Part shown: positions 1-64,000 of the stretch, piece by piece
How positions within the stretch are numbered: position 1 is the first letter of the stretch
How the letters are laid out: each line of letters opens with the position of its first letter
Assembly (NCBI RefSeq): GCF_012927085.1
Contig: NZ_JABBFX010000001.1
Location: 62,001-126,000 of the forward strand
Direction: 5' to 3'
From: Ramlibacter agri
Lineage (GTDB): Bacteria > Pseudomonadota > Gammaproteobacteria > Burkholderiales > Burkholderiaceae_C
DNA: 64,000 nucleotides
Notes under the pieces: generated by a model
Told to the model about the DNA's origin: nothing
The model's input: only the letters and a program-made list of their open reading frames with translations
Databases searched by the model: none
Made by a program: the position numbers and the translations under genes

Positions 1-207
1 CACCACCCGCGGATGCAGGTGGCCGTGGCTCACGGCCGAATAGGCGCCCATGATGTCGATGTACTCGCGGCCTTCCACGTCCCAGACCAGGCAGTCCCTG
101 GCGTGGTCGACCACCACCGGCACCGGCGCGTAGTTGCGCGCGCCGAAGCGGGCTTCCTTGCCCACGTAGAGGTCCGTGGGGTTCGTGTTGCTGCTGCTTG
201 CATCCAT
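1..207 (-). CDS. rocD: Ornithine aminotransferase, N-terminal part (runs off window)
   Basis: This is the first 69 codons of a PLP-dependent class III aminotransferase; the rest lies left of the window. The visible segment has the ornithine aminotransferase N-terminal pattern: NYAPVPVVV, then WDVEGREYIDIMGAYSAV, then GHLHPRVV. By family knowledge the enzyme moves the delta-amino group of ornithine to 2-oxoglutarate, giving glutamate semialdehyde, in the cytoplasm. The ATG at 207 is preceded by GGGAGA at normal spacing. The gene lies about 170 bp downstream of lptE on the same strand, where holA is often found in related genomes. Another class III aminotransferase remains possible because the PLP lysine region is not visible. 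Confidence 0.8.
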   Translation of the reverse strand, partial: MDASSSNTNPTDLYVGKEARFGARNYAPVPVVVDHARDCLVWDVEGREYIDIMGAYSAVSHGHLHPRVV

Positions 208-338
208 CGCAATCTCCCGCCGACGTTCGTGGCGTGCGTGACCTTTGCGGCGGCCTGGCTCTTCGTTGGAGTCGGGCCGCGACAGGAGGTTGCAGGTTCG
301 CAGTGGAGCCGTCCAGGGCTTGTAGGACGGGAAGGTCA

Positions 339-376
339 GCCGGCGCAAGCCGGCCGACGGGCGGGCCGCGGCCCGC
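339..376 (-). terminator. Two GC-rich hairpins downstream of lptE
   Basis: GCCGGC-GCAA-GCCGGC (339-354) and a perfect 16-bp palindrome GCGGGCCGCGGCCCGC (361-376) follow the lptE stop codon. Neither has a T-run, so this is a weak terminator or mRNA 3'-end stabiliser candidate. Confidence 0.3.
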
Positions 377-379
377 GTC

Positions 380-940
380 TTACACGGCCTTGATCGAGGC
401 CAGCCGGCGCATGATCTGCTGCACCAGGTCCGTCTGCATGTCGCGGTACAGCAGCGCTTCTTCGGATTCCTTCGACAGCACGTTGGATTCGTTGAAGCTG
501 ATGTCGCGCGTCTGCAGCAGCTCGGTCTCGGGAATCAGTTCCTTGCCACCCGCGCTGCGCAGGCGGATGCGGATCCGCGTGCGCAGCTCGAACTCGCGCA
601 CCTGGCCGGAGGCGGTCAGGCCCACGACGATCTTCTCGCGCTGCTCCTGCAGGATGTCGAGGATGACCGAGCCGGGCGCGGTCGGCACCGGCGCGCTGGC
701 CGGCGCCTGCGGCGCGGCAATGGTCGTCGGCGCCGGCAGCACCGCTGGCGGCGGCGTGGTCAGCACCTTCACCTTGCCGGTGGACTGCAGGTTGCGCCGC
801 AGCTCCGGCATCAGGTTGGAGCCGCCGGGCGCGTTGATCAGGATGGCGTCGAACGCGAAGTCCGGCGCTTCCCGCAGCTTGAAACCGCAGCCGGCCAGGA
901 CCGCCGGTGCGGCCAGCGTCAGGAGGAAACGACGCTTCAT
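380..940 (-). CDS. lptE: LPS-assembly lipoprotein LptE
   Basis: The 186-residue protein is the outer-membrane lipoprotein that plugs the LptD barrel and helps insert lipopolysaccharide. It opens with [18 protein letters not shown], a type II signal peptide whose lipidated residue is Cys18. The mature part continues with [12 protein letters not shown], typical of LptE. A Pro/Ala-rich insertion around residues 60-90 is longer than in enterobacterial LptE. The start codon overlaps the leuS stop (ATGA), so the two are translationally coupled, an arrangement common in proteobacteria. The usual third member, holA, is not next; a rocD-like gene follows instead. Confidence 0.9.
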
Positions 941-3555
941 ACGACCACGTTCACCAGGCGACCCGGCACCACGATGACCTTCTTCGGCGTGGCGCCGGCC
1001 GCGAACTTGGTGAACGCTTCGCTCGCCAGCGCCGTCTTCTCGATCAGCGCCTTGTCCGCGCTGGCGGGCACCAGGATCGAGCCGCGCAGCTTGCCGTTGA
1101 CCTGCAGCATCAGCTCCACTTCGTCCAGCTTCAGCGCGGCCTCGTCGACCTGCGGCCAGGGCGCGTCGAGCAGCTCGCCGATGGATTCGCGCAGGCCCAG
1201 CTCGTTCCACAGCGCCTGAGTGACGTGCGGCGTCACCGGGTACAGCGCGCGCAGCAGGATGCCGAAGCCTTCGCGCTGGACGCCCGCGGCGCCGGCCTCG
1301 GCCTCGCCGTCGAAGCTCTCCAGCGCGTTCAGCATCTTCATCGCGCCCGAGACCACGGTGTTGTACTGCATGCGCTGGTAGTCGTAGTCCACCTGCTTCA
1401 GCACCGAGTGGATCTCGCGGCGCAGCGCCTGCGCCTTCTTGCCGTAGCCGGCGCCACTGGCACCGGCCGGGGCCTGCGCCAGCTTGGCGCCGTAGTTCCA
1501 CACCCGGCGCAGGAAGCGGTAGCTGCCTTCGAGCGCGGCGTCGTTCCACTCCAGCGTGGCTTCCGGCGGCGCCGTGAACATCGTGTACAGGCGCGCGGTG
1601 TCGGCGCCGTACTTCTCGATCAGGTGCTGCGGGTCGACGCCGTTGTTCTTGGACTTGGACATCGTGGTCCAGCCCTCGTAGGTCACCGGCTGGCCGTCGG
1701 CCTTGGCGGTGGCGGACAGCACGTTGGCGTGCTCGTCGCGCACGATGTCCAGTTCATGCGCCCAGTAGTACTGCTTGCCAGTCGTGGTGCGCGAGAAGGC
1801 CTCGTTCAGCACCATGCCCTGCGTCAGCAGGCGGGTGAAGGGTTCGTCGATCGTGACCAGGCCCAGGTCACGCATCACCTTGGTCCAGAAGCGCGCGTAC
1901 AGCAGGTGCAGGATCGCGTGCTCGATGCCGCCGATGTACTGGTCCATCGGCATCCAGTACTGCGTGCCGTCGGCGACCATCTTCTGGTCGTTCTTCGGGT
2001 CGCAGTAGCGCATGAAGTACCAGGACGAATCCACGAAGGTGTCCATGGTGTCGGTCTCGCGCCGCGCCGGCTTGCCGCACACCGGGCACTTGCAGGCCAG
2101 GAAGTCCTCGCGCTTGTTCAGCGGGTTGCCGCTGCCGTCCGGCACGCAGTCCTGCGGCAGCACCACGGGCAGGTCCTTTTCCGGCACCGGCACCGCGCCG
2201 TGTTCGTCGCAGTGGATGATGGGGATCGGCGTGCCCCAGTAGCGCTGGCGGCTCACGCCCCAGTCGCGCAGGCGCCAGGTGGTCTTCTTCTCGCCCAGGC
2301 CCTTCAAGGACAGCTGGTGCGCCACAGCGTTGACGGCGTCCTTGTAGTTGAAGCCGCTGAAGATGTCGCTGTTGATGGTGACGCCGATTTCCTTGTCGGC
2401 GTACCACTCCTGCCAGCGGTGGTAGTCGTAGTGGCGGCCGTCGACGTCGACCACCTGCAGGATCGGCAGCTTGTACTTCAGCGCGAAGGCGAAGTCGCGC
2501 TCGTCATGGCCCGGCACGCCCATGACGGCGCCGTCGCCGTAGCCCATGAGCACGTAGTTGCCGACCCACACCGGCACCTGTTCGTGCGTGAGCGGGTGCG
2601 TCACCGTCAGGCCGGTGGGCATGCCTTCCTTCTCGCGCAGCGCCAGTTCGGCCTCGGTGGTGCCGCCCTTCTTGCATTCCTCGATGAAGGCGGCGATCTT
2701 GGGGTCGCGCTTCGCGGCCACCGCGGCGATCGGGTGCTCCGGCGCCACAGCGGCAAAGGTCACGCCCATGATCGTGTCGGCACGCGTCGTGAAGACGTAC
2801 ATGTGGCCGCCGCCGACCAACTGGCCGTCTTCGCCCTTGATGTCGTGCGTGAAGGCGAAGCGCACGCCTTCGCTCTTGCCGATCCAGTTTTCCTGCATCA
2901 GCTTCACGCGCTCCGGCCAGCCGGGCAGGTGGTGCTGCACGTGGTCCAGCAGTTCCTCGGCGTAGTCGGTGATCTTCAGGTAGTAGCCCGGGATCTCGCG
3001 CTTCTCGACGACCGCGCCGGTGCGCCAGCCCTTGCCGTCGATCACCTGCTCGTTGGCCAGCACGGTCATGTCCACCGGGTCCCAGTTGACGACCTGGGTC
3101 TTGCGGTAGGCGATGCCCTTTTCCAGCATCTTCAGGAACAGCCACTGGTTCCACTGGTAGTAGCTGGGGTCGCAGGTGGCGATCTCGCGCGACCAGTCGA
3201 TGGCCAGGCCCATGGCCTGCATCTGGCCCTTCATGTACGCGATGTTCTCGTACGTCCACTTGGCGGGCGGCACCTTGTTCTTCAGCGCCGCGTTCTCCGC
3301 CGGCAGGCCGAAGGCGTCCCACCCCATGGGCATCAGCACGTTGTAGCCGTTCATCCGCAGGTAACGCGTCAACATGTCGTTGATCGTGTAGTTGCGAACG
3401 TGGCCCATGTGCAGCTTGCCGGAGGGGTAAGGCAGCATGGAGCAGGCGTAGAACTTCTTCCTGCCCGCATCCTCGGTCACGCGGTAGGCATCGCGCGCGG
3501 ACCAGTCGGCCTGGGCGGCCTTTTCAACCGCCAGGTGGTTGTACTTGTCTTCCAT
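937..3555 (-). CDS. leuS: Leucyl-tRNA synthetase
   Basis: This cytoplasmic class Ia aminoacyl-tRNA synthetase charges tRNA-Leu. Its 872 residues fit the bacterial enzyme (about 860). The HIGH-type signature is [11 protein letters not shown] at residues 42-52 and the KMSKS-type loop is MSKSK at residues 632-636. Between them lies the CP1 editing insertion, and a Cys-x2-Cys zinc-like motif (CKCPVCGKP) is present near residue 490. I chose the ATG at 3555 because [11 protein letters not shown] is the usual N terminus. No Shine-Dalgarno sequence precedes it, and a TACAAT box lies only 9 nt upstream, suggesting an almost leaderless mRNA. The gene is coupled to lptE. Confidence 0.97.
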
Positions 3556-3564
3556 GATGGGGAA

Positions 3565-3570
3565 ATTGTA
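3565..3570 (-). promoter_or_regulatory. Candidate -10 box of leuS (TACAAT)
   Basis: Read on the minus strand, TACAAT ends 9 nt before the leuS ATG. This would put the transcription start within a few bases of the start codon. No convincing -35 element is seen. Confidence 0.35.
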
Positions 3571-3612
3571 GGGGTTGGCCCCCTCTTCCCCCGGCGCAAG
3601 GGCTGGAGAACC

Positions 3613-4032
3613 CTAATTCTTCGCCGGTTCGGCCACGAAGCCGATGCGCTGCAGCCCCGCCTTGTGCGCCAGGCCCATCACCTCGACCACCTTGCCGTAG
3701 GGGACCGCCTGGTCCGCCCGCAGCTGGATTTCGGTGTCCGGGTTGGCCTTGCCGGCGGCGCCGAGCTGGTCGCCCAGCTCCTGGGCGCTGACCGGCTTGT
3801 CGTTGAGGAACAGGCCGCCCTTGGCGTCCACCACCACCGTGACGAAGCGGGGGGTGTCGCCGGCCTGGGTGCCTTCGGCCTTGGGCAGGTCCAGCCGGAT
3901 CGAGCTGGCCAGCAGCGGGGCGGTGATGATGAAGATCACCACCAGCACCAGCATCACGTCCACCAGCGGGGTGACGTTGATCTCGCTCATGGGCGGGTCG
4001 CCCACGGTGCGCTCCAGCCGGCCGAAAGCCAT
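3613..4032 (-). CDS. tolR: TolR/ExbD-family biopolymer transport protein
   Basis: This 139-residue inner-membrane protein has one transmembrane helix (about residues 22-42) and a periplasmic domain. MSEINVTPLVDVMLVLVVIF carries the conserved Asp25 that relays protons in the TolQR/ExbBD motors. With the TolQ-like partner just upstream it couples the proton gradient to an outer-membrane process. The partner's stop lies 1 bp before this ATG. The family alone cannot separate TolR from ExbD. No tolA, tolB or pal is nearby, so the symbol is tentative. Confidence 0.85.
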   Translation of the reverse strand: MAFGRLERTVGDPPMSEINVTPLVDVMLVLVVIFIITAPLLASSIRLDLPKAEGTQAGDTPRFVTVVVDAKGGLFLNDKPVSAQELGDQLGAAGKANPDTEIQLRADQAVPYGKVVEVMGLAHKAGLQRIGFVAEPAKN

Positions 4033-4033
4033 G

Positions 4034-4678
4034 TCAGGCGCTCCCGTTCGCCAGCAGCTCGCGCAGGTCGCGGGCGAAGCCTTCCAGGTCGGCCTCGATC
4101 CGGCCGATCAGGCGGCCGAAGATGTTGTAGCCCAGCACGGCCGGGATGGCGACCGCCAGGCCGGCGGCCGTCATGATCAGCGACTCGCCGACCGGCCCGG
4201 ACACCTTGTCGATGGTGATCTGGCCCGAGGTGGCGATGCCCGTCAGCGCATGGTAGATGCCCCAGACGGTGCCCAGCAGGCCCACGAAAGGCGCCGTCGA
4301 ACCCACGGTGGCCAGCAGCACCTGGCCGAACTGCAGCTTGGCCAGCACGGCATGCAGGGCGTCGCGCAGCACCCGGGTGAGCTGCTGCGACTTGTCGGCC
4401 GCGGCGGCCAGCGAGCCGGGCGGCTGTTGCTGGGTGGCGGTGATCAGGGGCAGGACCAGCGCCTCGCGGTCGAAGGCGCCGACTTTCTGCTGGGCTTCGG
4501 CGATGGAGCCGGACTGCCAGAAGGCGGCCGTACTTCGCGCGACGTCGCCGCTGGCCCGCCGCAGCAGCCAGCCCTTCCAGAGGATGACGACCCAGCTGGA
4601 CACCGACATCACCAGGAGCAGCAGGGCCACCACCTGGGTGATGGCATCGCCCTGGCGGAACAGCCCGAGCAAGCTCAT
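4034..4678 (-). CDS. tolQ: TolQ/ExbB-family proton channel protein
   Basis: The 214-residue protein has three predicted membrane segments: about residues 13-34, a central pair-forming helix around 120-145 ([20 protein letters not shown]) and a last helix around 165-190 ([17 protein letters not shown]). These are the conserved MotA/TolQ/ExbB channel motifs. It should form the pentameric stator around the TolR/ExbD dimer encoded next. Its start overlaps the dapB stop by 4 bp (ATGA), so it is expressed from the bamE-dapB side. Whether it serves Tol-Pal or TonB cannot be decided here. Confidence 0.87.
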
Positions 4679-5556
4679 GCGGTGCGCAGGCCGAGGACGT
4701 CGAACATGTCGAACAAGCCCTTGTCCTTGTCGGCCAGGAAGCGCACGGCCCGCAGGCTGCCCTGGGCGTACGTGGCGCGGCTGGCCGCCTTGTGGGTGAT
4801 CTCGATGCGCTCGCCGGTGCCGGCGAACAGCACGGTGTGGTCGCCCACGATGTCGCCGCCGCGGATGGCGGAGAAGCCGATGCTGGACGGGTCGCGCTCA
4901 CCGGTGACCCCGTGGCGCTGGAAAACGCCGTCCTTCTTCAGGTCGCGGCCCAGCGCCTCGGCGATGACCTCGCCCATCTTCAGCGCGGTGCCCGAGGGCG
5001 CGTCCACCTTGTGGCGGTGGTGCGCCTCGATCACCTCGATGTCGTAGCCGGTGGCCAGCGCCTGGGCCGCCATCTCGATCAGCTTGAGCGTGACGTTCAC
5101 GCCCACGCTCATGTTGGGCGCCAGCACGATCGCGATGTCGCGGGCGGTGTCTTCGATTTCGCGCTTCTGGGCGTCGGTGAAGCCGGTCGTGCCGATCACC
5201 GCCTTCACGCCGCGCTCGCGGCAGACCTTCAGGTGCGCCAGCGTGCCTTCCGGCCGGGTGAAATCGATCAGGACCTCGGCATGCTCGAGGCCGGCGCGGA
5301 CGTCGGCCGTCACCGGCACGCCGCTGGCGTGGCCCAGGAAGGCGGCGGCATCGTTGCCGATGGCGGGGCTGGCCGGCACGTCCAGCGCGCCGGCCAGGCG
5401 GCAGTCGTCCGAGGCGCGGATGGCCTCGATGAGCATGTGGCCCATGCGGCCGGTGGCGCCAGCGACGGCGACCTGGTGGTGGCTGCCGGGGGCATGGGGG
5501 CGCTGCACCGCGCCCGCCACGGCCACCTGCTTGAGGGAGACGGGGGTCTTGGCCAT
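4675..5556 (-). CDS. dapB: 4-hydroxy-tetrahydrodipicolinate reductase
   Basis: DapB reduces 4-hydroxy-tetrahydrodipicolinate with NAD(P)H in the lysine/diaminopimelate pathway in the cytoplasm. The dinucleotide loop GATGRMG is at residues 33-39 and the substrate/catalytic motif [15 protein letters not shown] spans residues 177-191. At 293 residues it is about 25 longer than usual, all at the N terminus. That extension contains an earlier copy of the first beta strand: QVAVAGA occurs at residues 10-16 and again at 28-34. The true start could therefore be internal, though no ATG lies between. The ATG at 5556 is 8 bp after the bamE stop. Confidence 0.93.
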
Positions 5557-5564
5557 GGTGTCGT

Positions 5565-6128
5565 TCAGCGCGCGGGAGCTTCGAGCGGCGGGTAGCTGGT
5601 GGGCGGCGTGCCCGCGACCGGCGCGCTTACGGCCGGAGCCGGCTGCGGCGGCGCGCTGTTCTTGGTCGAAGCCGCGCGCAGTTGCTCCTCGGTGGCCACC
5701 AGCGGCGGCACCTTGCCGCTGCCCTTGTGCTTTTCCAGCGCCGAGACGAATTCGGCCTCGCTGGGCATGGCGTCGCCGTCCCAGCGGGCCAGCTTGTCGC
5801 TTTCGAAGAAGACGGCCAGGTGGCGCTGCTGCGGCGGGACGCCCTGGCGCTTGAGCGTGAAGACGTAGTCCCAGCGGTCGCCGTGGAAGATGCTGGAGAC
5901 CAGCGGGGTGCCGAGCACTTCGCGCACCTGCTGGCGCGTCATGCCTTTCTGCAGCGCCTCCACCTGCTCCTTCGAGACGAAGTTGCCCTGGACCACCTCG
6001 ACGCGGTAGGGCCGCACGGTGTCCACGATGGAGTTGCTGACGCTGTCGAGGGAGCCGCAGCCGGCCAGGAGTACCGCGGCCAGGACAGCGGCGGCTCGGC
6101 ACGGGTTGCGCATGGGCAAGGCAGGCAT
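5565..6128 (-). CDS. bamE: Outer-membrane assembly lipoprotein BamE (OmlA/SmpA)
   Basis: BamE is an outer-membrane lipoprotein subunit of the BAM beta-barrel assembly machine. The protein has a type II signal peptide ending LAVLLAGC-like, with the lipid Cys at residue 24, then the BamE fold: [33 protein letters not shown] and [11 protein letters not shown]. At 187 residues it is longer than E. coli BamE (113) because of a Pro/Ala-rich tail after about residue 135. An alternative ATG five codons in (6113) is equally possible. It is divergent from fur with a 62-bp gap, a conserved bamE/fur arrangement in proteobacteria. A TACAAT box at 6156-6161 may be its -10. Confidence 0.9.
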
Positions 6129-6190
6129 GGAAAGGGCTGGCGATATGATCGGGCCATTGTAGCGGCCCCCTCCGGGCCGCCGAGCGCACC

Positions 6191-6622
6191 ATGTCCAACA
6201 TCGAAGACCTCAAGAGCACCGGCCTCAAGGCCACGCTGCCGCGCCTGAAGATCCTCGAGGTCTTCCAGAAAGGCAGCCAGCGGCACATGACCGCGGAAGA
6301 CGTCTTCCGCGTGCTGCTGGAAGAGCGCTCCGACATCGGCCTGGCCACCGTCTACCGCGTGCTGACGCAGTTCGAGCAGGCCGGCATCCTGTCCCGCAGC
6401 CATTTCGAGAGCGGCAAGGCCGTCTACGAACTGAACGAAGGCACCCACCACGACCACCTGGTGTGCCTGGATTGCGGGCGGGTGGAAGAGTTCTACGACC
6501 CGGAAATCGAACGCCGCCAGAACGACGTGGCGAAAGCCAAGGGTTTCGAGATCGCCGAGCATGCGCTGAGCCTGTACGCGCACTGCACCAAAGAGAACTG
6601 CCCGCACCGGCCGAGGCGCTGA
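6191..6622 (+). CDS. fur: Ferric uptake regulator Fur
   Basis: Fur is the iron-responsive dimeric repressor. The 143-residue protein has the winged helix in the first 80 residues ([30 protein letters not shown]), then the metal-binding HHDH at 86-89 and CLDCG at 92-96. A second cysteine pair, CTKENC, lies near the end. The HHDH plus YRVLTQFE combination points to Fur rather than Zur or PerR. A TATGAT box at 6144-6149 could be its -10. No clear Fur box was seen in the bamE-fur gap. Confidence 0.95.
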
Positions 6623-6632
6623 CGCGCCGGCG

Positions 6633-7583
6633 TCAGCCGCCGTTTTCCATGGCGCGCCGGTGGCGCTCCACGAACTCCTGGTAGGTATCCACGCCCCGCA
6701 GCTGCAGGATGGTGTTGCGCACGGCCGCTTCCACCAGCACGGCGATGTTGCGGCCGGCGACCACCGGGATCACCGCCTTGCGGATCGCGACGCCCAGCAC
6801 TTCCTGGGTGAGCGGCTCGTAGGGGAGGCGCTCGTATTCGCGCTCCATCGTCTCGCGCCGCACCAGGTGCACGATCAGCCGCAGCCGCAGTTTCCGCCGC
6901 ACGGCCGTCTCGCCGAAGATCGCTCGGATGTCCAGCAGGCCGATGCCGCGCACCTCCAGCAGGTTCTGCAGCAGTTCGGGGCAGCGGCCTTCGATGGTGG
7001 TCTGGTTGACCCGGTACAGGTCCACCGCGTCGTCGGCCACCAGGCCGTTGCCGCGGGTGATCAGCTCCAGGCCCAGCTCGCTCTTGCCCAGCCCGGACTC
7101 CCCGGTGATCAGCACGCCCAGGCCCAGGATGTCCATGAACACGCCGTGCATCGAGGTGCGCTCGGCGAAATGCTTGGACAGGTAGGCCCGCAGCACGTCG
7201 ATGACGAAGGCCGAGGGCTCCCGGGTCGAGAACATCGGGATCTGGGCCCGCTCGCACATGGACAGCAGCGCCTCGGGCGCCTGCTGGTTGTCCGTGAGCA
7301 CCAGCACCGGCGGCTCCAGCGTGACGATGCGCGCGATGCGGCGCGCGCAATCTTCGGCCGTGGCGTTGGTGAGGTAGGCCACCTCGCGCTCGCCCAGGAT
7401 CTGGACGCGGTACGGGTGGATGTAGTTCAGGTAGCCGACCAGGTCGGCGCCGGAGCGCGCCTGGCGCACCGCCACTTCGTCGAAGCGGCGTTCGGACGCG
7501 CCCAGCCCGGCTACCCACTCCCACTTGAGCTGGGCCCGGTGGTCTTCGAACAGGACGTCGGCGGAAACGACGGTCGGCTTCAA
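6633..7583 (-). CDS. hprK: HPr kinase/phosphorylase
   Basis: HprK phosphorylates and dephosphorylates a serine of HPr-type phosphocarriers and links carbon status to regulation. The 316-residue protein has the Walker A loop GESGLGKS at 161-168, His146 in SMHGVF just before the catalytic domain, and the signature [11 protein letters not shown] downstream. The N-terminal DRTGG-like domain fills residues 1-125. It follows ptsN by 7 bp, so hpf-ptsN-hprK look like one unit, and it converges on fur with a 10-bp gap. The usual rapZ neighbour is absent. The protein belongs to the short phosphotransferase-only regulatory system of betaproteobacteria, not sugar uptake. Confidence 0.96.
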
Positions 7584-7590
7584 GCGCGCT

Positions 7591-8058
7591 TCAGTTCGGC
7601 TGCGCCGATTGCCAGGACGCGATCAGCCGGTGCAGCTCGCCGGCGTCGGTACAGGCCTTGATCTTCTCGCGCAGGGGCGCATCGCTCAGCAGCTCGGCGA
7701 TCTCGGACAGGATTTCCAGGTGCTTCTGCGTCGCGGCTTCCGGCACCAGCAGGAAGATGAGCAGGTTCACCGGTTGCTCGTCCGGGGCGTCGAAGCCGAT
7801 CGGGTAGGCCAGGCGGAACAGGGCCGCCATCGGGGCCTTCAGGCCCTTGATGCGGCCGTGCGGAATGGCGACGCCGTGCCCCAGGCCGGTGGAGCCCAGG
7901 CGCTCGCGCGCGAACAGGCTGTCGGTGATCAGGGCACGCGACAAGCCGTGCAGGTTTTCGAAGAGAAGCCCGGCTTCCTCGAATGCGCGCTTCTTGCTGG
8001 TGGCGTCGACGCCGACCAGGACCTGGGCGGGCGGCAGGATGGACGCAAGGCGGTTCAT
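7591..8058 (-). CDS. ptsN: PTS nitrogen-type EIIA component PtsN
   Basis: PtsN (EIIA-Ntr) is the terminal phospho-acceptor of the nitrogen PTS and regulates partners by its phosphorylation state. The 155-residue protein shows [13 protein letters not shown], in which the His of IPHGR is the phosphorylation site, and the typical [19 protein letters not shown] strand-helix region. I placed the start at the ATG at 8058 because [15 protein letters not shown] is the family N terminus; an upstream in-frame ATG at 8136 would add 26 residues unlike the family. It sits between hpf and hprK on the same strand. Confidence 0.94.
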
Positions 8059-8141
8059 GATGACTTGGGGCGGATTATGCACCCGGCGAGTGCACTGCAA
8101 CAAAACGGTAACAGCCCCCTTCGTGGAGGACGCCACAAACG

Positions 8142-8166
8142 AAAAGACCCGCGTATGCGGGCCTTT
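8142..8166 (-). terminator. Rho-independent terminator after hpf
   Basis: On the minus strand AAAGGCCCGC-ATAC-GCGGGTCTTT forms a 10-bp stem with one G-T pair and a 4-nt loop, ending in TCTTTT. It lies about 20 bp past the hpf stop and would separate hpf from ptsN or allow partial readthrough. Confidence 0.7.
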
Positions 8167-8184
8167 GCACGGTTTCTGCGAGGT

Positions 8185-8514
8185 TTACATCACGCGCTTG
8201 GGCGCATCGCAATGGTGGTCCTGCAGGCGGGTCTTGTGCCGGCCGACCTGGCGGTCGAGCTTGTCGACCAGTTCGTCCAGCGCCGCGTACAGGTCTTCAT
8301 GGGCGCTTTCGGCAAACATATCGTTGCCCTTCACGTGGATTCTGCATTCAGCACGCTGCCTTCGTTCCTTCTCCTTCTGCTTTTCGACGGTCAAGAGGAC
8401 CCGGATGTCGACGACTTGTTCAAAGTGGCGGGTGATTCGATCAAGCTTGGTGGTCACGTAGTTGCGCAGAGCGGGGGTAACTTCGAGGTGGTGACCGCTG
8501 ATCGTCAGGTTCAT
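8185..8514 (-). CDS. hpf: Ribosome hibernation promoting factor (short HPF)
   Basis: This 109-residue protein is a short-form HPF/YfiA ribosome-binding factor that inactivates ribosomes in stationary phase. It opens [20 protein letters not shown] and has the positively charged helix [15 protein letters not shown], as in Hpf. It lacks the C-terminal dimerisation domain of long HPFs. The ATG at 8514 is preceded by AGGAGG at ideal spacing. Upstream, in place of rpoN, there is a noncoding stretch with a plausible promoter and then two tiny genes. ptsN and hprK follow after a terminator hairpin. Confidence 0.94.
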
Positions 8515-8572
8515 GGAGCCTCCTGTTCTTGGCACTGGGGAAGGAACTCGGAATCTGGCTGTCTTGCGAACC

Positions 8573-8601
8573 ACTATGCCCGCCCTGTCATCGAATTGCA
8601 A
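8573..8601 (-). promoter_or_regulatory. Candidate sigma-70 promoter for hpf
   Basis: On the minus strand TTGCAA (8596-8601) and CATAGT (8573-8578) are separated by 17 bp. The -10 box ends about 60 bp before the hpf ATG. Both boxes are imperfect. Confidence 0.35.
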
Positions 8602-8674
8602 TGAATATGCGCCTCTGCCGCAGGTGCATTTGCGCTGCGTCATGGGAGACAGGAAAACGGAAGGCCCAATGACG

Positions 8675-8700
8675 AAAGCCGGCCTCGCAGGGCCGGCTTT
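8675..8700 (-). terminator. Perfect hairpin terminator after the small-gene pair
   Basis: AAAGCCGGCC-TCGCAG-GGCCGGCTTT is a perfect 10-bp stem with a 6-nt loop, flanked by A3 and T3, so it can act in both directions. It lies 20 bp past the stop of the 56-residue gene. Confidence 0.7.
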
Positions 8701-8720
8701 CCGCAGGGGTGGATTTGCGC

Positions 8721-8891
8721 TTAGCGCAGGCGCCAGCCGGCGACCGGGTCGTGGACGCGGCTCCAGCCCATGGCCTTGGGGTGCGCCTGGGCGCCCGGGC
8801 GTTCCAGGTTGGCGTGTTCGACGCGCTCGGCCTGCGGCTTGTCGCGCGGCGTGTCGTGGAAACGGTTGATGGACTTGGGTTCCTTGTGCAC
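8721..8891 (-). CDS. Small hypothetical protein (56 aa, GTG start)
   Basis: I do not recognise this protein. It is basic and hydrophilic ([15 protein letters not shown] at the start, [12 protein letters not shown] at the end), with no membrane segment or signal peptide and one Met only. The case that it is real rests on three things seen in the sequence: a strong AAGGAGA ribosome binding site 6 nt before the GTG at 8891, a clean hairpin terminator 20 bp after the stop, and an equally small gene with its own binding site 19 bp upstream. The Trp-rich end (GWSRV, GWRLR) looks conserved-domain-like, but I cannot name a family. Confidence 0.6.
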
Positions 8892-8910
8892 TTGGCTTCT
8901 CCTTGCGCCC

Positions 8911-9099
8911 TCAGCTGCCGACGTGCGGGCTGGGCGAGCGCTTGCGTTCCTGTGGTTCCGACCGTTCCTCGAGTCTGCTGATGAACGGCCAGGCGTGGCC
9001 ACTGCGGCGGCTGGCGGCCAGGGTGCCGTCCTTGGCTTCGGCCGGGGCGGGACGCCAGTTCGGACGGCTGGCGTTCGGGTCGGTCGCTAGCTGGATCAT
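8911..9099 (-). CDS. Small hypothetical protein (62 aa)
   Basis: This is an unrecognised basic, Pro/Ser/Arg-rich 62-residue protein beginning MIQLATDPNASRPNW and ending SPSPHVGS. It shows no signal peptide or membrane helix and is probably largely disordered. The ATG at 9099 is preceded by AGGAG at 6-7 nt. It stands 19 bp upstream of the 56-residue gene on the same strand, so the two likely share an mRNA ending at the 8675-8700 hairpin. Base composition does not differ visibly from the neighbours. A spurious frame remains possible. Confidence 0.5.
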   Translation of the reverse strand: MIQLATDPNASRPNWRPAPAEAKDGTLAASRRSGHAWPFISRLEERSEPQERKRSPSPHVGS

Positions 9100-9193
9100 C
9101 GTGGCTCCTGGTTGCAGTGCCCGGCTTTACCCGGGGATGGAGCTACTGTAGGGAGGCCTCCTGAGCCATGGTGTCGGACGTTCTGGCCCAGCC

Positions 9194-9222
9194 GTGTAGG
9201 ACGAATCCTTCTCCTCCTACAC
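9194..9222. repeat. Inverted repeat GTGTAGGA/TCCTACAC
   Basis: The 8-bp arms at 9194-9201 and 9215-9222 are perfect complements around a 13-bp centre. They lie in the gap between the small genes and the patatin gene. Similar GTAGGAC/GTCCTAC words occur near 322, 28375 and 28398. Confidence 0.5.
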
Positions 9223-9296
9223 AGCAGTAACCTCCATGCAGGCAATGCTCGCGACTGGTGCGGCAAGCTCTACGATTCAGGGTCAAAACGCAAGCA

Positions 9297-10481
9297 ATGA
9301 GCCTCGATTCCATCATCCAGGGCGGCATGGTCGACCACGAGCGGCCGACGCGCGCGCTCGTCCTCATGGGCGGCGGCGCCCGCACCGCCTACCAGGTGGG
9401 CGTGCTGGGCGCCCTCGCCTCCATGTTGCGGCTGCAACCCGGCAACGACGCCCACTTTCCCTTCCAGGTCCTGGTCGGGACCTCGGCCGGCGCGCTGAAC
9501 GTGGCCTACCTGGCCAGCGGCGCCGCCCGCGGCATGGTCGCCTTCGACGAACTGCGCGCCTTCTGGGGCGACCTGCACTGCAACCACGTCTACCAACTGG
9601 AAGCGCCGGCCTGGGTCGGCTTCAGCCGGCTGCTGGCCGCGGCCCGCCTGTGGGGCGAGGCGCGCCGGCGCGGCGCCATCCTCGACACCATGCCGCTGGT
9701 GGACACCCTGCACCGCGCCATCCCGCTGGCCGGCATCGACGGCGCGCTGCAGGCCGGGGCGCTGGACGCGGTGGCGATCACCGCCTCCAGCTACACCAGC
9801 GGCGTGCACTGGACCTTCTGCCAGGCCGCCACCGAACGCCAGCCCTGGAACCGACCGGGCCGGCGCGCCGAATTCCAGCCGCTCACCATCGAACACCTGA
9901 TGGCGTCCAGCGCCATCCCCTTCCTCTTTCCCGCGACGCCGCTGTGGGTGGACGGCCACCGCGAATTCTTCGGCGACGGCTCCATGCGGCAAGTCTCGCC
10001 GCTGTCGCCGGCCGTGCACCTGGGCGCGCGCAAGGTGCTGGTCGTCGGAGTCGGCCAGCCGGAGCGCAGCGGCTTCGGCGTGGGGCACGTGGCCGGCGCG
10101 CCCGGCTTTGCCGGCATGGCCGCCCATGCGATGGCCAGCGTCTTCCACGACACCCTGCAGGGCGACGTCGAGCAGACGCAAAGGCTGGCGCGCACGCTGC
10201 ACGAGTTGCCGCGCGAGCTGGCCTCCGTGTTGCCCTACCGCGCCATCGAGGTGCTGGCGATCCAGCCCACCGAATCGCTGGACGCCATCGCCCGCAAGCA
10301 CGCGCACCTGCTGCCGCCCACCGTGCAGCGCGCACTGGGCGGCGCCGCGGCGCTGCGCAATGGCGGCGGCGCGCTGGCCAGCTACCTGCTGTTCGAGCCC
10401 GCGTTCGTGCAGGCCCTGGTGTCGCTGGGTGAGCAGGATGCCTATGCGCGCAAGGACGAACTGCTGGCATTCTTCGCGTGA
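9297..10481 (+). CDS. Patatin-like phospholipase
   Basis: This 394-residue cytoplasmic or membrane-associated serine acyl hydrolase has the patatin core. The oxyanion loop GGGART is at 25-30, the nucleophile elbow GTSAG holds Ser63 at 61-65, and the catalytic Asp is in DGSMRQ at about 227. It should cleave acyl ester bonds of lipids with a Ser-Asp dyad. I used the ATG at 9297; a GTG at 9258 in frame would add 13 residues, and neither has a clear ribosome binding site. No signal peptide is seen. It stands alone between the inverted repeat and corA. Confidence 0.88.
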   Translation: MSLDSIIQGGMVDHERPTRALVLMGGGARTAYQVGVLGALASMLRLQPGNDAHFPFQVLVGTSAGALNVAYLASGAARGMVAFDELRAFWGDLHCNHVYQLEAPAWVGFSRLLAAARLWGEARRRGAILDTMPLVDTLHRAIPLAGIDGALQAGALDAVAITASSYTSGVHWTFCQAATERQPWNRPGRRAEFQPLTIEHLMASSAIPFLFPATPLWVDGHREFFGDGSMRQVSPLSPAVHLGARKVLVVGVGQPERSGFGVGHVAGAPGFAGMAAHAMASVFHDTLQGDVEQTQRLARTLHELPRELASVLPYRAIEVLAIQPTESLDAIARKHAHLLPPTVQRALGGAAALRNGGGALASYLLFEPAFVQALVSLGEQDAYARKDELLAFFA

Positions 10482-10499
10482 ACGGCCGCTGCAGCGCGG

Positions 10500-10505
10500 C
10501 ATAAT
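10500..10505 (+). promoter_or_regulatory. Candidate -10 box of corA (CATAAT)
   Basis: CATAAT lies 15 nt before the corA ATG, which has no Shine-Dalgarno sequence. A very short leader is implied. No clear -35 is seen. Confidence 0.3.
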
Positions 10506-10520
10506 CGCGGCGAATTTCGC

Positions 10521-11510
10521 ATGCTGAATATCTTCACGCTCGCCAACGGCCGCCTGTTCCAGGAGGAGATCGAGTCGCTGGAGGAGCTCTCGCGCTTCCA
10601 GCCGATCTGGGTCGACCTGGAAGCGCCCACGCCGGAAGAAAAGCGCTGGGTGAAGCAGTACTACGGCCTGTCCTTCCCGGAGGACGCGACCGACGAGGAC
10701 ATCGAGGAATCCGCCCGCTTCTATGAAGAGGACAACGGCGACCTCCACATCCGCAGCGACTTTCTGATCGCCGACGAAGACGAGCCGCGCACGGTGCGCG
10801 TGGCCTTCATCCTGAACCTGCTGAACGCCTCGCTGAAGAGCCACGGCGTGCTGTTCTCCATTCACGACGAGGACGTGCCGGTGTTCCGGCTGGTGCGCAT
10901 GCGCGCGCGCCGCGCCCCCGGCCTGATCGAGGACGCCAAGGAAGTGCTGCTGAAGCTCTTCGACGCCGACGCCGAATACTCCGCCGACACGCTGGAAGGC
11001 ATCTACGAGGCGCTGGAAAAAGCCAGCGCCAAGGTGCTGAACGGCCAGGTGACGGACGAACTGGCCAGCGAGGTGCTGGGCCAGATCGCGCGGCAGGAAG
11101 ACATGAACGGGCGCATCCGCCGCAACGTGATGGACACCCGGCGCGCCGTCAGCTTCCTGATGCGCAGCCGCATGCTCAACGCCGGCCAGTTCGAGGAAGC
11201 GCGGCAGATCCTGCGCGACATCGAGTCGCTGGATTCGCACACGGCCTTCCTGTTCGACAAGATCAACTTCCTGATGGACGCCACCGTCGGCTTCATCAAC
11301 ATCAACCAGAACAAGATCATCAAGATCTTCTCGGTGGCCAGCGTCGCGCTGCTGCCGCCGACGCTGGTGGCCAGCATCTACGGCATGAACGTCCGCTTCC
11401 CGGAAATCGCCTGGCTGGGCGACCTGGGCTATCCATATGTCGTGACGGTGATGATCGCGAGCGCGCTGGTGCCCATGCTGTACTTCCGCAAGCGCGGCTG
11501 GCTGCGCTGA
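10521..11510 (+). CDS. corA: Magnesium/cobalt transporter CorA
   Basis: CorA is the pentameric inner-membrane Mg2+ channel. The 329-residue protein has a long acidic cytoplasmic domain (residues 1-265) and two C-terminal membrane helices joined by the selectivity signature GMN at 288-290 (ASIYGMNVRFPE). The second helix ends in a basic tail, FRKRGWLR. The length matches the family. The NVMDTRRAVSFLMRSRML segment is the conserved stalk helix. It is a single gene with a possible -10 box 15 nt upstream. Confidence 0.95.
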   Translation: MLNIFTLANGRLFQEEIESLEELSRFQPIWVDLEAPTPEEKRWVKQYYGLSFPEDATDEDIEESARFYEEDNGDLHIRSDFLIADEDEPRTVRVAFILNLLNASLKSHGVLFSIHDEDVPVFRLVRMRARRAPGLIEDAKEVLLKLFDADAEYSADTLEGIYEALEKASAKVLNGQVTDELASEVLGQIARQEDMNGRIRRNVMDTRRAVSFLMRSRMLNAGQFEEARQILRDIESLDSHTAFLFDKINFLMDATVGFININQNKIIKIFSVASVALLPPTLVASIYGMNVRFPEIAWLGDLGYPYVVTVMIASALVPMLYFRKRGWLR

Positions 11511-11515
11511 ACGAG

Positions 11516-11521
11516 TATCCT
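11516..11521 (+). promoter_or_regulatory. Candidate -10 box TATCCT before the 116-residue gene
   Basis: TATCCT lies 7 nt before the ATG at 11529, which has no ribosome binding site. This is compatible with a leaderless transcript. Confidence 0.25.
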
Positions 11522-11528
11522 TGTCGCC

Positions 11529-11879
11529 ATGACGCTGGCCGCCTTCCGCCGCAACCTGCGCCACCGCCCCTGGGCGTGGCTGCTGGTGCTCGCGCTGTGG
11601 CTGCCGGCGGCCCAATGGGCCTCGGCCACGCACGCGCTGCTGCACCTGCACGCAGCCGCCAGCGCGACCGACCGCGACACACCGCTCCACCTGCCATCCA
11701 GCTGTGACCTGTGCGTGGTAGCGGCCGCCGTCGGCGGCGCTGCGCCGGCCCCGGCCGCGTTTGCCGTGCTGCCGGTGCCCCTGCCGGAAGCGCAACCCCA
11801 GGCGCCGGCGGCCCAGGTCCTGCGCGCCGTCGACCTCCCGGCCTATCGCAGCCGCGCCCCGCCCTTCCTGAACGCCTGA
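11529..11879 (+). CDS. DUF2946-like secreted Cys/His protein
   Basis: This is a 116-residue exported protein of unknown function. It begins with a basic segment and a hydrophobic helix (WLLVLALWLPAAQWASA), then HALLHLH and SCDLC, the His and Cys pattern of the DUF2946 group of small metal-linked periplasmic proteins. The remainder is Ala/Pro-rich. The potential metal ligands and the position at the head of a porin-binding protein-permease cluster suggest a role in metal handling; that is inference. A terminator-like hairpin separates it from the porin gene. Confidence 0.65.
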   Translation: MTLAAFRRNLRHRPWAWLLVLALWLPAAQWASATHALLHLHAAASATDRDTPLHLPSSCDLCVVAAAVGGAAPAPAAFAVLPVPLPEAQPQAPAAQVLRAVDLPAYRSRAPPFLNA

Positions 11880-11886
11880 CTTTCCC

Positions 11887-11912
11887 CGCACGCGCGCCTC
11901 CCAGCGCGTGCG
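11887..11912 (+). terminator. Terminator-like hairpin before the porin gene
   Basis: CGCACGCGC and GCGCGTGCG form a perfect 9-bp stem around an 8-nt loop and are followed by TTT. The hairpin lies between the 116-residue gene and the ribosome binding site of the porin gene, so it could terminate or attenuate transcription into the metal genes. Confidence 0.4.
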
Positions 11913-11937
11913 TTTCGTCATTCGTCCAGGAGCAAAC

Positions 11938-13347
11938 ATGGATTCCTCATGGCGTTCGGCAGGGCTGGTGCTCTGCCTCGCCGCGGGCAGCGCCGTTGCG
12001 CAGCCCGCCTCCGATACCCAAAGCCTGCGTCGCGAGATCGACGCGATGAAAGCGGACTACGAGCAGCGCATCAAGGCGCTGGAACAAAGGCTGCAGGCCG
12101 CGGAAGACGCGCAGAAGGCGCAGCCGCCGACGGCCGCGCCGGCCACGGCTGCCGCCCCGGGCGCGCCGCTGCCTCCGACCGCGATCGCGCCGCCGCCCCA
12201 GCCCGTGCCCAGCGCGCAGGCCAGCACGCAGTCGCTGCTGGAGACTTCGCTGATCCTGTCGGGCCAGTACACGCGCACCTCGCGCGACCCGGCCGACTAC
12301 CGCATCCGCGGCTTCAGCCTGCCGCCGGACGCCCAGATCGGCCCCGGCACCCGCGGCTTCAGCCTGGCGGAAAGCGAGCTGGCGCTCACGGCCAACATCG
12401 ACCCCTGGTTCCGCGGCCAGGCCAACATCGCCTTCGAGCCGGACAACAGCGTCTCGATCGAAGAGGCCTACGTGCAGACCACTTCGCTGGGCAACGGGCT
12501 GACCTTGAAGGCGGGCCGCTTCTTCTCCAGCGTGGGTTACCTGAACTCGCAGCACGCCCACACCTGGGACTTCGCGGACGCGCCGCTGGCCTACCAGGCC
12601 ATGCTGGGCACCCAGTTCAACGACGACGGCCTGCAGGTCGCGTGGCTGGCGCCGACCGACCAGTTCTTCGAGATCCGCGGCGAACTCGGGCGCGGCCGCA
12701 GCTACCCCGGCACCGACAGCAACCGCAACGGCGCCGGCATGTCGGCGATCTCCGCCCACACCGGCGGCGACATCGGCGAGAGCCAGAGCTGGCGCGCCGG
12801 TCTCTCGTACCTGAACGCGAAGGCCACGAACCAGGACCTGTCGGCGTTCGACCCGGTGGGCAACCCGATCACCAACTCCTTCAGCGGCAGCACCAACGTC
12901 TGGATCGCCGATGCAGTGTGGAAGTGGGCGCCCAACGGCAACGCCACGCGGACCAACTTCAAGCTGCAAGGTGAATACCTGCATGCGACGCGTGACGGCT
13001 CGCTGGTGGCGGACACCACCGGCGCGGCGTCGTCCGGCAGCTATCGCCAGGCGCAGTCCGGCTGGTACCTGCAGGGCGTGTACCAGTTCATGCCGCGCTG
13101 GCGCGTCGGCCTGCGCACGGAACGCCTGGGCTACGGCACGCCGGACTACGGCGCCAACGCCGGCCTGGTCGGCCTGGACAGCGGCAGCCCGAGCAAGCAG
13201 ACGCTGATGGTCGACTGGAACCCCAGCGAGTTCTCGCGCTGGCGCGTGCAGGTCGCGCAGGATCGCGCCCGGCCCGGCAACCCCGATTGGCAATGGACGC
13301 TGCAATACCAGATGAGCCTGGGCGTGCACGGCGCCCACAGTTATTAA
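11938..13347 (+). CDS. Outer-membrane porin-like beta-barrel, metal-uptake cluster
   Basis: The 469-residue protein has a signal peptide (cleaved near AGSAVAQ), a short coiled coil (LRREIDAMKADYEQRIKALE, about residues 26-60), a Pro/Ala linker to about residue 100 and a C-terminal barrel with alternating aromatic strands. The tail LQYQMSLGVHGAHSY is barrel-like. This is the architecture of trimeric coiled-coil-anchored porins and of OM proteins placed beside zinc ABC genes. It is not a TonB-dependent receptor, as no plug domain is visible. The ATG at 11938 follows CAGGAGC. The ZnuA-like gene starts 8 bp later, suggesting it passes metal or metal complexes; this is inferred from context. Confidence 0.7.
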   Translation: MDSSWRSAGLVLCLAAGSAVAQPASDTQSLRREIDAMKADYEQRIKALEQRLQAAEDAQKAQPPTAAPATAAAPGAPLPPTAIAPPPQPVPSAQASTQSLLETSLILSGQYTRTSRDPADYRIRGFSLPPDAQIGPGTRGFSLAESELALTANIDPWFRGQANIAFEPDNSVSIEEAYVQTTSLGNGLTLKAGRFFSSVGYLNSQHAHTWDFADAPLAYQAMLGTQFNDDGLQVAWLAPTDQFFEIRGELGRGRSYPGTDSNRNGAGMSAISAHTGGDIGESQSWRAGLSYLNAKATNQDLSAFDPVGNPITNSFSGSTNVWIADAVWKWAPNGNATRTNFKLQGEYLHATRDGSLVADTTGAASSGSYRQAQSGWYLQGVYQFMPRWRVGLRTERLGYGTPDYGANAGLVGLDSGSPSKQTLMVDWNPSEFSRWRVQVAQDRARPGNPDWQWTLQYQMSLGVHGAHSY

Positions 13348-13355
13348 GGAGAGCG

Positions 13356-14276
13356 ATGATGAGCATCGTGAAACGTTTCCTCGCTGCCGCCGGCTTGCTG
13401 CTGGCCGTGGCGGCCGCGCCGGCCCATGCTGCGCTGAAGGTGCTGGCCTGCGAGCCCGAGTGGGGCGCGCTGGTCCAGGAGCTGGGGGGTCCGCTGGTGG
13501 ATGTCGCCGTCGCCACCACGGCGATGCAGGACCCGCACCAGATCCAGGCCAAGCCGAGCCTGATCGCCCGCACGCGCAATGCGGACCTCGTGGTCTGCAC
13601 CGGCGCCGAGCTGGAGGTCGGGTGGCTGCCGGTGCTGCTGCAGCAGTCCGGCAATGCGCGCGTGCAGGCGGGCCAGCCCGGCAACTTCGCCGCCGCCGAC
13701 TACGTGCGCAAGCTGGAGATCCCGACCAGCGTGGACCGCTCGCAAGGCGACGTCCACGCGGCCGGCAACCCGCACATCCAGACCGACCCGCGCAACATCG
13801 GCACGGTGGCGGTGGCGCTGGCGGCACGGCTGCAGCAGGTCGACGCCGCCAACGCCGCGCAGTACGCGCAGCGCGCCACGGCCTTCCAGCAGAAATGGCA
13901 GGCCGCCGTGGCACGCTGGACGCAGCAGGCGGCGCCGTTGCGCGGCGTGCCGGTGGTGTCGCAGCACAAGGGCTACGTCTACCTGTATGACTGGCTCGGC
14001 ATCAAGGAAGTGGCGGTGCTGGAACCCAAGCCGGGCGTCGAGCCCAGCGCGGCGCACCTGCAGGAAGTGCTGGCGACCTTGAAGGCCACGCCGGCGCGCA
14101 TGGTGATCTACTCCGCCTACCAGGACTCGCGCCCCGCCGAGTGGCTGGGCAAGAACGCCGGCATCGCGGTGGTGAAGATCCCGTTCACGGTCGGCGGCAC
14201 CGATGGCGCCAAGGACCTGTTCGGCCTGTTCGACGACACCGTCGCGCGCCTGCTGGCCGGGGCGTCCCCGAAATGA
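13356..14276 (+). CDS. znuA: Zinc/manganese ABC transporter substrate-binding protein
   Basis: This periplasmic cluster A-I binding protein of 306 residues captures Zn2+ or Mn2+ for an ABC importer. It has a signal peptide ending PAHAALK and three ligand histidines in their usual contexts: MQDPHQIQAKPSL, GNPHIQTDPRN and SQHKGYVYL. The fourth position (SAYQDSRPA) is a candidate Asp. It lacks the His-rich loop of typical ZnuA. Start: AAGGAGA precedes tandem ATGs at 13356 and 13359. The stop overlaps the permease start by 4 bp. Zinc is more likely than manganese given three histidines, but this is not certain. Confidence 0.88.
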   Translation: MMSIVKRFLAAAGLLLAVAAAPAHAALKVLACEPEWGALVQELGGPLVDVAVATTAMQDPHQIQAKPSLIARTRNADLVVCTGAELEVGWLPVLLQQSGNARVQAGQPGNFAAADYVRKLEIPTSVDRSQGDVHAAGNPHIQTDPRNIGTVAVALAARLQQVDAANAAQYAQRATAFQQKWQAAVARWTQQAAPLRGVPVVSQHKGYVYLYDWLGIKEVAVLEPKPGVEPSAAHLQEVLATLKATPARMVIYSAYQDSRPAEWLGKNAGIAVVKIPFTVGGTDGAKDLFGLFDDTVARLLAGASPK

Positions 14277-15061
14277 ACTTCAGCGCCATCGACTTCGGCA
14301 TCCTCGGCCCGGCCCTCGTGGCCGGCCTGCTGGTGCTGGCCACCCACGTCCCGTTGGGCATGCAGGTGCTGGAGCGCGGCATCGTCTTCATCGACCTCGC
14401 CATCGCGCAGATCGCCGGGCTCGGCGTGATCGCGGCCGACGCGCTGGGGCTGCCGGAGCACGGCCTGGCCGTGCAGGCGGCCGCCGTCTGCGCGGCGCTG
14501 CTGGGCGCCGCGCTGCTCACGTGGACGGAGCGCAAGCTGCCGCACCAGCAGGAAGCGCTGATCGGCGTGCTGTTCGTGCTGGCCGCCTCCGTGGGCATCC
14601 TGCTGCTGGCCGGCAACCCGCATGGCGGCGAACACCTGAAGGACCTGCTGGTCGGGCAGATCCTGTGGGTCGGCACGCAGGAACTGGTCGCGCTCGCCAT
14701 CGTCAGCGCGCTGCTGCTCGCCGCCATCGCGCTGGGCTGGACGCGCCGGCTGGGCCGCTTCGGCTTCTACGCCGCCTTTGCCATTGCCGTGACGGCCTCG
14801 GTGCAGGTGGTGGGCGTGTATCTCGTCTTCACCAGCCTGATCGTGCCGGCGCTGGCCACGGTGCGGCGCCAGGGCCGCTCGCGGCTGGCGCTCGCCTACG
14901 TCGTGGGCGCGATCGGCTACGTGGTCGGCCTCGTGCTGTCGGCGGTGTTCGACCTGCCCTCGGGCGCCGTGATCGTCTGCGCGCTGGCGGCAGCGGCGGT
15001 CGCCGCGGCGAACCTGCCTTCCGCGCAGCCCGTCACGCAGGGCCAGCCCGGGCACGCCTGA
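14273..15061 (+). CDS. znuB: Metal ABC transporter permease (ABC-3 family)
   Basis: The 262-residue inner-membrane protein has about seven to eight hydrophobic helices and the ABC-3 family pattern (LERGIVFIDLAIAQIAGLGV near residues 32-52; VGVYLVFTSLIVPALAT near 180). It is the translocation channel for the metal delivered by the preceding binding protein and is coupled to it by an ATGA overlap. The ATPase that must power it is not encoded in this cluster or elsewhere in the window. The following gene encodes an exported barrel-like protein instead. Confidence 0.88.
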   Translation: MNFSAIDFGILGPALVAGLLVLATHVPLGMQVLERGIVFIDLAIAQIAGLGVIAADALGLPEHGLAVQAAAVCAALLGAALLTWTERKLPHQQEALIGVLFVLAASVGILLLAGNPHGGEHLKDLLVGQILWVGTQELVALAIVSALLLAAIALGWTRRLGRFGFYAAFAIAVTASVQVVGVYLVFTSLIVPALATVRRQGRSRLALAYVVGAIGYVVGLVLSAVFDLPSGAVIVCALAAAAVAAANLPSAQPVTQGQPGHA

Positions 15062-15097
15062 ACGCGGCAAGCGCGCAACACTGTCTCGCGCCTGTCA

Positions 15098-15799
15098 ATG
15101 CGCGCAGGCATGATGCGCGCGATGAAAAGTGGATCGAGCGCGCTGGCAGCAGGGCTGGCCCTGTGCCTCGCGGCAGGCAGCGCGCGGGCAGCGGGCGGCC
15201 ACCATTCGGTGGACGACGCCACCATCGCGCCGCCCGGCCAATGCGTCGTCGACACCTGGGTCACGCGCTATGACCATGGCGGCGACCTGGGGCACGCCGG
15301 CGCGAACTGCCGGGCCGGCCCCGTGGAGCTGGGCCTGGCCACCGAGCGTTTCCATCCGCCCGGCGAGCCCGGCGCGACGACGGCCAACCTCGAACTGAAG
15401 TGGGTGCATGAAGTCGCGGCAGGCGTGAGCGTCGGCGTCGACGCCCAGCCCTTCTGGCGCGTGGACAGCGGCGTGCGCCACGCCGCCACTCAGGCCTATG
15501 GCATCGTGACCTGGACGCCGCACGAGGCCTGGGCCTTCCACGCCAACTACGGCCGGAACTTCCTGGAGACGGGCCGCGACACGCCGCGCGGCGGCGTCGC
15601 CGCGGAGTGGCTGCCGACGCAGCGCTGGTCCTATGTGCTGGAGCGCTACTTCGAGAACGAAACCCAGTACGCGCGCGCCGGCGCCCGCTGGACGTCGACG
15701 CAGCACTGGAACCTGGATGTCAGCCGCGCGCAGCGGCTGGCCGGCAAGCTGCCTTCGAGCTGGACGCTCGGCCTGACCTTCGAGCTCGGCGCCAACTAA
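15098..15799 (+). CDS. Exported beta-barrel-like hypothetical protein
   Basis: The 233-residue protein has a signal peptide (AAGLALCLAAGSARA) followed by alternating hydrophobic strands with many Trp and Tyr, ending TLGLTFELGAN, as in outer-membrane barrels. I do not recognise a named family. Starts are uncertain: in-frame ATGs at 15098, 15110, 15113 and 15122 all lack a good ribosome binding site; 15122 (MKSGSSALAAG) gives the neatest signal peptide. It follows the metal permease by 36 bp and probably belongs to that operon. An early HH pair (AAGGHHSVDD) may bind metal. It overlaps mtnN tail to tail by 4 bp. Confidence 0.65.
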   Translation: MRAGMMRAMKSGSSALAAGLALCLAAGSARAAGGHHSVDDATIAPPGQCVVDTWVTRYDHGGDLGHAGANCRAGPVELGLATERFHPPGEPGATTANLELKWVHEVAAGVSVGVDAQPFWRVDSGVRHAATQAYGIVTWTPHEAWAFHANYGRNFLETGRDTPRGGVAAEWLPTQRWSYVLERYFENETQYARAGARWTSTQHWNLDVSRAQRLAGKLPSSWTLGLTFELGAN

Positions 15800-16491
15800 G
15801 GGCGCAGGAAGGCTTCGACGATCGCCGCCGAATGCCGGCTGGCGACCTGCTCGATGAACTGCAGGAAGTCGCCATGCGCGTCGTCGTCGGCGCGGTCGCT
15901 CACCGTGCGCACGGCGGCGAAGGGCACGCCATAGTCGTGGCACACCTGGGCAAAAGCGGCGCCTTCCATTTCCACCGCCAGCGCTTGCGGCAAGGCGGCC
16001 TGCAGCACGCGTGATTCGGCGGAACTGGAGACGAAGCGGTCACCGCTGACGACCAGGCCGCGATGCACGTGCGTGCCAGGCAGCGCGCGGCGCACGGCGG
16101 CTGCGAGCTGCTCGGTCAGTTCGGGCTGCGTGGCGAAGCTGTCGGTGCCGTAGAGAGGGACCTCGTAGCGCGGGAAGATCGGCGAGGCGTCCATGTCGTG
16201 CTGCAGGAAGCTGTCGGCGATCACCACGTCGCCGCGGTTCACGCCCGTTGCCAGCCCGCCAGCCACGCCGGTGAACACGATGCGATCGACGCCGAAGCGC
16301 TCGACGAGCGCGGTGGCGGTGGTGGCCGCGGCCACCTTGCCGATGCGCGAGAGCACCGCCACCACCTCCTGGCCATGCAGGTGGCCGACCCAGAACTCGC
16401 GGCCCCCGGCGACCTGCTTCTGCTCGTCGGGCAGGATCTCGAGGACGGCAGCGAGCTCCTGCTGCATGGCGGAGACGATGGCGGTACGCAT
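15796..16491 (-). CDS. mtnN: 5'-methylthioadenosine/S-adenosylhomocysteine nucleosidase
   Basis: MtnN (Pfs) removes adenine from MTA, SAH and 5'-deoxyadenosine in methionine salvage and autoinducer-2 chemistry. The 231 residues match the family length. Glu12 (MQQELAAV), the purine-binding AVEMEGAAFAQ segment and the catalytic Asp in TVSDRADDD are all present. The TGVAGGL and VVSGDRFV motifs of the phosphorylase fold are clear. It lies 39 bp downstream of the dipeptide-binding protein gene on the same strand, separated by a degenerate REP-like element, so it may be cotranscribed by readthrough. Confidence 0.93.
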   Translation of the reverse strand: MRTAIVSAMQQELAAVLEILPDEQKQVAGGREFWVGHLHGQEVVAVLSRIGKVAAATTATALVERFGVDRIVFTGVAGGLATGVNRGDVVIADSFLQHDMDASPIFPRYEVPLYGTDSFATQPELTEQLAAAVRRALPGTHVHRGLVVSGDRFVSSSAESRVLQAALPQALAVEMEGAAFAQVCHDYGVPFAAVRTVSDRADDDAHGDFLQFIEQVASRHSAAIVEAFLRP

Positions 16492-16497
16492 CGGGCT

Positions 16498-16524
16498 GGA
16501 TCCCTGCTTACGCCGGGACGACGC
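16498..16524. repeat. Degenerate REP-like palindrome
   Basis: TGGATCCCTGCTTACGCCGG and the following GACGACG resemble the dispersed extragenic palindrome TGGATTCCCGC...GCGGGAATGACG of many proteobacteria, with several changes in the stem. It sits between mtnN and the dipeptide-binding protein gene. Confidence 0.45.
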
Positions 16525-16530
16525 TGCGCG

Positions 16531-18129
16531 TCACTTGATATCCACGCCGTAGAAGTTGTGCCGGCCGAACGGCGACAGCTTGAAGTCGACGACTTCCTTG
16601 CGCACCGGCTTCAGCTGCACCGCATGGGCGATGGTGAACCAGGGCGCCTGCTCCTTGAAGATCACCTGCGCCTTCTTGTACAGCGCATCGCGCTCGGCCG
16701 GCTTGGTGACCGTCTTGGCCTTCTGGATGATGTCCTCGAAGGGCTGGTAGCAGAACTTGGCGACGTTGGAGCCGTTGGTCTTCGCCGATTCGCATCCCAG
16801 CAGAACGGCCAGGAAGTTGTCTGGGTCGCCGTTGTCGCCGGTCCAGCCCAGCATGCCCATCTGGTGCTCGCCGGCCTGCATGCGCTTGCGGTACTCGCCC
16901 CACTCGAAGCTCTTGATCTCCGCCTTGATGCCCACCTTGGCCAGGTCGGCCTGCATCAGTTCGGCGATGCGCTTCGCGTTCGGGTTGTAGGGACGCTGCA
17001 CCGGCATCGCCCACAGGTCGGTGGTGAAGCCGTCCTTGTAGCCGGCCTGCGCCAGCAGCTTCTTCGCGGCTTCCGGATCGTAGGGGTCGTCCTTGACCGC
17101 GTCGTTGTACGCGGACATCGTGGGCGGCAGCGGGTTCTTGGCCGGCACGCCGGAGCCGAGGAACACGCCGTCGATGATGGCCTTCTTGTTGATGGCCATG
17201 TTCACCGCCTTGCGCACGCGCACGTCGTCGAAGGGCTTCTTGGTGACGTTGTAGGCGAGGTAGCCGACGTTCAGGCCGGGCTGCTCCAGCACCTGCACGT
17301 TCGGGTCCTTCCTGATCGCCTCCAGGTCGGCCGGGTTCGGGTAGGGCATCACGTGGCACTCGCCCTTCTGCAGCTTGGCCCAGCGCACGGAAGCATCGGG
17401 CGTGATCGCGTAGACGAGGTCATCGATCTTGGCCTTGCCGCCCCAGTAAGGCGCGAAGGCCTTGTAGCGGATCACGGCGTCCTTCTGGTATTGCACCAGG
17501 TAGAACGGGCCGGTGCCGATCGGCTCCTGGTCGATCTTCTCCGGCGTGCCCGCCTTCAGCATGGCGATGGCGTATTCCTTCGACTGGACGGCCGCATAGG
17601 GCATGGCCAGGTCGGCGAGGAAGGGCGCCTCGGGCTTGTTCAGCGTGACGCGCACCGTGTAGTCATCGAGCTTGTCCACCGACTTCAGCAGCTTGGGCAT
17701 GCCCATGTCGTTGAAGTACGAGTGGTTGGAGCTGGTGACCTTGAAGTAGGGATCGCTTTCCTTCCACTGCCGGTCGAACATGAACAGCACGTCGTCGGCG
17801 TTGAAGTCGCGCGAAGGCTTGAAGGCGCGGTGGTTGTGCCACTTCACGCCCTTGCGCAGGTGGAAGGTGTACTCCAGGCCGTCGGCCGACACTTCCCACT
17901 TTTCCGCCAGGCCGGGCACGACCTTGGTGCCGCCACGCTCGAATTCGACGATGCGGTTGTAGATCGGTTCGTTGCCGTCGAAGGACGTGCCCGTGGTGTT
18001 GACGCCCGGGTAGAAGTTCTCGGGGCTGCCTTCGGAGCAGAACACCAGCGTCTTGGCATGGGCACCGGCCACGGCGGCCAGCGCGAGCGCCGCGACGGCG
18101 AAGTGCTTGGCGAAGGGAATGCGTTGCAT
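16531..18129 (-). CDS. dppA: Dipeptide/oligopeptide ABC transporter substrate-binding protein
   Basis: The 532-residue periplasmic protein belongs to solute-binding family 5 (DppA/OppA). It has a Sec signal peptide ([15 protein letters not shown]) and starts its mature part [20 protein letters not shown], very like DppA. Family motifs seen include LVFMFDRQW-like, NLGYLAYNV-like and the C-terminal [13 protein letters not shown] 18129 is preceded by AAGGAGT. It is the last gene of the transporter operon, an unusual position since the binding protein is normally first. Dipeptides are the likely substrate; haem or delta-aminolevulinate are known alternatives for DppA. Confidence 0.9.
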
Positions 18130-18142
18130 CGTTGACTCCTTG

Positions 18143-19173
<1,031 letters not shown>

Positions 19174-19177
<4 letters not shown>

Positions 19178-20199
19178 GCCGTCTCCTTGGTGGATTGGTG
19201 CAGCGGGACGTCGCGCGCGATCGCGGCGCCGCGCGTCGGATCGCCCAGCGGGTAGTGGCAACGCACCTGCCCGCCCTGCCAGTCGCGCAGCAGCGGGCGC
19301 ACGGTAGTGCAATGCGCCGTCGCATACGCGCAGCGCGGCGCGAACAGGCAGCCGATGGGCCGGTCGAACACGCCCGGCACCACGCCCGGAATCGTGGCGA
19401 GCCGGTGGCCGGCCTCGCCCTGCTCCGGCAGCGCCGCCAGCAAGGCTTCGGTGTACGGATGCTGCGGCTGCGTGAAGAGGCGCTCCACCGGCTGCATTTC
19501 CATCACCTGGCCCGCGTACATGACGGCGACGCGCTGCGCCATTTCGCTCACCACGCCCATGTTGTGCGTGATCAGCACCAGCGCCATGCCGCGCTCCTTC
19601 TGCAGATTGCGCAGCAGGTCGAGGATCTGGGCCTGGATGGTCACGTCGAGCGCCGTGGTCGGCTCGTCGGCGATCAGCAGGCGCGGGTTGCAGGAGATCG
19701 CCATCGCGATCATCACGCGCTGGTTCATGCCGCCAGAGAGCTGGTGCGGGTAGTCGTTCATGCGCGAAGCGGCGGCGGGGATGCCCACCTGCTCCAGCAG
19801 CTCGATGGCCTGGCGCTGCGCGCTCTTCTTGTCCAGGGGCGAGTGCTGCCGCAGCTGCTCCACCAGTTGGTAGCCAATGGTGAAGCAGGGGTTGAGGCTG
19901 GTCGTGGGCTCCTGGAAGATCATCGCCATGTCCTTGCCCACGAGCCGGCGTCTTTCCTTGTCGGAGATGCCCAGCAGGTCGTGGCCGGCAAAGCGCAGCT
20001 TCTTCGCCCGCACGCGGCCCGGATAGCCGATGAGGCCCATGAGCGCCATCATCGTCACGCTCTTGCCGGAGCCGGACTCGCCGACGATGCCCAGCACCTC
20101 GCCCTCTTCCACGGCGAGGCTCACGCCCTCCACCGCATGCATGACGCTGCCCTGCGTCGGGAATTCGACGTGGAGGTCTTCGATTTCTAGGAGTGGCAT
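19174..20199 (-). CDS. dppD: Dipeptide ABC transporter ATP-binding protein (DppD type)
   Basis: The 341-residue ATPase has Walker A GESGSGKS at 40-47, signature [15 protein letters not shown] and Walker [13 protein letters not shown], followed by the oligopeptide-transporter C-terminal domain with [14 protein letters not shown]. It forms the ATPase heterodimer with DppF. It is separated from dppC by about 160 bp that contain a long hairpin element, the only large gap in this otherwise tight operon, so its translation or mRNA level may be set separately from dppBC. Confidence 0.93.
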
Positions 20200-20218
20200 C
20201 TCAGGCCTGCATCAATGC

Positions 20219-20345
20219 GGACTTCCGGACGCAAAGGGCGCAAAGGTTCCGCAAAGGGCGCAAAAGAACAGCCATTGAATAGGCATTCATCTTGTCTCCT
20301 TTTGCGCTCTTTGCGCACTTTTGCGCCCTTTGCGCTCGGAAGTCC
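20219..20345. repeat. 127-bp inverted-repeat element with CGCAAAGGG units
   Basis: The left arm (20219-20266) and right arm (20299-20345) are nearly perfect reverse complements of 48 and 47 bp, with a 32-bp loop. Each arm starts GGACTTCCG at its outer end and contains two tandem GCGCAAAG-type units. It fills the dppC-dppD gap inside the operon. It has no open reading frame of note. The type resembles dispersed palindromic elements of proteobacterial chromosomes; family naming needs a search. Confidence 0.85.
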
Positions 20346-20357
20346 GGAGGTTCATCT

Positions 20358-21269
20358 TCATCGCTTCAACTTCGGGTCCAGGGCGTCGCGCAGACCATCC
20401 CCCAGCAGGTTGAAGGCCAGCACGGCGGCCAGGATCATCAGGCCGGGGAAGGTGACCACCCACCAGGCGCGCAGCACGAATTCGCGGGCGTCGGCCAGCA
20501 TGGTTCCCCATTCGGGCGACGGCGGTTGCGCGCCCAGGCCGAGGAAGCCGAGCGCCGCGGCGTCGAGGATGGCGGTGGATACGCCCAGCGAGGCCTGCAC
20601 GATCAGCGGCGCCGCGCAGTTGGGCAGCACCTCGCTGAACATCAGCCGCAAGGTGCCGGCGCCGCTGACGCGCGCTGCCGTCACGTAGTCGCGCGACACC
20701 TCCGCGATCACCGAGGCGCGCGTGATGCGCACGTAGTGCGGCAGCACCACCACGGCCACCGCCAGCATCGCGTTCACCAGGCCGGGCCCGAGGATGGCCA
20801 CGATCACGATGGCCAGCAGCAGGCTGGGCAAGGTGAGGATGATGTCCATCAGACGCATGATGAAGATCTCGGTCAGCCCGCGCGCGAAGCCGGCGACCAG
20901 GCCCAGCGTGATGCCGACCGCCACCGAGATCGCCACCACGGCCACGCCGATCGACAGCGACAGCCGCGCGCCGTAGATCAGGCGCGAAAGGATGTCGCGG
21001 CCGATCGCATCGGTGCCCAGCGGATAGCTCCAGCTGCCACCCGTTTGCCACGCCGGCGGCTTGAGGAAGGCGGCGCTGTTGGTCGCGTCAGGCGCATGCG
21101 GCGCGAGCCACGGCGCGAACAGCGCCAGCAGGAACAGGAACGCCACCACGCCCAGGCCCATGACGGCGCCGCGGTTGGCGGAGAAGGCGAGCCAGAACTC
21201 TTTCCACGGCCCGGGCGGCGCCGGCATGTTGGCCGGCGTCGTCGTGGTGGGAGGCAGGACGGCAGTCAT
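20358..21269 (-). CDS. dppC: Dipeptide ABC transporter permease (DppC type)
   Basis: The 303-residue inner-membrane protein has about six helices and the EAA loop typical of binding-protein-dependent permeases (AARVSGAGTLRLMFSEVLPN). The N terminus is Thr/Pro-rich (MTAVLPPTTTTPANMP) before the first helix, and a DppC-type FWLAFSANRGAVMGL segment follows. ATG at 21269 lies 1 bp after the dppB stop. It forms the translocation pore with DppB. The inverted-repeat element begins only 13 bp past its stop. Confidence 0.92.
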   Translation of the reverse strand: MTAVLPPTTTTPANMPAPPGPWKEFWLAFSANRGAVMGLGVVAFLFLLALFAPWLAPHAPDATNSAAFLKPPAWQTGGSWSYPLGTDAIGRDILSRLIYGARLSLSIGVAVVAISVAVGITLGLVAGFARGLTEIFIMRLMDIILTLPSLLLAIVIVAILGPGLVNAMLAVAVVVLPHYVRITRASVIAEVSRDYVTAARVSGAGTLRLMFSEVLPNCAAPLIVQASLGVSTAILDAAALGFLGLGAQPPSPEWGTMLADAREFVLRAWWVVTFPGLMILAAVLAFNLLGDGLRDALDPKLKR

Positions 21270-21270
21270 T

Positions 21271-22284
21271 TCAATGCCCTCCCTGGCGGATGCGCGGATT
21301 GATGGCGCCATAGGCGACGTCCACCAGCAGGTTCACGGTCATGACGATGACGCCCAGCAGCAGCATGCCGCCTTGCAGCACCGGGTAGTCGCGGCGGTTG
21401 ATGGCCTCGATCAGCCACTTGCCGACGCCCGGCCAGGAGAAGATGGTCTCGGTGAGGATGGCGCCGGTGAACAGCACGCCCACCTGCAGGCCGATGACGG
21501 TGACCACCGGGATCAGCGCGTTGCGCAGCGCGTGCACGCCGATCACCTTCCAGGGCGGCAGCCCCTTGGCCTTCGCCGTGCGGATGTAGTCCTCGCCCAG
21601 CACTTCCAGCATCGCGGAGCGCGTCATGCGCGCCACCACGGCCAGCGGGTTGGTGCCCAGCACGATGGCCGGCAGGATCAGGTGCGACAGCGCGGACCGG
21701 AAAGCGCCCTGGTCATCCGACAGCAGCGAATCGATCAGCAGGAAGCCGGTCTTGGGTTCGATGAAGTACTGCACGTCGACCCGGCCGGACACCGGCGTCC
21801 AACCGAGCTGCACCGAGAACAGCAGGATCAGCAGCAGGCCCCACCAGAAGATCGGCATCGAGTAGCCGGTGAGCGAGGTCGCCATCACGCCATGGTCGAA
21901 CACCGAGTTGCGCCGCACCGCCGCGATGATCCCCGCGGGAATGCCGAGGATCAGCGCGAACAGGATGGCGCAGACGGCCAGCTCGATGGTGGCCGGGAAC
22001 AGCGCCAGGAACTCGCGGATCACCGGCTCCTGGGTGATCATCGACTTGCCGAGGTCGCCGTGCAGCACCTTGACTATGTAGATGCCGTACTGCACCAGCA
22101 CCGGGCGGTCCAGGCCGTATTCGTGCAGCAATTGCTCGTGCCGGGTGGCATCGATGCCGCGCTCGCCCGCCATCGTCTCGATGGGATCGCCGGGGACCAG
22201 CCGGATCAGGAAAAACGCCAGCAGGGTCATCCCGAAGAAAGTCGGGATGACCAGCGACAGGCGGGTCAGGATGAAACGGAGCAT
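21271..22284 (-). CDS. dppB: Dipeptide ABC transporter permease (DppB type)
   Basis: The 337-residue inner-membrane permease starts MLRFILTRLSLVIPTFFGMT, the classic DppB/OppB N terminus, and contains GDPIETMAGERG plus the EAA motif region TAKAKGLPPWKVIGVHALRN. Six membrane helices are expected. It is first in the dppBC-DF-A operon. It lies about 70 bp downstream of fadD on the same strand, with a small hairpin between, so fadD readthrough is possible. Confidence 0.93.
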   Translation of the reverse strand: MLRFILTRLSLVIPTFFGMTLLAFFLIRLVPGDPIETMAGERGIDATRHEQLLHEYGLDRPVLVQYGIYIVKVLHGDLGKSMITQEPVIREFLALFPATIELAVCAILFALILGIPAGIIAAVRRNSVFDHGVMATSLTGYSMPIFWWGLLLILLFSVQLGWTPVSGRVDVQYFIEPKTGFLLIDSLLSDDQGAFRSALSHLILPAIVLGTNPLAVVARMTRSAMLEVLGEDYIRTAKAKGLPPWKVIGVHALRNALIPVVTVIGLQVGVLFTGAILTETIFSWPGVGKWLIEAINRRDYPVLQGGMLLLGVIVMTVNLLVDVAYGAINPRIRQGGH

Positions 22285-22318
22285 TCCGCCATTGTCTGCA
22301 AGAAGCGCGCCTTGTCAT

Positions 22319-22333
22319 CCCGGACTTCCCGGG
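22319..22333. repeat. Short REP-like hairpin between fadD and dppB
   Basis: CCCGG-ACTTC-CCGGG preceded by GTCAT resembles one half of a dispersed extragenic palindrome. There is no T-run, so it is not a standard terminator. Confidence 0.3.
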
Positions 22334-22356
22334 GGCCGCCTGCGCGGCGCGGACGC

Positions 22357-24039
22357 CTACGCGACCTTCTTGTCGCGCAGCTCCCGCCGCAGGATCTTGC
22401 CCACGGGGGTCTTCGGCAGGTCGGTGCGGAACTCGATCACGCGCGGCCGCTTGTAGCCGGTGAGGTTGGCGTGGCAGAACTCGCGCACCTGTTCTTCCGT
22501 CAGAGCCGGGTCCTTCTTGACGATGACCAGCTTGACGGCTTCGCCCGTCTTGTCGTCGGGCACGCCCACCACCGCGCATTCGGCCACGCCCGGCAGGGTC
22601 ATCACCACGTCTTCCACCTCGTTCGGGTAGACGTTGAAGCCCGACACCAGCACCATGTCCTTCTTGCGGTCGACGATCTTGAAGTAGCCGCGCTCGTCCA
22701 CCACGCCGATGTCGCCGCTCTTGAAGAAGCCGTCGGGCGTCATGACCTTGGCCGTCTCGTCGGGGCGCTGCCAGTAGCCGGCCATCACTTGCGGGCCCTT
22801 GATGGCGATCTCGCCGGGCTGGCCCATGGGCACTTCGCGGCCCTCGTCGTCCAGGCACTTCATCTCGGTGGACGGCAGCGGCACGCCGATGGTGCCGGTG
22901 TACTGCGTGCTGGTCACCGGGTTGCAGCTGGCCGAGGGCGAGGTCTCCGACAGGCCGTAGCCTTCGCAGATCGGGCAGCCGGTCTTGTCCAGCCACAGCT
23001 TGGCCACGGCGCCCTGCACGGCCATGCCGCCGCCGACGGACACCTTCAGGTTGCTCCAGTCCACCTTGTTGAAGTCCGGGTGGTTGGCCAGGCCGTTGAA
23101 CAGCGTGTTGACCGCGGGGAAGCTGTGGAACTTGTGCTTGGACAGTTCCTTCAGCACCGCCGGCAGGTCGCGCGGATTCGGGATCAGGATCAGCTGCGCG
23201 CCGGTGCGCAGCGACAGCATCATGCCGACCGTGAAGGCGAAGATGTGGTACAGCGGCAGCGCGCAGACGCCGGTGGACTGCTCGCCCTTGGGCACCTTTT
23301 CCATCACCGGCGCGTTCCAGGCTTCCGACTGCAGCACGTTGGCGATCACGTTCCGGTGCAGCAGCACGGCGCCCTTGCTGACGCCGGTGGTGCCGCCCGT
23401 GTACTGCAGCACCGCCACGTCGTCCGGACGGATCTCGGGCTTGCGCAGCGTGCCCTTCTGGCCGCGCGCGATGGCGTCCTTGAAGCGCACGGCATTCGGC
23501 AGGTCGAAGGCCGGCACCATCTTCTTGACCTTGCGCACCACGTAGTTGACCAGCGCGCCCTTCAGGCCGCCCAGCATGTCGCCCATGGTGGCCAGCACCA
23601 CGTGCTGCACCGGCGTGTGCGCGATGCACTGCTGCAGCGTATTGGCGAAGTTCTCGATGATGACGATGGCCTTGGAGCCGGAGTCCTTCAGCTGGTGCTC
23701 CAGCTCGCGCGGCGTGTACAGCGGGTTGACGTTCACCACCACGAAGCCGGCGCGCAGGATGGCGGCCACGGCCACCGGGTACTGCGGCACGTTGGGCATC
23801 ATGATCGCGACGCGGTCGCCCTTCTGCAGGCCCAGGCCCTGCAGGTAGGCGGCGAAGGCGCGGCTGTACGAATCCGTCTCGCCGAAGCTGACTTCCTTGC
23901 CCATGAAGGAATAGGCCGGCCGGGCGGCGAACTTGGTGAAGCTCTCCTCCATCAGCTGCACCAGCGAGCCGTACTGCGACGGGTCGATCTCCGCCGGCAC
24001 GCCGGGCGGATAGGCGCCCAGCCAGGGTTTGCTGCTCAT
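22357..24039 (-). CDS. fadD: Long-chain fatty acid-CoA ligase
   Basis: FadD activates long-chain fatty acids to acyl-CoA through acyl-adenylates at the inner membrane. The 560-residue protein matches FadD length. The AMP-binding P-loop YTGGTTGVSKGA is at about 212-223, the A5 motif CEGYGLSETSPSA follows, then the FACS signature region DGFFKSGDIGVVDERGYF and the C-terminal catalytic lysine motif KTPVGKILRRELRD. MSSKPWLGAYPPGVPAEID is a FadD-like N terminus; ATG 24039 follows GAGGAGA. It is near pntB (26 bp) but unrelated in function. Confidence 0.93.
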   Translation of the reverse strand: MSSKPWLGAYPPGVPAEIDPSQYGSLVQLMEESFTKFAARPAYSFMGKEVSFGETDSYSRAFAAYLQGLGLQKGDRVAIMMPNVPQYPVAVAAILRAGFVVVNVNPLYTPRELEHQLKDSGSKAIVIIENFANTLQQCIAHTPVQHVVLATMGDMLGGLKGALVNYVVRKVKKMVPAFDLPNAVRFKDAIARGQKGTLRKPEIRPDDVAVLQYTGGTTGVSKGAVLLHRNVIANVLQSEAWNAPVMEKVPKGEQSTGVCALPLYHIFAFTVGMMLSLRTGAQLILIPNPRDLPAVLKELSKHKFHSFPAVNTLFNGLANHPDFNKVDWSNLKVSVGGGMAVQGAVAKLWLDKTGCPICEGYGLSETSPSASCNPVTSTQYTGTIGVPLPSTEMKCLDDEGREVPMGQPGEIAIKGPQVMAGYWQRPDETAKVMTPDGFFKSGDIGVVDERGYFKIVDRKKDMVLVSGFNVYPNEVEDVVMTLPGVAECAVVGVPDDKTGEAVKLVIVKKDPALTEEQVREFCHANLTGYKRPRVIEFRTDLPKTPVGKILRRELRDKKVA

Positions 24040-24065
24040 TGTTCTCGTCTCCTCGTCTTGCGATC

Positions 24066-25478
24066 TTATGTCTTCAGGGCAGCCAGCACTTCGTCCAGCA
24101 TCTTCTTGGCGTCGCCGAACAGCATGCGGTTGTTGTCCTTGTAGAACAGCGGATTGTCCACGCCCGCGTAGCCGGACGCCATGCTGCGCTTCATGACGAT
24201 CGAGGTCTTGGCCTTCCACACTTCCAGCACCGGCATGCCGGCGATCGGGCTGGTGGGGTCATCTTGCGCGGCCGGATTCACGATGTCGTTCGCGCCGATC
24301 ACCATGGCGACATCCGTCTGCGGAAAGTCGGCGTTGATCTCGTCCATCTCCAGCACGATGTCGTAAGGCACTTTGGCCTCGGCCAGCAGCACGTTCATGT
24401 GGCCCGGCATGCGTCCCGCCACCGGGTGGATGCCGAAGCGCACGTTGACGCCCTTCTCGCGCAGCAGCTTGGTGATCTCGAACACCGTGTGTTGCGCCTG
24501 CGCCACCGCCATGCCGTAGCCGGGGACGATGATGACGTTCCTGGCATCGCGCAGCAGCTCCGCCGTGTCCACGGCGCTGATCGGCGACACCTCGCCGGCC
24601 GGCTGCGCGGCATCGCCCTTTTTCGCCGTGGTGCCGCCGCCGGTGCCGAAGCCGCCGGCGATGACGCTCAGGAAGTTGCGGTTCATCGCGCGGCACATGA
24701 TGTACGAGAGGATCGCGCCCGAGGAGCCGACCAGCGCGCCGACGACGATCAGCAGGTCGTTGCTCAGCATGAAGCCGGTGGCGGCGGCCGCCCAGCCCGA
24801 GTAGCTATTGAGCATCGAGACCACCACCGGCATGTCGGCGCCGCCGATGGCCATCACCATGTGCACGCCGAACAGCAGCGCGATGACGGTCATCACGATC
24901 AGCGGCGTCATGCCCGCCTGGATCGTCTCGGCATGCAGGAAGGCGCGGCCGAACCAGATGACGACCAGCAGGCCGACCAGGTTGATCCAGTGGCGGCCGG
25001 GCAGCAGCAGCGGCTTGCCGCCGATCTTGGCGGACAGCTTGCCGAACGCGATGATCGAGCCCGAGAACGTGATCGCGCCGATCAGGATGCCGATGTAGAT
25101 CTCCATCTGGTGGATGGAGTGCTCGGCGCCCTCGTAGTCGAAGGACGTGTCGATGTAGCTGGCGAAGCCGACCAGGCAGGCCGCGAGGCCGACCAGGCTG
25201 TGCATCAGCGCGACCAGCTCCGGCATCTGCGTCATCTGCACCTTGCGCGCGGCCAGCAGGCCGACGCTGCCGCCGATGACCAGCGCCCCGATGATCAGGG
25301 GCAGGCCGGCCGGCGTGACGCGCGGGCCGAACACCGTGGCCAGCACGGCCAGCGCCATGCCGATCATGCCGAAGAGGTTGCCGCGGCGGGCCGTCTCCGG
25401 GTTCGACAGGCCGCCCAGGCTCAGGATGAAGAGGATGGTGGAACCGATGTAGGAGACGGTGGAAAGGCTTGCGTTCAT
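24066..25478 (-). CDS. pntB: NAD(P) transhydrogenase subunit beta
   Basis: PntB is the membrane and NADP(H)-binding subunit of the proton-translocating transhydrogenase. The 470-residue protein has about nine N-terminal helices and then the soluble domain [35 protein letters not shown] and [20 protein letters not shown], all NADP-site signatures. It follows pntA by 12 bp. The complex supplies NADPH using the proton gradient. A GTGG-rich cytoplasmic linker around residue 265 ([14 protein letters not shown]) is normal for the family. Confidence 0.96.
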
Positions 25479-25490
25479 GTCCGTCCCTCC

Positions 25491-27149
25491 TTATTTGCGG
25501 AACATCGCCAGCATGCGCCGCGTCACCGCGAAGCCGCCGAACATGTTGACGGCCGTCAGCGCCAGCGCAACGACGGCGAGGGCCAGGATGATGTGCGTCG
25601 GCCGGTCGGCCGGCGTCCCGGTCAGCGGCGGCGAGATCTGGATCAGCGCCCCGATCGCGATGATCGAGGAGATCGCATTGGTCACGCTCATGAGCGGCGT
25701 GTGCAGCGAGGGCGTCACGTTCCAGATGACCATGTAGCCGACGAAGCAGGCCAGCACGAACACGGTGAAGTGCGCCAGGAAGCTGATGGGCGCGTACAGC
25801 CCCACCAGCAGGAACAGCAATGCGCCGACGCCGAACACGATGGCCAGCGACTTGCCGGACATGGGCTCGCCGGCGCCGTGGCCGTGCCCCTTGGGCGCGG
25901 CGACCGGCGCCGCCGCCTTCGGCTTGGCCGCCGCGGCCGGGATCTTGGGCGGCGGTGGCGGCCAGGTGATGTTGCCTTCCTTGACCACGGTGAGGCCGCG
26001 GATGGCGTCGTCGTCCATGTTGACGTCGATGCGGCCGTCCTTGGCCTTGCACAGCTCCTCGGCCACGCGCAGCAGGTTGTTCGAATAGAGGGTGGACGAC
26101 TGCTTGGCCAGGCGGCTGACCAGGTCGGTGTAGCCGACGAGGGTGACACCGTGCTTCACCACGGCCTGGCCGGGCTCGGTCAGTTCGCAGTTGCCGCCCT
26201 GCTCGGCGGCCATGTCGACGATCACGCTGCCGGGCTTCATGCTGCGCACCATCTCCGCGGTGATCAGCTTGGGCGCCGGCTTGCCCGGGATCAGGGCGGT
26301 GGTGATGATGATGTCAGCGTCCTTCGCCTCGCGCGCATACATCTCGCGCTGCGCCTGCTGGAAGCCTTCGCTCATGACCTTGGCGTAGCCGCCGCCGCCC
26401 GAGCCTTCTTCCTCGTAGTCGACCTTGACGAATTCGCCGCCCAGCGAGACCACCTGGTCGGCGACCTCGGCGCGGGTGTCGTTGGCGCGCACGATCGCGC
26501 CCAGGTTGGCAGCAGTGCCGATGGCGGCCAGGCCCGCCACGCCGGCGCCGGCAATGAAGACGCGCGCCGGCGGGATCTTGCCGGCGGCCGTGACCTGGCC
26601 GTTGAAGAAGCGGCCGAAGGCATTGGCGGCCTCGATCACGGCGCGGTAGCCGCTGACGCCCGCCATGGAGGTCAGCGCGTCCATCTTCTGCGCGCGCGAC
26701 AGCTGGCGCGGCAGCGAGTCGATCGCCAGCACGGTGGCGTGGCGCGCAGCCAGCTGCTGCATCAGCTCGGGGTTCTGCGCCGGCCAGACGAAGCCGATCA
26801 GGGTCGCGCCCTCGCGCAGCATCCGCACTTCGTCCGGCGTTGGCTGGCGCACCTTGAACACGATATCGGCGCGCGACCACAGCTGCGCCGCGTCCGGCAC
26901 CACCTCGGCGCCAGCGGCGCGGTAAGTTTCGTCGGAGAAGTTGGCGGCATCGCCCGCGCCGCTTTCCACCGCAACCGCGAATCCGAGCTTGGCGAGCTTG
27001 GCGACTACGTCCGGCACCGTGGCGACGCGTTTTTCGCCCGGCGCCGTCTCCTTGGGCACGCCGATCAGCATGGGCGGCCGGGCCGGTGCCGGTGCGAGGA
27101 CCACGGGGGATTCACCCGCCGTTGGCACGGCAGGAGCAGCGGTTTGCAT
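25491..27149 (-). CDS. pntA: NAD(P) transhydrogenase subunit alpha (fused type)
   Basis: PntA here is the single-chain form: NAD-binding domain I (residues about 25-400) joined to the membrane part (residues about 440-552). [20 protein letters not shown] starts domain I at residue 27, and [20 protein letters not shown] is the Rossmann dinucleotide fold. A Pro/Ala-rich stretch ([17 protein letters not shown]) links to three to four helices. At 552 residues it is longer than E. coli PntA (510), by the N-terminal 26 residues and the linker. ATG 27149 has GAGGAGA at good spacing, which supports the longer start. Confidence 0.95.
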
Positions 27150-27243
27150 GGACTCTTCTCCTCGGATTGGGTGGGAGCTGTTGATCTTCTGGCGCTGAAC
27201 CCAAGCTTACATGAAGGCTTGTCGAGCTCTGCAAAACCTTCCC

Positions 27244-28374
27244 ATGTCCCTGCTTTCCCTGATCGCCCTGTCCACGGCCTTCCACTTCTACGTCGGCCTG
27301 CGCCTGGTGCCGTCCCTGCCGGCGGACGCCGGCTGGGCGCTTTCGCTCTGGCTGGCCGTCTCGGCGCTGCTGTCGCCCCTGGGACTGCTCGCGCGCCGCC
27401 TGCTGAAGGGGCCAGCCGCCGACCGCCTGACCTGGGCCGGCATGCTGGCCATGGGCCTGTTCTCCTCGCTGCTGGTCTTCACCTTCCTGCGCGACCTGCT
27501 GTTGCTGGCCGCGGCCGCCGCCGCCCACTTCGGCGCGACGCTGCCGTCCGCGCTGGCCCCGGACAGCGCCGGCGCCGTGCTCGCACTGGCCCTGCTGGCG
27601 TCGGCGATCGGCCTCGCCAACGCGCGCCGCACGGCCCGCGTGAGGCGGGTCGACGTGCCGCTGCAACGCCTGCCGTCCGCGCTGGCCGGTTTCCGCATCG
27701 TCCAGATCAGCGACATCCACGTCGGGCCGACCATCAAGCAGGACTACCTGGACGCCATCGTCGACCGCGTGAACGCGCTCGATGCCGACGTGGTGGCGAT
27801 CACCGGCGACCTGGTGGACGGCACGGTGGCGGAGCTCGCCAGCCACGTCGCGCCGCTGGCGCGGCTGCGCGCGCGCCACGGCGTCTACTTCGTCACCGGC
27901 AACCACGAGTACTACTCCGGCGTGCACGGCTGGCTCGCGGAGCTGCGGCGCCTGGGCGTGCGCGTGCTGCAGAACGAGCACGTGGTGCTGCGCCACCAAG
28001 GCGAGCAGCTGGTGCTGGCCGGCGTGCCCGACTACGGCGCGCACCACTACGACCGCGCGCATCGCAGCGACCCGGTGGCGGCGTTGCAAGGCGCGCCGGA
28101 GGACGCGGTGAAGGTGCTGCTCGCGCACCAGCCGCGCACCGCGCCGGCCGCGGCGGCGGCGGGCTTCGACCTGCAGCTCTCGGGACACACGCACGGCGGC
28201 CAGTTCTTCCCCTGGTCGCTGTTCGTGCCGCTGCAGCAACCGTTCACGGCCGGACTGCACCAACTCGACGGCCTGCGCGTCTACGTCAGCCGTGGGACCG
28301 GGTATTGGGGCCCGCCGAAGCGCGTGGGTGCACCATCTGAAATTTCCGAGCTCCGCCTGGCCGCGTCAGTCTGA
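27244..28374 (+). CDS. Membrane-anchored metallophosphoesterase (YaeI-like)
   Basis: The 376-residue protein has four N-terminal hydrophobic segments (residues about 1-120) and a cytoplasm- or periplasm-facing calcineurin-type phosphoesterase domain. The metal motifs are in order: SDIHVG near 154-160, GDLVDG, GNHEYY and GHTHGGQFFP. Family relatives include the phosphodiesterase YaeI and UDP-2,3-diacylglucosamine hydrolase-type enzymes; the exact substrate is unknown. I chose ATG 27244; an ATG at 27211 in frame would add 11 residues unlike the family. No ribosome binding site is obvious for either. It is divergent from pntA. Confidence 0.85.
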   Translation: MSLLSLIALSTAFHFYVGLRLVPSLPADAGWALSLWLAVSALLSPLGLLARRLLKGPAADRLTWAGMLAMGLFSSLLVFTFLRDLLLLAAAAAAHFGATLPSALAPDSAGAVLALALLASAIGLANARRTARVRRVDVPLQRLPSALAGFRIVQISDIHVGPTIKQDYLDAIVDRVNALDADVVAITGDLVDGTVAELASHVAPLARLRARHGVYFVTGNHEYYSGVHGWLAELRRLGVRVLQNEHVVLRHQGEQLVLAGVPDYGAHHYDRAHRSDPVAALQGAPEDAVKVLLAHQPRTAPAAAAAGFDLQLSGHTHGGQFFPWSLFVPLQQPFTAGLHQLDGLRVYVSRGTGYWGPPKRVGAPSEISELRLAASV

Positions 28375-28404
28375 GTCCTACAGTCCGGCGGCGGAATGTC
28401 CTAC
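28375..28404. repeat. Paired GTCCTAC words, 23 bp apart
   Basis: GTCCTAC occurs at 28375-28381 and again at 28398-28404, about two helical turns apart, in the gap before the 240-residue gene. This suits a protein-binding site but is unproven. The same word in inverted form is at 9194-9222. Confidence 0.3.
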
Positions 28405-28419
28405 GTAGCTGAGCTTGAA

Positions 28420-28437
28420 GGGCAGAGAACACTGCCC
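28420..28437 (+). promoter_or_regulatory. GGGCAG-N6-CTGCCC hairpin directly before a start codon
   Basis: The 6-bp arms are perfect complements and end 2 nt before the ATG at 28440, in the place of a ribosome binding site. It may be an RNA hairpin controlling translation or an operator. Confidence 0.35.
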
Positions 28438-28439
28438 GA

Positions 28440-29162
28440 ATGGCACGTCCAGCATCCCTACCGTTCAGTCTTGCCGGCGCCGCCGCGGCCAACGTCATCT
28501 ACCTCGGCGCGTCGCTATGCCGGCGCAAGTTCGAGCTGTTCTACCCCGCCGGCTTCGAGGACGAGACTTACCTCGTGGCCGAACGCTCGCACAAGGAGCG
28601 CGCGCACCTGGAGTGGGACACCGAGCTGCCTCCCGCCGACTTCCGCAAGCTGCTGGCGCGCGGCGAGTTCCGCGCCGTCGCCGATGCGGCGGTGCGCATC
28701 GAGTCGCGTTCGAACCTGCTTTTCTCGTTCGAGCGCATGGCGCTGCGCGACGCGGTGAAGACGCCGGCCGGCGCGCGCCTGTTCGCCACCGAGCTCTACG
28801 CCTTCCTCTACGGCCACGGCTCGCAGATGCGGCGCTTCAACGACTGGCTGGAAGCGCTGCGCGACCTGCCGCAGCCACGCAGCCCGGTCCTGACCTGGCC
28901 GGTGGCGACGGTGTTCGGCTTCATCGCACGGCCGGAGCGCCACCTGTTCTTCAAGCCGCGCGCCACGCGCAAGGCGGCGCACCTGTACGGCTACGCGCTC
29001 GGTTACCAGGCCAAGCCCAGCTGGGCGCAATACCAGGACCTGCTCACCTTCGCCACCGTGATCCGCCGCGACCTGGAGCGCAAGCCCGGGTTCAAGGCGC
29101 GCGACATGATCGACCTGCAGTCGTTCATGTGGGTCCAGGGCGCGCCGGAGTACGAGACCTAA
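28440..29162 (+). CDS. Conserved-looking hypothetical protein (240 aa)
   Basis: I do not recognise this protein with certainty. It is soluble, mixed alpha/beta, rich in Arg, Phe and Tyr, with no signal peptide. Notable segments are ERSHKERAHLEWDTELPPADF, typical of a folded domain, and LYAFLYGHGSQMRRFNDWL near the middle. The C terminus has DMIDLQSFMWVQGAPEYET. Codon use resembles the neighbours, and the frame is open for its full length with a convergent 4-bp overlap with the ExbD gene, which supports it being real. No ribosome binding site precedes ATG 28440; a hairpin stands there instead. Function unknown. Confidence 0.6.
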   Translation: MARPASLPFSLAGAAAANVIYLGASLCRRKFELFYPAGFEDETYLVAERSHKERAHLEWDTELPPADFRKLLARGEFRAVADAAVRIESRSNLLFSFERMALRDAVKTPAGARLFATELYAFLYGHGSQMRRFNDWLEALRDLPQPRSPVLTWPVATVFGFIARPERHLFFKPRATRKAAHLYGYALGYQAKPSWAQYQDLLTFATVIRRDLERKPGFKARDMIDLQSFMWVQGAPEYET

Positions 29163-29575
29163 GGCGCCGGTTCGCCGACCAGGCCGATCTTCCGCAGGCC
29201 GAGCCGCTGCGCGCTCGAGAGCGCCGCCGCCACCGCGTCGTACTTGGCGCGCGGATGCGGATGCAGGTGGATCTCCGGCTGGTTCGCTTCCACCGCTGCC
29301 TCGCGCAACCGGGTCTCCAGCGCCGCGCGATCGGCCAGCAGCTCGCCGTTCCAGCTGAAGCGGCCCAGCGCATCGACCTCGAGCTGCACCACCACCGGCG
29401 GCACGGGCGGCACCGGCGCGCTGCGTCCCGGCATCTCCACGTCCACCGCATGCAGCTGGATCGGGATGGTGATGATCAGCATGACCAGCAGCACCAGCAG
29501 CACGTCGACCAGCGGCGTGGTGTTGATGTCCACCATCGGTTCGGCTTCGGGCTCGGTGCCGGCGCGGATGTGCAT
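29159..29575 (-). CDS. exbD: ExbD/TolR-family protein, second copy
   Basis: The 138-residue single-pass inner-membrane protein has EPMVDINTTPLVDVLLVLLV, with the channel Asp in the helix (about residues 12-35) and a periplasmic domain ending RKIGLVGEPAP. It is the third gene of an ExbB-ExbD-ExbD set; its start lies 3 bp after the first ExbD stop. Two different ExbD proteins with one ExbB occur in several Gram-negative TonB systems, where the second is needed only for some substrates. The periplasmic halves of the two copies differ clearly. Confidence 0.85.
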   Translation of the reverse strand: MHIRAGTEPEAEPMVDINTTPLVDVLLVLLVMLIITIPIQLHAVDVEMPGRSAPVPPVPPVVVQLEVDALGRFSWNGELLADRAALETRLREAAVEANQPEIHLHPHPRAKYDAVAAALSSAQRLGLRKIGLVGEPAP

Positions 29576-29578
29576 GGC

Positions 29579-30001
29579 TCAGCGTCCCGGCGGCTCGGTG
29601 AGGAAGCCGATGCGCGCGATGCCGGCCTGCTGCGCGGCCTGCACCACCTGGCCGATGGGCGCGTAGTCGGCGCGCACGTCGCCGCGGATGTGCAGCTCGG
29701 GCTGCGGCTGCATCTGCGCGATCTTGCCGAACAACTCGGGCAGGCCGCTGGCATCCGGCAGCTTCGTGTCGAACCAGTAGATGGCGCCCTGCGCGTCCAC
29801 CGTGATGATCACGTTCTCGATCTGCGGGTTCTTGGCCTGGTTCGGCTCGCGCGGCAGGTCGACGGATACCGCGCTGTTGAACACCGGCACCGTGATCAGG
29901 AAGATGATCAGCAGCACCAGCATCACGTCGACCAGCGGCGTGGTGTTGATCTCGGCGATCAGGCCGTCTTCGGAATCCTGCCCGCTGTAGCGGATCGCCA
30001 T
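29579..30001 (-). CDS. exbD: ExbD/TolR-family protein, first copy
   Basis: The 140-residue protein has LIAEINTTPLVDVMLVLLII with the conserved Asp at the cytoplasmic side of a single helix and the C-terminal ARIGFLTEPPGR. It follows the ExbB-like gene with a 2-bp gap. It should form the dimeric plug inside the ExbB pentamer. No tonB gene is adjacent on this strand. The closest TonB-like protein in the window (50.6-52.0 kb) lacks a recognisable TonB C-terminal domain. Confidence 0.86.
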   Translation of the reverse strand: MAIRYSGQDSEDGLIAEINTTPLVDVMLVLLIIFLITVPVFNSAVSVDLPREPNQAKNPQIENVIITVDAQGAIYWFDTKLPDASGLPELFGKIAQMQPQPELHIRGDVRADYAPIGQVVQAAQQAGIARIGFLTEPPGR

Positions 30002-30003
30002 CG

Positions 30004-30747
30004 TCAGGGCCCCGCCGCCAGCAGCACGGTATGGAGGTCCGAGCCGAAGGCCCGCACCGTGTCCATCGCCACCTTGTTGCGGCGGACCAGCCAGTTGTAG
30101 CCCAGCACGGCGGGCACGGCCACCGCGAGGCCGATGGCCGTCATGATCAGCGCCTCGCCCACCGGGCCCGCCACCTTGTCGATGGAAGCCTGGCCGGAGG
30201 CGCCGATGCGCACCAGCGCGTTGTAGATGCCCCAGACGGTCCCGAACAGGCCGACGAAGGGCGCGGTGGAACCCACCGTCGCCAGCACCGCCAGGCCTTC
30301 CTGGGTGCGGCTGTGGACGGCGCCGACGGCGCGCTCGATGCTTTGCGCCACCCAGGTGTTGAGGTCCACCTTGCCGATCAGGCCGTCGTGCCGGCGCGCG
30401 GCCTCCAGCGCGCTTTCGGCGATGTAGCGGTAAGGGCTGCCTTTCTGCAGCGCGTCGGCGCCCTTGCGCACGCTGTCGGCCTTCCAGAAGCTCTGGTTGG
30501 CCGCGCGGCCCTGGCCGCCCATGCGGCCCTGGGCGATGAGCTTGGTGACCAGCACGTACCAGCTGCCCAGGGACATCAGCGCCAGGATCACGATGGTGCC
30601 GCGGGCCACCGGGTCGCCCTGGGCCCAGAGGGCGCCGAGGCCATAGGGGTTGGCGGCGGCGGGCGCCTGGATGGCGGGCAGCGTGCCCTGGGCGTGGGCC
30701 GCCATGGCGCCCACGGCGAACAGGAAAGCAGGCAGGATGCGGTGCAT
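30004..30747 (-). CDS. exbB: ExbB/TolQ-family proton channel with signal peptide
   Basis: The 247-residue protein opens with a cleavable-looking signal sequence (MHRILPAFLFAVGAMAAHAQ), then a periplasmic leader to about residue 45 and three membrane helices. Channel motifs are [20 protein letters not shown] and GEALIMTAIGLAVAVPAVLG. The signal-bearing N terminus is a feature of ExbB rather than TolQ. It heads the three-gene ExbB-ExbD-ExbD set. The start is taken at the ATG at 30747; no strong ribosome binding site is visible. It is divergent from the Nudix gene. Confidence 0.87.
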   Translation of the reverse strand: MHRILPAFLFAVGAMAAHAQGTLPAIQAPAAANPYGLGALWAQGDPVARGTIVILALMSLGSWYVLVTKLIAQGRMGGQGRAANQSFWKADSVRKGADALQKGSPYRYIAESALEAARRHDGLIGKVDLNTWVAQSIERAVGAVHSRTQEGLAVLATVGSTAPFVGLFGTVWGIYNALVRIGASGQASIDKVAGPVGEALIMTAIGLAVAVPAVLGYNWLVRRNKVAMDTVRAFGSDLHTVLLAAGP

Positions 30748-30785
30748 GGATGGCAGCGGAAGCCTGGGACCCCCGCATTCTGGAC

Positions 30786-30791
30786 CACAAT
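30786..30791 (+). promoter_or_regulatory. Candidate -10 box CACAAT before the Nudix gene
   Basis: CACAAT ends 5 nt before the ATG at 30797, which has no ribosome binding site. It fits a leaderless start. Confidence 0.3.
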
Positions 30792-30796
30792 CAACC

Positions 30797-31297
30797 ATGA
30801 GCAATCGATGGAAGCCCAACGTCACGGTGGCGGCGGTGATCGAGAAGGACGGCCGCTTCCTGCTGGTGGAAGAAGAGACCTCGCACGGCCTGCGCCTGAA
30901 CAACCCGGCCGGCCACCTGGACCCGGGCGAGTCGCTGGTGGAAGGCTGCGCCCGCGAGGCGCTGGAGGAAACCACCTGGCACTTCCGTCCCACCGCCTTG
31001 CTGGGCGTCTACATCTCGCGCTTCGTGAAGGCTGCCAACGGCGAGGACGTCACCTACCTGCGCTTCGCTTTTGCCGGCGAACTGGGCGAACGCGACCCGC
31101 GGCTCGAACTGGACACCGGCATCGTGCGCACGCTGTGGCTGACGCCCGACGAGATCCGCGCCAGCGCCGACCGCCATCGCAGCCCGCTGCTGCTGCGCTG
31201 CATGGAGGACTACCTGGCCGGCGTGCGCCTGCCGCTGTCCGCGCTTTACACGGACCCCAGCGTCTACGACCCGCAGCCGGTCGCCGGCGCCAAGTGA
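30797..31297 (+). CDS. nudJ: Nudix hydrolase, NudJ-like phosphatase
   Basis: The 166-residue cytoplasmic enzyme has a perfect Nudix box: GHLDPGESLVEGCAREALEE followed by Thr-Thr. The surrounding LRLNNPAGHLDPGES and WHFRPTALLGVY match NudJ, which hydrolyses nucleoside tri- and diphosphates and the thiamin precursor HMP-PP. The ATG at 30797 sits 5 nt after a CACAAT box with no ribosome binding site. In many proteobacteria mnmA follows nudJ directly; here mnmA lies 20.8 kb to the right, after a catabolic block. Confidence 0.88.
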   Translation: MSNRWKPNVTVAAVIEKDGRFLLVEEETSHGLRLNNPAGHLDPGESLVEGCAREALEETTWHFRPTALLGVYISRFVKAANGEDVTYLRFAFAGELGERDPRLELDTGIVRTLWLTPDEIRASADRHRSPLLLRCMEDYLAGVRLPLSALYTDPSVYDPQPVAGAK

Positions 31298-31298
31298 C

Positions 31299-32054
31299 TC
31301 AGAACTGGTAGCGCCGCAGGCCGCCGTCCACCGGGATCACCGCGCCGGTAATGTAAGAGGCGCGCGGCGAAGCCAGGAAGGCCACGAGGTTCGCCAGTTC
31401 CTCCGGCTCGCCGTAACGGCCCACCGGGATCTCGTGCTCCGATTGCCAGGCCCGGTACTCCGGCGTGTAGTTGCGCAGGATCTGCTCGGAAAGGATGCGC
31501 CCTGGCGGAATGCAGTTCACCGTGACCCCGTGCCGGCCCACCATGCGTGACAAGCCCTTGGCCCAGCTGTGGATGCCCGCCTTGGCGCAGAAAGCGCCGT
31601 TGATGTGCTCGGGCTCGCTCTTGCCGGTGATGTTGATGATGCGGCCCCACTTGCGGGCGACCATCTGGTCGACCAGCGCGTCGGCCACCTGCCGCGGCCG
31701 GTGGAAGTTGAGCGTCATCGCCTCCTGCCACGCCTCCTCGCTGACATGCAGGTCCTTGAAACTGCGCGAGCCGCCGGCGTTGTTGACGAGGATGTCGACC
31801 TGCCCGAGTCCGGCCAGGGCCGCATCGGCCAGCTTGCGCGCGGCATCCGCTTCGTAAAGATCGCTGTGGATGGTGACGGGCCGCGGCCCGCCGGCCGCGA
31901 CGATCTCGCCGGCCAGTTCTTCCAGCTTCTCCAGCCGGCGCGCGGAGACGGCCACCCGCACGCCTTCGGCCGCCAGCGCCTTGGCGATCGCGCGGCCGAT
32001 GCCGACGCTGGCGCCGGTCACCAGCGCCGTCTTGCCTTGCAGTTGCAGGTCCAT
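31299..32054 (-). CDS. SDR-family oxidoreductase lacking the catalytic tyrosine
   Basis: The 251-residue protein has the SDR Rossmann motif TGASVGIG at 13-20, NNAG at 91-94 and the C-terminal SYITGAVIPVDGG. In the active-site region NITGKSEPEHINGAFCAKAG the YxxxK motif is not intact: Lys158 is present but the Tyr position is Ala154, with Phe155 beside it. So it may not act as a normal dehydrogenase, or it uses another residue. It is the last gene of the tricarballylate-like block, 11 bp after the 2-hydroxyacid dehydrogenase gene. The substrate is unknown. Confidence 0.85.
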   Translation of the reverse strand: MDLQLQGKTALVTGASVGIGRAIAKALAAEGVRVAVSARRLEKLEELAGEIVAAGGPRPVTIHSDLYEADAARKLADAALAGLGQVDILVNNAGGSRSFKDLHVSEEAWQEAMTLNFHRPRQVADALVDQMVARKWGRIINITGKSEPEHINGAFCAKAGIHSWAKGLSRMVGRHGVTVNCIPPGRILSEQILRNYTPEYRAWQSEHEIPVGRYGEPEELANLVAFLASPRASYITGAVIPVDGGLRRYQF

Positions 32055-32065
32055 GCCAGCCTCCT

Positions 32066-33043
32066 TCAGTCGGGCGCCAGGTGCAGCAGCGGCTCGCCCG
32101 CCACCCAGCGCCGCAGGTTGTCCAGGAACAGCCGCCGCACCCGCGCCGCGTTGCCGTCGGACAGCCCGGCGCTGTGCGGCGTGGCGATGACGTTGGGCAG
32201 GCTCCACAGCGGTGAATCGGCGGGCAGCGGCTCCTGGGCGAAGGTGTCGAGAAAGGCGCCGGCCAGCCGGCCTTGCTGCAGTGCGGCCACCAGGGCCGGC
32301 TCTTCGACCAGCTCGCCGCGCGCGACGTTGATCAAATAGGAATGGCGCGGAAGCAGCGCCAGCGCCGCAGCATCCACCATGCCGCGGGTCTGCGGCGTCA
32401 GCGGGCAGGCCAGCAGCAGCCAGTCGGCTTGCGGCAGCACTTCGCGCCAGCGCGCGGCCGGCACGGTAGCGAGGCCGCCGCCGACCGGGCTGTCCTGCTG
32501 CCGCACGACGGTGACCCGCAGGCCCAGCGCCTGCAGCAGCGGCCCGAGCCGCTGGCCGATGGGACCCCAGCCCACCAGCACCGCGTGCTGGCCTTCCAGG
32601 TCGCGCGGCAGCGCATCCGCCATCAGCGAGGCCCAGCGCTGTTCCTGCTGCGCCCGCCACAGCTGCGGCAGCCGGCGCGCCAGCGCCAGCACGCCGGCCA
32701 GCGCGGTGTGCGTTACCACCAGCGCATTGACGCCCGAAGCGGTGGCCAGCTGCACGCCGCGCGCCTGCAGCCGCTGGTAGACGGGCCGGTCGGTGCCGGC
32801 CGAGTGGATCTGCAGCCAGCGCAGCGGGCGCGAAGCCTCCAGCGCGTCGTAGAAGCGCTGCGTGTCCGGCAGCACCTGGTGCTTGGTCGAGAGGCCGGTG
32901 ACGTCGCGCGTGACGAAGGCGATGTCCGCCTCCACGCCCTGCTCCGGCGTGACCAGCACATGCGGCCGGTCGGCCAGCACATCGGCGATCGCGCCGCGCA
33001 GGTCCTGCGCAGCTGCCGCCGACAGCAGGATGCGCAGCGTCAT
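32066..33043 (-). CDS. D-2-hydroxyacid dehydrogenase
   Basis: The 325-residue NAD(P)-dependent enzyme has the dinucleotide loop VGWGPIGQRLG in the middle and the three catalytic elements of the family: Arg in NVARGELV, Glu in FAQEPLP and His in TPHSAG. It should interconvert a 2-hydroxy acid and a 2-oxo acid. The ATG at 33043 overlaps the Bug-protein stop by 4 bp, showing tight coupling. In this operon it may process the product of the aldolase; that is inference. Glyoxylate/hydroxypyruvate reductase is another possibility. Confidence 0.88.
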   Translation of the reverse strand: MTLRILLSAAAAQDLRGAIADVLADRPHVLVTPEQGVEADIAFVTRDVTGLSTKHQVLPDTQRFYDALEASRPLRWLQIHSAGTDRPVYQRLQARGVQLATASGVNALVVTHTALAGVLALARRLPQLWRAQQEQRWASLMADALPRDLEGQHAVLVGWGPIGQRLGPLLQALGLRVTVVRQQDSPVGGGLATVPAARWREVLPQADWLLLACPLTPQTRGMVDAAALALLPRHSYLINVARGELVEEPALVAALQQGRLAGAFLDTFAQEPLPADSPLWSLPNVIATPHSAGLSDGNAARVRRLFLDNLRRWVAGEPLLHLAPD

Positions 33044-34014
33044 TCCGCCGTCGCCTTGGACTCCTGCACGATCACTTTCCATTTCTCGTACTCCTTGCGC
33101 ACGAAGCCGGCGAACTGGGCGGGCGAGCCGCCCACCGGGTCGGCGCCTTCGCGCACCATCTGCGCCTCCATGGCGGGCAGCGCGTCGTTGACGGCCTTGT
33201 TCAGTTCGGCGATCACGGTCTCCGGCGTGCCCTTGGGCGCGAAGAAGCCGAACCAGGAACCGGCCTCGAAACCGGGGAAGCCCCGCTCCGCCACCGTGGG
33301 CACGCCGGGCAGCGAGCGCGAAGGCCGGCTGCTGGACACGGCCAGTGCACGCAGGCTGCCGGCCTGGATGTGCTGGATCACCGAGGGAATGGTGGCGACC
33401 ATGAACTGCACGCGGCCGGCCAGCAGGTCCTTCAGCGCGTCGGCGCCCTTGTACGGAACGTGCGTGGTGTCGGCGCCGCTGCGCTGGCTGAGCATGAAGC
33501 CCGAAAGATGCGACGAGGTGCCGATGCCGGTGGAGCTGTAATTGAGCTTGCCCGGGTTCGCCTTCGCATAGGCGACGAATTCCTCCAGCGTCTGCGCCGG
33601 GATCGCCGGGTGCACGACCAGCACGTTGGGCACGTCGGCGATCTGCACCACCGGCACCAGGTCGACCAGCGGGTTGATCGCGAGCTTCTTGTAAAGCGTG
33701 GGATTCACCGCGATCGGCCCGACCGAATCGACGATCAGCGTGTAGCCGTCGGGCGCGGCGCGCGCCGCGATTTCGGTGCCGAGGTTGCCGCCGGCGCCCG
33801 GCTTGTTGTCGACGACGAAGGGCTGCTTGTAGCGCTCCGTGAGCTTCTGGCAGACGGCCCGCGCCAGGATGTCGGTGGTGCCGCCGGCGGTGAAGGCGAC
33901 CAGGACGCGGACGGGCTTGCCGGGGTAGTCGGCCGTCTGCGCGTGGGCAGTGGGCAGGACGGCAGCGAGCGCAACGAGCGCTTCGCGGCGGGTGAAGGGA
34001 ACCGAATCGATCAT
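33040..34014 (-). CDS. Bug-family (TctC) tripartite tricarboxylate-type binding protein
   Basis: The 324-residue periplasmic protein has a signal peptide with a twin-Arg-like start (FTRREALVALAAVLPTAHAQ) and the Bug signature YPGKPVRVLVAFTAGGTTDILAR, then ERYKQPFVVDNKPGAGGNLG and PDGYTLIV. Bug proteins capture carboxylates, often di- and tricarboxylates. Membrane partners TctA and TctB are not encoded nearby, as is common for this expanded family. Its place between the aldolase and the hydroxyacid dehydrogenase suggests it recognises the pathway substrate. Confidence 0.92.
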   Translation of the reverse strand: MIDSVPFTRREALVALAAVLPTAHAQTADYPGKPVRVLVAFTAGGTTDILARAVCQKLTERYKQPFVVDNKPGAGGNLGTEIAARAAPDGYTLIVDSVGPIAVNPTLYKKLAINPLVDLVPVVQIADVPNVLVVHPAIPAQTLEEFVAYAKANPGKLNYSSTGIGTSSHLSGFMLSQRSGADTTHVPYKGADALKDLLAGRVQFMVATIPSVIQHIQAGSLRALAVSSSRPSRSLPGVPTVAERGFPGFEAGSWFGFFAPKGTPETVIAELNKAVNDALPAMEAQMVREGADPVGGSPAQFAGFVRKEYEKWKVIVQESKATAE

Positions 34015-34056
34015 CGCTCGTCTCCTTGGTTTGTCATCACCGCCGCAAGCGCGGCA

Positions 34057-34845
34057 CTACTCGCGGAAGCCCGGATCCATCCGCTCCAGCTTCCGCAGCA
34101 ACGCCGGCCATTCCATCAGCCCATACGGCCGCCGCGTCCCCGGCTGGTAGTTGTTCCAGGTCTCTTCCAGCACCTCGGGCGGCACGGCGCGCAACTTCGT
34201 CTCGCAGGACATCGCGGCGATCTGCGAGCGGCAGGCCAGCTCCAGCCGGTGCGTCCAGTTGAAGCACTCGCCCGCAGTCTTGCCCACCACCAGCGCGCCG
34301 TGGTTGCGCAGCATCAGCGCCTCGCCCTGGCCCAGGTCGGCGATCAGCGAGGCCTTCTCGGATTCGTCCAGCACCACGCCTTCGTACTCGTGGTAGCCGA
34401 TCTTCAGGAAGCGCATGGCGGTCTGCGTGATCGGCAGCAGCCCGCAATCGAGCGCCGACACCGCCATCGATGCCCAGCTGTGCGTGTGGATGATGCAGCC
34501 CACTTCCGGCCGCGCTTCGTGGATGGCGCTGTGGATCACGTAGCCGGCGCGGTTGATGCCGTAGTTCAGCGCGCCGAAGTCCGGCTTCGACAGGATGTTG
34601 CCCTCGATGTCCACCTTGATCAGGCAGGAGGCCGTGATCTCCTCGTACATCATCCCGTAGGGGTTGATGAGGAAGGCGCCCTCCTCGTCCGGCACGCGCA
34701 TGGAGATGTGGTTGGCCATCATGTCCGACATGCCGTACAGGTCCACCAGCCGGTAGCAGGCGGCCAGGTCGACGCGCGCCTGCCATTCGGCCTCGGAACA
34801 GCGGCCCCTCATGGAAGGGATGTCCAGTACGCCGGGTCTTTTCAT
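34057..34845 (-). CDS. Class II aldolase/adducin-family protein
   Basis: The 262-residue protein belongs to the zinc-dependent fuculose-phosphate aldolase/adducin fold. It has DLYGMSDMMANHISMRVP near residue 40, the zinc ligands in IIHTHSWASM and the third His in LRNHGALVVG. The lower-case glycolytic family is excluded by these motifs. It may cleave a hydroxy-acid intermediate to smaller carbonyl compounds. It starts 13 bp after the tcuB stop and precedes the Bug gene, so it belongs to the tricarballylate-like operon. The exact substrate is not inferable. Confidence 0.86.
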   Translation of the reverse strand: MKRPGVLDIPSMRGRCSEAEWQARVDLAACYRLVDLYGMSDMMANHISMRVPDEEGAFLINPYGMMYEEITASCLIKVDIEGNILSKPDFGALNYGINRAGYVIHSAIHEARPEVGCIIHTHSWASMAVSALDCGLLPITQTAMRFLKIGYHEYEGVVLDESEKASLIADLGQGEALMLRNHGALVVGKTAGECFNWTHRLELACRSQIAAMSCETKLRAVPPEVLEETWNNYQPGTRRPYGLMEWPALLRKLERMDPGFRE

Positions 34846-34858
34846 GTCCAGGTTTCCT

Positions 34859-35992
34859 TCAGTCCGCGCCCAGCGCGATGCGGCTCGGCAGCCGTTTCTC
34901 GATATTGAATTTGAGGAGGGCCGCGCAGCGGTACACGGCATGCGCGAACTTGCCATAGGGCAGCGTGAGGAACAAGGCCATGACAACCCCGAGATGGACG
35001 GCCAGCAGCAGCGCCATCGCGCCGGTGCCACGCGCGGCCAGCAAGGCCAGGCCGGTGGCGCTGGTGAGCAGCAGCAGCGCGATGAAGCCCCGGTCCATGG
35101 GCCGCTGCGCCACGTCGCCTTCCAGCGGATGCCGGCGCAGGTTCAGCCACAGCAGGCCCGCGGGGCCGGCCAGCAGTCCGATGCCACCGAGCGTGCCCAG
35201 CAGGACGGGCAGGCTGAAGAAGGGATAAGGCGCGTGCCAGTTGAAGGCATAGTGGTAGACCGTCGCCACGCTGGTCGCCGCGAAGCACAGCAGGAAGCCG
35301 TAGAAAGTGAGGTGGTGGAAGCGCCGCCGCACCAGGGTGAAGCGATCGTCTTCCTCGTTGCAGCCGTCGCCGTGGCCTCCACCCAGATACGTGAGCTCCA
35401 GCGCGTTGCGCGTCGCCTCGCCGGCGGCGCCCGGCGCCGTTGCGCCCGGCGTGACGTCGCGCCAGAACTTCGCCACGCCCAGGCTCAGCGCCAACACCAC
35501 ATAGAGGAAGACCACGCCGAACAAGGTCGCCATCAGGTTGTGCGGGAACACGGCGTAGAAGTTGCCGGCCAGCGGCCCGGACGCGAGCGTGCCGTTCAAG
35601 GCAAGCGCCAGCACCAGGAAAAGCGCCAGGCCGCCGGCGGTGGCCAGCGCCACGGCCAGGCCGTTGTGCCGGTACAGCGCGCCGAAGGACGGCGGCCAGG
35701 CATAGGCCGCATAGGTCTCGCGCCGCACCTTGGCCATGGCCTGCGGCACCGCCACCGCGAACTCGTGCGGCGGCGCGTACTGGCAGGCGTGCAGGCAGGC
35801 GCCGCAGTTGTGGCACAGGTTGGCCAGGTAGTGGATGTCGGCCTTCGTGAAGTCCAGCCGCCGCGTCATGGCCGGGAACACCGCGCAGAAGCCTTCGCAG
35901 TAGCGGCAGGCATTGCAGATCTGCATCTGCCGCGCGACCTCGCCTTCGCTCTCGGCGCGCGCCAGTTCGACGATTTCAATGACCCGCTGCAT
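34859..35992 (-). CDS. tcuB: Tricarballylate utilisation electron-transfer protein TcuB (CitB-like)
   Basis: The 377-residue membrane Fe-S protein has two Cys clusters near the N terminus, [11 protein letters not shown] (about residues 26-36) and [16 protein letters not shown] (about 60-75), followed by about six membrane helices with His residues for haem. In Salmonella TcuB re-oxidises the flavin of TcuA and passes electrons to the quinone pool. Here tcuA overlaps it by 17 bp, the same pairing as in known tcu operons. A CitB/YkgE-type electron-transfer protein for another flavoprotein cannot be excluded. Confidence 0.88.
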
Positions 35993-37358
35993 GCGCCGCC
36001 TCCGTCCCCGCGATCCGGCCGAAAGCCGTGCCTATGCTCATGCCGACGCCGGCGGTGTAGCCCTTGCCCAGCACGTTGCCGGCCATCATCTCGCCGGCCA
36101 CGAACAGGTTTTCACTGGCCTGGCCGCCGAAATGGACGGCAGCCTTCTCATTGGTCTTCAGCCCGAGGTAGGTGAAGGTGATGCCGGGCCGCAGCGCATA
36201 GCCGAAGAACGGCCCCGTATCGATCGGCCGCGCCCAGTGCGACTTCACCGGCGCCAGGCCTTCGGTGTGGCAGTCGTCCAGCACCGTGTGGTCGAAGTGG
36301 CCGACGCGGCAGGCGGCGTTGTACGCGTCCAGCGTCTGCATGAATTCCGCTTCCGGCAATTCCAGCTTGCGCGCCAGTTCCGGCAGGCTGTCCGCCTGCA
36401 CGCCCGGGAACACCGGCGGCATGAAGCGGCCGATGGCCTTGCTGTCGATGATGCAGTAGCCGATCTGGCCCGGCTGCAGCGCGACCAGCCGGCCCCACAG
36501 CGCGTAGCGCTTGGGCCAGAAGTCCTCACCCTCGTCGTAGAAGCGGACGCCGTCGCGGTTGACCATCACGCCCAGCGAGACCGCATCGACGCGCGTGCAG
36601 ATGCCGCCGTCGTACAGCGGCGCGCGGGCGTCGATGGCCACGCAGTGCGATTGGGTCGGGTCGCCGATGATGTCCGCGCCCTGCTGCGTCATGTGCTTGA
36701 TCAGCACGCCCTGGTTGAAGCGCGTGCCGCGGATCAGGAAGTTGTCGGCCGGCCATTCACCGCGCTCGTTCTGGCCCCAGGCTTCGCGCAGCCATTCGCG
36801 GTTGGACTCGAAGCCGCCGGCCGCCAGCACGCAGGCCTTGGCCTCGATGCGCTCGCTGCCCACGTGCGCCGCAATGAAGCGGCCGTCACGGATCTCCAGT
36901 GCATCCACGGGCGCGTCGTAGCGCACCTGCACGCCCAGGTTCTCGGCGCTGCGGTAGTAGGCGTTGACCAGCGCCTTGCCGCCACCCATGAAGAAGGCGT
37001 TGGTGCGCGCCACGTGCAAGGTGCCGGCCAGCGCCGGCTGGAAGCGCACCCCATGTTTTCGCATCCAGGGCCGGCAGGTGGACGACGCGCGGATCGTCAG
37101 GCGCGCCAGTTTCTCGTCGGTGAGGCCGCCGGTGACCTTCCTCAGGTCCTGCCAGAACTCCTCTTCGGGGTAGGCGTCCACCAGCACGTCCTGTGGTTGG
37201 TCGTGCATGCAGCGGAGGTTGCGGGTGTGCTGCGAGTTGCCGCCGCGCCATTCGCGCGGCGAGGCCTCCAGCAGGAGAACGCTGGCGCCGGCCTCCCGGG
37301 CCATCAGCGCAGCGCAGAGGGCGGCGTTGCCGCCGCCGATTACCAGGACATCGATCAT
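35976..37358 (-). CDS. tcuA: Tricarballylate dehydrogenase-like flavoprotein TcuA
   Basis: The 460-residue FAD enzyme belongs to the fumarate reductase/succinate dehydrogenase group. [20 protein letters not shown] is the FAD-binding start, then [14 protein letters not shown] and the C-terminal [22 protein letters not shown] that binds the flavin. In known systems TcuA oxidises tricarballylate to cis-aconitate. ATG 37358 gives the family N terminus. The gene follows a LysR gene by 59 bp and overlaps tcuB. No TcuC transporter is present; a Bug protein may replace it. The substrate may be another polycarboxylate. Confidence 0.87.
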
Positions 37359-37417
37359 CGCGGCGGATTCTCTGCCGCTTGGGCCCCGGCGGGAAGCCTG
37401 CCGCCGGCAAGGGGGTA

Positions 37418-38350
37418 TCACGAAACCAGATGGCTCAGCTTCGCCCCGCCCCAGCGCCCGGCCTCGACCAGTTCGCGGGCACAGGCAGCCAGCACCACGC
37501 GCACGGCCAGCGCCGCCGGCGAGAGCTCGTCGTCCGACAGGCTGCACAGCGAGTTGAGGCGGCGGGCGCCGGCGTCTGAAATCTCGGCCAGCTGGAAGCG
37601 CTGCGGCGCGTCGGCAAAGCGTCCCAGCGCCGCCCAGGGCTGGATGGTGGCGCCCAGTCCGGCGGACACCGCGTCCATCAGCATGGTCAGCGAGTCGATC
37701 TCGGCGCCGACATCGGGGCTCAGGCGGCCGCGGAAGGCGGCGTCCAGGGTGCTGCGCAAGCCGTGGCCGCCACTGGGCAGGATCAGCGGCAGGCCGCGCA
37801 GGTCCTTCAACCGGATGCGCGCCGGCAGCTCGCGGCCGGCGCCGCGGGCCTGGATCAGGAACAGCTTTTCCTCCAGCAGCGGCGTGACGCTCCAGCGCCG
37901 CGCCGGGTTGGTGTCGAACAGCACGGCCAGGTCCAGCTGGCGCTGGTTCAGCATCGTCGACAGGTGGCCCGAGAGGCTTTCGACCATGTGCAGGCGCACG
38001 TCCGGGTAGCGCTCGCGCATCGCGCGCAGCAGCGGCAACCCCAGCACCGAAGCGGTGGTGGGCGCGAGGCCGACGCTGACGCTGCCCGAAAGCCGCGACT
38101 CCTGCGCGGCGCGGCTCGCGGCATCGGCATGGCGCAGGGCCAGCTGCGCCTCGCGGAAGAAGGCCAGGCCCGCTTCGGTGGGCGTCACGCCCTTGGCGCT
38201 GCGCTGGAGCAGGCGGGTGGAGAGTTCGCTTTCGAGCCGGCTGATCTGCTGGCTCAGCGCCGACTGCACGACTCCCAGGTCCAGCGCCGCGCGGCTCATG
38301 CTCCCCAATTCGACGACGCGGGCGAAGTAGCGGAGTTGGCGCAGTTCCAT
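37418..38350 (-). CDS. LysR-family transcriptional regulator (tcu side)
   Basis: The 310-residue protein has an N-terminal winged helix (MELRQLRYFARVVELGSMSR, then SALSQQISRLESELS) and a C-terminal effector-binding domain. It is transcribed in the same direction as the flanking genes, 9 bp after the flavoprotein stop and 59 bp before tcuA, so it is embedded in the block rather than divergent as is usual. It likely controls tcuAB and the following genes, and its own expression may depend on the upstream operon. The effector is unknown. Confidence 0.92.
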   Translation of the reverse strand: MELRQLRYFARVVELGSMSRAALDLGVVQSALSQQISRLESELSTRLLQRSAKGVTPTEAGLAFFREAQLALRHADAASRAAQESRLSGSVSVGLAPTTASVLGLPLLRAMRERYPDVRLHMVESLSGHLSTMLNQRQLDLAVLFDTNPARRWSVTPLLEEKLFLIQARGAGRELPARIRLKDLRGLPLILPSGGHGLRSTLDAAFRGRLSPDVGAEIDSLTMLMDAVSAGLGATIQPWAALGRFADAPQRFQLAEISDAGARRLNSLCSLSDDELSPAALAVRVVLAACARELVEAGRWGGAKLSHLVS

Positions 38351-38359
38351 GCGCGAAGG

Positions 38360-39820
38360 TTAACCGGGCTTCGCTGCCGCGTTCCTTCCTGCTCTGCGCC
38401 CCGACACGAACGCCCAGGCGAGATGATGGCCGTGCCCTTTCAGCAGCAAGCCGCCCTGCCCGGTCGAACCCGCTGCATACAGGCCGGGAATCGGCTTGTC
38501 ATTCGCGTCCAGCACGCGATGCTGCAGGTCCACCATCAGCCCGCCCTCGGCATGCACGAACACCGAGCGCACCGGCCCCAGCACCACATAAGGCCCCTCG
38601 CCCAGCGGCGGCACGTCGCCATCGCGCAGGCTGCGCGCCAGCGCCGCGACGTCCATCCCCAGCCGGCCGGCCAGCGCCGGCAGGCTCACCTCGCACACGG
38701 TCACGTCTGGCCGGTTGCGCAGGTAGTCGGGCACGTACGCATAGGCCACGCCCGGTGCGGTGGAAACGAAGTTCGGCCAGGCGGAGAAGCGAGCCGCCAG
38801 CTTCGCATCCAGCACGATCCAGGCTTGTCCACCCGGCTGCATGGGCACGCGATACGCCGGGCGGTCGCGTTCGTCGCAGAAGCGCTCCCCGCGCGCATTG
38901 ACCAGCCGCGCCCCCGCGTCGAACAAGGCGGGCGAAGGCGCCAGCGCCGTCGTCACGAACTGCATCACGAAAGGCCGCAGGATCGCGGCCGGCAGGAACT
39001 CGATGGCCCAGGCCATGCCGCTCGCGAGCCAGCGCCAGGGCGGCAGGCGCCGCAGCAGGGTCTCGCGCTGCGGCGGGATGAAGCGCAGCTCCGGCCCCAG
39101 CGCCAGGTCGCCGTTGACGATGCGCGCGCCCAGCGCCTCGGCCAGCTGCTGGCCGTCGCCGGTGGCCGTGGCGTTGACTCCGCCCACCTGCGCTTCGACC
39201 TCGCCCATGAAGCGCGCCTTCAGCTCCGGGCTGCTGGTGAAGTCGCCGGCGGCGAGCACCACGGCGCGGCGCGCCCGCAGTTCCTCGGCATCACCGGCAT
39301 TGCGCATCAGGACGCCGGTGACGCGTCCCTCCTCCTGCAGCAGCCGCACCACGCGCGCATCGCAGCGGATCGCCACGCCTTCGGCCCGCGCGCGCCGCTC
39401 CAGGTGGTAGATGAAGGCCCGCGAATTGGGCAGCACGTTGTGCATGCGCGGCTGGCGGTGCGGCGGCTCGGGCATCGGCCCCATGAAGCGCACGCCGGAC
39501 TCCAGCAGCCACTGGAAAGTGTCGGGGATGCCTTCGCACAGCACGCGTCGCAGCGCCGGGTTGTCGCGCGGATCGAGCTCACCGTTGAAGCCGGGCATGT
39601 CGGCCCAGTGCTCCGCCGGCGAATCGACGATGCCCTTGCGGCGCTGGTGCGGTGTCTGCGTGGACGTGATGGAACCGATGGACCAGGACGTCGAGCCACC
39701 CAGGCGCGGGTTCTTCTCCAGCAGCAGCACGGTGGCGCCGGCCGCGCGCGCCTCGATGGCAGCGGCCAGCCCGGCGCCGCCACCGCCGACAACGATGACG
39801 TCCCAGGCCGTGCCGCTCAA
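38360..39820 (-). CDS. FAD-dependent oxidoreductase, ketosteroid-dehydrogenase/fumarate-reductase type
   Basis: The 486-residue flavoprotein starts with the FAD motif VIVVGGGGAGLAAAIEARAA and EKNPRLGGSTSWSIGSI, and ends GLYAAGSTGQGGLLLKGHGH, typical of the KstD/fumarate-reductase group. No ATG gives a sensible N terminus. A TTG at 39820 overlaps the stop of the upstream SDR gene (TTGA), which explains the start by translational coupling. It is the last gene of the LIV-transporter operon. It probably dehydrogenates or reduces a C-C double bond of the pathway substrate; which one is unknown. Confidence 0.86.
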   Translation of the reverse strand: MSGTAWDVIVVGGGGAGLAAAIEARAAGATVLLLEKNPRLGGSTSWSIGSITSTQTPHQRRKGIVDSPAEHWADMPGFNGELDPRDNPALRRVLCEGIPDTFQWLLESGVRFMGPMPEPPHRQPRMHNVLPNSRAFIYHLERRARAEGVAIRCDARVVRLLQEEGRVTGVLMRNAGDAEELRARRAVVLAAGDFTSSPELKARFMGEVEAQVGGVNATATGDGQQLAEALGARIVNGDLALGPELRFIPPQRETLLRRLPPWRWLASGMAWAIEFLPAAILRPFVMQFVTTALAPSPALFDAGARLVNARGERFCDERDRPAYRVPMQPGGQAWIVLDAKLAARFSAWPNFVSTAPGVAYAYVPDYLRNRPDVTVCEVSLPALAGRLGMDVAALARSLRDGDVPPLGEGPYVVLGPVRSVFVHAEGGLMVDLQHRVLDANDKPIPGLYAAGSTGQGGLLLKGHGHHLAWAFVSGRRAGRNAAAKPG

Positions 39821-40530
39821 ACCATGCCGCCGTTCGGTTGCACTACCTGGCCATGCACCCAGGACGCCGCGTCGGACGCGAGGAAGCCCACCACCTGCGC
39901 CACCTCCTCCGGCGTGCCGATCCGGTTGAAGGGACTCATGGCGGCCGAGCGCGCCTTGGCCTCGTCGGTCTTGCCGGCGCGGAACAGGTCGGTGTCCACC
40001 GGGCCGGGCGCCACGCAATTCACGCGCACCTTGCGCGCCGCCAGCTCCTTCGCCATCGAGCGGGCCATGCCTTCCACGGCGGCCTTGCTCGCGGTGTACG
40101 GACCGCCACCTGGCACCGCATGCCGCACCATCGAGGTGGTGAGCGCGACGATGCTGCCGCCATCGGCCACCTCGCGCGCCGCCGCCGACAGCACGTTGAA
40201 GGCGCCGACGATGTTGGTCTCCACCAGCTGGCGGAAGTTGTCCGGGTCGAACTGCGCCATCGGCGCCGGTGGCACGTTGATGCCCGCGTTGGCCACTACG
40301 CAATGCGGTGCGCCGCCGAGGTCGCGCTTCACCGCGGCGAACACCTCGGCCACCCGCGCGGCATCACGGATGTCGGCCTGGTAGCCGCGCGTGCCCGCCG
40401 GGCCGTCCGCCGTGGAGACGAAGGTGTAGGCGACGGCGTAGCCATCCGCCACCAGGCGGCGCACGCAGGCCGCACCGATGCCGCGGGTGCCGCCGAAGAC
40501 GAGGGCGATCTTCTTGTCCATGTCGTTCAT
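39817..40530 (-). CDS. SDR-family NAD(P)-dependent oxidoreductase
   Basis: The 237-residue cytoplasmic enzyme has GGTRGIG near residue 14, NAGIN in the middle and an intact YTASK active site (GGGPYTASKAAVEGM). The C-terminal SWVHGQVVQPNGG is the usual SDR end. Unlike the other SDR at 31.3 kb its catalytic Tyr is present. Both ends overlap its neighbours by 4 bp: ATGA with the thiamine-diphosphate enzyme and TTGA with the flavoprotein. This shows a continuous translational unit. Substrate unknown; a hydroxy/keto intermediate of the same pathway is likely. Confidence 0.9.
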   Translation of the reverse strand: MNDMDKKIALVFGGTRGIGAACVRRLVADGYAVAYTFVSTADGPAGTRGYQADIRDAARVAEVFAAVKRDLGGAPHCVVANAGINVPPAPMAQFDPDNFRQLVETNIVGAFNVLSAAAREVADGGSIVALTTSMVRHAVPGGGPYTASKAAVEGMARSMAKELAARKVRVNCVAPGPVDTDLFRAGKTDEAKARSAAMSPFNRIGTPEEVAQVVGFLASDAASWVHGQVVQPNGGMV

Positions 40531-42305
40531 GCCTTGAAGGGTTTGCCGTAGGCCGGCTCTTTGTAGGGGATGGGTGGCAGCTGCCAGGTGCCGGTCGAAG
40601 GCGGACGCACGTCGGCGTCCACGTGCACGTCGATCACGCAGGGCCGCTTGTTCTTCAAGGCCTGCTGCACGGCCGCGCCCAGGTCCTGCGGGCGCTTCAC
40701 CGTCATGCCGTCGGCGCCGCAGGCGCGGGCCCAGGCCGCGAAGTCCGGGTTGTAGGGCTCGCCGGTGGCACCGTGATAGAAGGCCGTGCCGATCTCGCGG
40801 CCGTCGAACAAGCCGTACTGCAGGTCGCGGATGGCGCCCCAGGCGAAGTTGTTCCAGACGATCCAGACGACCGGCAGGTTGTATTCGACCGCCGTGCAAA
40901 GCACGTAAGGCGCCATCGTGAAGCCGCCATCGCCGACCACGGCCACGCAGGGCCGGCCGGGCGCGGCAAGCTGCGCGCCCAGCACGCCGCAGACGCCGAA
41001 GCCCATGGAGGAATAGCCCCAGCTGTTCAACATGCTCTGCGGCCTGCGCGCTTGCCAGAACTGCATGAACCAGTTGTGGTGCACACCCGAGTCCAGCGAC
41101 AGGATCACGTCCTCGGGCAGCAGCTTCTGCAAGGTGCCGACCACGAACTCCGGCCGCAGCGGGCTGGTGGAATCCTCGAAGTGCGGCCGCACGAAGGCTT
41201 CCCACTCGGCTTGCCAGCCGCGCACCTGGTCCAGCCAGGGCGCGTAGCGCTTCGCTTCGATCTCGGGCCGCGCTGCCGATGCGTTCAGCAGTTGCCGCGT
41301 GAACACCTTGACGTCGGCGATCACGCCCAGGTCTGGCGCGTAGTTGCGCCCCAGCTCCTGCGGGTCGATGTCCACGTGCACCAGCTTCGTCTGCGGGAAG
41401 TTCCACGAATAGCCCGCGTGCCAGCTCGATGCGGAGCGGTCGTCGAAGCGCGTGCCCAGGGTCAGCACCAGGTCGCTGCGGCGTCCCGCCTCGTTGGCGG
41501 GATAGGCGCCGTTGCGGCCGATGAAGCCCAGCGCCAGCGCGTGGTCGCCGCGAATGCAGCCCATGCCGTTGGGCGAGGTGATCACGGGGATTTGCAGGCG
41601 ATCGGCCAGCTCCGTGATCTCGGGCCCGGCTTCGGACAGCGTGGCGCCATGGCCGATGAAGATGACCGGCTTGCGCGCGGCCGCCAATAGATCCAATGCG
41701 GCGGCGATGTCGGCCTCGCTGGCGCCGGGCCGGTGCCGGCCATGCACGTGCGCGCGCGGCGGCAGTTCGACGTCCGCCTCCTCCTGGTATACGTTGTAGG
41801 GGATGTCCAGGTTCACCGGCCCGGGCCGGCCGGTGACCATGGTGTCCATCGCCTGGCGCAGGGCCAGCGGCAGCATGTCGACGCGCGTCGGCTGGAAGGC
41901 GCGCTTGGTCACCGGTCGCATCACCTGCGCGAAGTCCGCCTGGTTGTGCTTGTACAGCTCCTGGAAGGGCGCGCGGTTGTGCTGCGAGGTCGGCACGTTG
42001 GACGTGATCGCCAGGAAGGCCGAGGAGTCCGATAGCGCCGTGATCGCCGCCATCACCAGATTGGCCGAGCCCGGCCCGGTGGACGTGAGCGTCGCCACCG
42101 GCTTGTGCTTGACGCGGAAGTAGGCGTCGGCCATGTGGCCGGCGCACTGCTCGTGCCGCGGCGAGATGAGCTTGATGCGGTCGCGCCGCTCGTACAGCGC
42201 GTCGAGGATGCCGACGTTGCCATGCCCGCAGATGCCGAAGATGTACGGAACCTCCTCCTGCACCAGGTAGTCGGCGATCAGCTCGCCGCCCTTCATCTTG
42301 GCCAT
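40527..42305 (-). CDS. Thiamine-diphosphate-dependent enzyme, acetolactate-synthase-like
   Basis: The 592-residue protein has the three domains of the ThDP decarboxylase/carboligase family. The cofactor-activating Glu52 is in SPRHEQCAGHMADAY, and the Mg-ThDP motif is VGDGGFTMAP near 455 followed by WNNFAWGAI. The GHGNVGILDALYER start is not that of biosynthetic acetolactate synthase. It may decarboxylate a 2-oxo acid or condense an aldehyde with one; the next enzyme is an aldehyde dehydrogenase, which supports aldehyde formation. ATG 42305 follows AGGGAGAAGG. Glyoxylate carboligase or sulfoacetaldehyde acetyltransferase are less likely alternatives. Confidence 0.87.
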   Translation of the reverse strand: MAKMKGGELIADYLVQEEVPYIFGICGHGNVGILDALYERRDRIKLISPRHEQCAGHMADAYFRVKHKPVATLTSTGPGSANLVMAAITALSDSSAFLAITSNVPTSQHNRAPFQELYKHNQADFAQVMRPVTKRAFQPTRVDMLPLALRQAMDTMVTGRPGPVNLDIPYNVYQEEADVELPPRAHVHGRHRPGASEADIAAALDLLAAARKPVIFIGHGATLSEAGPEITELADRLQIPVITSPNGMGCIRGDHALALGFIGRNGAYPANEAGRRSDLVLTLGTRFDDRSASSWHAGYSWNFPQTKLVHVDIDPQELGRNYAPDLGVIADVKVFTRQLLNASAARPEIEAKRYAPWLDQVRGWQAEWEAFVRPHFEDSTSPLRPEFVVGTLQKLLPEDVILSLDSGVHHNWFMQFWQARRPQSMLNSWGYSSMGFGVCGVLGAQLAAPGRPCVAVVGDGGFTMAPYVLCTAVEYNLPVVWIVWNNFAWGAIRDLQYGLFDGREIGTAFYHGATGEPYNPDFAAWARACGADGMTVKRPQDLGAAVQQALKNKRPCVIDVHVDADVRPPSTGTWQLPPIPYKEPAYGKPFKA

Positions 42306-42316
42306 GTCCTTCTCCC

Positions 42317-43741
42317 TCAAGCCGTGATCGTGACCATGCGCTCTTCGGTCATCTCGCGCACGGCGTAGTGTGGACCTTCGCGGCCGAAGCCGCTGTCCTT
42401 GCTGCCGCCGTAGGGCATCATGTCCACGCGCGAGCTGGAAGTCTCGTTGATGTGCACGCCGCCGACCACCAGCTTGCGCGCCAGCCGGAAAGCGTCGTCC
42501 AACTTGTTCGTGAAGATGCCGGTGGCCAGGCCGTAAGGCGTGCCGTTGATGCGGGCGATGGCCTCGTCCACTTTCGCGAAGGGCTCGATGCAGACCACCG
42601 GCCCGAAGATCTCCTGGCAGGACACGTTCATCGCCGGCGAGATCCCGCTCAGCAAGGTCGGCGGAATGACGGCGCCACGCCGCTCACCGCCGGCCAGCCG
42701 GCGCGCACCGAGCGCCATCGCCTGCGCGATCCAGGCTTCGATGCGTTCGGCCGCGGCCTCGCTGATGACCGGCCCGACCACCGTGTCCGCCTTCGCGGGG
42801 TCGCCGAAAGGCAGCGCCCGCACCAGCGCGCCCAGCCGCTCCTCGACGCGCTCCCGCAGCGCCTGCTGCACCAGCAGGACCTGCACCGAGGTGCACACCT
42901 GGCCAGCCTTGCGGTAGCCCGCGTTCACCACCTTGGGCAGCGCCTTGTCCAGGTCCGCGTCCTCCGCCAGCACCGTGAAGGCGATCGAGCCCAGCTCCAT
43001 CTGCGTGCGGCGCAGGCCGGCGCGGGCATGGATGTCGCGGCCCACCTCGGTGCTGCCGGTGAAGGCGTAGAAGCGCACCAGCGGCTCGTCCAGCAGCCAC
43101 TGCACCACCTGCGCGCCGCCATGCACCACGGCCAGCAGGCCAGGGGGCAGGCCGGCCGCGAGCAGGCATTCGGCCATCAGGTTGGCCGTGCGCGGCGTGT
43201 GCGAGGACGGCTTCAGCACCACGGCATTGCCGGCCGCGAGCGCCGGCGCCACCTTGTGGGCGACGGTGTTCAGCGGCGCATTGAAGGGCGTGATGGCGCA
43301 CACCACGCCCAGCGGCACGCGGATGGTGAAACCGAAACGGCCTTCCTGCTGCGGCGCGCCGGCCAGCGGGATGACGTCGCCGGCGAGCCGCCGCGCCTCT
43401 TCGGCGGACAGCTGGAAGGTCTGCACCGTGCGCTTCAGTTCGCCCTGCGCATCCGACTGCGTGAAGCCGGCCTCGCGCTGCATGGCGGCGACGATCTCGC
43501 CCGCGCGCTGCTCGATCTGCGCCGCCGCGCGATCGAGGATCGCGCCGCGTTCGAAGGGACTCAGCACCGACGATTCGAACGCAGCATGGGCATGCTGCAC
43601 GGCCTGCCGCACCTGTTCGCGGCCCGCGCGGTGCAGCTTCCAGCAGGGCGTGAGCCGGTACTTGTCGAGGACTTCGCTCGTCTCTGCGCCGGCGACCCAT
43701 TCGCCGCCGACCAGGACCCGGCACTCCGGCAAGGCTTCCAT
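42317..43741 (-). CDS. NAD(P)-dependent aldehyde dehydrogenase
   Basis: The 474-residue enzyme has all ALDH catalytic elements: Asn in ITPFNAPLN, Lys in LKPSSHTP, Glu in QMELGSIAF and the nucleophile Cys283 in KAGQVCTSVQ. GSTEVG marks the cofactor site. It oxidises an aldehyde to an acid. Its ATG overlaps the cupin stop by one base (TGATG). Together with the thiamine-diphosphate enzyme it suggests a 2-oxo acid to aldehyde to acid sequence; this is inference. Substrate unknown. Confidence 0.92.
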   Translation of the reverse strand: MEALPECRVLVGGEWVAGAETSEVLDKYRLTPCWKLHRAGREQVRQAVQHAHAAFESSVLSPFERGAILDRAAAQIEQRAGEIVAAMQREAGFTQSDAQGELKRTVQTFQLSAEEARRLAGDVIPLAGAPQQEGRFGFTIRVPLGVVCAITPFNAPLNTVAHKVAPALAAGNAVVLKPSSHTPRTANLMAECLLAAGLPPGLLAVVHGGAQVVQWLLDEPLVRFYAFTGSTEVGRDIHARAGLRRTQMELGSIAFTVLAEDADLDKALPKVVNAGYRKAGQVCTSVQVLLVQQALRERVEERLGALVRALPFGDPAKADTVVGPVISEAAAERIEAWIAQAMALGARRLAGGERRGAVIPPTLLSGISPAMNVSCQEIFGPVVCIEPFAKVDEAIARINGTPYGLATGIFTNKLDDAFRLARKLVVGGVHINETSSSRVDMMPYGGSKDSGFGREGPHYAVREMTEERMVTITA

Positions 43742-44133
43742 CACAGCGCCTCCTCGTGGTCCTCGGCCGGCGTCGTCACCACCAGGAACACAAGGCCGTT
43801 CGTTCCGGTGTTGGTGAAGCTGTGGCGGATGCCAGGCGGCACGTAGACGTAGTCGTGCGGCCGCATCAGGTGACGCTCGTCGTCCAGCGTCAGCACGCCC
43901 TCGCCTTCCAGCACGTAATAGATCTGTTCCTGCACCGCGTGCACGTGTTCGCCCACGTAGGCGGCCGGCGCGTAGCGCGAGATGCGGAAGTCGACGCGGC
44001 GCGAGCCGGCGTTCTCCGGGCCCACCAGCGCCTTGGAAAGCGCGCCGCCGAAGTGGCCGGGGTATTCCTTCCACGGCAGCAGCGCCATCTTCTCCACGAA
44101 GGCGGTGTCGCGCCGGGTCTTGCGGACGGTCAT
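43741..44133 (-). CDS. Small cupin-domain protein
   Basis: The 130-residue single-domain cupin carries both metal motifs: GEHVHAVQEQIYYVLEGEG (His-x-His-x3-Glu pattern) and PPGIRHSFTN. Such proteins bind one Mn, Fe or Zn ion and act as isomerases, dioxygenases or sensors. The first 40 residues are basic and mention KEYPGHFGGALSKAL. ATG 44133 has GAAGGAAAG upstream. It lies between the LIV transporter and the aldehyde dehydrogenase, so an enzymatic role in the pathway is likely, but no reaction can be assigned. Confidence 0.85.
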   Translation of the reverse strand: MTVRKTRRDTAFVEKMALLPWKEYPGHFGGALSKALVGPENAGSRRVDFRISRYAPAAYVGEHVHAVQEQIYYVLEGEGVLTLDDERHLMRPHDYVYVPPGIRHSFTNTGTNGLVFLVVTTPAEDHEEAL

Positions 44134-44143
44134 GGTCTTTCCT

Positions 44144-46717
44144 TCAGAGCCAGAGGATCTTCTTGCGGTACTCGAGGTCGGCCAGCAGCGGCTCGGCCGG
44201 GCCGGTGTGGAACACGGCACCGCGCTCCAGCGCATAGACGCGGTCGGCCAGCGCCAGCACCAGGTCGAGGTTGTGTTCGACGATGACGATGGAGACCTCG
44301 CGCCGCAGCTGGTCGAACACGGTGAACAGCTCCTGCACGACGGCCGGCGCGAGGCCTTCGAAGGGCTCGTCCAGCAGCAGCAGCTTGACGTTGCCGGACA
44401 GCGCGCGGGCCACGGCCACCATCTGCTGCTCGCCGCCGGAGAGGTAGTCGGCGGCGACGTGCATGCGCTCCTTCAGCCGCGGGAAGTACGCGAGGATCTT
44501 CTCCTCGCTCCAGGCCACGCCGTGGCTGCCGTCGGTGGCCCGCGCCAGCCGGCCCAGCGCCAGGTTCTCGGCGACCGTCATGCCGGCGAACAGGCCGCGC
44601 CCCTGCGGCACGTAGCCGATTCCCAGCCGCGCGATCTTCGGCGCCGGCAGGCCGGCGATGGCGTGGCCTTCGAACTCGATGCTGCCTGAGGCCGGCAGCA
44701 GCAGGCCGCACAGAGACTTCAGCAGGGTCGACTTGCCCGCGCCATTGCGCCCCAGCAGCGCGACGATCTCGCCTTCGCGCACTTCCAGGCTGGCGTCGTT
44801 GAGGATATGGCTCTTGCCGTAAAAGGCGTTGACGCCTTCGAACTTCAGCAGCAACGGCCGCTCGACACCCGCGGCCACCGCCGTGCGCCCGGTGACTGCC
44901 GGCGTGCCGGTGCCGGTGTAGACCTCCTGCACGCGCCGGTCCGTGCGCACCGCCTCCGGCGTTCCGGTCATCAGCACCTGGCCCTGGTTCATCACCGTGA
45001 CCTGCTGCGAGAAGTCCAGCACACGGTCGATGTCGTGCTCCACGATCAGCACCGGGATGTGGTGCGCGATGGTCTTCACCAGCCGGCACACGCGCTCGCG
45101 CTCCGCCGCGGCCAGGCCGGCCAGCGGCTCGTCCAGCAGCAGCACCTGCGGCTTGGAGCCGAGCGCGATGCCCAGGTCCACCAGCCGTTGGCCGCCATAG
45201 GACAGGTCTCCACCCAAGGTGTCCTCGATGCCTTCCAGGCCCAGGAAGCGCAGCAGCTCGCGCGTCTCCTCCTGCACCTGCGCGTAGCTGCGAGCGTCGC
45301 GCCACAGGTTGAAGCGGCCCGGGTGGCGCGCCTGCAGCGACAGCCGCAGGTTCTCCTCGATGCTGAGGCCCTTGAACAGGTTGGTGATCTGGAAGGAGCG
45401 CGCCAGGCCATGGTGGCAGATGCGCTCCGGCGCCATTCCGTCCACGGGCTGGCCATGCAGCTTCACGCTGCCGGCATCCGGCCCGAACATGCCGGAGATG
45501 AGGTGGAAGGCCGTGGTCTTGCCGGCGCCGTTGGGCCCGATCAGCGCATGCACCTGGCCGGCTTGCACCGTGAGGCTCACGCCATCGACGGCGCGGATGC
45601 CGCCGAAGTTCTTGCGGATGCCGTCCACTTCCAGCACCGCACCCACGCGCGGCGCCGGGCACAGGAAGGAAGGCAGCGGCAGTCCTTCGTGGATGCGCCG
45701 CCGGCTCATGGCCGCGGACTCTTCCGGCGGCGGCTTCAGTCGGCGCCGGACCTGCTCCCAGATGCCGGCCAGGCCCGAGGGCGAGAACAGCACGAAGCCG
45801 ACGAAGGTGAGGCCGAACCAGAACAGCCAGTTGTCCGTGTGGATGGAAAACAGCTCGCGGAACAGCAGGTAGAACAGCACGCCCAGCGCCGGCCCCAGGA
45901 AGCTGCGCATGCCGCCGATCACCACCATGGCCAGCATCTCGCCGGAGAAGCCGACGGTGGTCGACTCCGCCGCGGCGAGCCGGTGCGCGAACACCAGCAG
46001 CCCGCCCGCCACGCCGGTCCAGGTCATCGCGATGACGAAGGCCAGCAGCTTGTAGCGGCGCACCGCATAGCCCTGGAAGGCGGCGCGCTGCTCGTTCTCG
46101 CGGATCGCTACCAGCACGTGGCCGAAGGGCGAGCGCACCACGCGCAGCAAGGCGTACAGCGCGCCCAGCGCCACCAGCGCGGTGAAGGCATAGTAGGCGC
46201 GGTCGTCGTTCAAGTCGATCGGCCCGAGCCGCCCGCGCTCGAGGCCGCCCATGCCACCTTCGCCACCGGTCACCGCGGTCCAGCGGAAAGCCACCGCATA
46301 GGTCAGCGCACAAAGCGCCAGCGTCATCAGCGAGAAATAGACGCCGCGCCGGCGCAGGACGAGGAAACCCACCACCAGCGACAGCAAGGCCATGAAGACG
46401 GCGGTGCACAGCAACGGCATCCACACCTGCCCCGGGAACCAGTGCTTCTGCGCCAGCGCCGCCGCATAGCCGCCGACACCGAACCAGGCGGCATGGCCGA
46501 AGGAGACGAGCCCGGTGTAGCCCACCAGCAGGTTCAGGGCCATCGTCGCCATGCACAAGACGACCACGACGATGGCGTTGTCCACGGTCAGGCCGATGGC
46601 CCGCAGCAGGAAGGGCAGCAGCACCAGGCCGGCCGCGCCCAGCCACAGCGGCCGCCATGCGTGGTCCGCGGCGTGCGCCGGTCCCGCGGGCGCGGCGATG
46701 CTATTCGAAACGCTCAA
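44144..46717 (-). CDS. Triple-fused branched-chain-type ABC transporter: LivM permease + LivG + LivF ATPases
   Basis: One 857-residue chain contains three usually separate subunits. Residues 1-330 are a LivM permease with about nine helices (LVGYTGLVSFGHAAWFGVGG near 64-83). A linker (331-358) leads to LivG: Walker A GPNGAGKT 394-401, signature LSYGGQ 505-510, Walker B LLLDE 526-530. LivF fills 620-857: Walker A GRNGAGKST 656-664, signature LSGGEQ 759-764, Walker B LLLDE 780-784. The frame is open throughout with no stop or frameshift. It overlaps livH by 17 bp. LivM-LivG fusions are known; inclusion of LivF as well is unusual to my knowledge. Confidence 0.94.
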   Translation of the reverse strand: MSVSNSIAAPAGPAHAADHAWRPLWLGAAGLVLLPFLLRAIGLTVDNAIVVVVLCMATMALNLLVGYTGLVSFGHAAWFGVGGYAAALAQKHWFPGQVWMPLLCTAVFMALLSLVVGFLVLRRRGVYFSLMTLALCALTYAVAFRWTAVTGGEGGMGGLERGRLGPIDLNDDRAYYAFTALVALGALYALLRVVRSPFGHVLVAIRENEQRAAFQGYAVRRYKLLAFVIAMTWTGVAGGLLVFAHRLAAAESTTVGFSGEMLAMVVIGGMRSFLGPALGVLFYLLFRELFSIHTDNWLFWFGLTFVGFVLFSPSGLAGIWEQVRRRLKPPPEESAAMSRRRIHEGLPLPSFLCPAPRVGAVLEVDGIRKNFGGIRAVDGVSLTVQAGQVHALIGPNGAGKTTAFHLISGMFGPDAGSVKLHGQPVDGMAPERICHHGLARSFQITNLFKGLSIEENLRLSLQARHPGRFNLWRDARSYAQVQEETRELLRFLGLEGIEDTLGGDLSYGGQRLVDLGIALGSKPQVLLLDEPLAGLAAAERERVCRLVKTIAHHIPVLIVEHDIDRVLDFSQQVTVMNQGQVLMTGTPEAVRTDRRVQEVYTGTGTPAVTGRTAVAAGVERPLLLKFEGVNAFYGKSHILNDASLEVREGEIVALLGRNGAGKSTLLKSLCGLLLPASGSIEFEGHAIAGLPAPKIARLGIGYVPQGRGLFAGMTVAENLALGRLARATDGSHGVAWSEEKILAYFPRLKERMHVAADYLSGGEQQMVAVARALSGNVKLLLLDEPFEGLAPAVVQELFTVFDQLRREVSIVIVEHNLDLVLALADRVYALERGAVFHTGPAEPLLADLEYRKKILWL

Positions 46718-47576
46718 TCCGCTCTCCCAACAGGCCGCGCGGGCGCAGCAGCAGCACCAGGAACATCAGCACGTACATCGAGGCTTCGGCGGCCGCCGGC
46801 AGGAAGAAGATCGTCGCCCCGCGCACCACGCCCACCAGCACCGCGGCCAGCACCACGCCCCAGAAGCTGCCCAGGCCACCGATCACGACCACGACGAACG
46901 CAGCGGTCATCACCTCGGTGCCCATGGCCGGATGCACGATGGTGATCGGCCCGAACAGCGCGCCGGCCAGCGCCGCGCTCGCCACGCCCAGCACCACGAT
47001 CGCCGTCATGTAGGGCTGCAGGCGGATGCCCAGCACCGCCACCATGTCGGGACGCTGCACGCCGGCGCGCACGACGCGGCCGAAGGCCGTCTTGTTCAAC
47101 AGCAGCCAGACGCCCGCCAGCAGCACCAGCACCAGCGCGAGCAGCAGCAGGCGGTAGCGCGAGAACATGAAGTCGCCGACCAGCACGTTGCCCTTGAAGC
47201 CGGGCGGCATGCTGGAAGGCAGCGGCGCCGCGCCCCACAGCATGCGGATCGCCTGCTCGGCCAGCAGCGCCAGCCCGAAGGTGACCAGCAGGCTGAGGAT
47301 GGGGTCGGCCGTGTAGAAGCGGCGCAGCAGGAAGCGCTCGAACAGGATGCCCAGCACGCCGACGGCCACCGGCGACAACGCCACACCCGCGCCCCAGCCG
47401 AGCCGGCGCCCGATCTCCAGCGAGAGATAGGCGCCCAGCGCGTAGAAGGCGCCGTGCGCGAGGTTGACGACGCCCCCGACGCTGAAGATCAGCGAGAGTC
47501 CGAGCGCAAGCAGCAGGTAGTAGCCGCCGAGAACCAGCCCGTTGACCAGCTGCTCGAGGAGGAAGGTGAGTTCCAT
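46701..47576 (-). CDS. livH: Branched-chain-type ABC transporter permease LivH
   Basis: The 291-residue inner-membrane permease starts MELTFLLEQLVNGLVLGGYY and has the LivH pattern VNLAHGAFYALGAYLSLEIG near residue 37, with about eight helices. It pairs with the LivM domain of the fused protein to form the channel. The next gene begins inside its last codons (17-bp overlap). It begins one base after the livK stop. The substrate is likely a carboxylate or amino-acid-like compound used by the downstream enzymes, as this transporter class is widely recruited to catabolic operons. Confidence 0.93.
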   Translation of the reverse strand: MELTFLLEQLVNGLVLGGYYLLLALGLSLIFSVGGVVNLAHGAFYALGAYLSLEIGRRLGWGAGVALSPVAVGVLGILFERFLLRRFYTADPILSLLVTFGLALLAEQAIRMLWGAAPLPSSMPPGFKGNVLVGDFMFSRYRLLLLALVLVLLAGVWLLLNKTAFGRVVRAGVQRPDMVAVLGIRLQPYMTAIVVLGVASAALAGALFGPITIVHPAMGTEVMTAAFVVVVIGGLGSFWGVVLAAVLVGVVRGATIFFLPAAAEASMYVLMFLVLLLRPRGLLGERIERFE

Positions 47577-47577
47577 C

Positions 47578-48819
47578 TCACATCTTGCAGGCGTTCTCCG
47601 ACTTGGGCGGCGCCAGCAGTTCGAGCGGCTGGTTGGGCGCGGGCAGCGCGTCGCCGAACTTCAGGAAGTCCTTGTCGTTCTTCGCCTGGCCCTTGGCCTT
47701 GACGGTGAAGGGATAGGCTTCCTGCATCAGCTGGTGGTCCCAGGAGCGGAAGTACGCCTTGCGCGCTTTCAGGATGTCGAACTGCGCCTCCGACTCGAAG
47801 TAGGCGATGAGCTTGTCGCTGTCGGTGGACTTGGCCTCGTTCATGGCCTGCGCCAGCAGCTTGAGCGAGATGTACTCGATCCACGCGTGGTTCTCAGGGA
47901 TGCGGCCGTACTTCTTCGTGAAGTCGGCCACGAACTTCTTCGAGCCGGGCGTATTCAGGTCGTGGTGCCACACCGTAGGCCAGATGCCGCCCAGGTTGCC
48001 CTCGCCGGCCGCCCAGGCGTCGGCGGTGTTCAGGTTGAAGCCCACCACCGGGTAAGGCAGGCCGAACTCCGCGTACTGCTTGACGAAGTTGGTGACCTGG
48101 TTGCCGCCCAGGTTGGTGGAGATGACGTCCGGCTTGGCCTGGCGGATCTTCAGCATGTAGGGGCTGAAGTCGGTCAGGTCCGTCGGCACCAGCTCGTTGG
48201 CGATGACGGTGGCGCCGTTGGCGGCGAAGAACTTGTTGGCCTTGGCCGAGAGATCCTGGCCGAACAGGTAGTCGGAGGTGATGGCGAAGATCTTCTTGCC
48301 TTGCACCATGTGGTCGCGCACCAGCGCCTGGCCCACGGTGTTGACCATCACGGTCACCGGGATGTCGACGTGGAAGGTGTAGCGGTTGCAGTCCTTGCCG
48401 CGCAAGGCGTCGGAGCGCGCGCCGATGCTCAGGAACAGCTTGTGGTTGCGCGCCGCCACCTGCGAGATGGTGAGCGCGGAGGCGGAGTTGATCTCGCCCA
48501 TGAGCACGGCGACGTTGTCGCGCTCGATCATGCGCTGCGCCTTGGTCGCGGCCACCTGCGGGTTCACCGAGTCCTCGCTGATCACCTCGAGCTGGCGGCC
48601 CATGACGCCGCCGGAGGCATTGATCTCCTCGGCGGCCATCTTGATGCCCTGCTGCGCGTACTCACCGAGCGCCCCGAGGAAGCCGGTGAGCGGCGTGAGG
48701 TGGCCGATGCGGATCTTCTCGCCCTGGGCGCGCAGCCCCGGCACAACCAGCAGCGCCCCCAGTGCGGCGCCGGCCTGCAGGGCGTGGCGGCGGCCAGCTT
48801 CATGCGATCGCTTCGTCAT
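47578..48819 (-). CDS. livK: ABC transporter substrate-binding protein, LivK/amide-urea type
   Basis: The 413-residue periplasmic protein has an N-terminal signal with RR (EAGRRHALQAGAALGALLVV), which may use the Tat or Sec path, then IRIGHLTPLTGFLGALGEYA, the start of the type I periplasmic-binding fold. Other family segments are AAEEINASGGVMGRQLEVI and DYLFGQDLS. ATG 48819 follows CAGGAGA. It is the first gene of the operon and faces the divergent LysR gene. The pocket residues cannot assign a ligand; aromatic and short-chain acids are common for this group. Confidence 0.9.
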   Translation of the reverse strand: MTKRSHEAGRRHALQAGAALGALLVVPGLRAQGEKIRIGHLTPLTGFLGALGEYAQQGIKMAAEEINASGGVMGRQLEVISEDSVNPQVAATKAQRMIERDNVAVLMGEINSASALTISQVAARNHKLFLSIGARSDALRGKDCNRYTFHVDIPVTVMVNTVGQALVRDHMVQGKKIFAITSDYLFGQDLSAKANKFFAANGATVIANELVPTDLTDFSPYMLKIRQAKPDVISTNLGGNQVTNFVKQYAEFGLPYPVVGFNLNTADAWAAGEGNLGGIWPTVWHHDLNTPGSKKFVADFTKKYGRIPENHAWIEYISLKLLAQAMNEAKSTDSDKLIAYFESEAQFDILKARKAYFRSWDHQLMQEAYPFTVKAKGQAKNDKDFLKFGDALPAPNQPLELLAPPKSENACKM

Positions 48820-48885
48820 CGTCGTCTCCTGATGTTCTGTAGTCCGAAGAAGCGCGACGGATGCTAGGCCAGCGCAGTGCATCGG

Positions 48886-48920
48886 GAAAATACCGTTTTC
48901 GTAGACGTCCTATAGGAAAA
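48886..48920. promoter_or_regulatory. Candidate LysR operator between livK and lysR
   Basis: GAAAA (48886-48890), TTTTC (48896-48900) and GAAAA (48916-48920) give an inverted pair GAAAA-N5-TTTTC and a wider TTTTC-N15-GAAAA pair. This spaced dyad pattern fits a LysR-type regulator binding upstream of both divergent genes. Confidence 0.4.
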
Positions 48921-48931
48921 ACATATGCCCC

Positions 48932-49903
48932 ATGGACCTGCGCCAGCTTCGCTATTTCGTGACCATCGTCGAGAGCGGCAGCCTCGCCAAGGCTTCGCGC
49001 CAGCTGTTCATCGCGCAGCCGGCGCTGAGCCAGCAGATCGCCAAGCTGGAGGCGGAGGTGGGCAAGCCGCTGCTGGTGCGCACCGCGCGCGGCGTGACGC
49101 CCACCGAAAACGGCACCGCGCTGCACCACCACGCGCGCTTCATGCTGCGCCAGCTGGACCAGGCCCTGTCCATCGCGCGCCAGGAGCCGGGCACGGTGCA
49201 CGGCATGGTGTCGGTGGGGCTGGCGGCGACGACGGTCTGCGCGGTCGGCGTGCCGCTGGTGCAGACGATCCGCGAGCGCTATCCGGGCGTGGTGCTCAAT
49301 GTCGTCGAAGGCATGAGCGGCCACCTGACGCAGATGATGCAGCTGGGCCAGCTGGACCTGAGCATCCTGTTCTCGCGGGACGCCATCGCGGACCTGCCGT
49401 CGGAGCCGCTGCTCGCCGAGGAACTGGTGGTGATCGTGCCGCGCCACAGCACGCTGGTGCCGCCGCGGCGCACCAGGCTGACGGTGGCCGAGGCCGCGGA
49501 GCTGCCGCTGATCCTGCCCACCGGCATCCATGGCCTGCGCCGGCGCATCACCACCGAATTCGAGCGGCGCAACCTCGCGATGCGCGTGGTGGCGGAGATC
49601 GACTCGCTGTCGCTGCTGATGGCCTGCGTGCGGCGCGGCATGGGCGCGACGATCAAGCCGATGTCGGCGGCGTTGGCGGGCGACACCTTGAGCCCGGAAT
49701 GGCGCTGCCTGTCCTTCTCGGATGCGCATCTGACGCGTTCCAGCTATCTCTATTCGGTGGTGCCGGAACGGCTGTCGCCCGCGGCGGCCGCCGTGCGCAC
49801 CGAACTGCGGGAGACGGTGCGCATGCTGGCGCAGACGGGGCGCTGGCCGGGGGTGGAATTGCTGGCGCCGGCCGCGGCACGCGTGGAGAAGGAGGCGGCG
49901 TAG
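48932..49903 (+). CDS. LysR-family transcriptional regulator (LIV operon side)
   Basis: The 323-residue protein has the LysR winged helix (MDLRQLRYFVTIVESGSLAK, then PALSQQIAKLEAEVGKPLL) and a periplasmic-binding-like effector domain. It is divergent from livK, the classic layout for a regulator of the neighbouring operon; dyad sequences lie in the 112-bp gap. It resembles the other LysR in the window (similar TARGVTPTE/SAKGVTPTE and effector region), suggesting a shared ancestor. The effector is probably the transported substrate or an intermediate. Confidence 0.93.
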   Translation: MDLRQLRYFVTIVESGSLAKASRQLFIAQPALSQQIAKLEAEVGKPLLVRTARGVTPTENGTALHHHARFMLRQLDQALSIARQEPGTVHGMVSVGLAATTVCAVGVPLVQTIRERYPGVVLNVVEGMSGHLTQMMQLGQLDLSILFSRDAIADLPSEPLLAEELVVIVPRHSTLVPPRRTRLTVAEAAELPLILPTGIHGLRRRITTEFERRNLAMRVVAEIDSLSLLMACVRRGMGATIKPMSAALAGDTLSPEWRCLSFSDAHLTRSSYLYSVVPERLSPAAAAVRTELRETVRMLAQTGRWPGVELLAPAAARVEKEAA

Positions 49904-49929
49904 CTGGGTTCGGCTGCGCCGAACCCGGC

Positions 49930-50457
49930 CTACTTCAGCGCCGCGACTCCCGCCTTCGCCGCCACTTCGTCCTGCGAGCCCGTGCCGCCCGAACAGCCGA
50001 TCGCGCCGATCAGCCGGCCGTCCAGCACCAGCGGAATGCCGCCGCGCGAACCGATGATGTCGTCCAAGGTCAGCAGGTAGGTGTTGCCGCCCTGGATGCC
50101 GCCTTCGAACACCTTGGTCTCGCGCCGGTACTTGGCCGCGGCGCGCGCCTTGTGCTGCGAGATGTCGATGGAGCCGAGCTGCGCGCCGTCCATGCGCCTC
50201 AGCGCCACCAGCTGTGCGCCGGAATCGACCACGGCGCAGACCAGCTTCCAGTCGCGGCGGCGCGCTTCGCCGATCGCCGCGTTCAGGATCGCGTCGGCGC
50301 GGTCGAGACTGATCGGCGCGCCGTAGGGCACATCGAAAGGCATCTTCTCGGGCACGGCGTCCAGCGGGTTGGCTGGGGCCTGTTGTTGCGCGCTGGCGGT
50401 ACCGCATGCCAGCAGCAAGGTGGCGACGGCCGCGGCCGTGGCGTGCTGCAGTTTCAT
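49930..50457 (-). CDS. Exported GlcG/HbpS-family haem-binding-like protein
   Basis: The 175-residue protein has a signal peptide (ATAAAVATLLLACGTASAQ) and the GlcG/HbpS fold: LDRADAILNAAIGEARRRDW, VCAVVDSGAQLVALRRMDGA, KARAAAKYRRETK and IGAIGCSGGTGSQDEVAAKAG. Members bind haem or cobalamin or occur beside glycolate and other acid-oxidation genes without a proven role. ATG 50457 has GGAGG 7 nt upstream. It converges on the LysR gene. The signal peptide contains LLLACG, so a lipoprotein form is possible. Confidence 0.85.
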   Translation of the reverse strand: MKLQHATAAAVATLLLACGTASAQQQAPANPLDAVPEKMPFDVPYGAPISLDRADAILNAAIGEARRRDWKLVCAVVDSGAQLVALRRMDGAQLGSIDISQHKARAAAKYRRETKVFEGGIQGGNTYLLTLDDIIGSRGGIPLVLDGRLIGAIGCSGGTGSQDEVAAKAGVAALK

Positions 50458-50582
50458 GGACATCCTCCGAGGGTCGGTGAATTGCTGCCGGGGTCGGCAG
50501 CGCGGCCAATGTAGGCACTTGGTGTGCGTGCCCGCCATGCGGGAAAGCGATGAGCTGTCGCGGGGAACCGACGCCCGCCGCG

Positions 50583-52037
50583 TCAGCGGGCGCACTCGCC
50601 GCTCATGGCGCGGCCGATGACGCTGGGTGCGTTCAGCAGGCCGTCCGCCTTGGGGCGCTGCTCCGGCTGGTGCAGGCAATCGTCGCGGCCAGCGCCTTCC
50701 ACGCCCTGCTCCAGCGCGTCTTTGGGCTTGCCGCGTCGCAGCTGCTCGTTGGCCATGTCGGCCAGGCTGCGCCGTGGCGCCAGCCGGTAAGGTCCGGGAG
50801 CCACCGGCCCGGAGGGCGGCGGCAGGATCAGCGGGGCAGGCGGCAGCGCCGTCGGCGGTGCCACGCCGGGCGCGCCCCAGCCGGGGGCCGGAGCGGCGGG
50901 CACCGGGGCACCGCGCTGCTGGCCACCGGGGGCGCCGGGTCCGCCCGGGCCAGGTGCGGCTTGCGGTCCCGCCGGGCCAGGCCCTGCAGGACCCGCGGCT
51001 GGAGCGGCCGGTGCGGGCGGCGCAGCGGCTGGCGCAGCGGGTGCGGGAACAGGCGCGGCTGGCGCAGGCACGGGCGCCGGGGCAGGCGGGGCTGGCACGG
51101 GTGCGGGGGCTGGAGCAGGCACCGGCGCGGGCGCCGGCGAAGGCGCTGGTACGGGCGCAGGCACTGGCTCTGGGGCGGGTACCGGAGCGGGCGCGGGCGC
51201 TGGGGCCGGTGCCGGTGCGGGGACGGGCGCTGGTGCAGGAACCGGAGCGGGCGCGGGAACGGGTGCCGGCGCAGGGACTGGCGCAGGCGCGGGAGCGGGC
51301 ACGGGAACCGGCGCTGGTGCGGGCGCTGGAGCGGGCGCAGGCACTGGCACTGGCGCCGGCACAGGAGCCGGGACGGGCGCGGGCGCAGGAAGCGGCGCGG
51401 GAGCCGGTGCAGGGACTGGCACAGGCTCCGGCGGCGGAGCAGGCACCGGCTCCGGCGGAGGCGGCACGGGAATCGGCAACGGCGGTGGTGCCGGAACCGG
51501 CAAGGGCGGAACCGGCTGTGGCTCCGGCGGCGGGGCCGGCGCCACCTGCGGGACCTCCGGCGCCGGCTCGGGCAGGTGCAACTGCGGCTCCAGCCGCAGC
51601 TCCGGCGCCGGCGCCGGCGCGGCAGCGGGCGCCTCCACCGGCGGAGCCGGCGTCCGCTGGCGGACGCGCTGCCGTTGCCGGGCGGGTTTCAGCGTGTCCG
51701 GCAGCTGGCTCGTCACCTGCATGGGCACGCTGGACTGCGGATTGTTGGAAAACAGGTCGGCCGATTCGCCGCTGCGCCCACGCGGCCCGGGCAAGGTGAT
51801 CGCCCGGCTGGGCGGCACCGGGGCGGGGCTGCTGGAACTGCTGGACGACGCAGGCGCCGGGCTGCTGCTGCTCGAAGGCCGGAACGCCTGGGTCACCACG
51901 TAGCGCACCGCCTGCTGCACCGGCGTGTACTGCAGCAGGAACCAGATCAGCGCGACGTGCAGCACCCCCGTGGCGGCCAGCGCCGTCGGCGAAGGGCGCT
52001 GCCGGGGCAGCGACGCGTGGGTGGGCCGTTGCAGCAT
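50583..52037 (-). CDS. Single-pass membrane protein with very long Pro/Ala/Val repeat
   Basis: This 484-residue protein has one N-terminal helix ([20 protein letters not shown], about residues 18-37), a Ser-rich stretch (55-70), then about 290 residues of PAPAPVP-type repeats (about 128-420) and a 60-residue soluble end with two Cys ([20 protein letters not shown]). The layout copies TonB (helix, Pro-rich spacer, C-terminal domain), but the end does not look like the TonB C-terminal fold. The spacer is several times longer than in TonB. A plausible role is reaching across the periplasm; function unknown. It is divergent from mnmA with a 32-bp gap. Confidence 0.75.
50778..51656. repeat. Low-complexity GC-rich repeat region encoding the Pro/Ala/Val spacer
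   Basis: About 880 bp are made of imperfect tandem 6-bp units on the theme GGCGCX-GGAGCX (plus strand), encoding Pro-Ala and Pro-Val dipeptides. Such tracts are prone to replication slippage, so length may vary between strains. Confidence 0.8.
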
Positions 52038-52056
52038 GGGGAATTGGTGGCGCTGG

Positions 52057-52062
52057 GATAAT
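52057..52062 (+). promoter_or_regulatory. Candidate -10 box of mnmA (GATAAT)
   Basis: GATAAT ends 7 nt before the mnmA ATG, and there is no ribosome binding site, which suggests a leaderless mRNA. No good -35 is visible. Confidence 0.4.
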
Positions 52063-52069
52063 CGCACAC

Positions 52070-53167
52070 ATGGGTCGCAAGCCACGCGTAGTTGTCGGTC
52101 TGAGCGGGGGCGTGGACTCCGCGGTCAGCGCGTACCTGCTCAAGCAGCAGGGGTACGAAGTCGTCGCCATCTTCATGAAGAACTGGGAGGACGACGACGA
52201 TGACGAGTACTGCTCGTCCAACGTCGATTTCGTCGACGCCGCCGCGGTGGCCGACGTGATCGGCATCGAGATCGAGCACGTCAACTTCGCCGCCGACTAC
52301 AAGGACCGCGTCTTCGCCGAGTTCCTGCGCGAATACCAGGCCGGCCGCACGCCCAACCCGGACGTGCTGTGCAACGCCGAGATCAAGTTCAAGGCCTTCC
52401 TGGACCACGCCATGCGGCTGGGCGCCGAGAAGATCGCGACCGGCCACTACGCCCGCGTGCGCGAACGCGAGGGCCGCTTCGAACTGCTGAAGGGCCTGGA
52501 CCCGGCCAAGGACCAGAGCTACTTCCTGCACCGCCTCGACCAGGCCCAGCTGTCGAAGACGCTGTTCCCGGTGGGCGAGCTGCGCAAGACCGAGGTGCGC
52601 CGGCTGGCCGAGGAGATCGGCCTGCCCAACGCGAAGAAGAAGGATTCCACCGGCATCTGCTTCATCGGCGAGCGGCCCTTCCGCGAGTTCCTGAACCGCT
52701 ACATCCAGAAGGAACCCGGCCCGATGAAGGACGCCAACGGCCGCACCATAGCCAAGCACCAGGGCCTGTCCTTCTACACGCTGGGCCAGCGCCAGGGCCT
52801 GGGCATCGGCGGCCTCAAGGAGAAAGGCGCGCAGCGGGGCGGCGGCGAACACGCGCCGTGGTTCGTCGCGCGCAAGGACATGGAGAAGAACACGCTGTGG
52901 GTCGTGCAAGGCCACGACCACCCGTGGCTGCTCTCGCCCTCGCTGGCCGCCGACGACGCCAGCTGGACCGCCGGCACGCCACCCGCGCCCGGCGCCTATG
53001 CCGCCAAGACGCGCTACCGCCAGGCCGACGCGGCGTGCACGCTGCTGGACCCGACGCCGCAGGGCTTCCGCCTGGACTTCGCCGAGCAGCAATGGGCGGT
53101 GACGCCCGGGCAGTCGGCCGTCCTGTACGACGGCGAGGTATGCCTGGGCGGGGGCGTGATTACCTGA
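52070..53167 (+). CDS. mnmA: tRNA 2-thiouridylase MnmA
   Basis: MnmA thiolates U34 of Lys, Glu and Gln tRNAs using sulfur passed by the Tus relay. The 365-residue enzyme has the PP-loop [12 protein letters not shown] at 11-22, catalytic Cys101 ([11 protein letters not shown]) and the second Cys197 ([11 protein letters not shown]). The D-x-D patch and [20 protein letters not shown] fit the family. The start is leaderless-like. The stop overlaps the esterase gene tail to tail by 8 bp. NudJ, its usual upstream neighbour, is 20.8 kb to the left. Confidence 0.96.
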
Positions 53168-54128
53168 CCGGGGTCTCGGACACGAAAGTCCGGATCGCAT
53201 CCGTCAACGCGTGGTCCGCCGTGTTGATCGAATAGATCTCCGACATGTGGCTGTGCCCCAGCAGCAGCAGCAAGGGCGAGCAGCGCTTCGCCTCGCACAG
53301 CGCGCTGCGCACCTGGCCGGCCTGGCGGTGGAAATCCGACGGGTCCAGCTCCGCGTAGGCAAACAGCATCGGCAGCTTCGACGCCGACATGCCAGGCAGC
53401 GCCGACTGCGCCTCGTACTTCGAAGGATCCTTGCCGAAGTAGGACTGGAGCGGCGGGTTGACCTCCGCCGTCGACGGATCGAACAGGCCCGACACCATGA
53501 TCGCGCCGGCGATGCCGCCGCCGCGGGCGACATGGAACTCGGGGTGGCCGACGTACTGCGCCACGTGCGCGGCGCCGGCCGAATGCCCCATCAGGAAGAT
53601 CCGCTCCGGGTCGCCGCCGCGCGCCACGATGTTGGCGCGCACCCAGCGCAGCGCCGCCGCCAGGTCCTGCTGCGCGGCCGGCCACTGGTTCTGTGGCGCG
53701 AGCCGGTAGGTCATGTTGACGCCCACCATGCCGTTGGCCACCGCCCACAGCATGATGTTGTCGTAGAAGGGGCTGTCGCCGGTGCGCTTGTCGCCGCCCA
53801 TGAAGGCGCCGCCGTGCACGAATACCAGCACCGGCCGCGGGCCGTCCTTCGCGGCAGGCGTGAAGACGTCCAGCCGGTGGCGCGCATCGGGCCCGTAGCG
53901 CTCGTCGCGCGTGACGGCCACGCCCGCATACGGTTCCTTCTGCTGCAGCGGCGCGTACAGCGCAGCGGTCGGCGGCGGCGCCACCACGCGTCCCAGCTTC
54001 TCCAGCTCGGCCTGGATGGCCGGCGGCACCTGCGAAGGCACGGGCCCGCTGGGAATGTCGGCCGTCACGGGCAGTGCGGTGCAGGCGCTCAGGGCCAGCG
54101 TGCCGGCGGCGATCAGGGCGCGGTACAT
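53160..54128 (-). CDS. Lipoprotein alpha/beta-hydrolase (carboxylesterase type)
   Basis: The 322-residue protein has a lipoprotein signal ([16 protein letters not shown], lipid Cys16) and an alpha/beta-hydrolase domain of the BD-FAE/HSL type. The oxyanion motif is HGGAFMGG, the nucleophile Ser183 is in [10 protein letters not shown], the acid is in ELDPSDF and the His in GHSHMSE. It is likely anchored to the outer membrane facing the periplasm and hydrolyses esters or amides. Kynurenine-formamidase-like proteins share this layout, but the lipid anchor argues against that. Stand-alone gene. Confidence 0.88.
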
Positions 54129-54169
54129 GGCGTCTCCATCGTTGTTCGGAGACGGATTATGGAACCGCC

Positions 54170-55303
54170 TCAGCGCCAGGCGGAGCCCACCGTGAGGTAC
54201 CAGGCGTGGTCCTGCGTGCTCCAGGCCCAGTCGACGCCGGCGTACAGGCCCATGCGCCGGGCCAGCATGTAGCGGAAGCCCACGCCCTTGCTGACGGTGC
54301 CGGCCCCTTCGGAGAAGCTGGTGTTGGTGCCCCAGGCGCGGCCGGCCCCCAGGAAGCCGATCAGGGCCCAGCGGGCATCGAGGTTCCAGCGCAGTTCCGT
54401 CTCCAGCACGCCGGTGCGCTCGTCCTGCAGCCGCCCCAGCGGCACGCCGCGCAGGTCGATGTAGGGCAGCATGAAGAAGGGCACGGAACCATTGGCGGCG
54501 CGGGCGTCGGCGCGGCCCGCGAGCACCAGCGACTTCGCCACCGGCCAGTAGGCGAACACGTGCGCGCGGTAGGACTGGAAGGTGGTGTCGCTGCCCCAGG
54601 ACGGGTTGTAGAAGGTCAGGTCCAGGCTGCCGGTCCAGCCTCGCGACGGCGTGAAGATGGTGTCGCGCGTGTCCGTCTCGATGGACACGCCCAGGCCCGA
54701 AGCCGTGTTGCTGCGCACGATGGGGCCGAAGATGGCGGTGCTCTGCTCCGACCCGAAGCGGTTGTCCAGGTCCAGGTAGTTCCAGCGCGCGACGAACCAT
54801 GTGTCGCTCTGGCCGATGCGCATCATGCCGTGCTGCACCGAGGCGATGCCCTGCAGGTTGTAGCGCAGCGGCCCGCGGTTGCCGCCGATGCCGTAGAAGT
54901 CCAGGTTGGCGTCGATCTTGGCGATGCCGCCGCGCCAGCGCCAGCGGCCGTCGTCGCTGGTGACCATGCCGCCGGCGAAGGCGGCCTTGGTGCCGTTCTC
55001 GGTGGCGGCGCCGCCGATGGCGTAGATGTCCGGCGGCGTCATCTTGCCGGACTCCTTGGCCTGCTGCGCCTTCTCCGCCATCGACTGGCGGAAGAACAGG
55101 GCCACCAGCCCGCCGCCGTAGCCCACCGCGGGCTCGGTGATGAAGATCGGCACCGGCAGCACGCCCTTGCGATCGAGCAGCCAGTCGGACAGGTCGATGC
55201 GGCCGTCCTCCTTGTCGCGGAAGCCCTCCAGGAAATCCGCACGCGCGCCCCAAGGCAGCACCAGCAGCAGCGTGCAAAGCGCCAATCGGACTGAAAACTG
55301 CAT
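54170..55303 (-). CDS. Omp85-type outer-membrane beta-barrel without POTRA domains
   Basis: The 377-residue protein has a signal peptide (LALCTLLLVLPWGARA) and a C-terminal Omp85/surface-antigen barrel, with many Arg-Trp strands, FFMLPYIDLRGVPLGRLQDE near the RGF-like loop region and a terminal aromatic-rich strand ending TVGSAWR. No POTRA repeats precede the barrel, so it is a short BamA/TamA-like relative of unknown cargo. The ending lacks the classic C-terminal Phe. It lies 41 bp upstream of the esterase gene on the same strand; a link between them is possible. Confidence 0.82.
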   Translation of the reverse strand: MQFSVRLALCTLLLVLPWGARADFLEGFRDKEDGRIDLSDWLLDRKGVLPVPIFITEPAVGYGGGLVALFFRQSMAEKAQQAKESGKMTPPDIYAIGGAATENGTKAAFAGGMVTSDDGRWRWRGGIAKIDANLDFYGIGGNRGPLRYNLQGIASVQHGMMRIGQSDTWFVARWNYLDLDNRFGSEQSTAIFGPIVRSNTASGLGVSIETDTRDTIFTPSRGWTGSLDLTFYNPSWGSDTTFQSYRAHVFAYWPVAKSLVLAGRADARAANGSVPFFMLPYIDLRGVPLGRLQDERTGVLETELRWNLDARWALIGFLGAGRAWGTNTSFSEGAGTVSKGVGFRYMLARRMGLYAGVDWAWSTQDHAWYLTVGSAWR

Positions 55304-55390
55304 CGGCGCATTCTTCCCAGCACGCGCGCGCGTGCCATGAGACCTTCGTCCAATGATCCCCTGTGCATCAGGCACGGGACACTGGGCGCC

Positions 55391-56653
55391 ATGCTCGACA
55401 TTGCGCGCCTGTTCCTGTTGTCCGCCGCCCTGCTGTTCGCGGGCTGCGCGCCCGTGCTGCCGCACCTCGCGCCGACGCCGGCCATCCTCAAGGACCCGCG
55501 GCTCGATTTCGCCACGCAGCTGCCGCCCGCGCTGAAGACCACCGAGCTGCCGGTCTTCTACGCGACGACGCGCGAGCCCACGGACGGCCCCGAGCGTTAT
55601 GGCAACGGCCAGTCCGAAAACGTCAACCTCGGTGTCGCCGACGTGCGCCTGGGCGAACCGGGCTGGAGCTGGCAGCAGCTGGTGGCGTCCGACATGGCCA
55701 GCAGCGTGGACCATCCGCGCGACGGCGCCGTCCTGGCGGTGAAGCCCTTCGGATCTGCCGGCCGCGGCGCGGAGCTCACCGAAGCGGATCGCGCCTTCAT
55801 CCAGGCCATCGACGCACAGCTCGCGCGCACGCCGAATCCTTCGCTCGTGATGTATGTGCACGGCTACCGCGTCACCTTCGAGGAGGTGGCGGTGCAGATG
55901 GGATCGTTCGCGCATTACCTGGGCCAGGGCACGGTCGTCACCTTCCAGTGGCCCACCGGCACCAGGTTCTGGAACTACGTGACGGACTGCCCGCGCGCGC
56001 GCCAATCGATCCCGGACATCGAGCGGATGCTGGAGCTGCTCTCGCACACGCAGGCGAAGCAGGTCAACCTGCTGGCCTACAGCTGCGGCTCGCCGCTGCT
56101 GGCGGCGGCGCTCGCCAACCTGCGCGAGCACCACCAGGACCTGGACCCCAAGGCCCTGCAGCAGCGCTATCGCATCGGCAACGTCATCTTCGCCGCCTCC
56201 GACGTCGACCTGAAGACCTTCGCCCGCGACCACGTGCAGCCGGCGCTGGACCTGTCACGGCAGGTGATCGTCTACTACTCGCGCATCGACCGCGCACTGG
56301 GCTTCTCGTCGCTGATCGCCGGCGCCTCGCGCCTGGGCGATCCGAACAAGGAAGACCTGGAGGGGCTCGACCCGAAACAGCTGCGCGAGCTGGCGAACGA
56401 CCCGCGGCTGCAGGCGGTGGACGTGACCGACGTGCGCGGCGCCCACGAGATGGGCGGCATGAAGGGCCACGGCTACTGGTACGCCAACGAAGTGATCTCC
56501 ACCGACGTGACGCTGTCGCTGCGCTATCCGATCGCGCCGGCGCAGCGCTGCCTGCGGCAGCAGCCCGGCTCGCAGGCCTGGACCATCCCGGACGACTACC
56601 TCGATTGTCTGGCCAAGCGCTTGTTGGCCGCGTACCCCGACTTGGCGCGCTGA
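55391..56653 (+). CDS. DUF900-type alpha/beta-hydrolase lipoprotein
   Basis: The 420-residue protein has a lipoprotein signal (LFLLSAALLFAGC) and the DUF900 hydrolase fold: PVFYATTREPTDGPERYG, oxyanion segment VMYVHGYRVTFEE, VVTFQWPTGTRFW and a nucleophile-like elbow LLAYSCGSPLLAAAL. The usual Gly at the elbow's first position is Ala, so activity should be checked. The His near the end is in GHGYWYANE. I chose the ATG at 55391 because it starts the signal peptide; 55337 would add 18 residues. Its last 58 bp overlap the YihY-family gene on the opposite strand. Confidence 0.82.
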   Translation: MLDIARLFLLSAALLFAGCAPVLPHLAPTPAILKDPRLDFATQLPPALKTTELPVFYATTREPTDGPERYGNGQSENVNLGVADVRLGEPGWSWQQLVASDMASSVDHPRDGAVLAVKPFGSAGRGAELTEADRAFIQAIDAQLARTPNPSLVMYVHGYRVTFEEVAVQMGSFAHYLGQGTVVTFQWPTGTRFWNYVTDCPRARQSIPDIERMLELLSHTQAKQVNLLAYSCGSPLLAAALANLREHHQDLDPKALQQRYRIGNVIFAASDVDLKTFARDHVQPALDLSRQVIVYYSRIDRALGFSSLIAGASRLGDPNKEDLEGLDPKQLRELANDPRLQAVDVTDVRGAHEMGGMKGHGYWYANEVISTDVTLSLRYPIAPAQRCLRQQPGSQAWTIPDDYLDCLAKRLLAAYPDLAR

Positions 56654-57444
56654 GCGCCGCGCGCCAGGCTGGCCGCCACCAGCGCCGCGGCCAGCGTGAT
56701 CAGCCAGGAGAGATAGACCCAGAGCAGGAAGACGGGCACCACCGCGAAGGCGCCGTACACCGTCTTGTACGTGGGCACCTTCAGCAGGTACCAGGCGATC
56801 CCGCGCTTGCCCAGCTCCAGGCCGACGCTGGCGAGCAGCCCGCCGATGATGGCGTCGCGCCGCCGCACCTGCGTGTTGGGCACGAAGTAGAACAGGCAGG
56901 CCAGGCCCACCGTGCCGAGGATGGCGGGCCCCAGCTCCAGCAGCCAGTGGCGCCACGCCGGCAGGTGGCGCACCAGGCCGGCCGAAGCGCCGAAGGCATA
57001 GGAGCTCGCCCACAGGCTGGCGCCCAGCGCCGGCGGGCCGGCCACCAGGATCAACAGGAACATGCCCACGCGCAGGTGCAAGGGGCGGGCCTGCTTCACC
57101 TGCCAGATGCGATTGAGCACGTTCTCCACCGTCAGCAGCAAGGCCAGCGCGCTGACGGCCACGAAGAAGAAGCCCACCAGCGTGAGGCCGCCGGTGTTGG
57201 CGGTGAACTGCGACAGGTAGCGCAGCACGGTGCGGGCGATCGTCTCGGGCAGCAGGCCTTGCAGCAGCTGCTCCTGCAAGGTCTTGCCGGCCTTGCGGAA
57301 GGCCGGGATGCGCATGAACAGCGCGAAGCTCACCGCGAGCATGGGCACGACGGAGAGGACGGTGGTGAAGGTGAGGCTGCCGGCGACCTGCGGCAACCTT
57401 TCCTCCCGGGCGCGGCGTACGACTAGGCCGATCATGGGCCGCAT
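56596..57444 (-). CDS. YihY/virulence factor BrkB family inner-membrane protein
   Basis: The 282-residue protein has about six membrane helices and the YihY family motifs ERLPQVAGSLTFTTVLSVVP near the start, GRRRDAII-like GGLLASVGLELGKRG and FLLWVYLSWLITLAAA. The family was once called RNase BN by mistake; it probably moves a solute across the inner membrane. ATG 57444 is preferred; an ATG at 57435 is an alternative, and the longer frame to 57546 is excluded because it translates the REP-like repeat. It overlaps the DUF900 gene by 58 bp on the other strand. Confidence 0.85.
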   Translation of the reverse strand: MRPMIGLVVRRAREERLPQVAGSLTFTTVLSVVPMLAVSFALFMRIPAFRKAGKTLQEQLLQGLLPETIARTVLRYLSQFTANTGGLTLVGFFFVAVSALALLLTVENVLNRIWQVKQARPLHLRVGMFLLILVAGPPALGASLWASSYAFGASAGLVRHLPAWRHWLLELGPAILGTVGLACLFYFVPNTQVRRRDAIIGGLLASVGLELGKRGIAWYLLKVPTYKTVYGAFAVVPVFLLWVYLSWLITLAAALVAASLARGAQRAKSGYAANKRLARQSR

Positions 57445-57486
57445 TCTTGCAGCCTGGGTGTCGGCGTTATGCAACGACACCCCCTT

Positions 57487-57526
57487 CGTCATTCCCGCGC
57501 AGGCGGGAACCCAGGGCGCCCTGGGT
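57487..57526. repeat. REP-like palindrome pair
   Basis: GTCATTCCCGC-GCAG-GCGGGAA (stem TTCCCGC 57492-57498 / GCGGGAA 57503-57509) is directly followed by a perfect 18-bp palindrome ACCCAGGGCGCCCTGGGT (57509-57526). The first part matches the dispersed REP-type element of proteobacteria, whose minus-strand translation gives the tell-tale WVPACAGMT. Confidence 0.75.
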
Positions 57527-57547
57527 CCCCACGCCGCGGGGATCACG

Positions 57548-59485
57548 CTAATGCAGCCTGGCCAATTGGTCCTGCGCGGCCGCCTCCACCGCGCGCTGCG
57601 CGTCTTCCGGCAGCAGGAGGCGCTCGCTCACCATCTTGTCGGCGGCCGCACGAACGGCCGCGACATAGGCGGCGTTGTCCGCGTAACGCTCTGCAACGGA
57701 CAGGCGCGGATCGTGTGCCGCCTCGCGTTCGGCCCGAGTCGCGGCGAAGGGCAGCACCGCGCCCTGCAGGGGGTACAGCGTGCCAGCGCCATAGCCGGGC
57801 GAGCGCGGGTTCCAGCCGGTGTAGGTGGCGCGAGGCACCGCCAGGGCCAGCATGTGGATGCCGCCCATGGCCATGCCGTCGGCGTCCGCGCGCGGCACGA
57901 AGACCGGGTACTGCCCCAGCACTTTGGGCGGGAACACGGACTGGTCGGTGTAAGCCGCGCCCGTGTAGATGGCGGCATAAGGCAACACCGGGATGTCCTT
58001 GCGCACCGCATCCGCGGCCGGCACGAGCGTGCCGTCGGCCAGGTTCGGCGTGCGGCTGGGCGGCGGCGCGACGCCGTCCTGGATCCAGGCTTGCATGGCG
58101 GTGACCAGCGCCCGCATCGGCATGCCCGAGTGCATCGGGTTGACGGGCAGCACCATCGTGGGCGCCTGCTTCATGCGGTCGGTGACTTCGGCGAAGTGCG
58201 GCGTGCCGGCGATCATGTAGGCGCGCACGTTGTCCGGCAGCGCGATCGGCTTGCCTTGCAGGTCGGTCACCAGCAGCGAGGCGCGCGAGGCCCACCACTC
58301 GTGCTCGCTGTCGGTCTGGATGACGCGCGGGCAGGTATCGCTCTGGCGGCAACGCTGCAACAGGCCGTCGGTGCGGCCGCTCAGCGGATCCTTCAAGCTG
58401 TCGTAGGTGAAGGGGAACAGGTCGGCCTGCCAGACGGGGTCCTCGGGATGGCGCGCGTTGCGGCTCGGGTTGCCGAAGCGCACGTTGGTCGCCATGCGGC
58501 GCGCGCCGGCGACGTGCGGCATCAGGCCGTCGAACACGCGGCCGCCGGCCAGGTCCTCGTTGAACCCGAGCCACAGGAAGTCGCGCAGGTAGCGGCCGGA
58601 CTGCGAGACGCCGAAGCCGATCGCGCGCTGCGGCTTGGCGCCGGCCAAGGGATTGGCGGCGCTGCTGTCGCGGCGCAGGAAGGACACGACGTCGCGCGTC
58701 GCGGCGTAACCCAGGCCGAGCACCGCCGGATCGCGTGCCGTGTAGGTCACTTCGTAAAGCGCGGCGGCATCGAAACCGCTCGCGGGCCGCGTGATCTCCA
58801 CGGTCTGCGGCCCGGTCGCGCGGATGGCGAGGCCTTCCGGCTGCTGCCGCGGCGCGTCCCAGCGCGGGCGCACCGTCACCCGCAGCGAGGCCGGGTCGGC
58901 GATGGGCCACTCCAGCGTCGCCGAAGCCGGCGAGCGCATGTGGTCGAAGAGGAACTCGTCGCGCGAAGGGCCGGTCACGCCCTTCAGCACCGGCGCCTGC
59001 AGCGCGAGCTGCCCCGGCTTCGAGGGGATATCGGCCTGCCAGCCGATCCAGGCCATCGCGTAGCCCTGGCGGTGCAGGAAGCCGAGGCCTGCATCCGCCG
59101 CCTTCTCGGCGTCGTTGGCGCCGGGCTGCGTGGCATCGTCGAACAGTTGCGGCGCCAGCTTGCGGCCGCGGTTGGGCACGTCCACCAGCAAGGTGCCATT
59201 GCCCTTGGCCGGGTCGGCCGGCCGCAGGATCACGACGTCGGCCACGGCTTCCACCTTGCCGGCGGCGTCGCGCGGCGCCTGTGCGATGTCGGCGATGACG
59301 GCGTTGCGCGGGTCGGCCGGATCGACGGCAATGGTCGCGCGGCCGGTGATTCGCACGTAGGGGCCGACATCGCCGAAGCTGCGCCCCTCGAACGCGGGCT
59401 GGCTTTGCAGCACCTCGAAGCGCACCACTTCCGCCTGCGCGAAGCTGCAGGCCAGCAACAACGAAGCCAGAAGCGTCCTCTTCAT
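57548..59485 (-). CDS. Large exported alpha/beta-hydrolase-domain protein
   Basis: The 645-residue protein has a signal peptide (LLASLLLACSFAQA) and resembles the alpha/beta-hydrolase domain proteins often found in catabolic operons. A GXSXSG-type elbow is in GFGVSQSGRYLRDFLWLGF, and the domain ends LLLPEDAQRAVEAA. Cys residues in RCRQSDTCPR could form a disulfide. ATG 59485 follows GGAGTGA; a GTG at 59494 would overlap the Bug stop. It is the last gene of the operon that includes Bug, oxidoreductase, hydratase and CoA-transferase. It may release the substrate from an ester in the periplasm. Confidence 0.8.
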   Translation of the reverse strand: MKRTLLASLLLACSFAQAEVVRFEVLQSQPAFEGRSFGDVGPYVRITGRATIAVDPADPRNAVIADIAQAPRDAAGKVEAVADVVILRPADPAKGNGTLLVDVPNRGRKLAPQLFDDATQPGANDAEKAADAGLGFLHRQGYAMAWIGWQADIPSKPGQLALQAPVLKGVTGPSRDEFLFDHMRSPASATLEWPIADPASLRVTVRPRWDAPRQQPEGLAIRATGPQTVEITRPASGFDAAALYEVTYTARDPAVLGLGYAATRDVVSFLRRDSSAANPLAGAKPQRAIGFGVSQSGRYLRDFLWLGFNEDLAGGRVFDGLMPHVAGARRMATNVRFGNPSRNARHPEDPVWQADLFPFTYDSLKDPLSGRTDGLLQRCRQSDTCPRVIQTDSEHEWWASRASLLVTDLQGKPIALPDNVRAYMIAGTPHFAEVTDRMKQAPTMVLPVNPMHSGMPMRALVTAMQAWIQDGVAPPPSRTPNLADGTLVPAADAVRKDIPVLPYAAIYTGAAYTDQSVFPPKVLGQYPVFVPRADADGMAMGGIHMLALAVPRATYTGWNPRSPGYGAGTLYPLQGAVLPFAATRAEREAAHDPRLSVAERYADNAAYVAAVRAAADKMVSERLLLPEDAQRAVEAAAQDQLARLH

Positions 59486-59490
59486 GGCGG

Positions 59491-60462
59491 TCACTCCACC
59501 TTGACCTTGGCCGACTTCACCAGGCCGACCCAGAACTTGCCGTCGTCGACCAGGAACTTGTCGAAGGCTTCCGGCGATGCCGACACCGACACCTCGGTGC
59601 CTTCGCGCGCCAGCGCCGCCTTCACCGAAGGCTGCTGCATGGCCGCGACCGTGGCGTCGTAGACCTTCCTGACGACGGCAGGCGGCGTGCCGGCCGGCAC
59701 GAACATTCCGTACCAGAACTCCAGGTTGTATTCGGGCAGGCCGGCTTCCCTCATGCCGGGCAGGTCGGGCACCAGCGCGGAACGCTCGCGCGTGCTGACG
59801 GCCAGCGCCAGCAGCCGGCCGCCACCCACCTGCGGCAGCACCGAGGGCGAGGTGCCGAAGGTCAGCTGCGTGTCGCCCGCCATGACCGACTGGATGGCCA
59901 GCGAGCCACCGCGGTACGGCACGTGCGTCATCTCGGCGCCGGTGATCAGGCCGAACAGCGCGGCGCCCAGGTGCGGCGCCGAGCCGTTGCCGGAGGTCGC
60001 GTAATTGAGCTTGCCCGGGTCCTTCTTGGCCTGCGCGATCAGGTCCGGGATGGACTTGATGCCGGTGGCCGGGTTCACCGCCAGAACCAGCGGCGAGGTC
60101 GTGATCTTGGTGACTGCCTGCAGGTCCGCCGGCTTGTATTGCAGCTTCGGGTTGAGCGCGGGGTTCACCGAGATGCTGCTGGGGCTGGCGATCAGCAAGG
60201 TGTAGCCGTCCGGCGGCGCATGCGCCACGATGTCCGCCGCGATGCTGGAGCCGGCGCCCGGCTTGTTGTCCACCACCACGGGCTGGCCCAGCGCCTTGCC
60301 GAAGGCGTCACTCATCGCGCGGGCCACGATGTCGGCGGCCCCGCCCGGCGCGAAGCCGATGACGAGGCGGATCGGCTTGTTCGGATAGGAAGCGGTCTGG
60401 GCGGCGCTGGTCACGGCGGCCGCAGCCAGGCCGAGCGCCAGCAGGAACTGCACTCTCTTCAT
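59491..60462 (-). CDS. Bug-family (TctC) binding protein, second copy
   Basis: The 323-residue periplasmic protein has a signal peptide (ALGLAAAAVTSAAQT) and the Bug pattern YPNKPIRLVIGFAPGGAADIVAR, GQPVVVDNKPGAGSSIAADI and PDGYTLLIASP. It differs from the Bug protein at 33-34 kb in most positions. It should bind the carboxylate processed by the neighbouring CoA-transferase pathway. No TctAB membrane genes are in the window. Gap to the oxidoreductase gene upstream is 24 bp. Confidence 0.92.
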   Translation of the reverse strand: MKRVQFLLALGLAAAAVTSAAQTASYPNKPIRLVIGFAPGGAADIVARAMSDAFGKALGQPVVVDNKPGAGSSIAADIVAHAPPDGYTLLIASPSSISVNPALNPKLQYKPADLQAVTKITTSPLVLAVNPATGIKSIPDLIAQAKKDPGKLNYATSGNGSAPHLGAALFGLITGAEMTHVPYRGGSLAIQSVMAGDTQLTFGTSPSVLPQVGGGRLLALAVSTRERSALVPDLPGMREAGLPEYNLEFWYGMFVPAGTPPAVVRKVYDATVAAMQQPSVKAALAREGTEVSVSASPEAFDKFLVDDGKFWVGLVKSAKVKVE

Positions 60463-60486
60463 CGGCTTGTCTCCTTGGTTTGTTCT

Positions 60487-61464
60487 TCAGGCCGGCATGC
60501 GCAGCACGATCTTCCCGGTGTGCCCGCCCGCCTCCATGCGGGCCTTGGCCGCGGGCAGCTGCGCGAAATCCAGCACCTGGTCGATCTGCGGCTTGATCCG
60601 GCCGGCGGCGATGTGCGGCATGACCTCGGCCACGAAGCGCGGCACGGCGGCCGCCTTCTGCGGCTTCGTGCGCAGCTTGTTCGACACGCCGAACAGCACC
60701 AGGCGCTTGGCGTGCAGGGCTTCGAGGTCGATGTCGGCATGCAGCACGCCATCGACATAGCCAACCGTGGCGAGCCGGCCTTCGAAGGCCATGCTGCGCA
60801 CGTCCTCGGCGAACACGGAGCCGCCGACGGTGTTGACCACCAGGTTGGCGCCCTGCCCTCCGGTCGCATCCATCACGGCGGCGTGGAAGTCCGGCGCACG
60901 CGTGTGCAGCGCGACGTCCAGGCCCAGCGCCTTCAGCGCCTCCAGCTTCTGCGCCGAGCCGGAAGTGCCGATCACCTTCGCGCCCAGCGCCTTGCCCAAT
61001 TGCAGCGAGGCCACGCCCACGCCCGAGGACACGCCGTTGATCAACAGCCACTCGCCCGGTTTCAGCCGCCCTTGCAGCACCAGCATGTCGTAGGAGACGA
61101 GGAAGGTCAGCGGAATGCTCGCGGCCTCTTCCCAAGTCAAACGTTCGGGCACCGCGATCGTCTCCGCCGCGTCCAGCAGCATGTACTGCGCGAAGGCACC
61201 GGCGCCGCGCCCCATCACGCGGTCGCCGAGGTGGAAGGCCGTCACGTCCGGTCCGACAGCGACGACCTCGCCCGCGCCCTCGCCGCCGATCGCCTTCCAC
61301 TGCCCCGCCTTGGTGAGGCCGTGCCCCGCGACGAACTCGCCGCGGTTCAGCGAGGCCGCGTGCACGCGCACCAGCAATTGCCCGGGCCCGGGCTGCGGCA
61401 CGGCCACGTCGCGCTGTTCCAGCTGCGTGCCGTGCTCGTCCATCTGCATCCACCAGCTTTGCAT
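60487..61464 (-). CDS. Medium-chain dehydrogenase/quinone oxidoreductase family protein
   Basis: The 325-residue enzyme is of the zinc-independent MDR (quinone oxidoreductase) type. It has the ASLNRGEFVAGHG start of the domain, GGEGAGEVVAVGPDVTAFH, the Rossmann loop NGVSSGVGVASLQLGKALG and VNTVGGSVFAEDV. The catalytic zinc Cys/His set of alcohol dehydrogenases is absent. It may reduce an enoyl intermediate with NADPH, as related enoyl reductases do. It follows the enoyl-CoA hydratase by 9 bp in the same operon. Confidence 0.88.
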   Translation of the reverse strand: MQSWWMQMDEHGTQLEQRDVAVPQPGPGQLLVRVHAASLNRGEFVAGHGLTKAGQWKAIGGEGAGEVVAVGPDVTAFHLGDRVMGRGAGAFAQYMLLDAAETIAVPERLTWEEAASIPLTFLVSYDMLVLQGRLKPGEWLLINGVSSGVGVASLQLGKALGAKVIGTSGSAQKLEALKALGLDVALHTRAPDFHAAVMDATGGQGANLVVNTVGGSVFAEDVRSMAFEGRLATVGYVDGVLHADIDLEALHAKRLVLFGVSNKLRTKPQKAAAVPRFVAEVMPHIAAGRIKPQIDQVLDFAQLPAAKARMEAGGHTGKIVLRMPA

Positions 61465-61473
61465 GTGCCCTCC

Positions 61474-62283
61474 TCAGCGGCCGGTGAAGACCGGCTTGCG
61501 CTTCTGCATGAAGGCCGTGCGGCCTTCGGCGTAGTCGGCGCTTTCGAAGCAGCCGCGGATCAGCGAGGCGCACAGCGCCGTGTCCTGGTCCGGCGAAGGC
61601 TTCAGGATCTCGCGCGTGATCGCCTTGGCCGCCATGATGGTGAGTGGCGCGTTGTCGGCCATCGCCTGCTGGTACTCGCCCAGCAGCGCGTCCAGTTCCT
61701 CCGGCGGCGCGATGCGGTTGACCAGGCCCAGCGCCTTGGCTTCCTCGGCGCCGACGCGGCGCGCAGTGAAAAACAAGTCCTTGGCTGCACCGGGCCCGAC
61801 CAGGTCCACCAGGTTCTTCATCGCCGAATAGCGATAGCCCAGGCCCAGGCGCGCGGCCGGCACCGAGAAGACGGCATCGGTGGCGGCAATGCGCAGGTCG
61901 CAGGCGATGGCCACGTTGACGCCGCCGCCTATGCACCAGCCGCGGATGCAGGCCAAGGTCGGCTTCGGAAACTCGGCGATGCCCTGTAGCGTGGTCTCAG
62001 CCATGCTCTCGTAGCGGGACACGGCTTCGCGGGCGGCGCGCATGTCCTCGAACTGCGAGATGTCGGCGCCGGACACGAAAGCCTTGCCGCCGGCGCCGGA
62101 GAACACGACGAGCCGCACGCGGTCGTCGTCACGCGCGGCCGCCAGCAGCGGCGGCACGGCTTCCCACATGTCCACCGACAGCGCGTTGTGGCGCGCCGGG
62201 TTGTCGAAGCGGATCTGGAGCGTGCGGCCGTCCAGCCAGGACTGCACGCGCTCACTGGTCGATGCGTAGTTCGGTTCGGCCAT
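61474..62283 (-). CDS. Enoyl-CoA hydratase/isomerase family protein
   Basis: The 269-residue crotonase-fold enzyme has the oxyanion-hole segments FVSGADISQFE and CIGGGVNVAIACDLRIA and the family end ESADYAEGRTAFMQKRKPVF. The usual second catalytic Glu appears to be replaced in the VPAARLGLGYRYSAM region, so hydratase activity is not certain. Its ATG overlaps the CoA-transferase stop by one base (TGATG). It probably acts on the CoA ester made by that transferase. Confidence 0.9.
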   Translation of the reverse strand: MAEPNYASTSERVQSWLDGRTLQIRFDNPARHNALSVDMWEAVPPLLAAARDDDRVRLVVFSGAGGKAFVSGADISQFEDMRAAREAVSRYESMAETTLQGIAEFPKPTLACIRGWCIGGGVNVAIACDLRIAATDAVFSVPAARLGLGYRYSAMKNLVDLVGPGAAKDLFFTARRVGAEEAKALGLVNRIAPPEELDALLGEYQQAMADNAPLTIMAAKAITREILKPSPDQDTALCASLIRGCFESADYAEGRTAFMQKRKPVFTGR

Positions 62284-63473
62284 CAGTACACCCCCCTGGC
62301 TTTCAGGCGCTGCAGTTCCTCGCTCGCGACGCCCAGTTCGGCGAGCACTTCCTCGGTGTGTTCGCCGCGGCGCGGCGTGGCGCGGGCGATGGTGCTGGGC
62401 GTTCGTTCCAGCTGCACGGGTTGGCCCACCAGCTGCTGCTTGCCCTGCCACTTCGACACGACTTCCTTGACCATGCCCAGGTGTTGCACCTGCGCCTCCT
62501 GGAACACCTCGCGCATGTCGTTGATCATTCCGCAGGCGACGCCGCCTTCGTTGAACTGCTGGACCCAGTACGCACGGTCCTCGTGCGCGAGCCGCTTGTT
62601 GATCTCGGCGTTGAGCGCGTCGCGGTTGACCGAGCGCGAAGCCTTGTCGTGGTAGCGCGAGTCCGTCACCCACTCCGGCGCGCCCAGGATGGCGCAGAAG
62701 CGCTCCCAGATCTTGCTGCCGAACACGGCGATATTCATGTAGCCGTCGCGCGCCTTGTAGACGCCGGTGGGGATGCTGGTCGGGTGGAAGTTGCCGGCCT
62801 GCTGCGGCACTTCGTCGTCGGCCAGCACGCGCGCCGTCTGGAAGTCCATCATGTAGACCATCGCTTCCAGCAGGCTGCTGTGCACCCACTGGCCGCGGCC
62901 GGATTGCTCGCGTTCCAGCAGCGCGACCAGGATGCCTTGCGCCGCGAAGATGCCGGCGCACAGGTCGGCGATCGGGATGCCCACGCGCACCGGGCCGTCG
63001 CCGGGCAGGCCCGTCACCGACATCAGGCCGCCCATGCCTTGCGCGATCTGGTCGAAGCCGGGGCGCTGCGCCAGCGGGCCGGTCTGGCCGAAGCCGGAGA
63101 TGCTGGCGTAGACCAGGCCCGGGTTGTCCTGGGCCAGCGTCTCGTAGTCGATGCCCAGGCGGAACTTCACGTCGGGGCGGAAGTTCTCCACCACCACGTC
63201 GGCGGTGGCGATCAGCTTCTTCAGCGTCTCTATGCCCTCCGGCTCCTTCAGGTTCAGCGTGATCGAGCGCTTGTTGCGGTGCGTGTACTGGTAGTCGGAG
63301 CCGTCCTGGCCGCCCAGCGTGTCGTCGCCGCGCATGTGCTCGGGCATCTGCACCTGGATGACGTCGGCGCCCCAGTCGGCCAGCTGGCGGCAGGCCGTGG
63401 GGCCGGCGCGCACCTGCGTGAGGTCGATGACGCGAAAGCGCTGCAGCGCGGCGGAAGCGGGCTGGTGCGGCAT
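62283..63473 (-). CDS. CaiB/BaiF CoA-transferase family (class III)
   Basis: The 396-residue enzyme moves CoA between carboxylic acids. It has the class III features RVIDLTQVRAGPTACRQLAD at the start, VVVENFRPDVKFRLGIDYET, ASISGFGQTGPLAQRPGFD and DLCAGIFAAQGILVAL. The Asp nucleophile is expected in the QWVHSSLLEAMVYMMD neighbourhood. It activates the pathway acid to a CoA ester ahead of the hydratase. It starts 3 bp after the dehydrogenase stop. Formyl-CoA, succinyl-CoA or acetyl-CoA could be the donor. Confidence 0.92.
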   Translation of the reverse strand: MPHQPASAALQRFRVIDLTQVRAGPTACRQLADWGADVIQVQMPEHMRGDDTLGGQDGSDYQYTHRNKRSITLNLKEPEGIETLKKLIATADVVVENFRPDVKFRLGIDYETLAQDNPGLVYASISGFGQTGPLAQRPGFDQIAQGMGGLMSVTGLPGDGPVRVGIPIADLCAGIFAAQGILVALLEREQSGRGQWVHSSLLEAMVYMMDFQTARVLADDEVPQQAGNFHPTSIPTGVYKARDGYMNIAVFGSKIWERFCAILGAPEWVTDSRYHDKASRSVNRDALNAEINKRLAHEDRAYWVQQFNEGGVACGMINDMREVFQEAQVQHLGMVKEVVSKWQGKQQLVGQPVQLERTPSTIARATPRRGEHTEEVLAELGVASEELQRLKARGVY

Positions 63474-63476
63474 GGC

Positions 63477-64000
63477 TTAGGCCCTCAGGTTGCGGACGAT
63501 GGCCTGCGTGAAGCTGGCCGTGTTGCCCTTGCCGCGGATGTCGCCGGTACGCGCATTGGCGTCGGCCAGCGCCGCGGTGGTCGCAGCCGCCATCGAGTGC
63601 GCCATCTTGACCGCGCCGGGCACATTGCGGCTGTGGCCCAGCCACTCGAACATCATGCGCGTCGACTCGATCATCGCGTAGGGGTTGGCGATGCCCTTGC
63701 CCGCGATGTCGGGCGCCGAGCCGTGCGTGGCCTGCGCCATCGCCACGTCGCCATCGCCGATGCACAAGCCCGGCGCCATGCCCAGGCCGCCCACCAGGCC
63801 GGCGGCCTCGTCGGACAGGATGTCGCCGAACATGTTGGTGGTGACCACCACGTCGAAGCTTTGCGGGTCGCGCACCAGCCGCATCGCGAAGGTGTCGACG
63901 ATGACGTCGTCCACGCGCACGTCCGGGTACTCCGCCGCCAGCTTCTTGCACTCCTCCACGAACATGCCGCAGGACAGCTTGAACACGGTGTCCTTGTGGA
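63477..64000 (-). CDS. Isocitrate/isopropylmalate-type dehydrogenase, C-terminal part (runs off window)
   Basis: The visible 174 codons cover the C-terminal half of a beta-decarboxylating dehydrogenase. TNMFGDILSDEAAGLVGGLG contains the Mg-binding aspartates, and ATHGSAPDIAGKGIANP is the adenine-binding signature. HKDTVFKLSCGMF at the window edge matches the K-T-type substrate loop. The N-terminal substrate-defining helix is outside the window, so isocitrate, 3-isopropylmalate, tartrate or a related hydroxy acid remain possible. It is the first visible gene of the CoA-transferase operon. Confidence 0.9.
   Translation of the reverse strand, partial: HKDTVFKLSCGMFVEECKKLAAEYPDVRVDDVIVDTFAMRLVRDPQSFDVVVTTNMFGDILSDEAAGLVGGLGMAPGLCIGDGDVAMAQATHGSAPDIAGKGIANPYAMIESTRMMFEWLGHSRNVPGAVKMAHSMAAATTAALADANARTGDIRGKGNTASFTQAIVRNLRA

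Follow-up and report, generated by a model that had tools for sequence, protein, structure and literature searches.

The window, a stretch of 64,000 nucleotides from Ramlibacter agri, carries on its minus strand an operon in which genes for a periplasmic binding protein and a LivH-type permease are followed by a single gene, livMGF, encoding a second permease joined to two ATPases, and then by genes for several catabolic enzymes. The genes of the region are the following:

38360..39847, minus strand: FAD-dependent oxidoreductase, PF00890 (Pfam), start approximate
39817..40551, minus strand: short-chain dehydrogenase (SDR), named by relatives in annotated records, start approximate
40527..42305, minus strand: thiamine-diphosphate (TPP) enzyme of the acetolactate-synthase superfamily (profile and PDB search)
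42317..43744, minus strand: aldehyde dehydrogenase (ALDH; profile matches)
43741..44235, minus strand: cupin-domain open frame (Pfam and flank comparison); the gene probably starts later, near the end of livMGF
44144..46717, minus strand: livMGF, fused permease and two ATPases, 857 aa, TTG start at 46717 and stop at 44144-44146
46701..47576, minus strand: livH-type permease, 291 aa, PF02653 (Pfam)
47578..48882, minus strand: periplasmic binding protein, up to 434 aa, PF13458 (Pfam)
48932..49903, plus strand: divergent LysR-type regulator, named by relatives in annotated records

Read from 46717 to 44144, livMGF gives 857 codons from the TTG without an internal stop. A purine-rich GGGAGAG lies just 5' of the start, which overlaps the 3' end of livH by 17 nt. 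A sequence-only reading had placed LivM, LivG and LivF in one frame at 44144..46717, with LivH and the binding protein encoded separately. The stop-free frame and the Pfam domains bear out the fusion and its coordinates, to which the strand, absent from that reading, is added as minus; both separate genes lie directly upstream on the same strand. Pfam assigns to the 857-aa protein one PF02653 (BPD_transp_2) domain at residues 48-296, two PF00005 (ABC_tran) stretches and the HAAT-type family C-terminal domain PF12399, the last scoring 25.5 bits, which is precisely the cut-off. All three subunits thus occupy one uninterrupted frame over the whole length of the predicted polypeptide. PF02653 together with PF00005 and this PF12399 match, and the second permease and type I periplasmic binding protein directly upstream in the same operon, are the marks of a HAAT-type importer. 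The parts of the fused gene, all on the minus strand, are these:

45830..46576, minus strand: LivM-type permease domain, residues 48-296 (PF02653; Pfam)
45638..45751, minus strand: linker 1, residues 323-360, with conserved A335-A336-M337 and a conserved LP..L (P349, L352), from comparison of relatives
44912..45637, minus strand: LivG-type ATPase domain, residues 361-602 (profile matches)
45515..45538, minus strand: Walker A of ATPase 1, GPNGAGKT, residues 394-401 (motif)
45188..45205, minus strand: ABC signature of ATPase 1, LSYGGQ, residues 505-510 (motif)
45035..45037, minus strand: H-loop His561 of ATPase 1, in IVEHD, residues 558-562 (motif and alignment)
44852..44911, minus strand: linker 2, residues 603-622, from comparison of relatives
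44147..44851, minus strand: LivF-type ATPase domain, residues 623-857 (profile matches)
44729..44752, minus strand: Walker A of ATPase 2, GRNGAGKS, residues 656-663 (motif)
44426..44443, minus strand: ABC signature of ATPase 2, LSGGEQ, residues 759-764 (motif)
44273..44275, minus strand: H-loop His815 of ATPase 2, in IVEHN, residues 812-816 (motif and alignment)

Walker B is LLLDEP in both ATPase halves, and the motif positions confirm the earlier statement that each half retains an intact Walker A, signature (LSYGGQ, LSGGEQ) and Walker B. The first Walker A had been located correctly at 394-401; the second, given as 656-664, ends at 663, since GRNGAGKS has eight residues. The window has about 70% G+C, and because long frames come cheaply at this composition, an open frame alone is little proof. 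Other frames overlap the same stretch, one of 842 aa on the minus strand (44130-46658) and one of 712 aa on the plus strand (44807-46945). The livMGF frame is more than chance, as it carries in-frame domain matches and has full-length relatives. Elsewhere in the window, a long Pro-Ala/Val repeat occurs in a 500-aa open frame at 50583-52085 on the minus strand, with tandem repeats at 50994-51477.

Relatives, linkers and spread of the fusion

In a database search with the window protein, all 120 matches listed were fused, 820-860 aa long and 75-100% identical to the query (one of them, P0002, being the window's own protein), and all 120 had both Walker A motifs, both signatures and both H-loops. 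The count of relatives with all three domains that the sequence-only reading had proposed as a check is therefore complete among the matches listed. For a second query, the fused protein of Rhizobium sullae, the 120 matches listed (including the query) were again all fused, at 829-865 aa, and 112 of them fit the LivG signature pattern. The scored candidates that matched, 7975 of 8000 for the window query and 6523 of 8000 for the R. sullae query, are not counts of fusions, since the length limits admit shorter proteins. Source databases mostly name these proteins as permease/ATP-binding fusions or ATP-binding proteins, and the NCBI name of many fused relatives is “branched-chain amino acid ABC transporter ATP-binding protein/permease”.

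Surveys of whole genomes gave a fused gene that is widespread and patchy. In the taxonomic family, 11 of 200 genomes gave complete M-G-F matches free of stops, each confirmed to be a single frame, and one further match was cut by a contig end; these figures are lower bounds, four candidates being scored per genome. In the genus, six of 59 genomes passed an E-value of 1e-120, three of them within the clade of the window (100, 81 and 54% identity) and three at 37-39%. At the level of the phylum, with three candidates per genome, 19 of 299 genomes passed 1e-110; all 19 matches were stop-free over the three domains, seven at 57% identity or more, and one began at residue 60, at a contig end. Plasmids carry the fusion as well: in all 12 regions examined of 40 listed it was a single CDS, about 2.5 kb long, that followed the genes for the binding protein and LivH in that order. 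These regions span alpha- and betaproteobacteria, from Rhizobium (two), Skermanella (two), Salipiger, Microvirga and Ponticoccus to Paracoccus, Methylobacterium, Paraburkholderia, Roseomonas and a Rhodobacteraceae strain; in the Roseomonas plasmid a transposase separates the binding protein and LivH genes. In the genome of the window, the 20 other stretches read each contain a Liv-type operon, none of them with an M-G-F fusion.

Linker sequences appear to be under constraint. L141, L002 and L003 are the nearest fused relatives with DNA sequences read; compared with them, dN/dS was 0.37, 0.25 and 0.30 for linker 1 and 0.22, 0.30 and 0.48 for linker 2, in the range of the domains, and judged on these three relatives purifying selection reaches the linkers. 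Against the 12 more distant of the 15 relatives compared the linker values scatter: four exceed 1, the highest being 1.63, and two are saturated. The Ala-Ala-Met of linker 1 is invariant in the 16 clade-A genes read as DNA and occurs in 118 of the 120 proteins listed for the window branch.

Two other explanations of the gene were weighed against these data. Three adjacent genes might have been merged by a sequencing or assembly error that removed their stop codons, which is conceivable given that M-G-F is the usual order of the separate genes in the loci compared and that the genome is a 13-contig assembly. No stop nevertheless interrupts the frame in any of the 120 matches listed, in independent sequences that are 80-86% identical, in plasmid copies or in other genomes from across the phylum, and the linkers are alignable and of nearly constant length in 16 genes; such an artefact is so improbable as to be negligible. 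The lost stop codons that the sequence-only reading had named as a possible refutation are accordingly ruled out by the relatives; separate genes, its other such case, are common in the wider family, but each close relative listed is fused. Met337, for its part, could be an internal start yielding an additional, free LivG-LivF protein. It is present in all 16 clade-A genes and in 120 of 120 listed proteins, many genes have purine-rich stretches resembling ribosome sites upstream of it (GGAAGAG, 9 nt upstream, in the window), and mean anti-Shine-Dalgarno pairing there is -4.8 kcal/mol, against -3.1 at other Met codons of the same genes. This pairing strength comes from glutamate codons, however: random synonymous codons average -6.5, and none of the 16 genes falls in the strongest tenth of its synonymous versions. 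The two Ala residues before the Met are kept as amino acids while their codons vary, which points to a constraint on the protein, and the AAM motif is missing from the second branch (0/120 proteins listed for the R. sullae query). An internal start is thus very unlikely, and the gene is best read as encoding one fused chain.

The M-G-F fusion is old, common and already in databases, and no discovery in itself; its presentation as a step beyond the known LivM-LivG fusions was overstated. No description of an M-G-F fusion was found in open-access titles and the beginnings of abstracts, with PMC2448597, on Ralstonia metallidurans transporters, available in part; the accessible part of PMC2821768 gives HAA systems as separate subunits. 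Because NCBI annotation already names the architecture, the window gene is at most an undescribed example of it, and knowing that the architecture is widespread and annotated guards against over-reading the fusion.

Fusion types in the family and the LivF H-loop

For 136 operons, fusions were typed by shared frames: 84 had separate M, G and F genes, 21 were M-G-F and 20 M-G, followed by H-M (five), H-M with G-F (three), H-M-G (two) and G-F (one). Six of the 84 separate-gene operons were without LivH and one without LivM in the stretch examined. These numbers are not frequencies, the sample being drawn from searches with the window protein, the window's own genome, plasmids chosen as fused and a general pattern scan of contigs. 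That scan used two very general peptide patterns and took 80 of 591 loci as a sample of the wider family and a background for the tree; three of the 80 gave no row, and none was M-G-F. Fusion evidently recurs in this importer family, as M-G, H-M, H-M-G, G-F and M-G-F all occur. Among the rarer types, LivH, LivM and LivG share one frame in a Dechloromonas MAG (L120, 836 aa) and in an uncultured betaproteobacterium (L130, 951 aa), LivF being separate in both. In three loci (L021, L023 and L026) the four domains are divided between a LivH-LivM frame and a LivG-LivF frame, which could make up an importer core of two genes; several of the frames reach the locus edges.

A quick tree, built from the LivG and LivF domains joined together, divides the M-G-F operons into two clades. 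Clade I (13 rows, support 98) unites the window group with the R. sullae group, and clade II (support 99) has eight rows, L007, L010, L012, L013, L015, L018, L019 and L060. Strongly supported branches ask for two changes to M-G-F; a single origin, set against this tree, was not rejected (p-AU 0.242). The M-G fusion needs seven changes on the same tree, at least four of them required by branches with strong support. Frames of 1045-1168 aa in L007, L010, L012, L013 and L015 had suggested a quadruple LivH-M-G-F fusion. This was rejected, as Pfam found a single PF02653 stretch in each and the extra N-terminus, inspected by eye, is not permease-like and corresponds to livH DNA in another frame.

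The clades differ at the H-loop of LivF. In the alignment all 13 operons of clade I have His at this position and all 8 of clade II have Gln; in the 115 others it is Gln in 104, Lys in 10 and His in one (L110). The LivG H-loop is His in all 136. Both halves have His in all 240 proteins listed for two clade I branches, and the other LivF copies of the window's own genome read with Gln or Lys in 20 of 20 cases. The solved LivF-type ATPase 1ji0 has Gln (VEQN), unlike the LivF half of the window. Clade I is one lineage, so its many His members count as one event at most, and fusion does not bring His with it, as clade II shows. A quick rooted tree, from which the 10 longest-branched operons were left out, nests clade I among LivF lineages with Gln or Lys; placement of clade I at the base of LivF was not rejected (+9 log units, p-AU 0.732). 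The His of clade I may have been either gained or retained.

Clade II has its own peculiarity, a degenerate LivG signature, L[PA]HVD[RK], in which Val replaces the signature Gly in 8 of 8 operons, along with a LivF H-loop VDQM; both alter the same composite ATP site. Twelve further fused genes, at 33-37% identity, were put in clade II by identity and motif only. The L[PA]HVD signature occurs in 11 of them, with LPHGEK in L160, and VDQM also in 11, L143 giving no match to the pattern.

According to the part of PMC7756269 that was available, an ATP site of an ABC transporter is shared between the halves: one contributes Walker A, Walker B and the H-loop, the other the signature. Because the sites are composite in this way, the LivF site gives most of the family an asymmetric look that clade I lacks. 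Clade I might tentatively be regarded as catalytically unlike its HAAT-type family, with possible ATP hydrolysis at both sites where the family would have one complete and one altered site. The same partial source describes ABCC1 with Gln at the H-loop position as keeping wild-type-like transport. Open-access literature contained, for the words used, no paper on LivF and the H-loop, related titles being mostly on exporters. Should the tentative reading hold, clade I would be a symmetric version, provided by nature, of an importer family that is asymmetric. The split at the LivF H-loop makes the question of one or two ATP sites testable through single point changes.

Substrate, assembly and known systems

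The unit of binding protein, LivH and fused protein is constant in the loci read, and the enzymes beside it vary. In the window LysR regulators accompany the enzymes. Of 24 flanks compared by blastp, all contained a match to LivH, 23 one to the binding protein and six one to the TPP enzyme, some flanks being short or ended by a contig edge. The same run occurs in L165, from the same taxonomic family, where binding protein, LivH, fused gene, cupin (83%), ALDH (68%), TPP enzyme (88%) and SDR (75%) follow in the order of the window, with the FAD gene (68%) about 3 kb further and the second LysR placed at the opposite side. Relatives of the cupin (57%), ALDH (60%), TPP (63%) and SDR (65%) genes are present in Rhizobium sp. 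Q54 (L051), those of TPP and cupin in L166-L168, and that of SDR also in L168. In Methylobacterium nodulans (L057), relatives of the TPP enzyme (76%), SDR (74%), ALDH (68%) and cupin (61%) adjoin a fused transporter from the other branch of clade I, only 39% identical to that of the window. One TPP/ALDH/SDR/cupin pathway thus appears to be paired with two versions of the fused importer, which favours an organic substrate of this pathway. Other relatives adjoin genes for 3-hydroxyacyl-CoA dehydrogenase/BKACE or shikimate dehydrogenase, and from this variation the importer family probably serves several substrates. The neighbouring TPP enzyme was also considered as a cyclohexane-1,2-dione hydrolase, an identity left unsupported by the PDB search (175 bits, against 280 for BbmA and 243 for acetolactate synthases); nothing useful on BbmA appeared among the literature matches listed.

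The label “branched-chain amino acid” reflects homology only. A urea (Urt) or true branched-chain amino acid (Liv) importer, fused by chance, would agree with the best curated matches, UrtD, UrtE and UrtC, and the full chain lies above the cut-offs for UrtD (337.9 against 304.1 bits) and UrtE (328.8 against 285.8). Such totals sum two ATPase domains, however, and LptB was passed in the same way (298.2 against 240). Taken domain by domain the chain misses every cut-off, with 215.4 of 304.1 bits for UrtD, 216.7 of 285.8 for UrtE, 137.9 of 296.2 for UrtC, 187.2 of 362 for LivG and 190.4 of 441 for LivF. The separate proteins score no better, the binding protein reaching 124 of 492.75 bits for UrtA and 73.3 of 477 for Liv, and the LivH-type permease 163.5 of 250.3 for UrtB and 72 of 379 for LivH. 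The LivG, LivF, LivH and binding protein scores thus all fall short of the LivFGHM branched-chain amino acid equivalogs, and no UrtABCDE component is reached domain by domain. Urea transporter identity was rejected, and the leucine naming of the sequence-only reading finds no support in the curated models. The catabolic neighbours are also of another kind, and a Urt or Liv importer is unlikely. What the importer takes up is probably an organic acid or a carbonyl compound that the adjacent TPP/SDR/FAD/aldehyde-dehydrogenase pathway breaks down, and not leucine or urea. A trap for automatic naming of fused ATPases was encountered here, since the whole chain passes the NCBIfam models UrtD, UrtE and LptB and each domain alone fails.

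From the observed frame, domains, motifs, operon order, conservation and spread, livMGF very probably encodes the fused LivM, LivG and LivF subunit of a binding-protein-dependent branched-chain/amide (HAAT-type) ABC importer that works with LivH, pairs its ATPases and takes up a substrate of the catabolic pathway. ATP-driven uptake is predicted, with the separate periplasmic protein delivering the substrate. The chain would most likely assemble with one separate LivH permease, and its two ATPase domains, from what is known of the family, would face each other head to tail as an ATP-binding pair. The LivH-M-G-F complex contains one copy of each subunit. The fixed 1:1:1 ratio that had been expected from the fusion is hence no gain, as the unfused complex already has it; assembly steps would be saved with the ratio unchanged. 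The fusion might bring about co-assembly and shield the system from paralogues by fixing which two ATPases pair with which permease, useful amid many parallel systems of the same family. A single chain with the permease and both ATPases is also a convenient purification handle in a family whose subunits are usually separate.

Known systems resemble the window protein to different degrees. The NCBIfam UrtABCDE models are its best-scoring curated matches, with no single component at its cut-off. Domains homologous to those of the window are found in the E. coli type LivKHMGF/LivJ system and in the solved ATPases 1ji0 (LivF-type) and 1g6h (LivG-type), in all of which the subunits are separate. 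In Rhodopseudomonas palustris, RPA1792, near the aromatic-acid binding protein RPA1789, is a permease-ATPase fusion in a similar importer operon, in which, unlike in the window, the second ATPase and second permease are separate genes, as far as the accessible part of PMC3223731 goes; that RPA1792 is a LivM-LivG fusion is our own reading. Clade II shares the M-G-F architecture and differs in its place on the quick tree, a separation that is not firm, in its LivG signature L[PA]HVD[RK] and in the Gln of its LivF H-loop. Of the same build are the NCBI fusions of about 840 aa from Skermanella mucosa (WP_202684609.1), Salipiger (WP_066111908.1) and Rhizobium sullae (WP_027513123.1), each one CDS for a permease and two ATPases, with the gene order of binding protein and LivH as in the window, which differ from it only in sequence (about 40-62% identity) and in the neighbouring enzymes.
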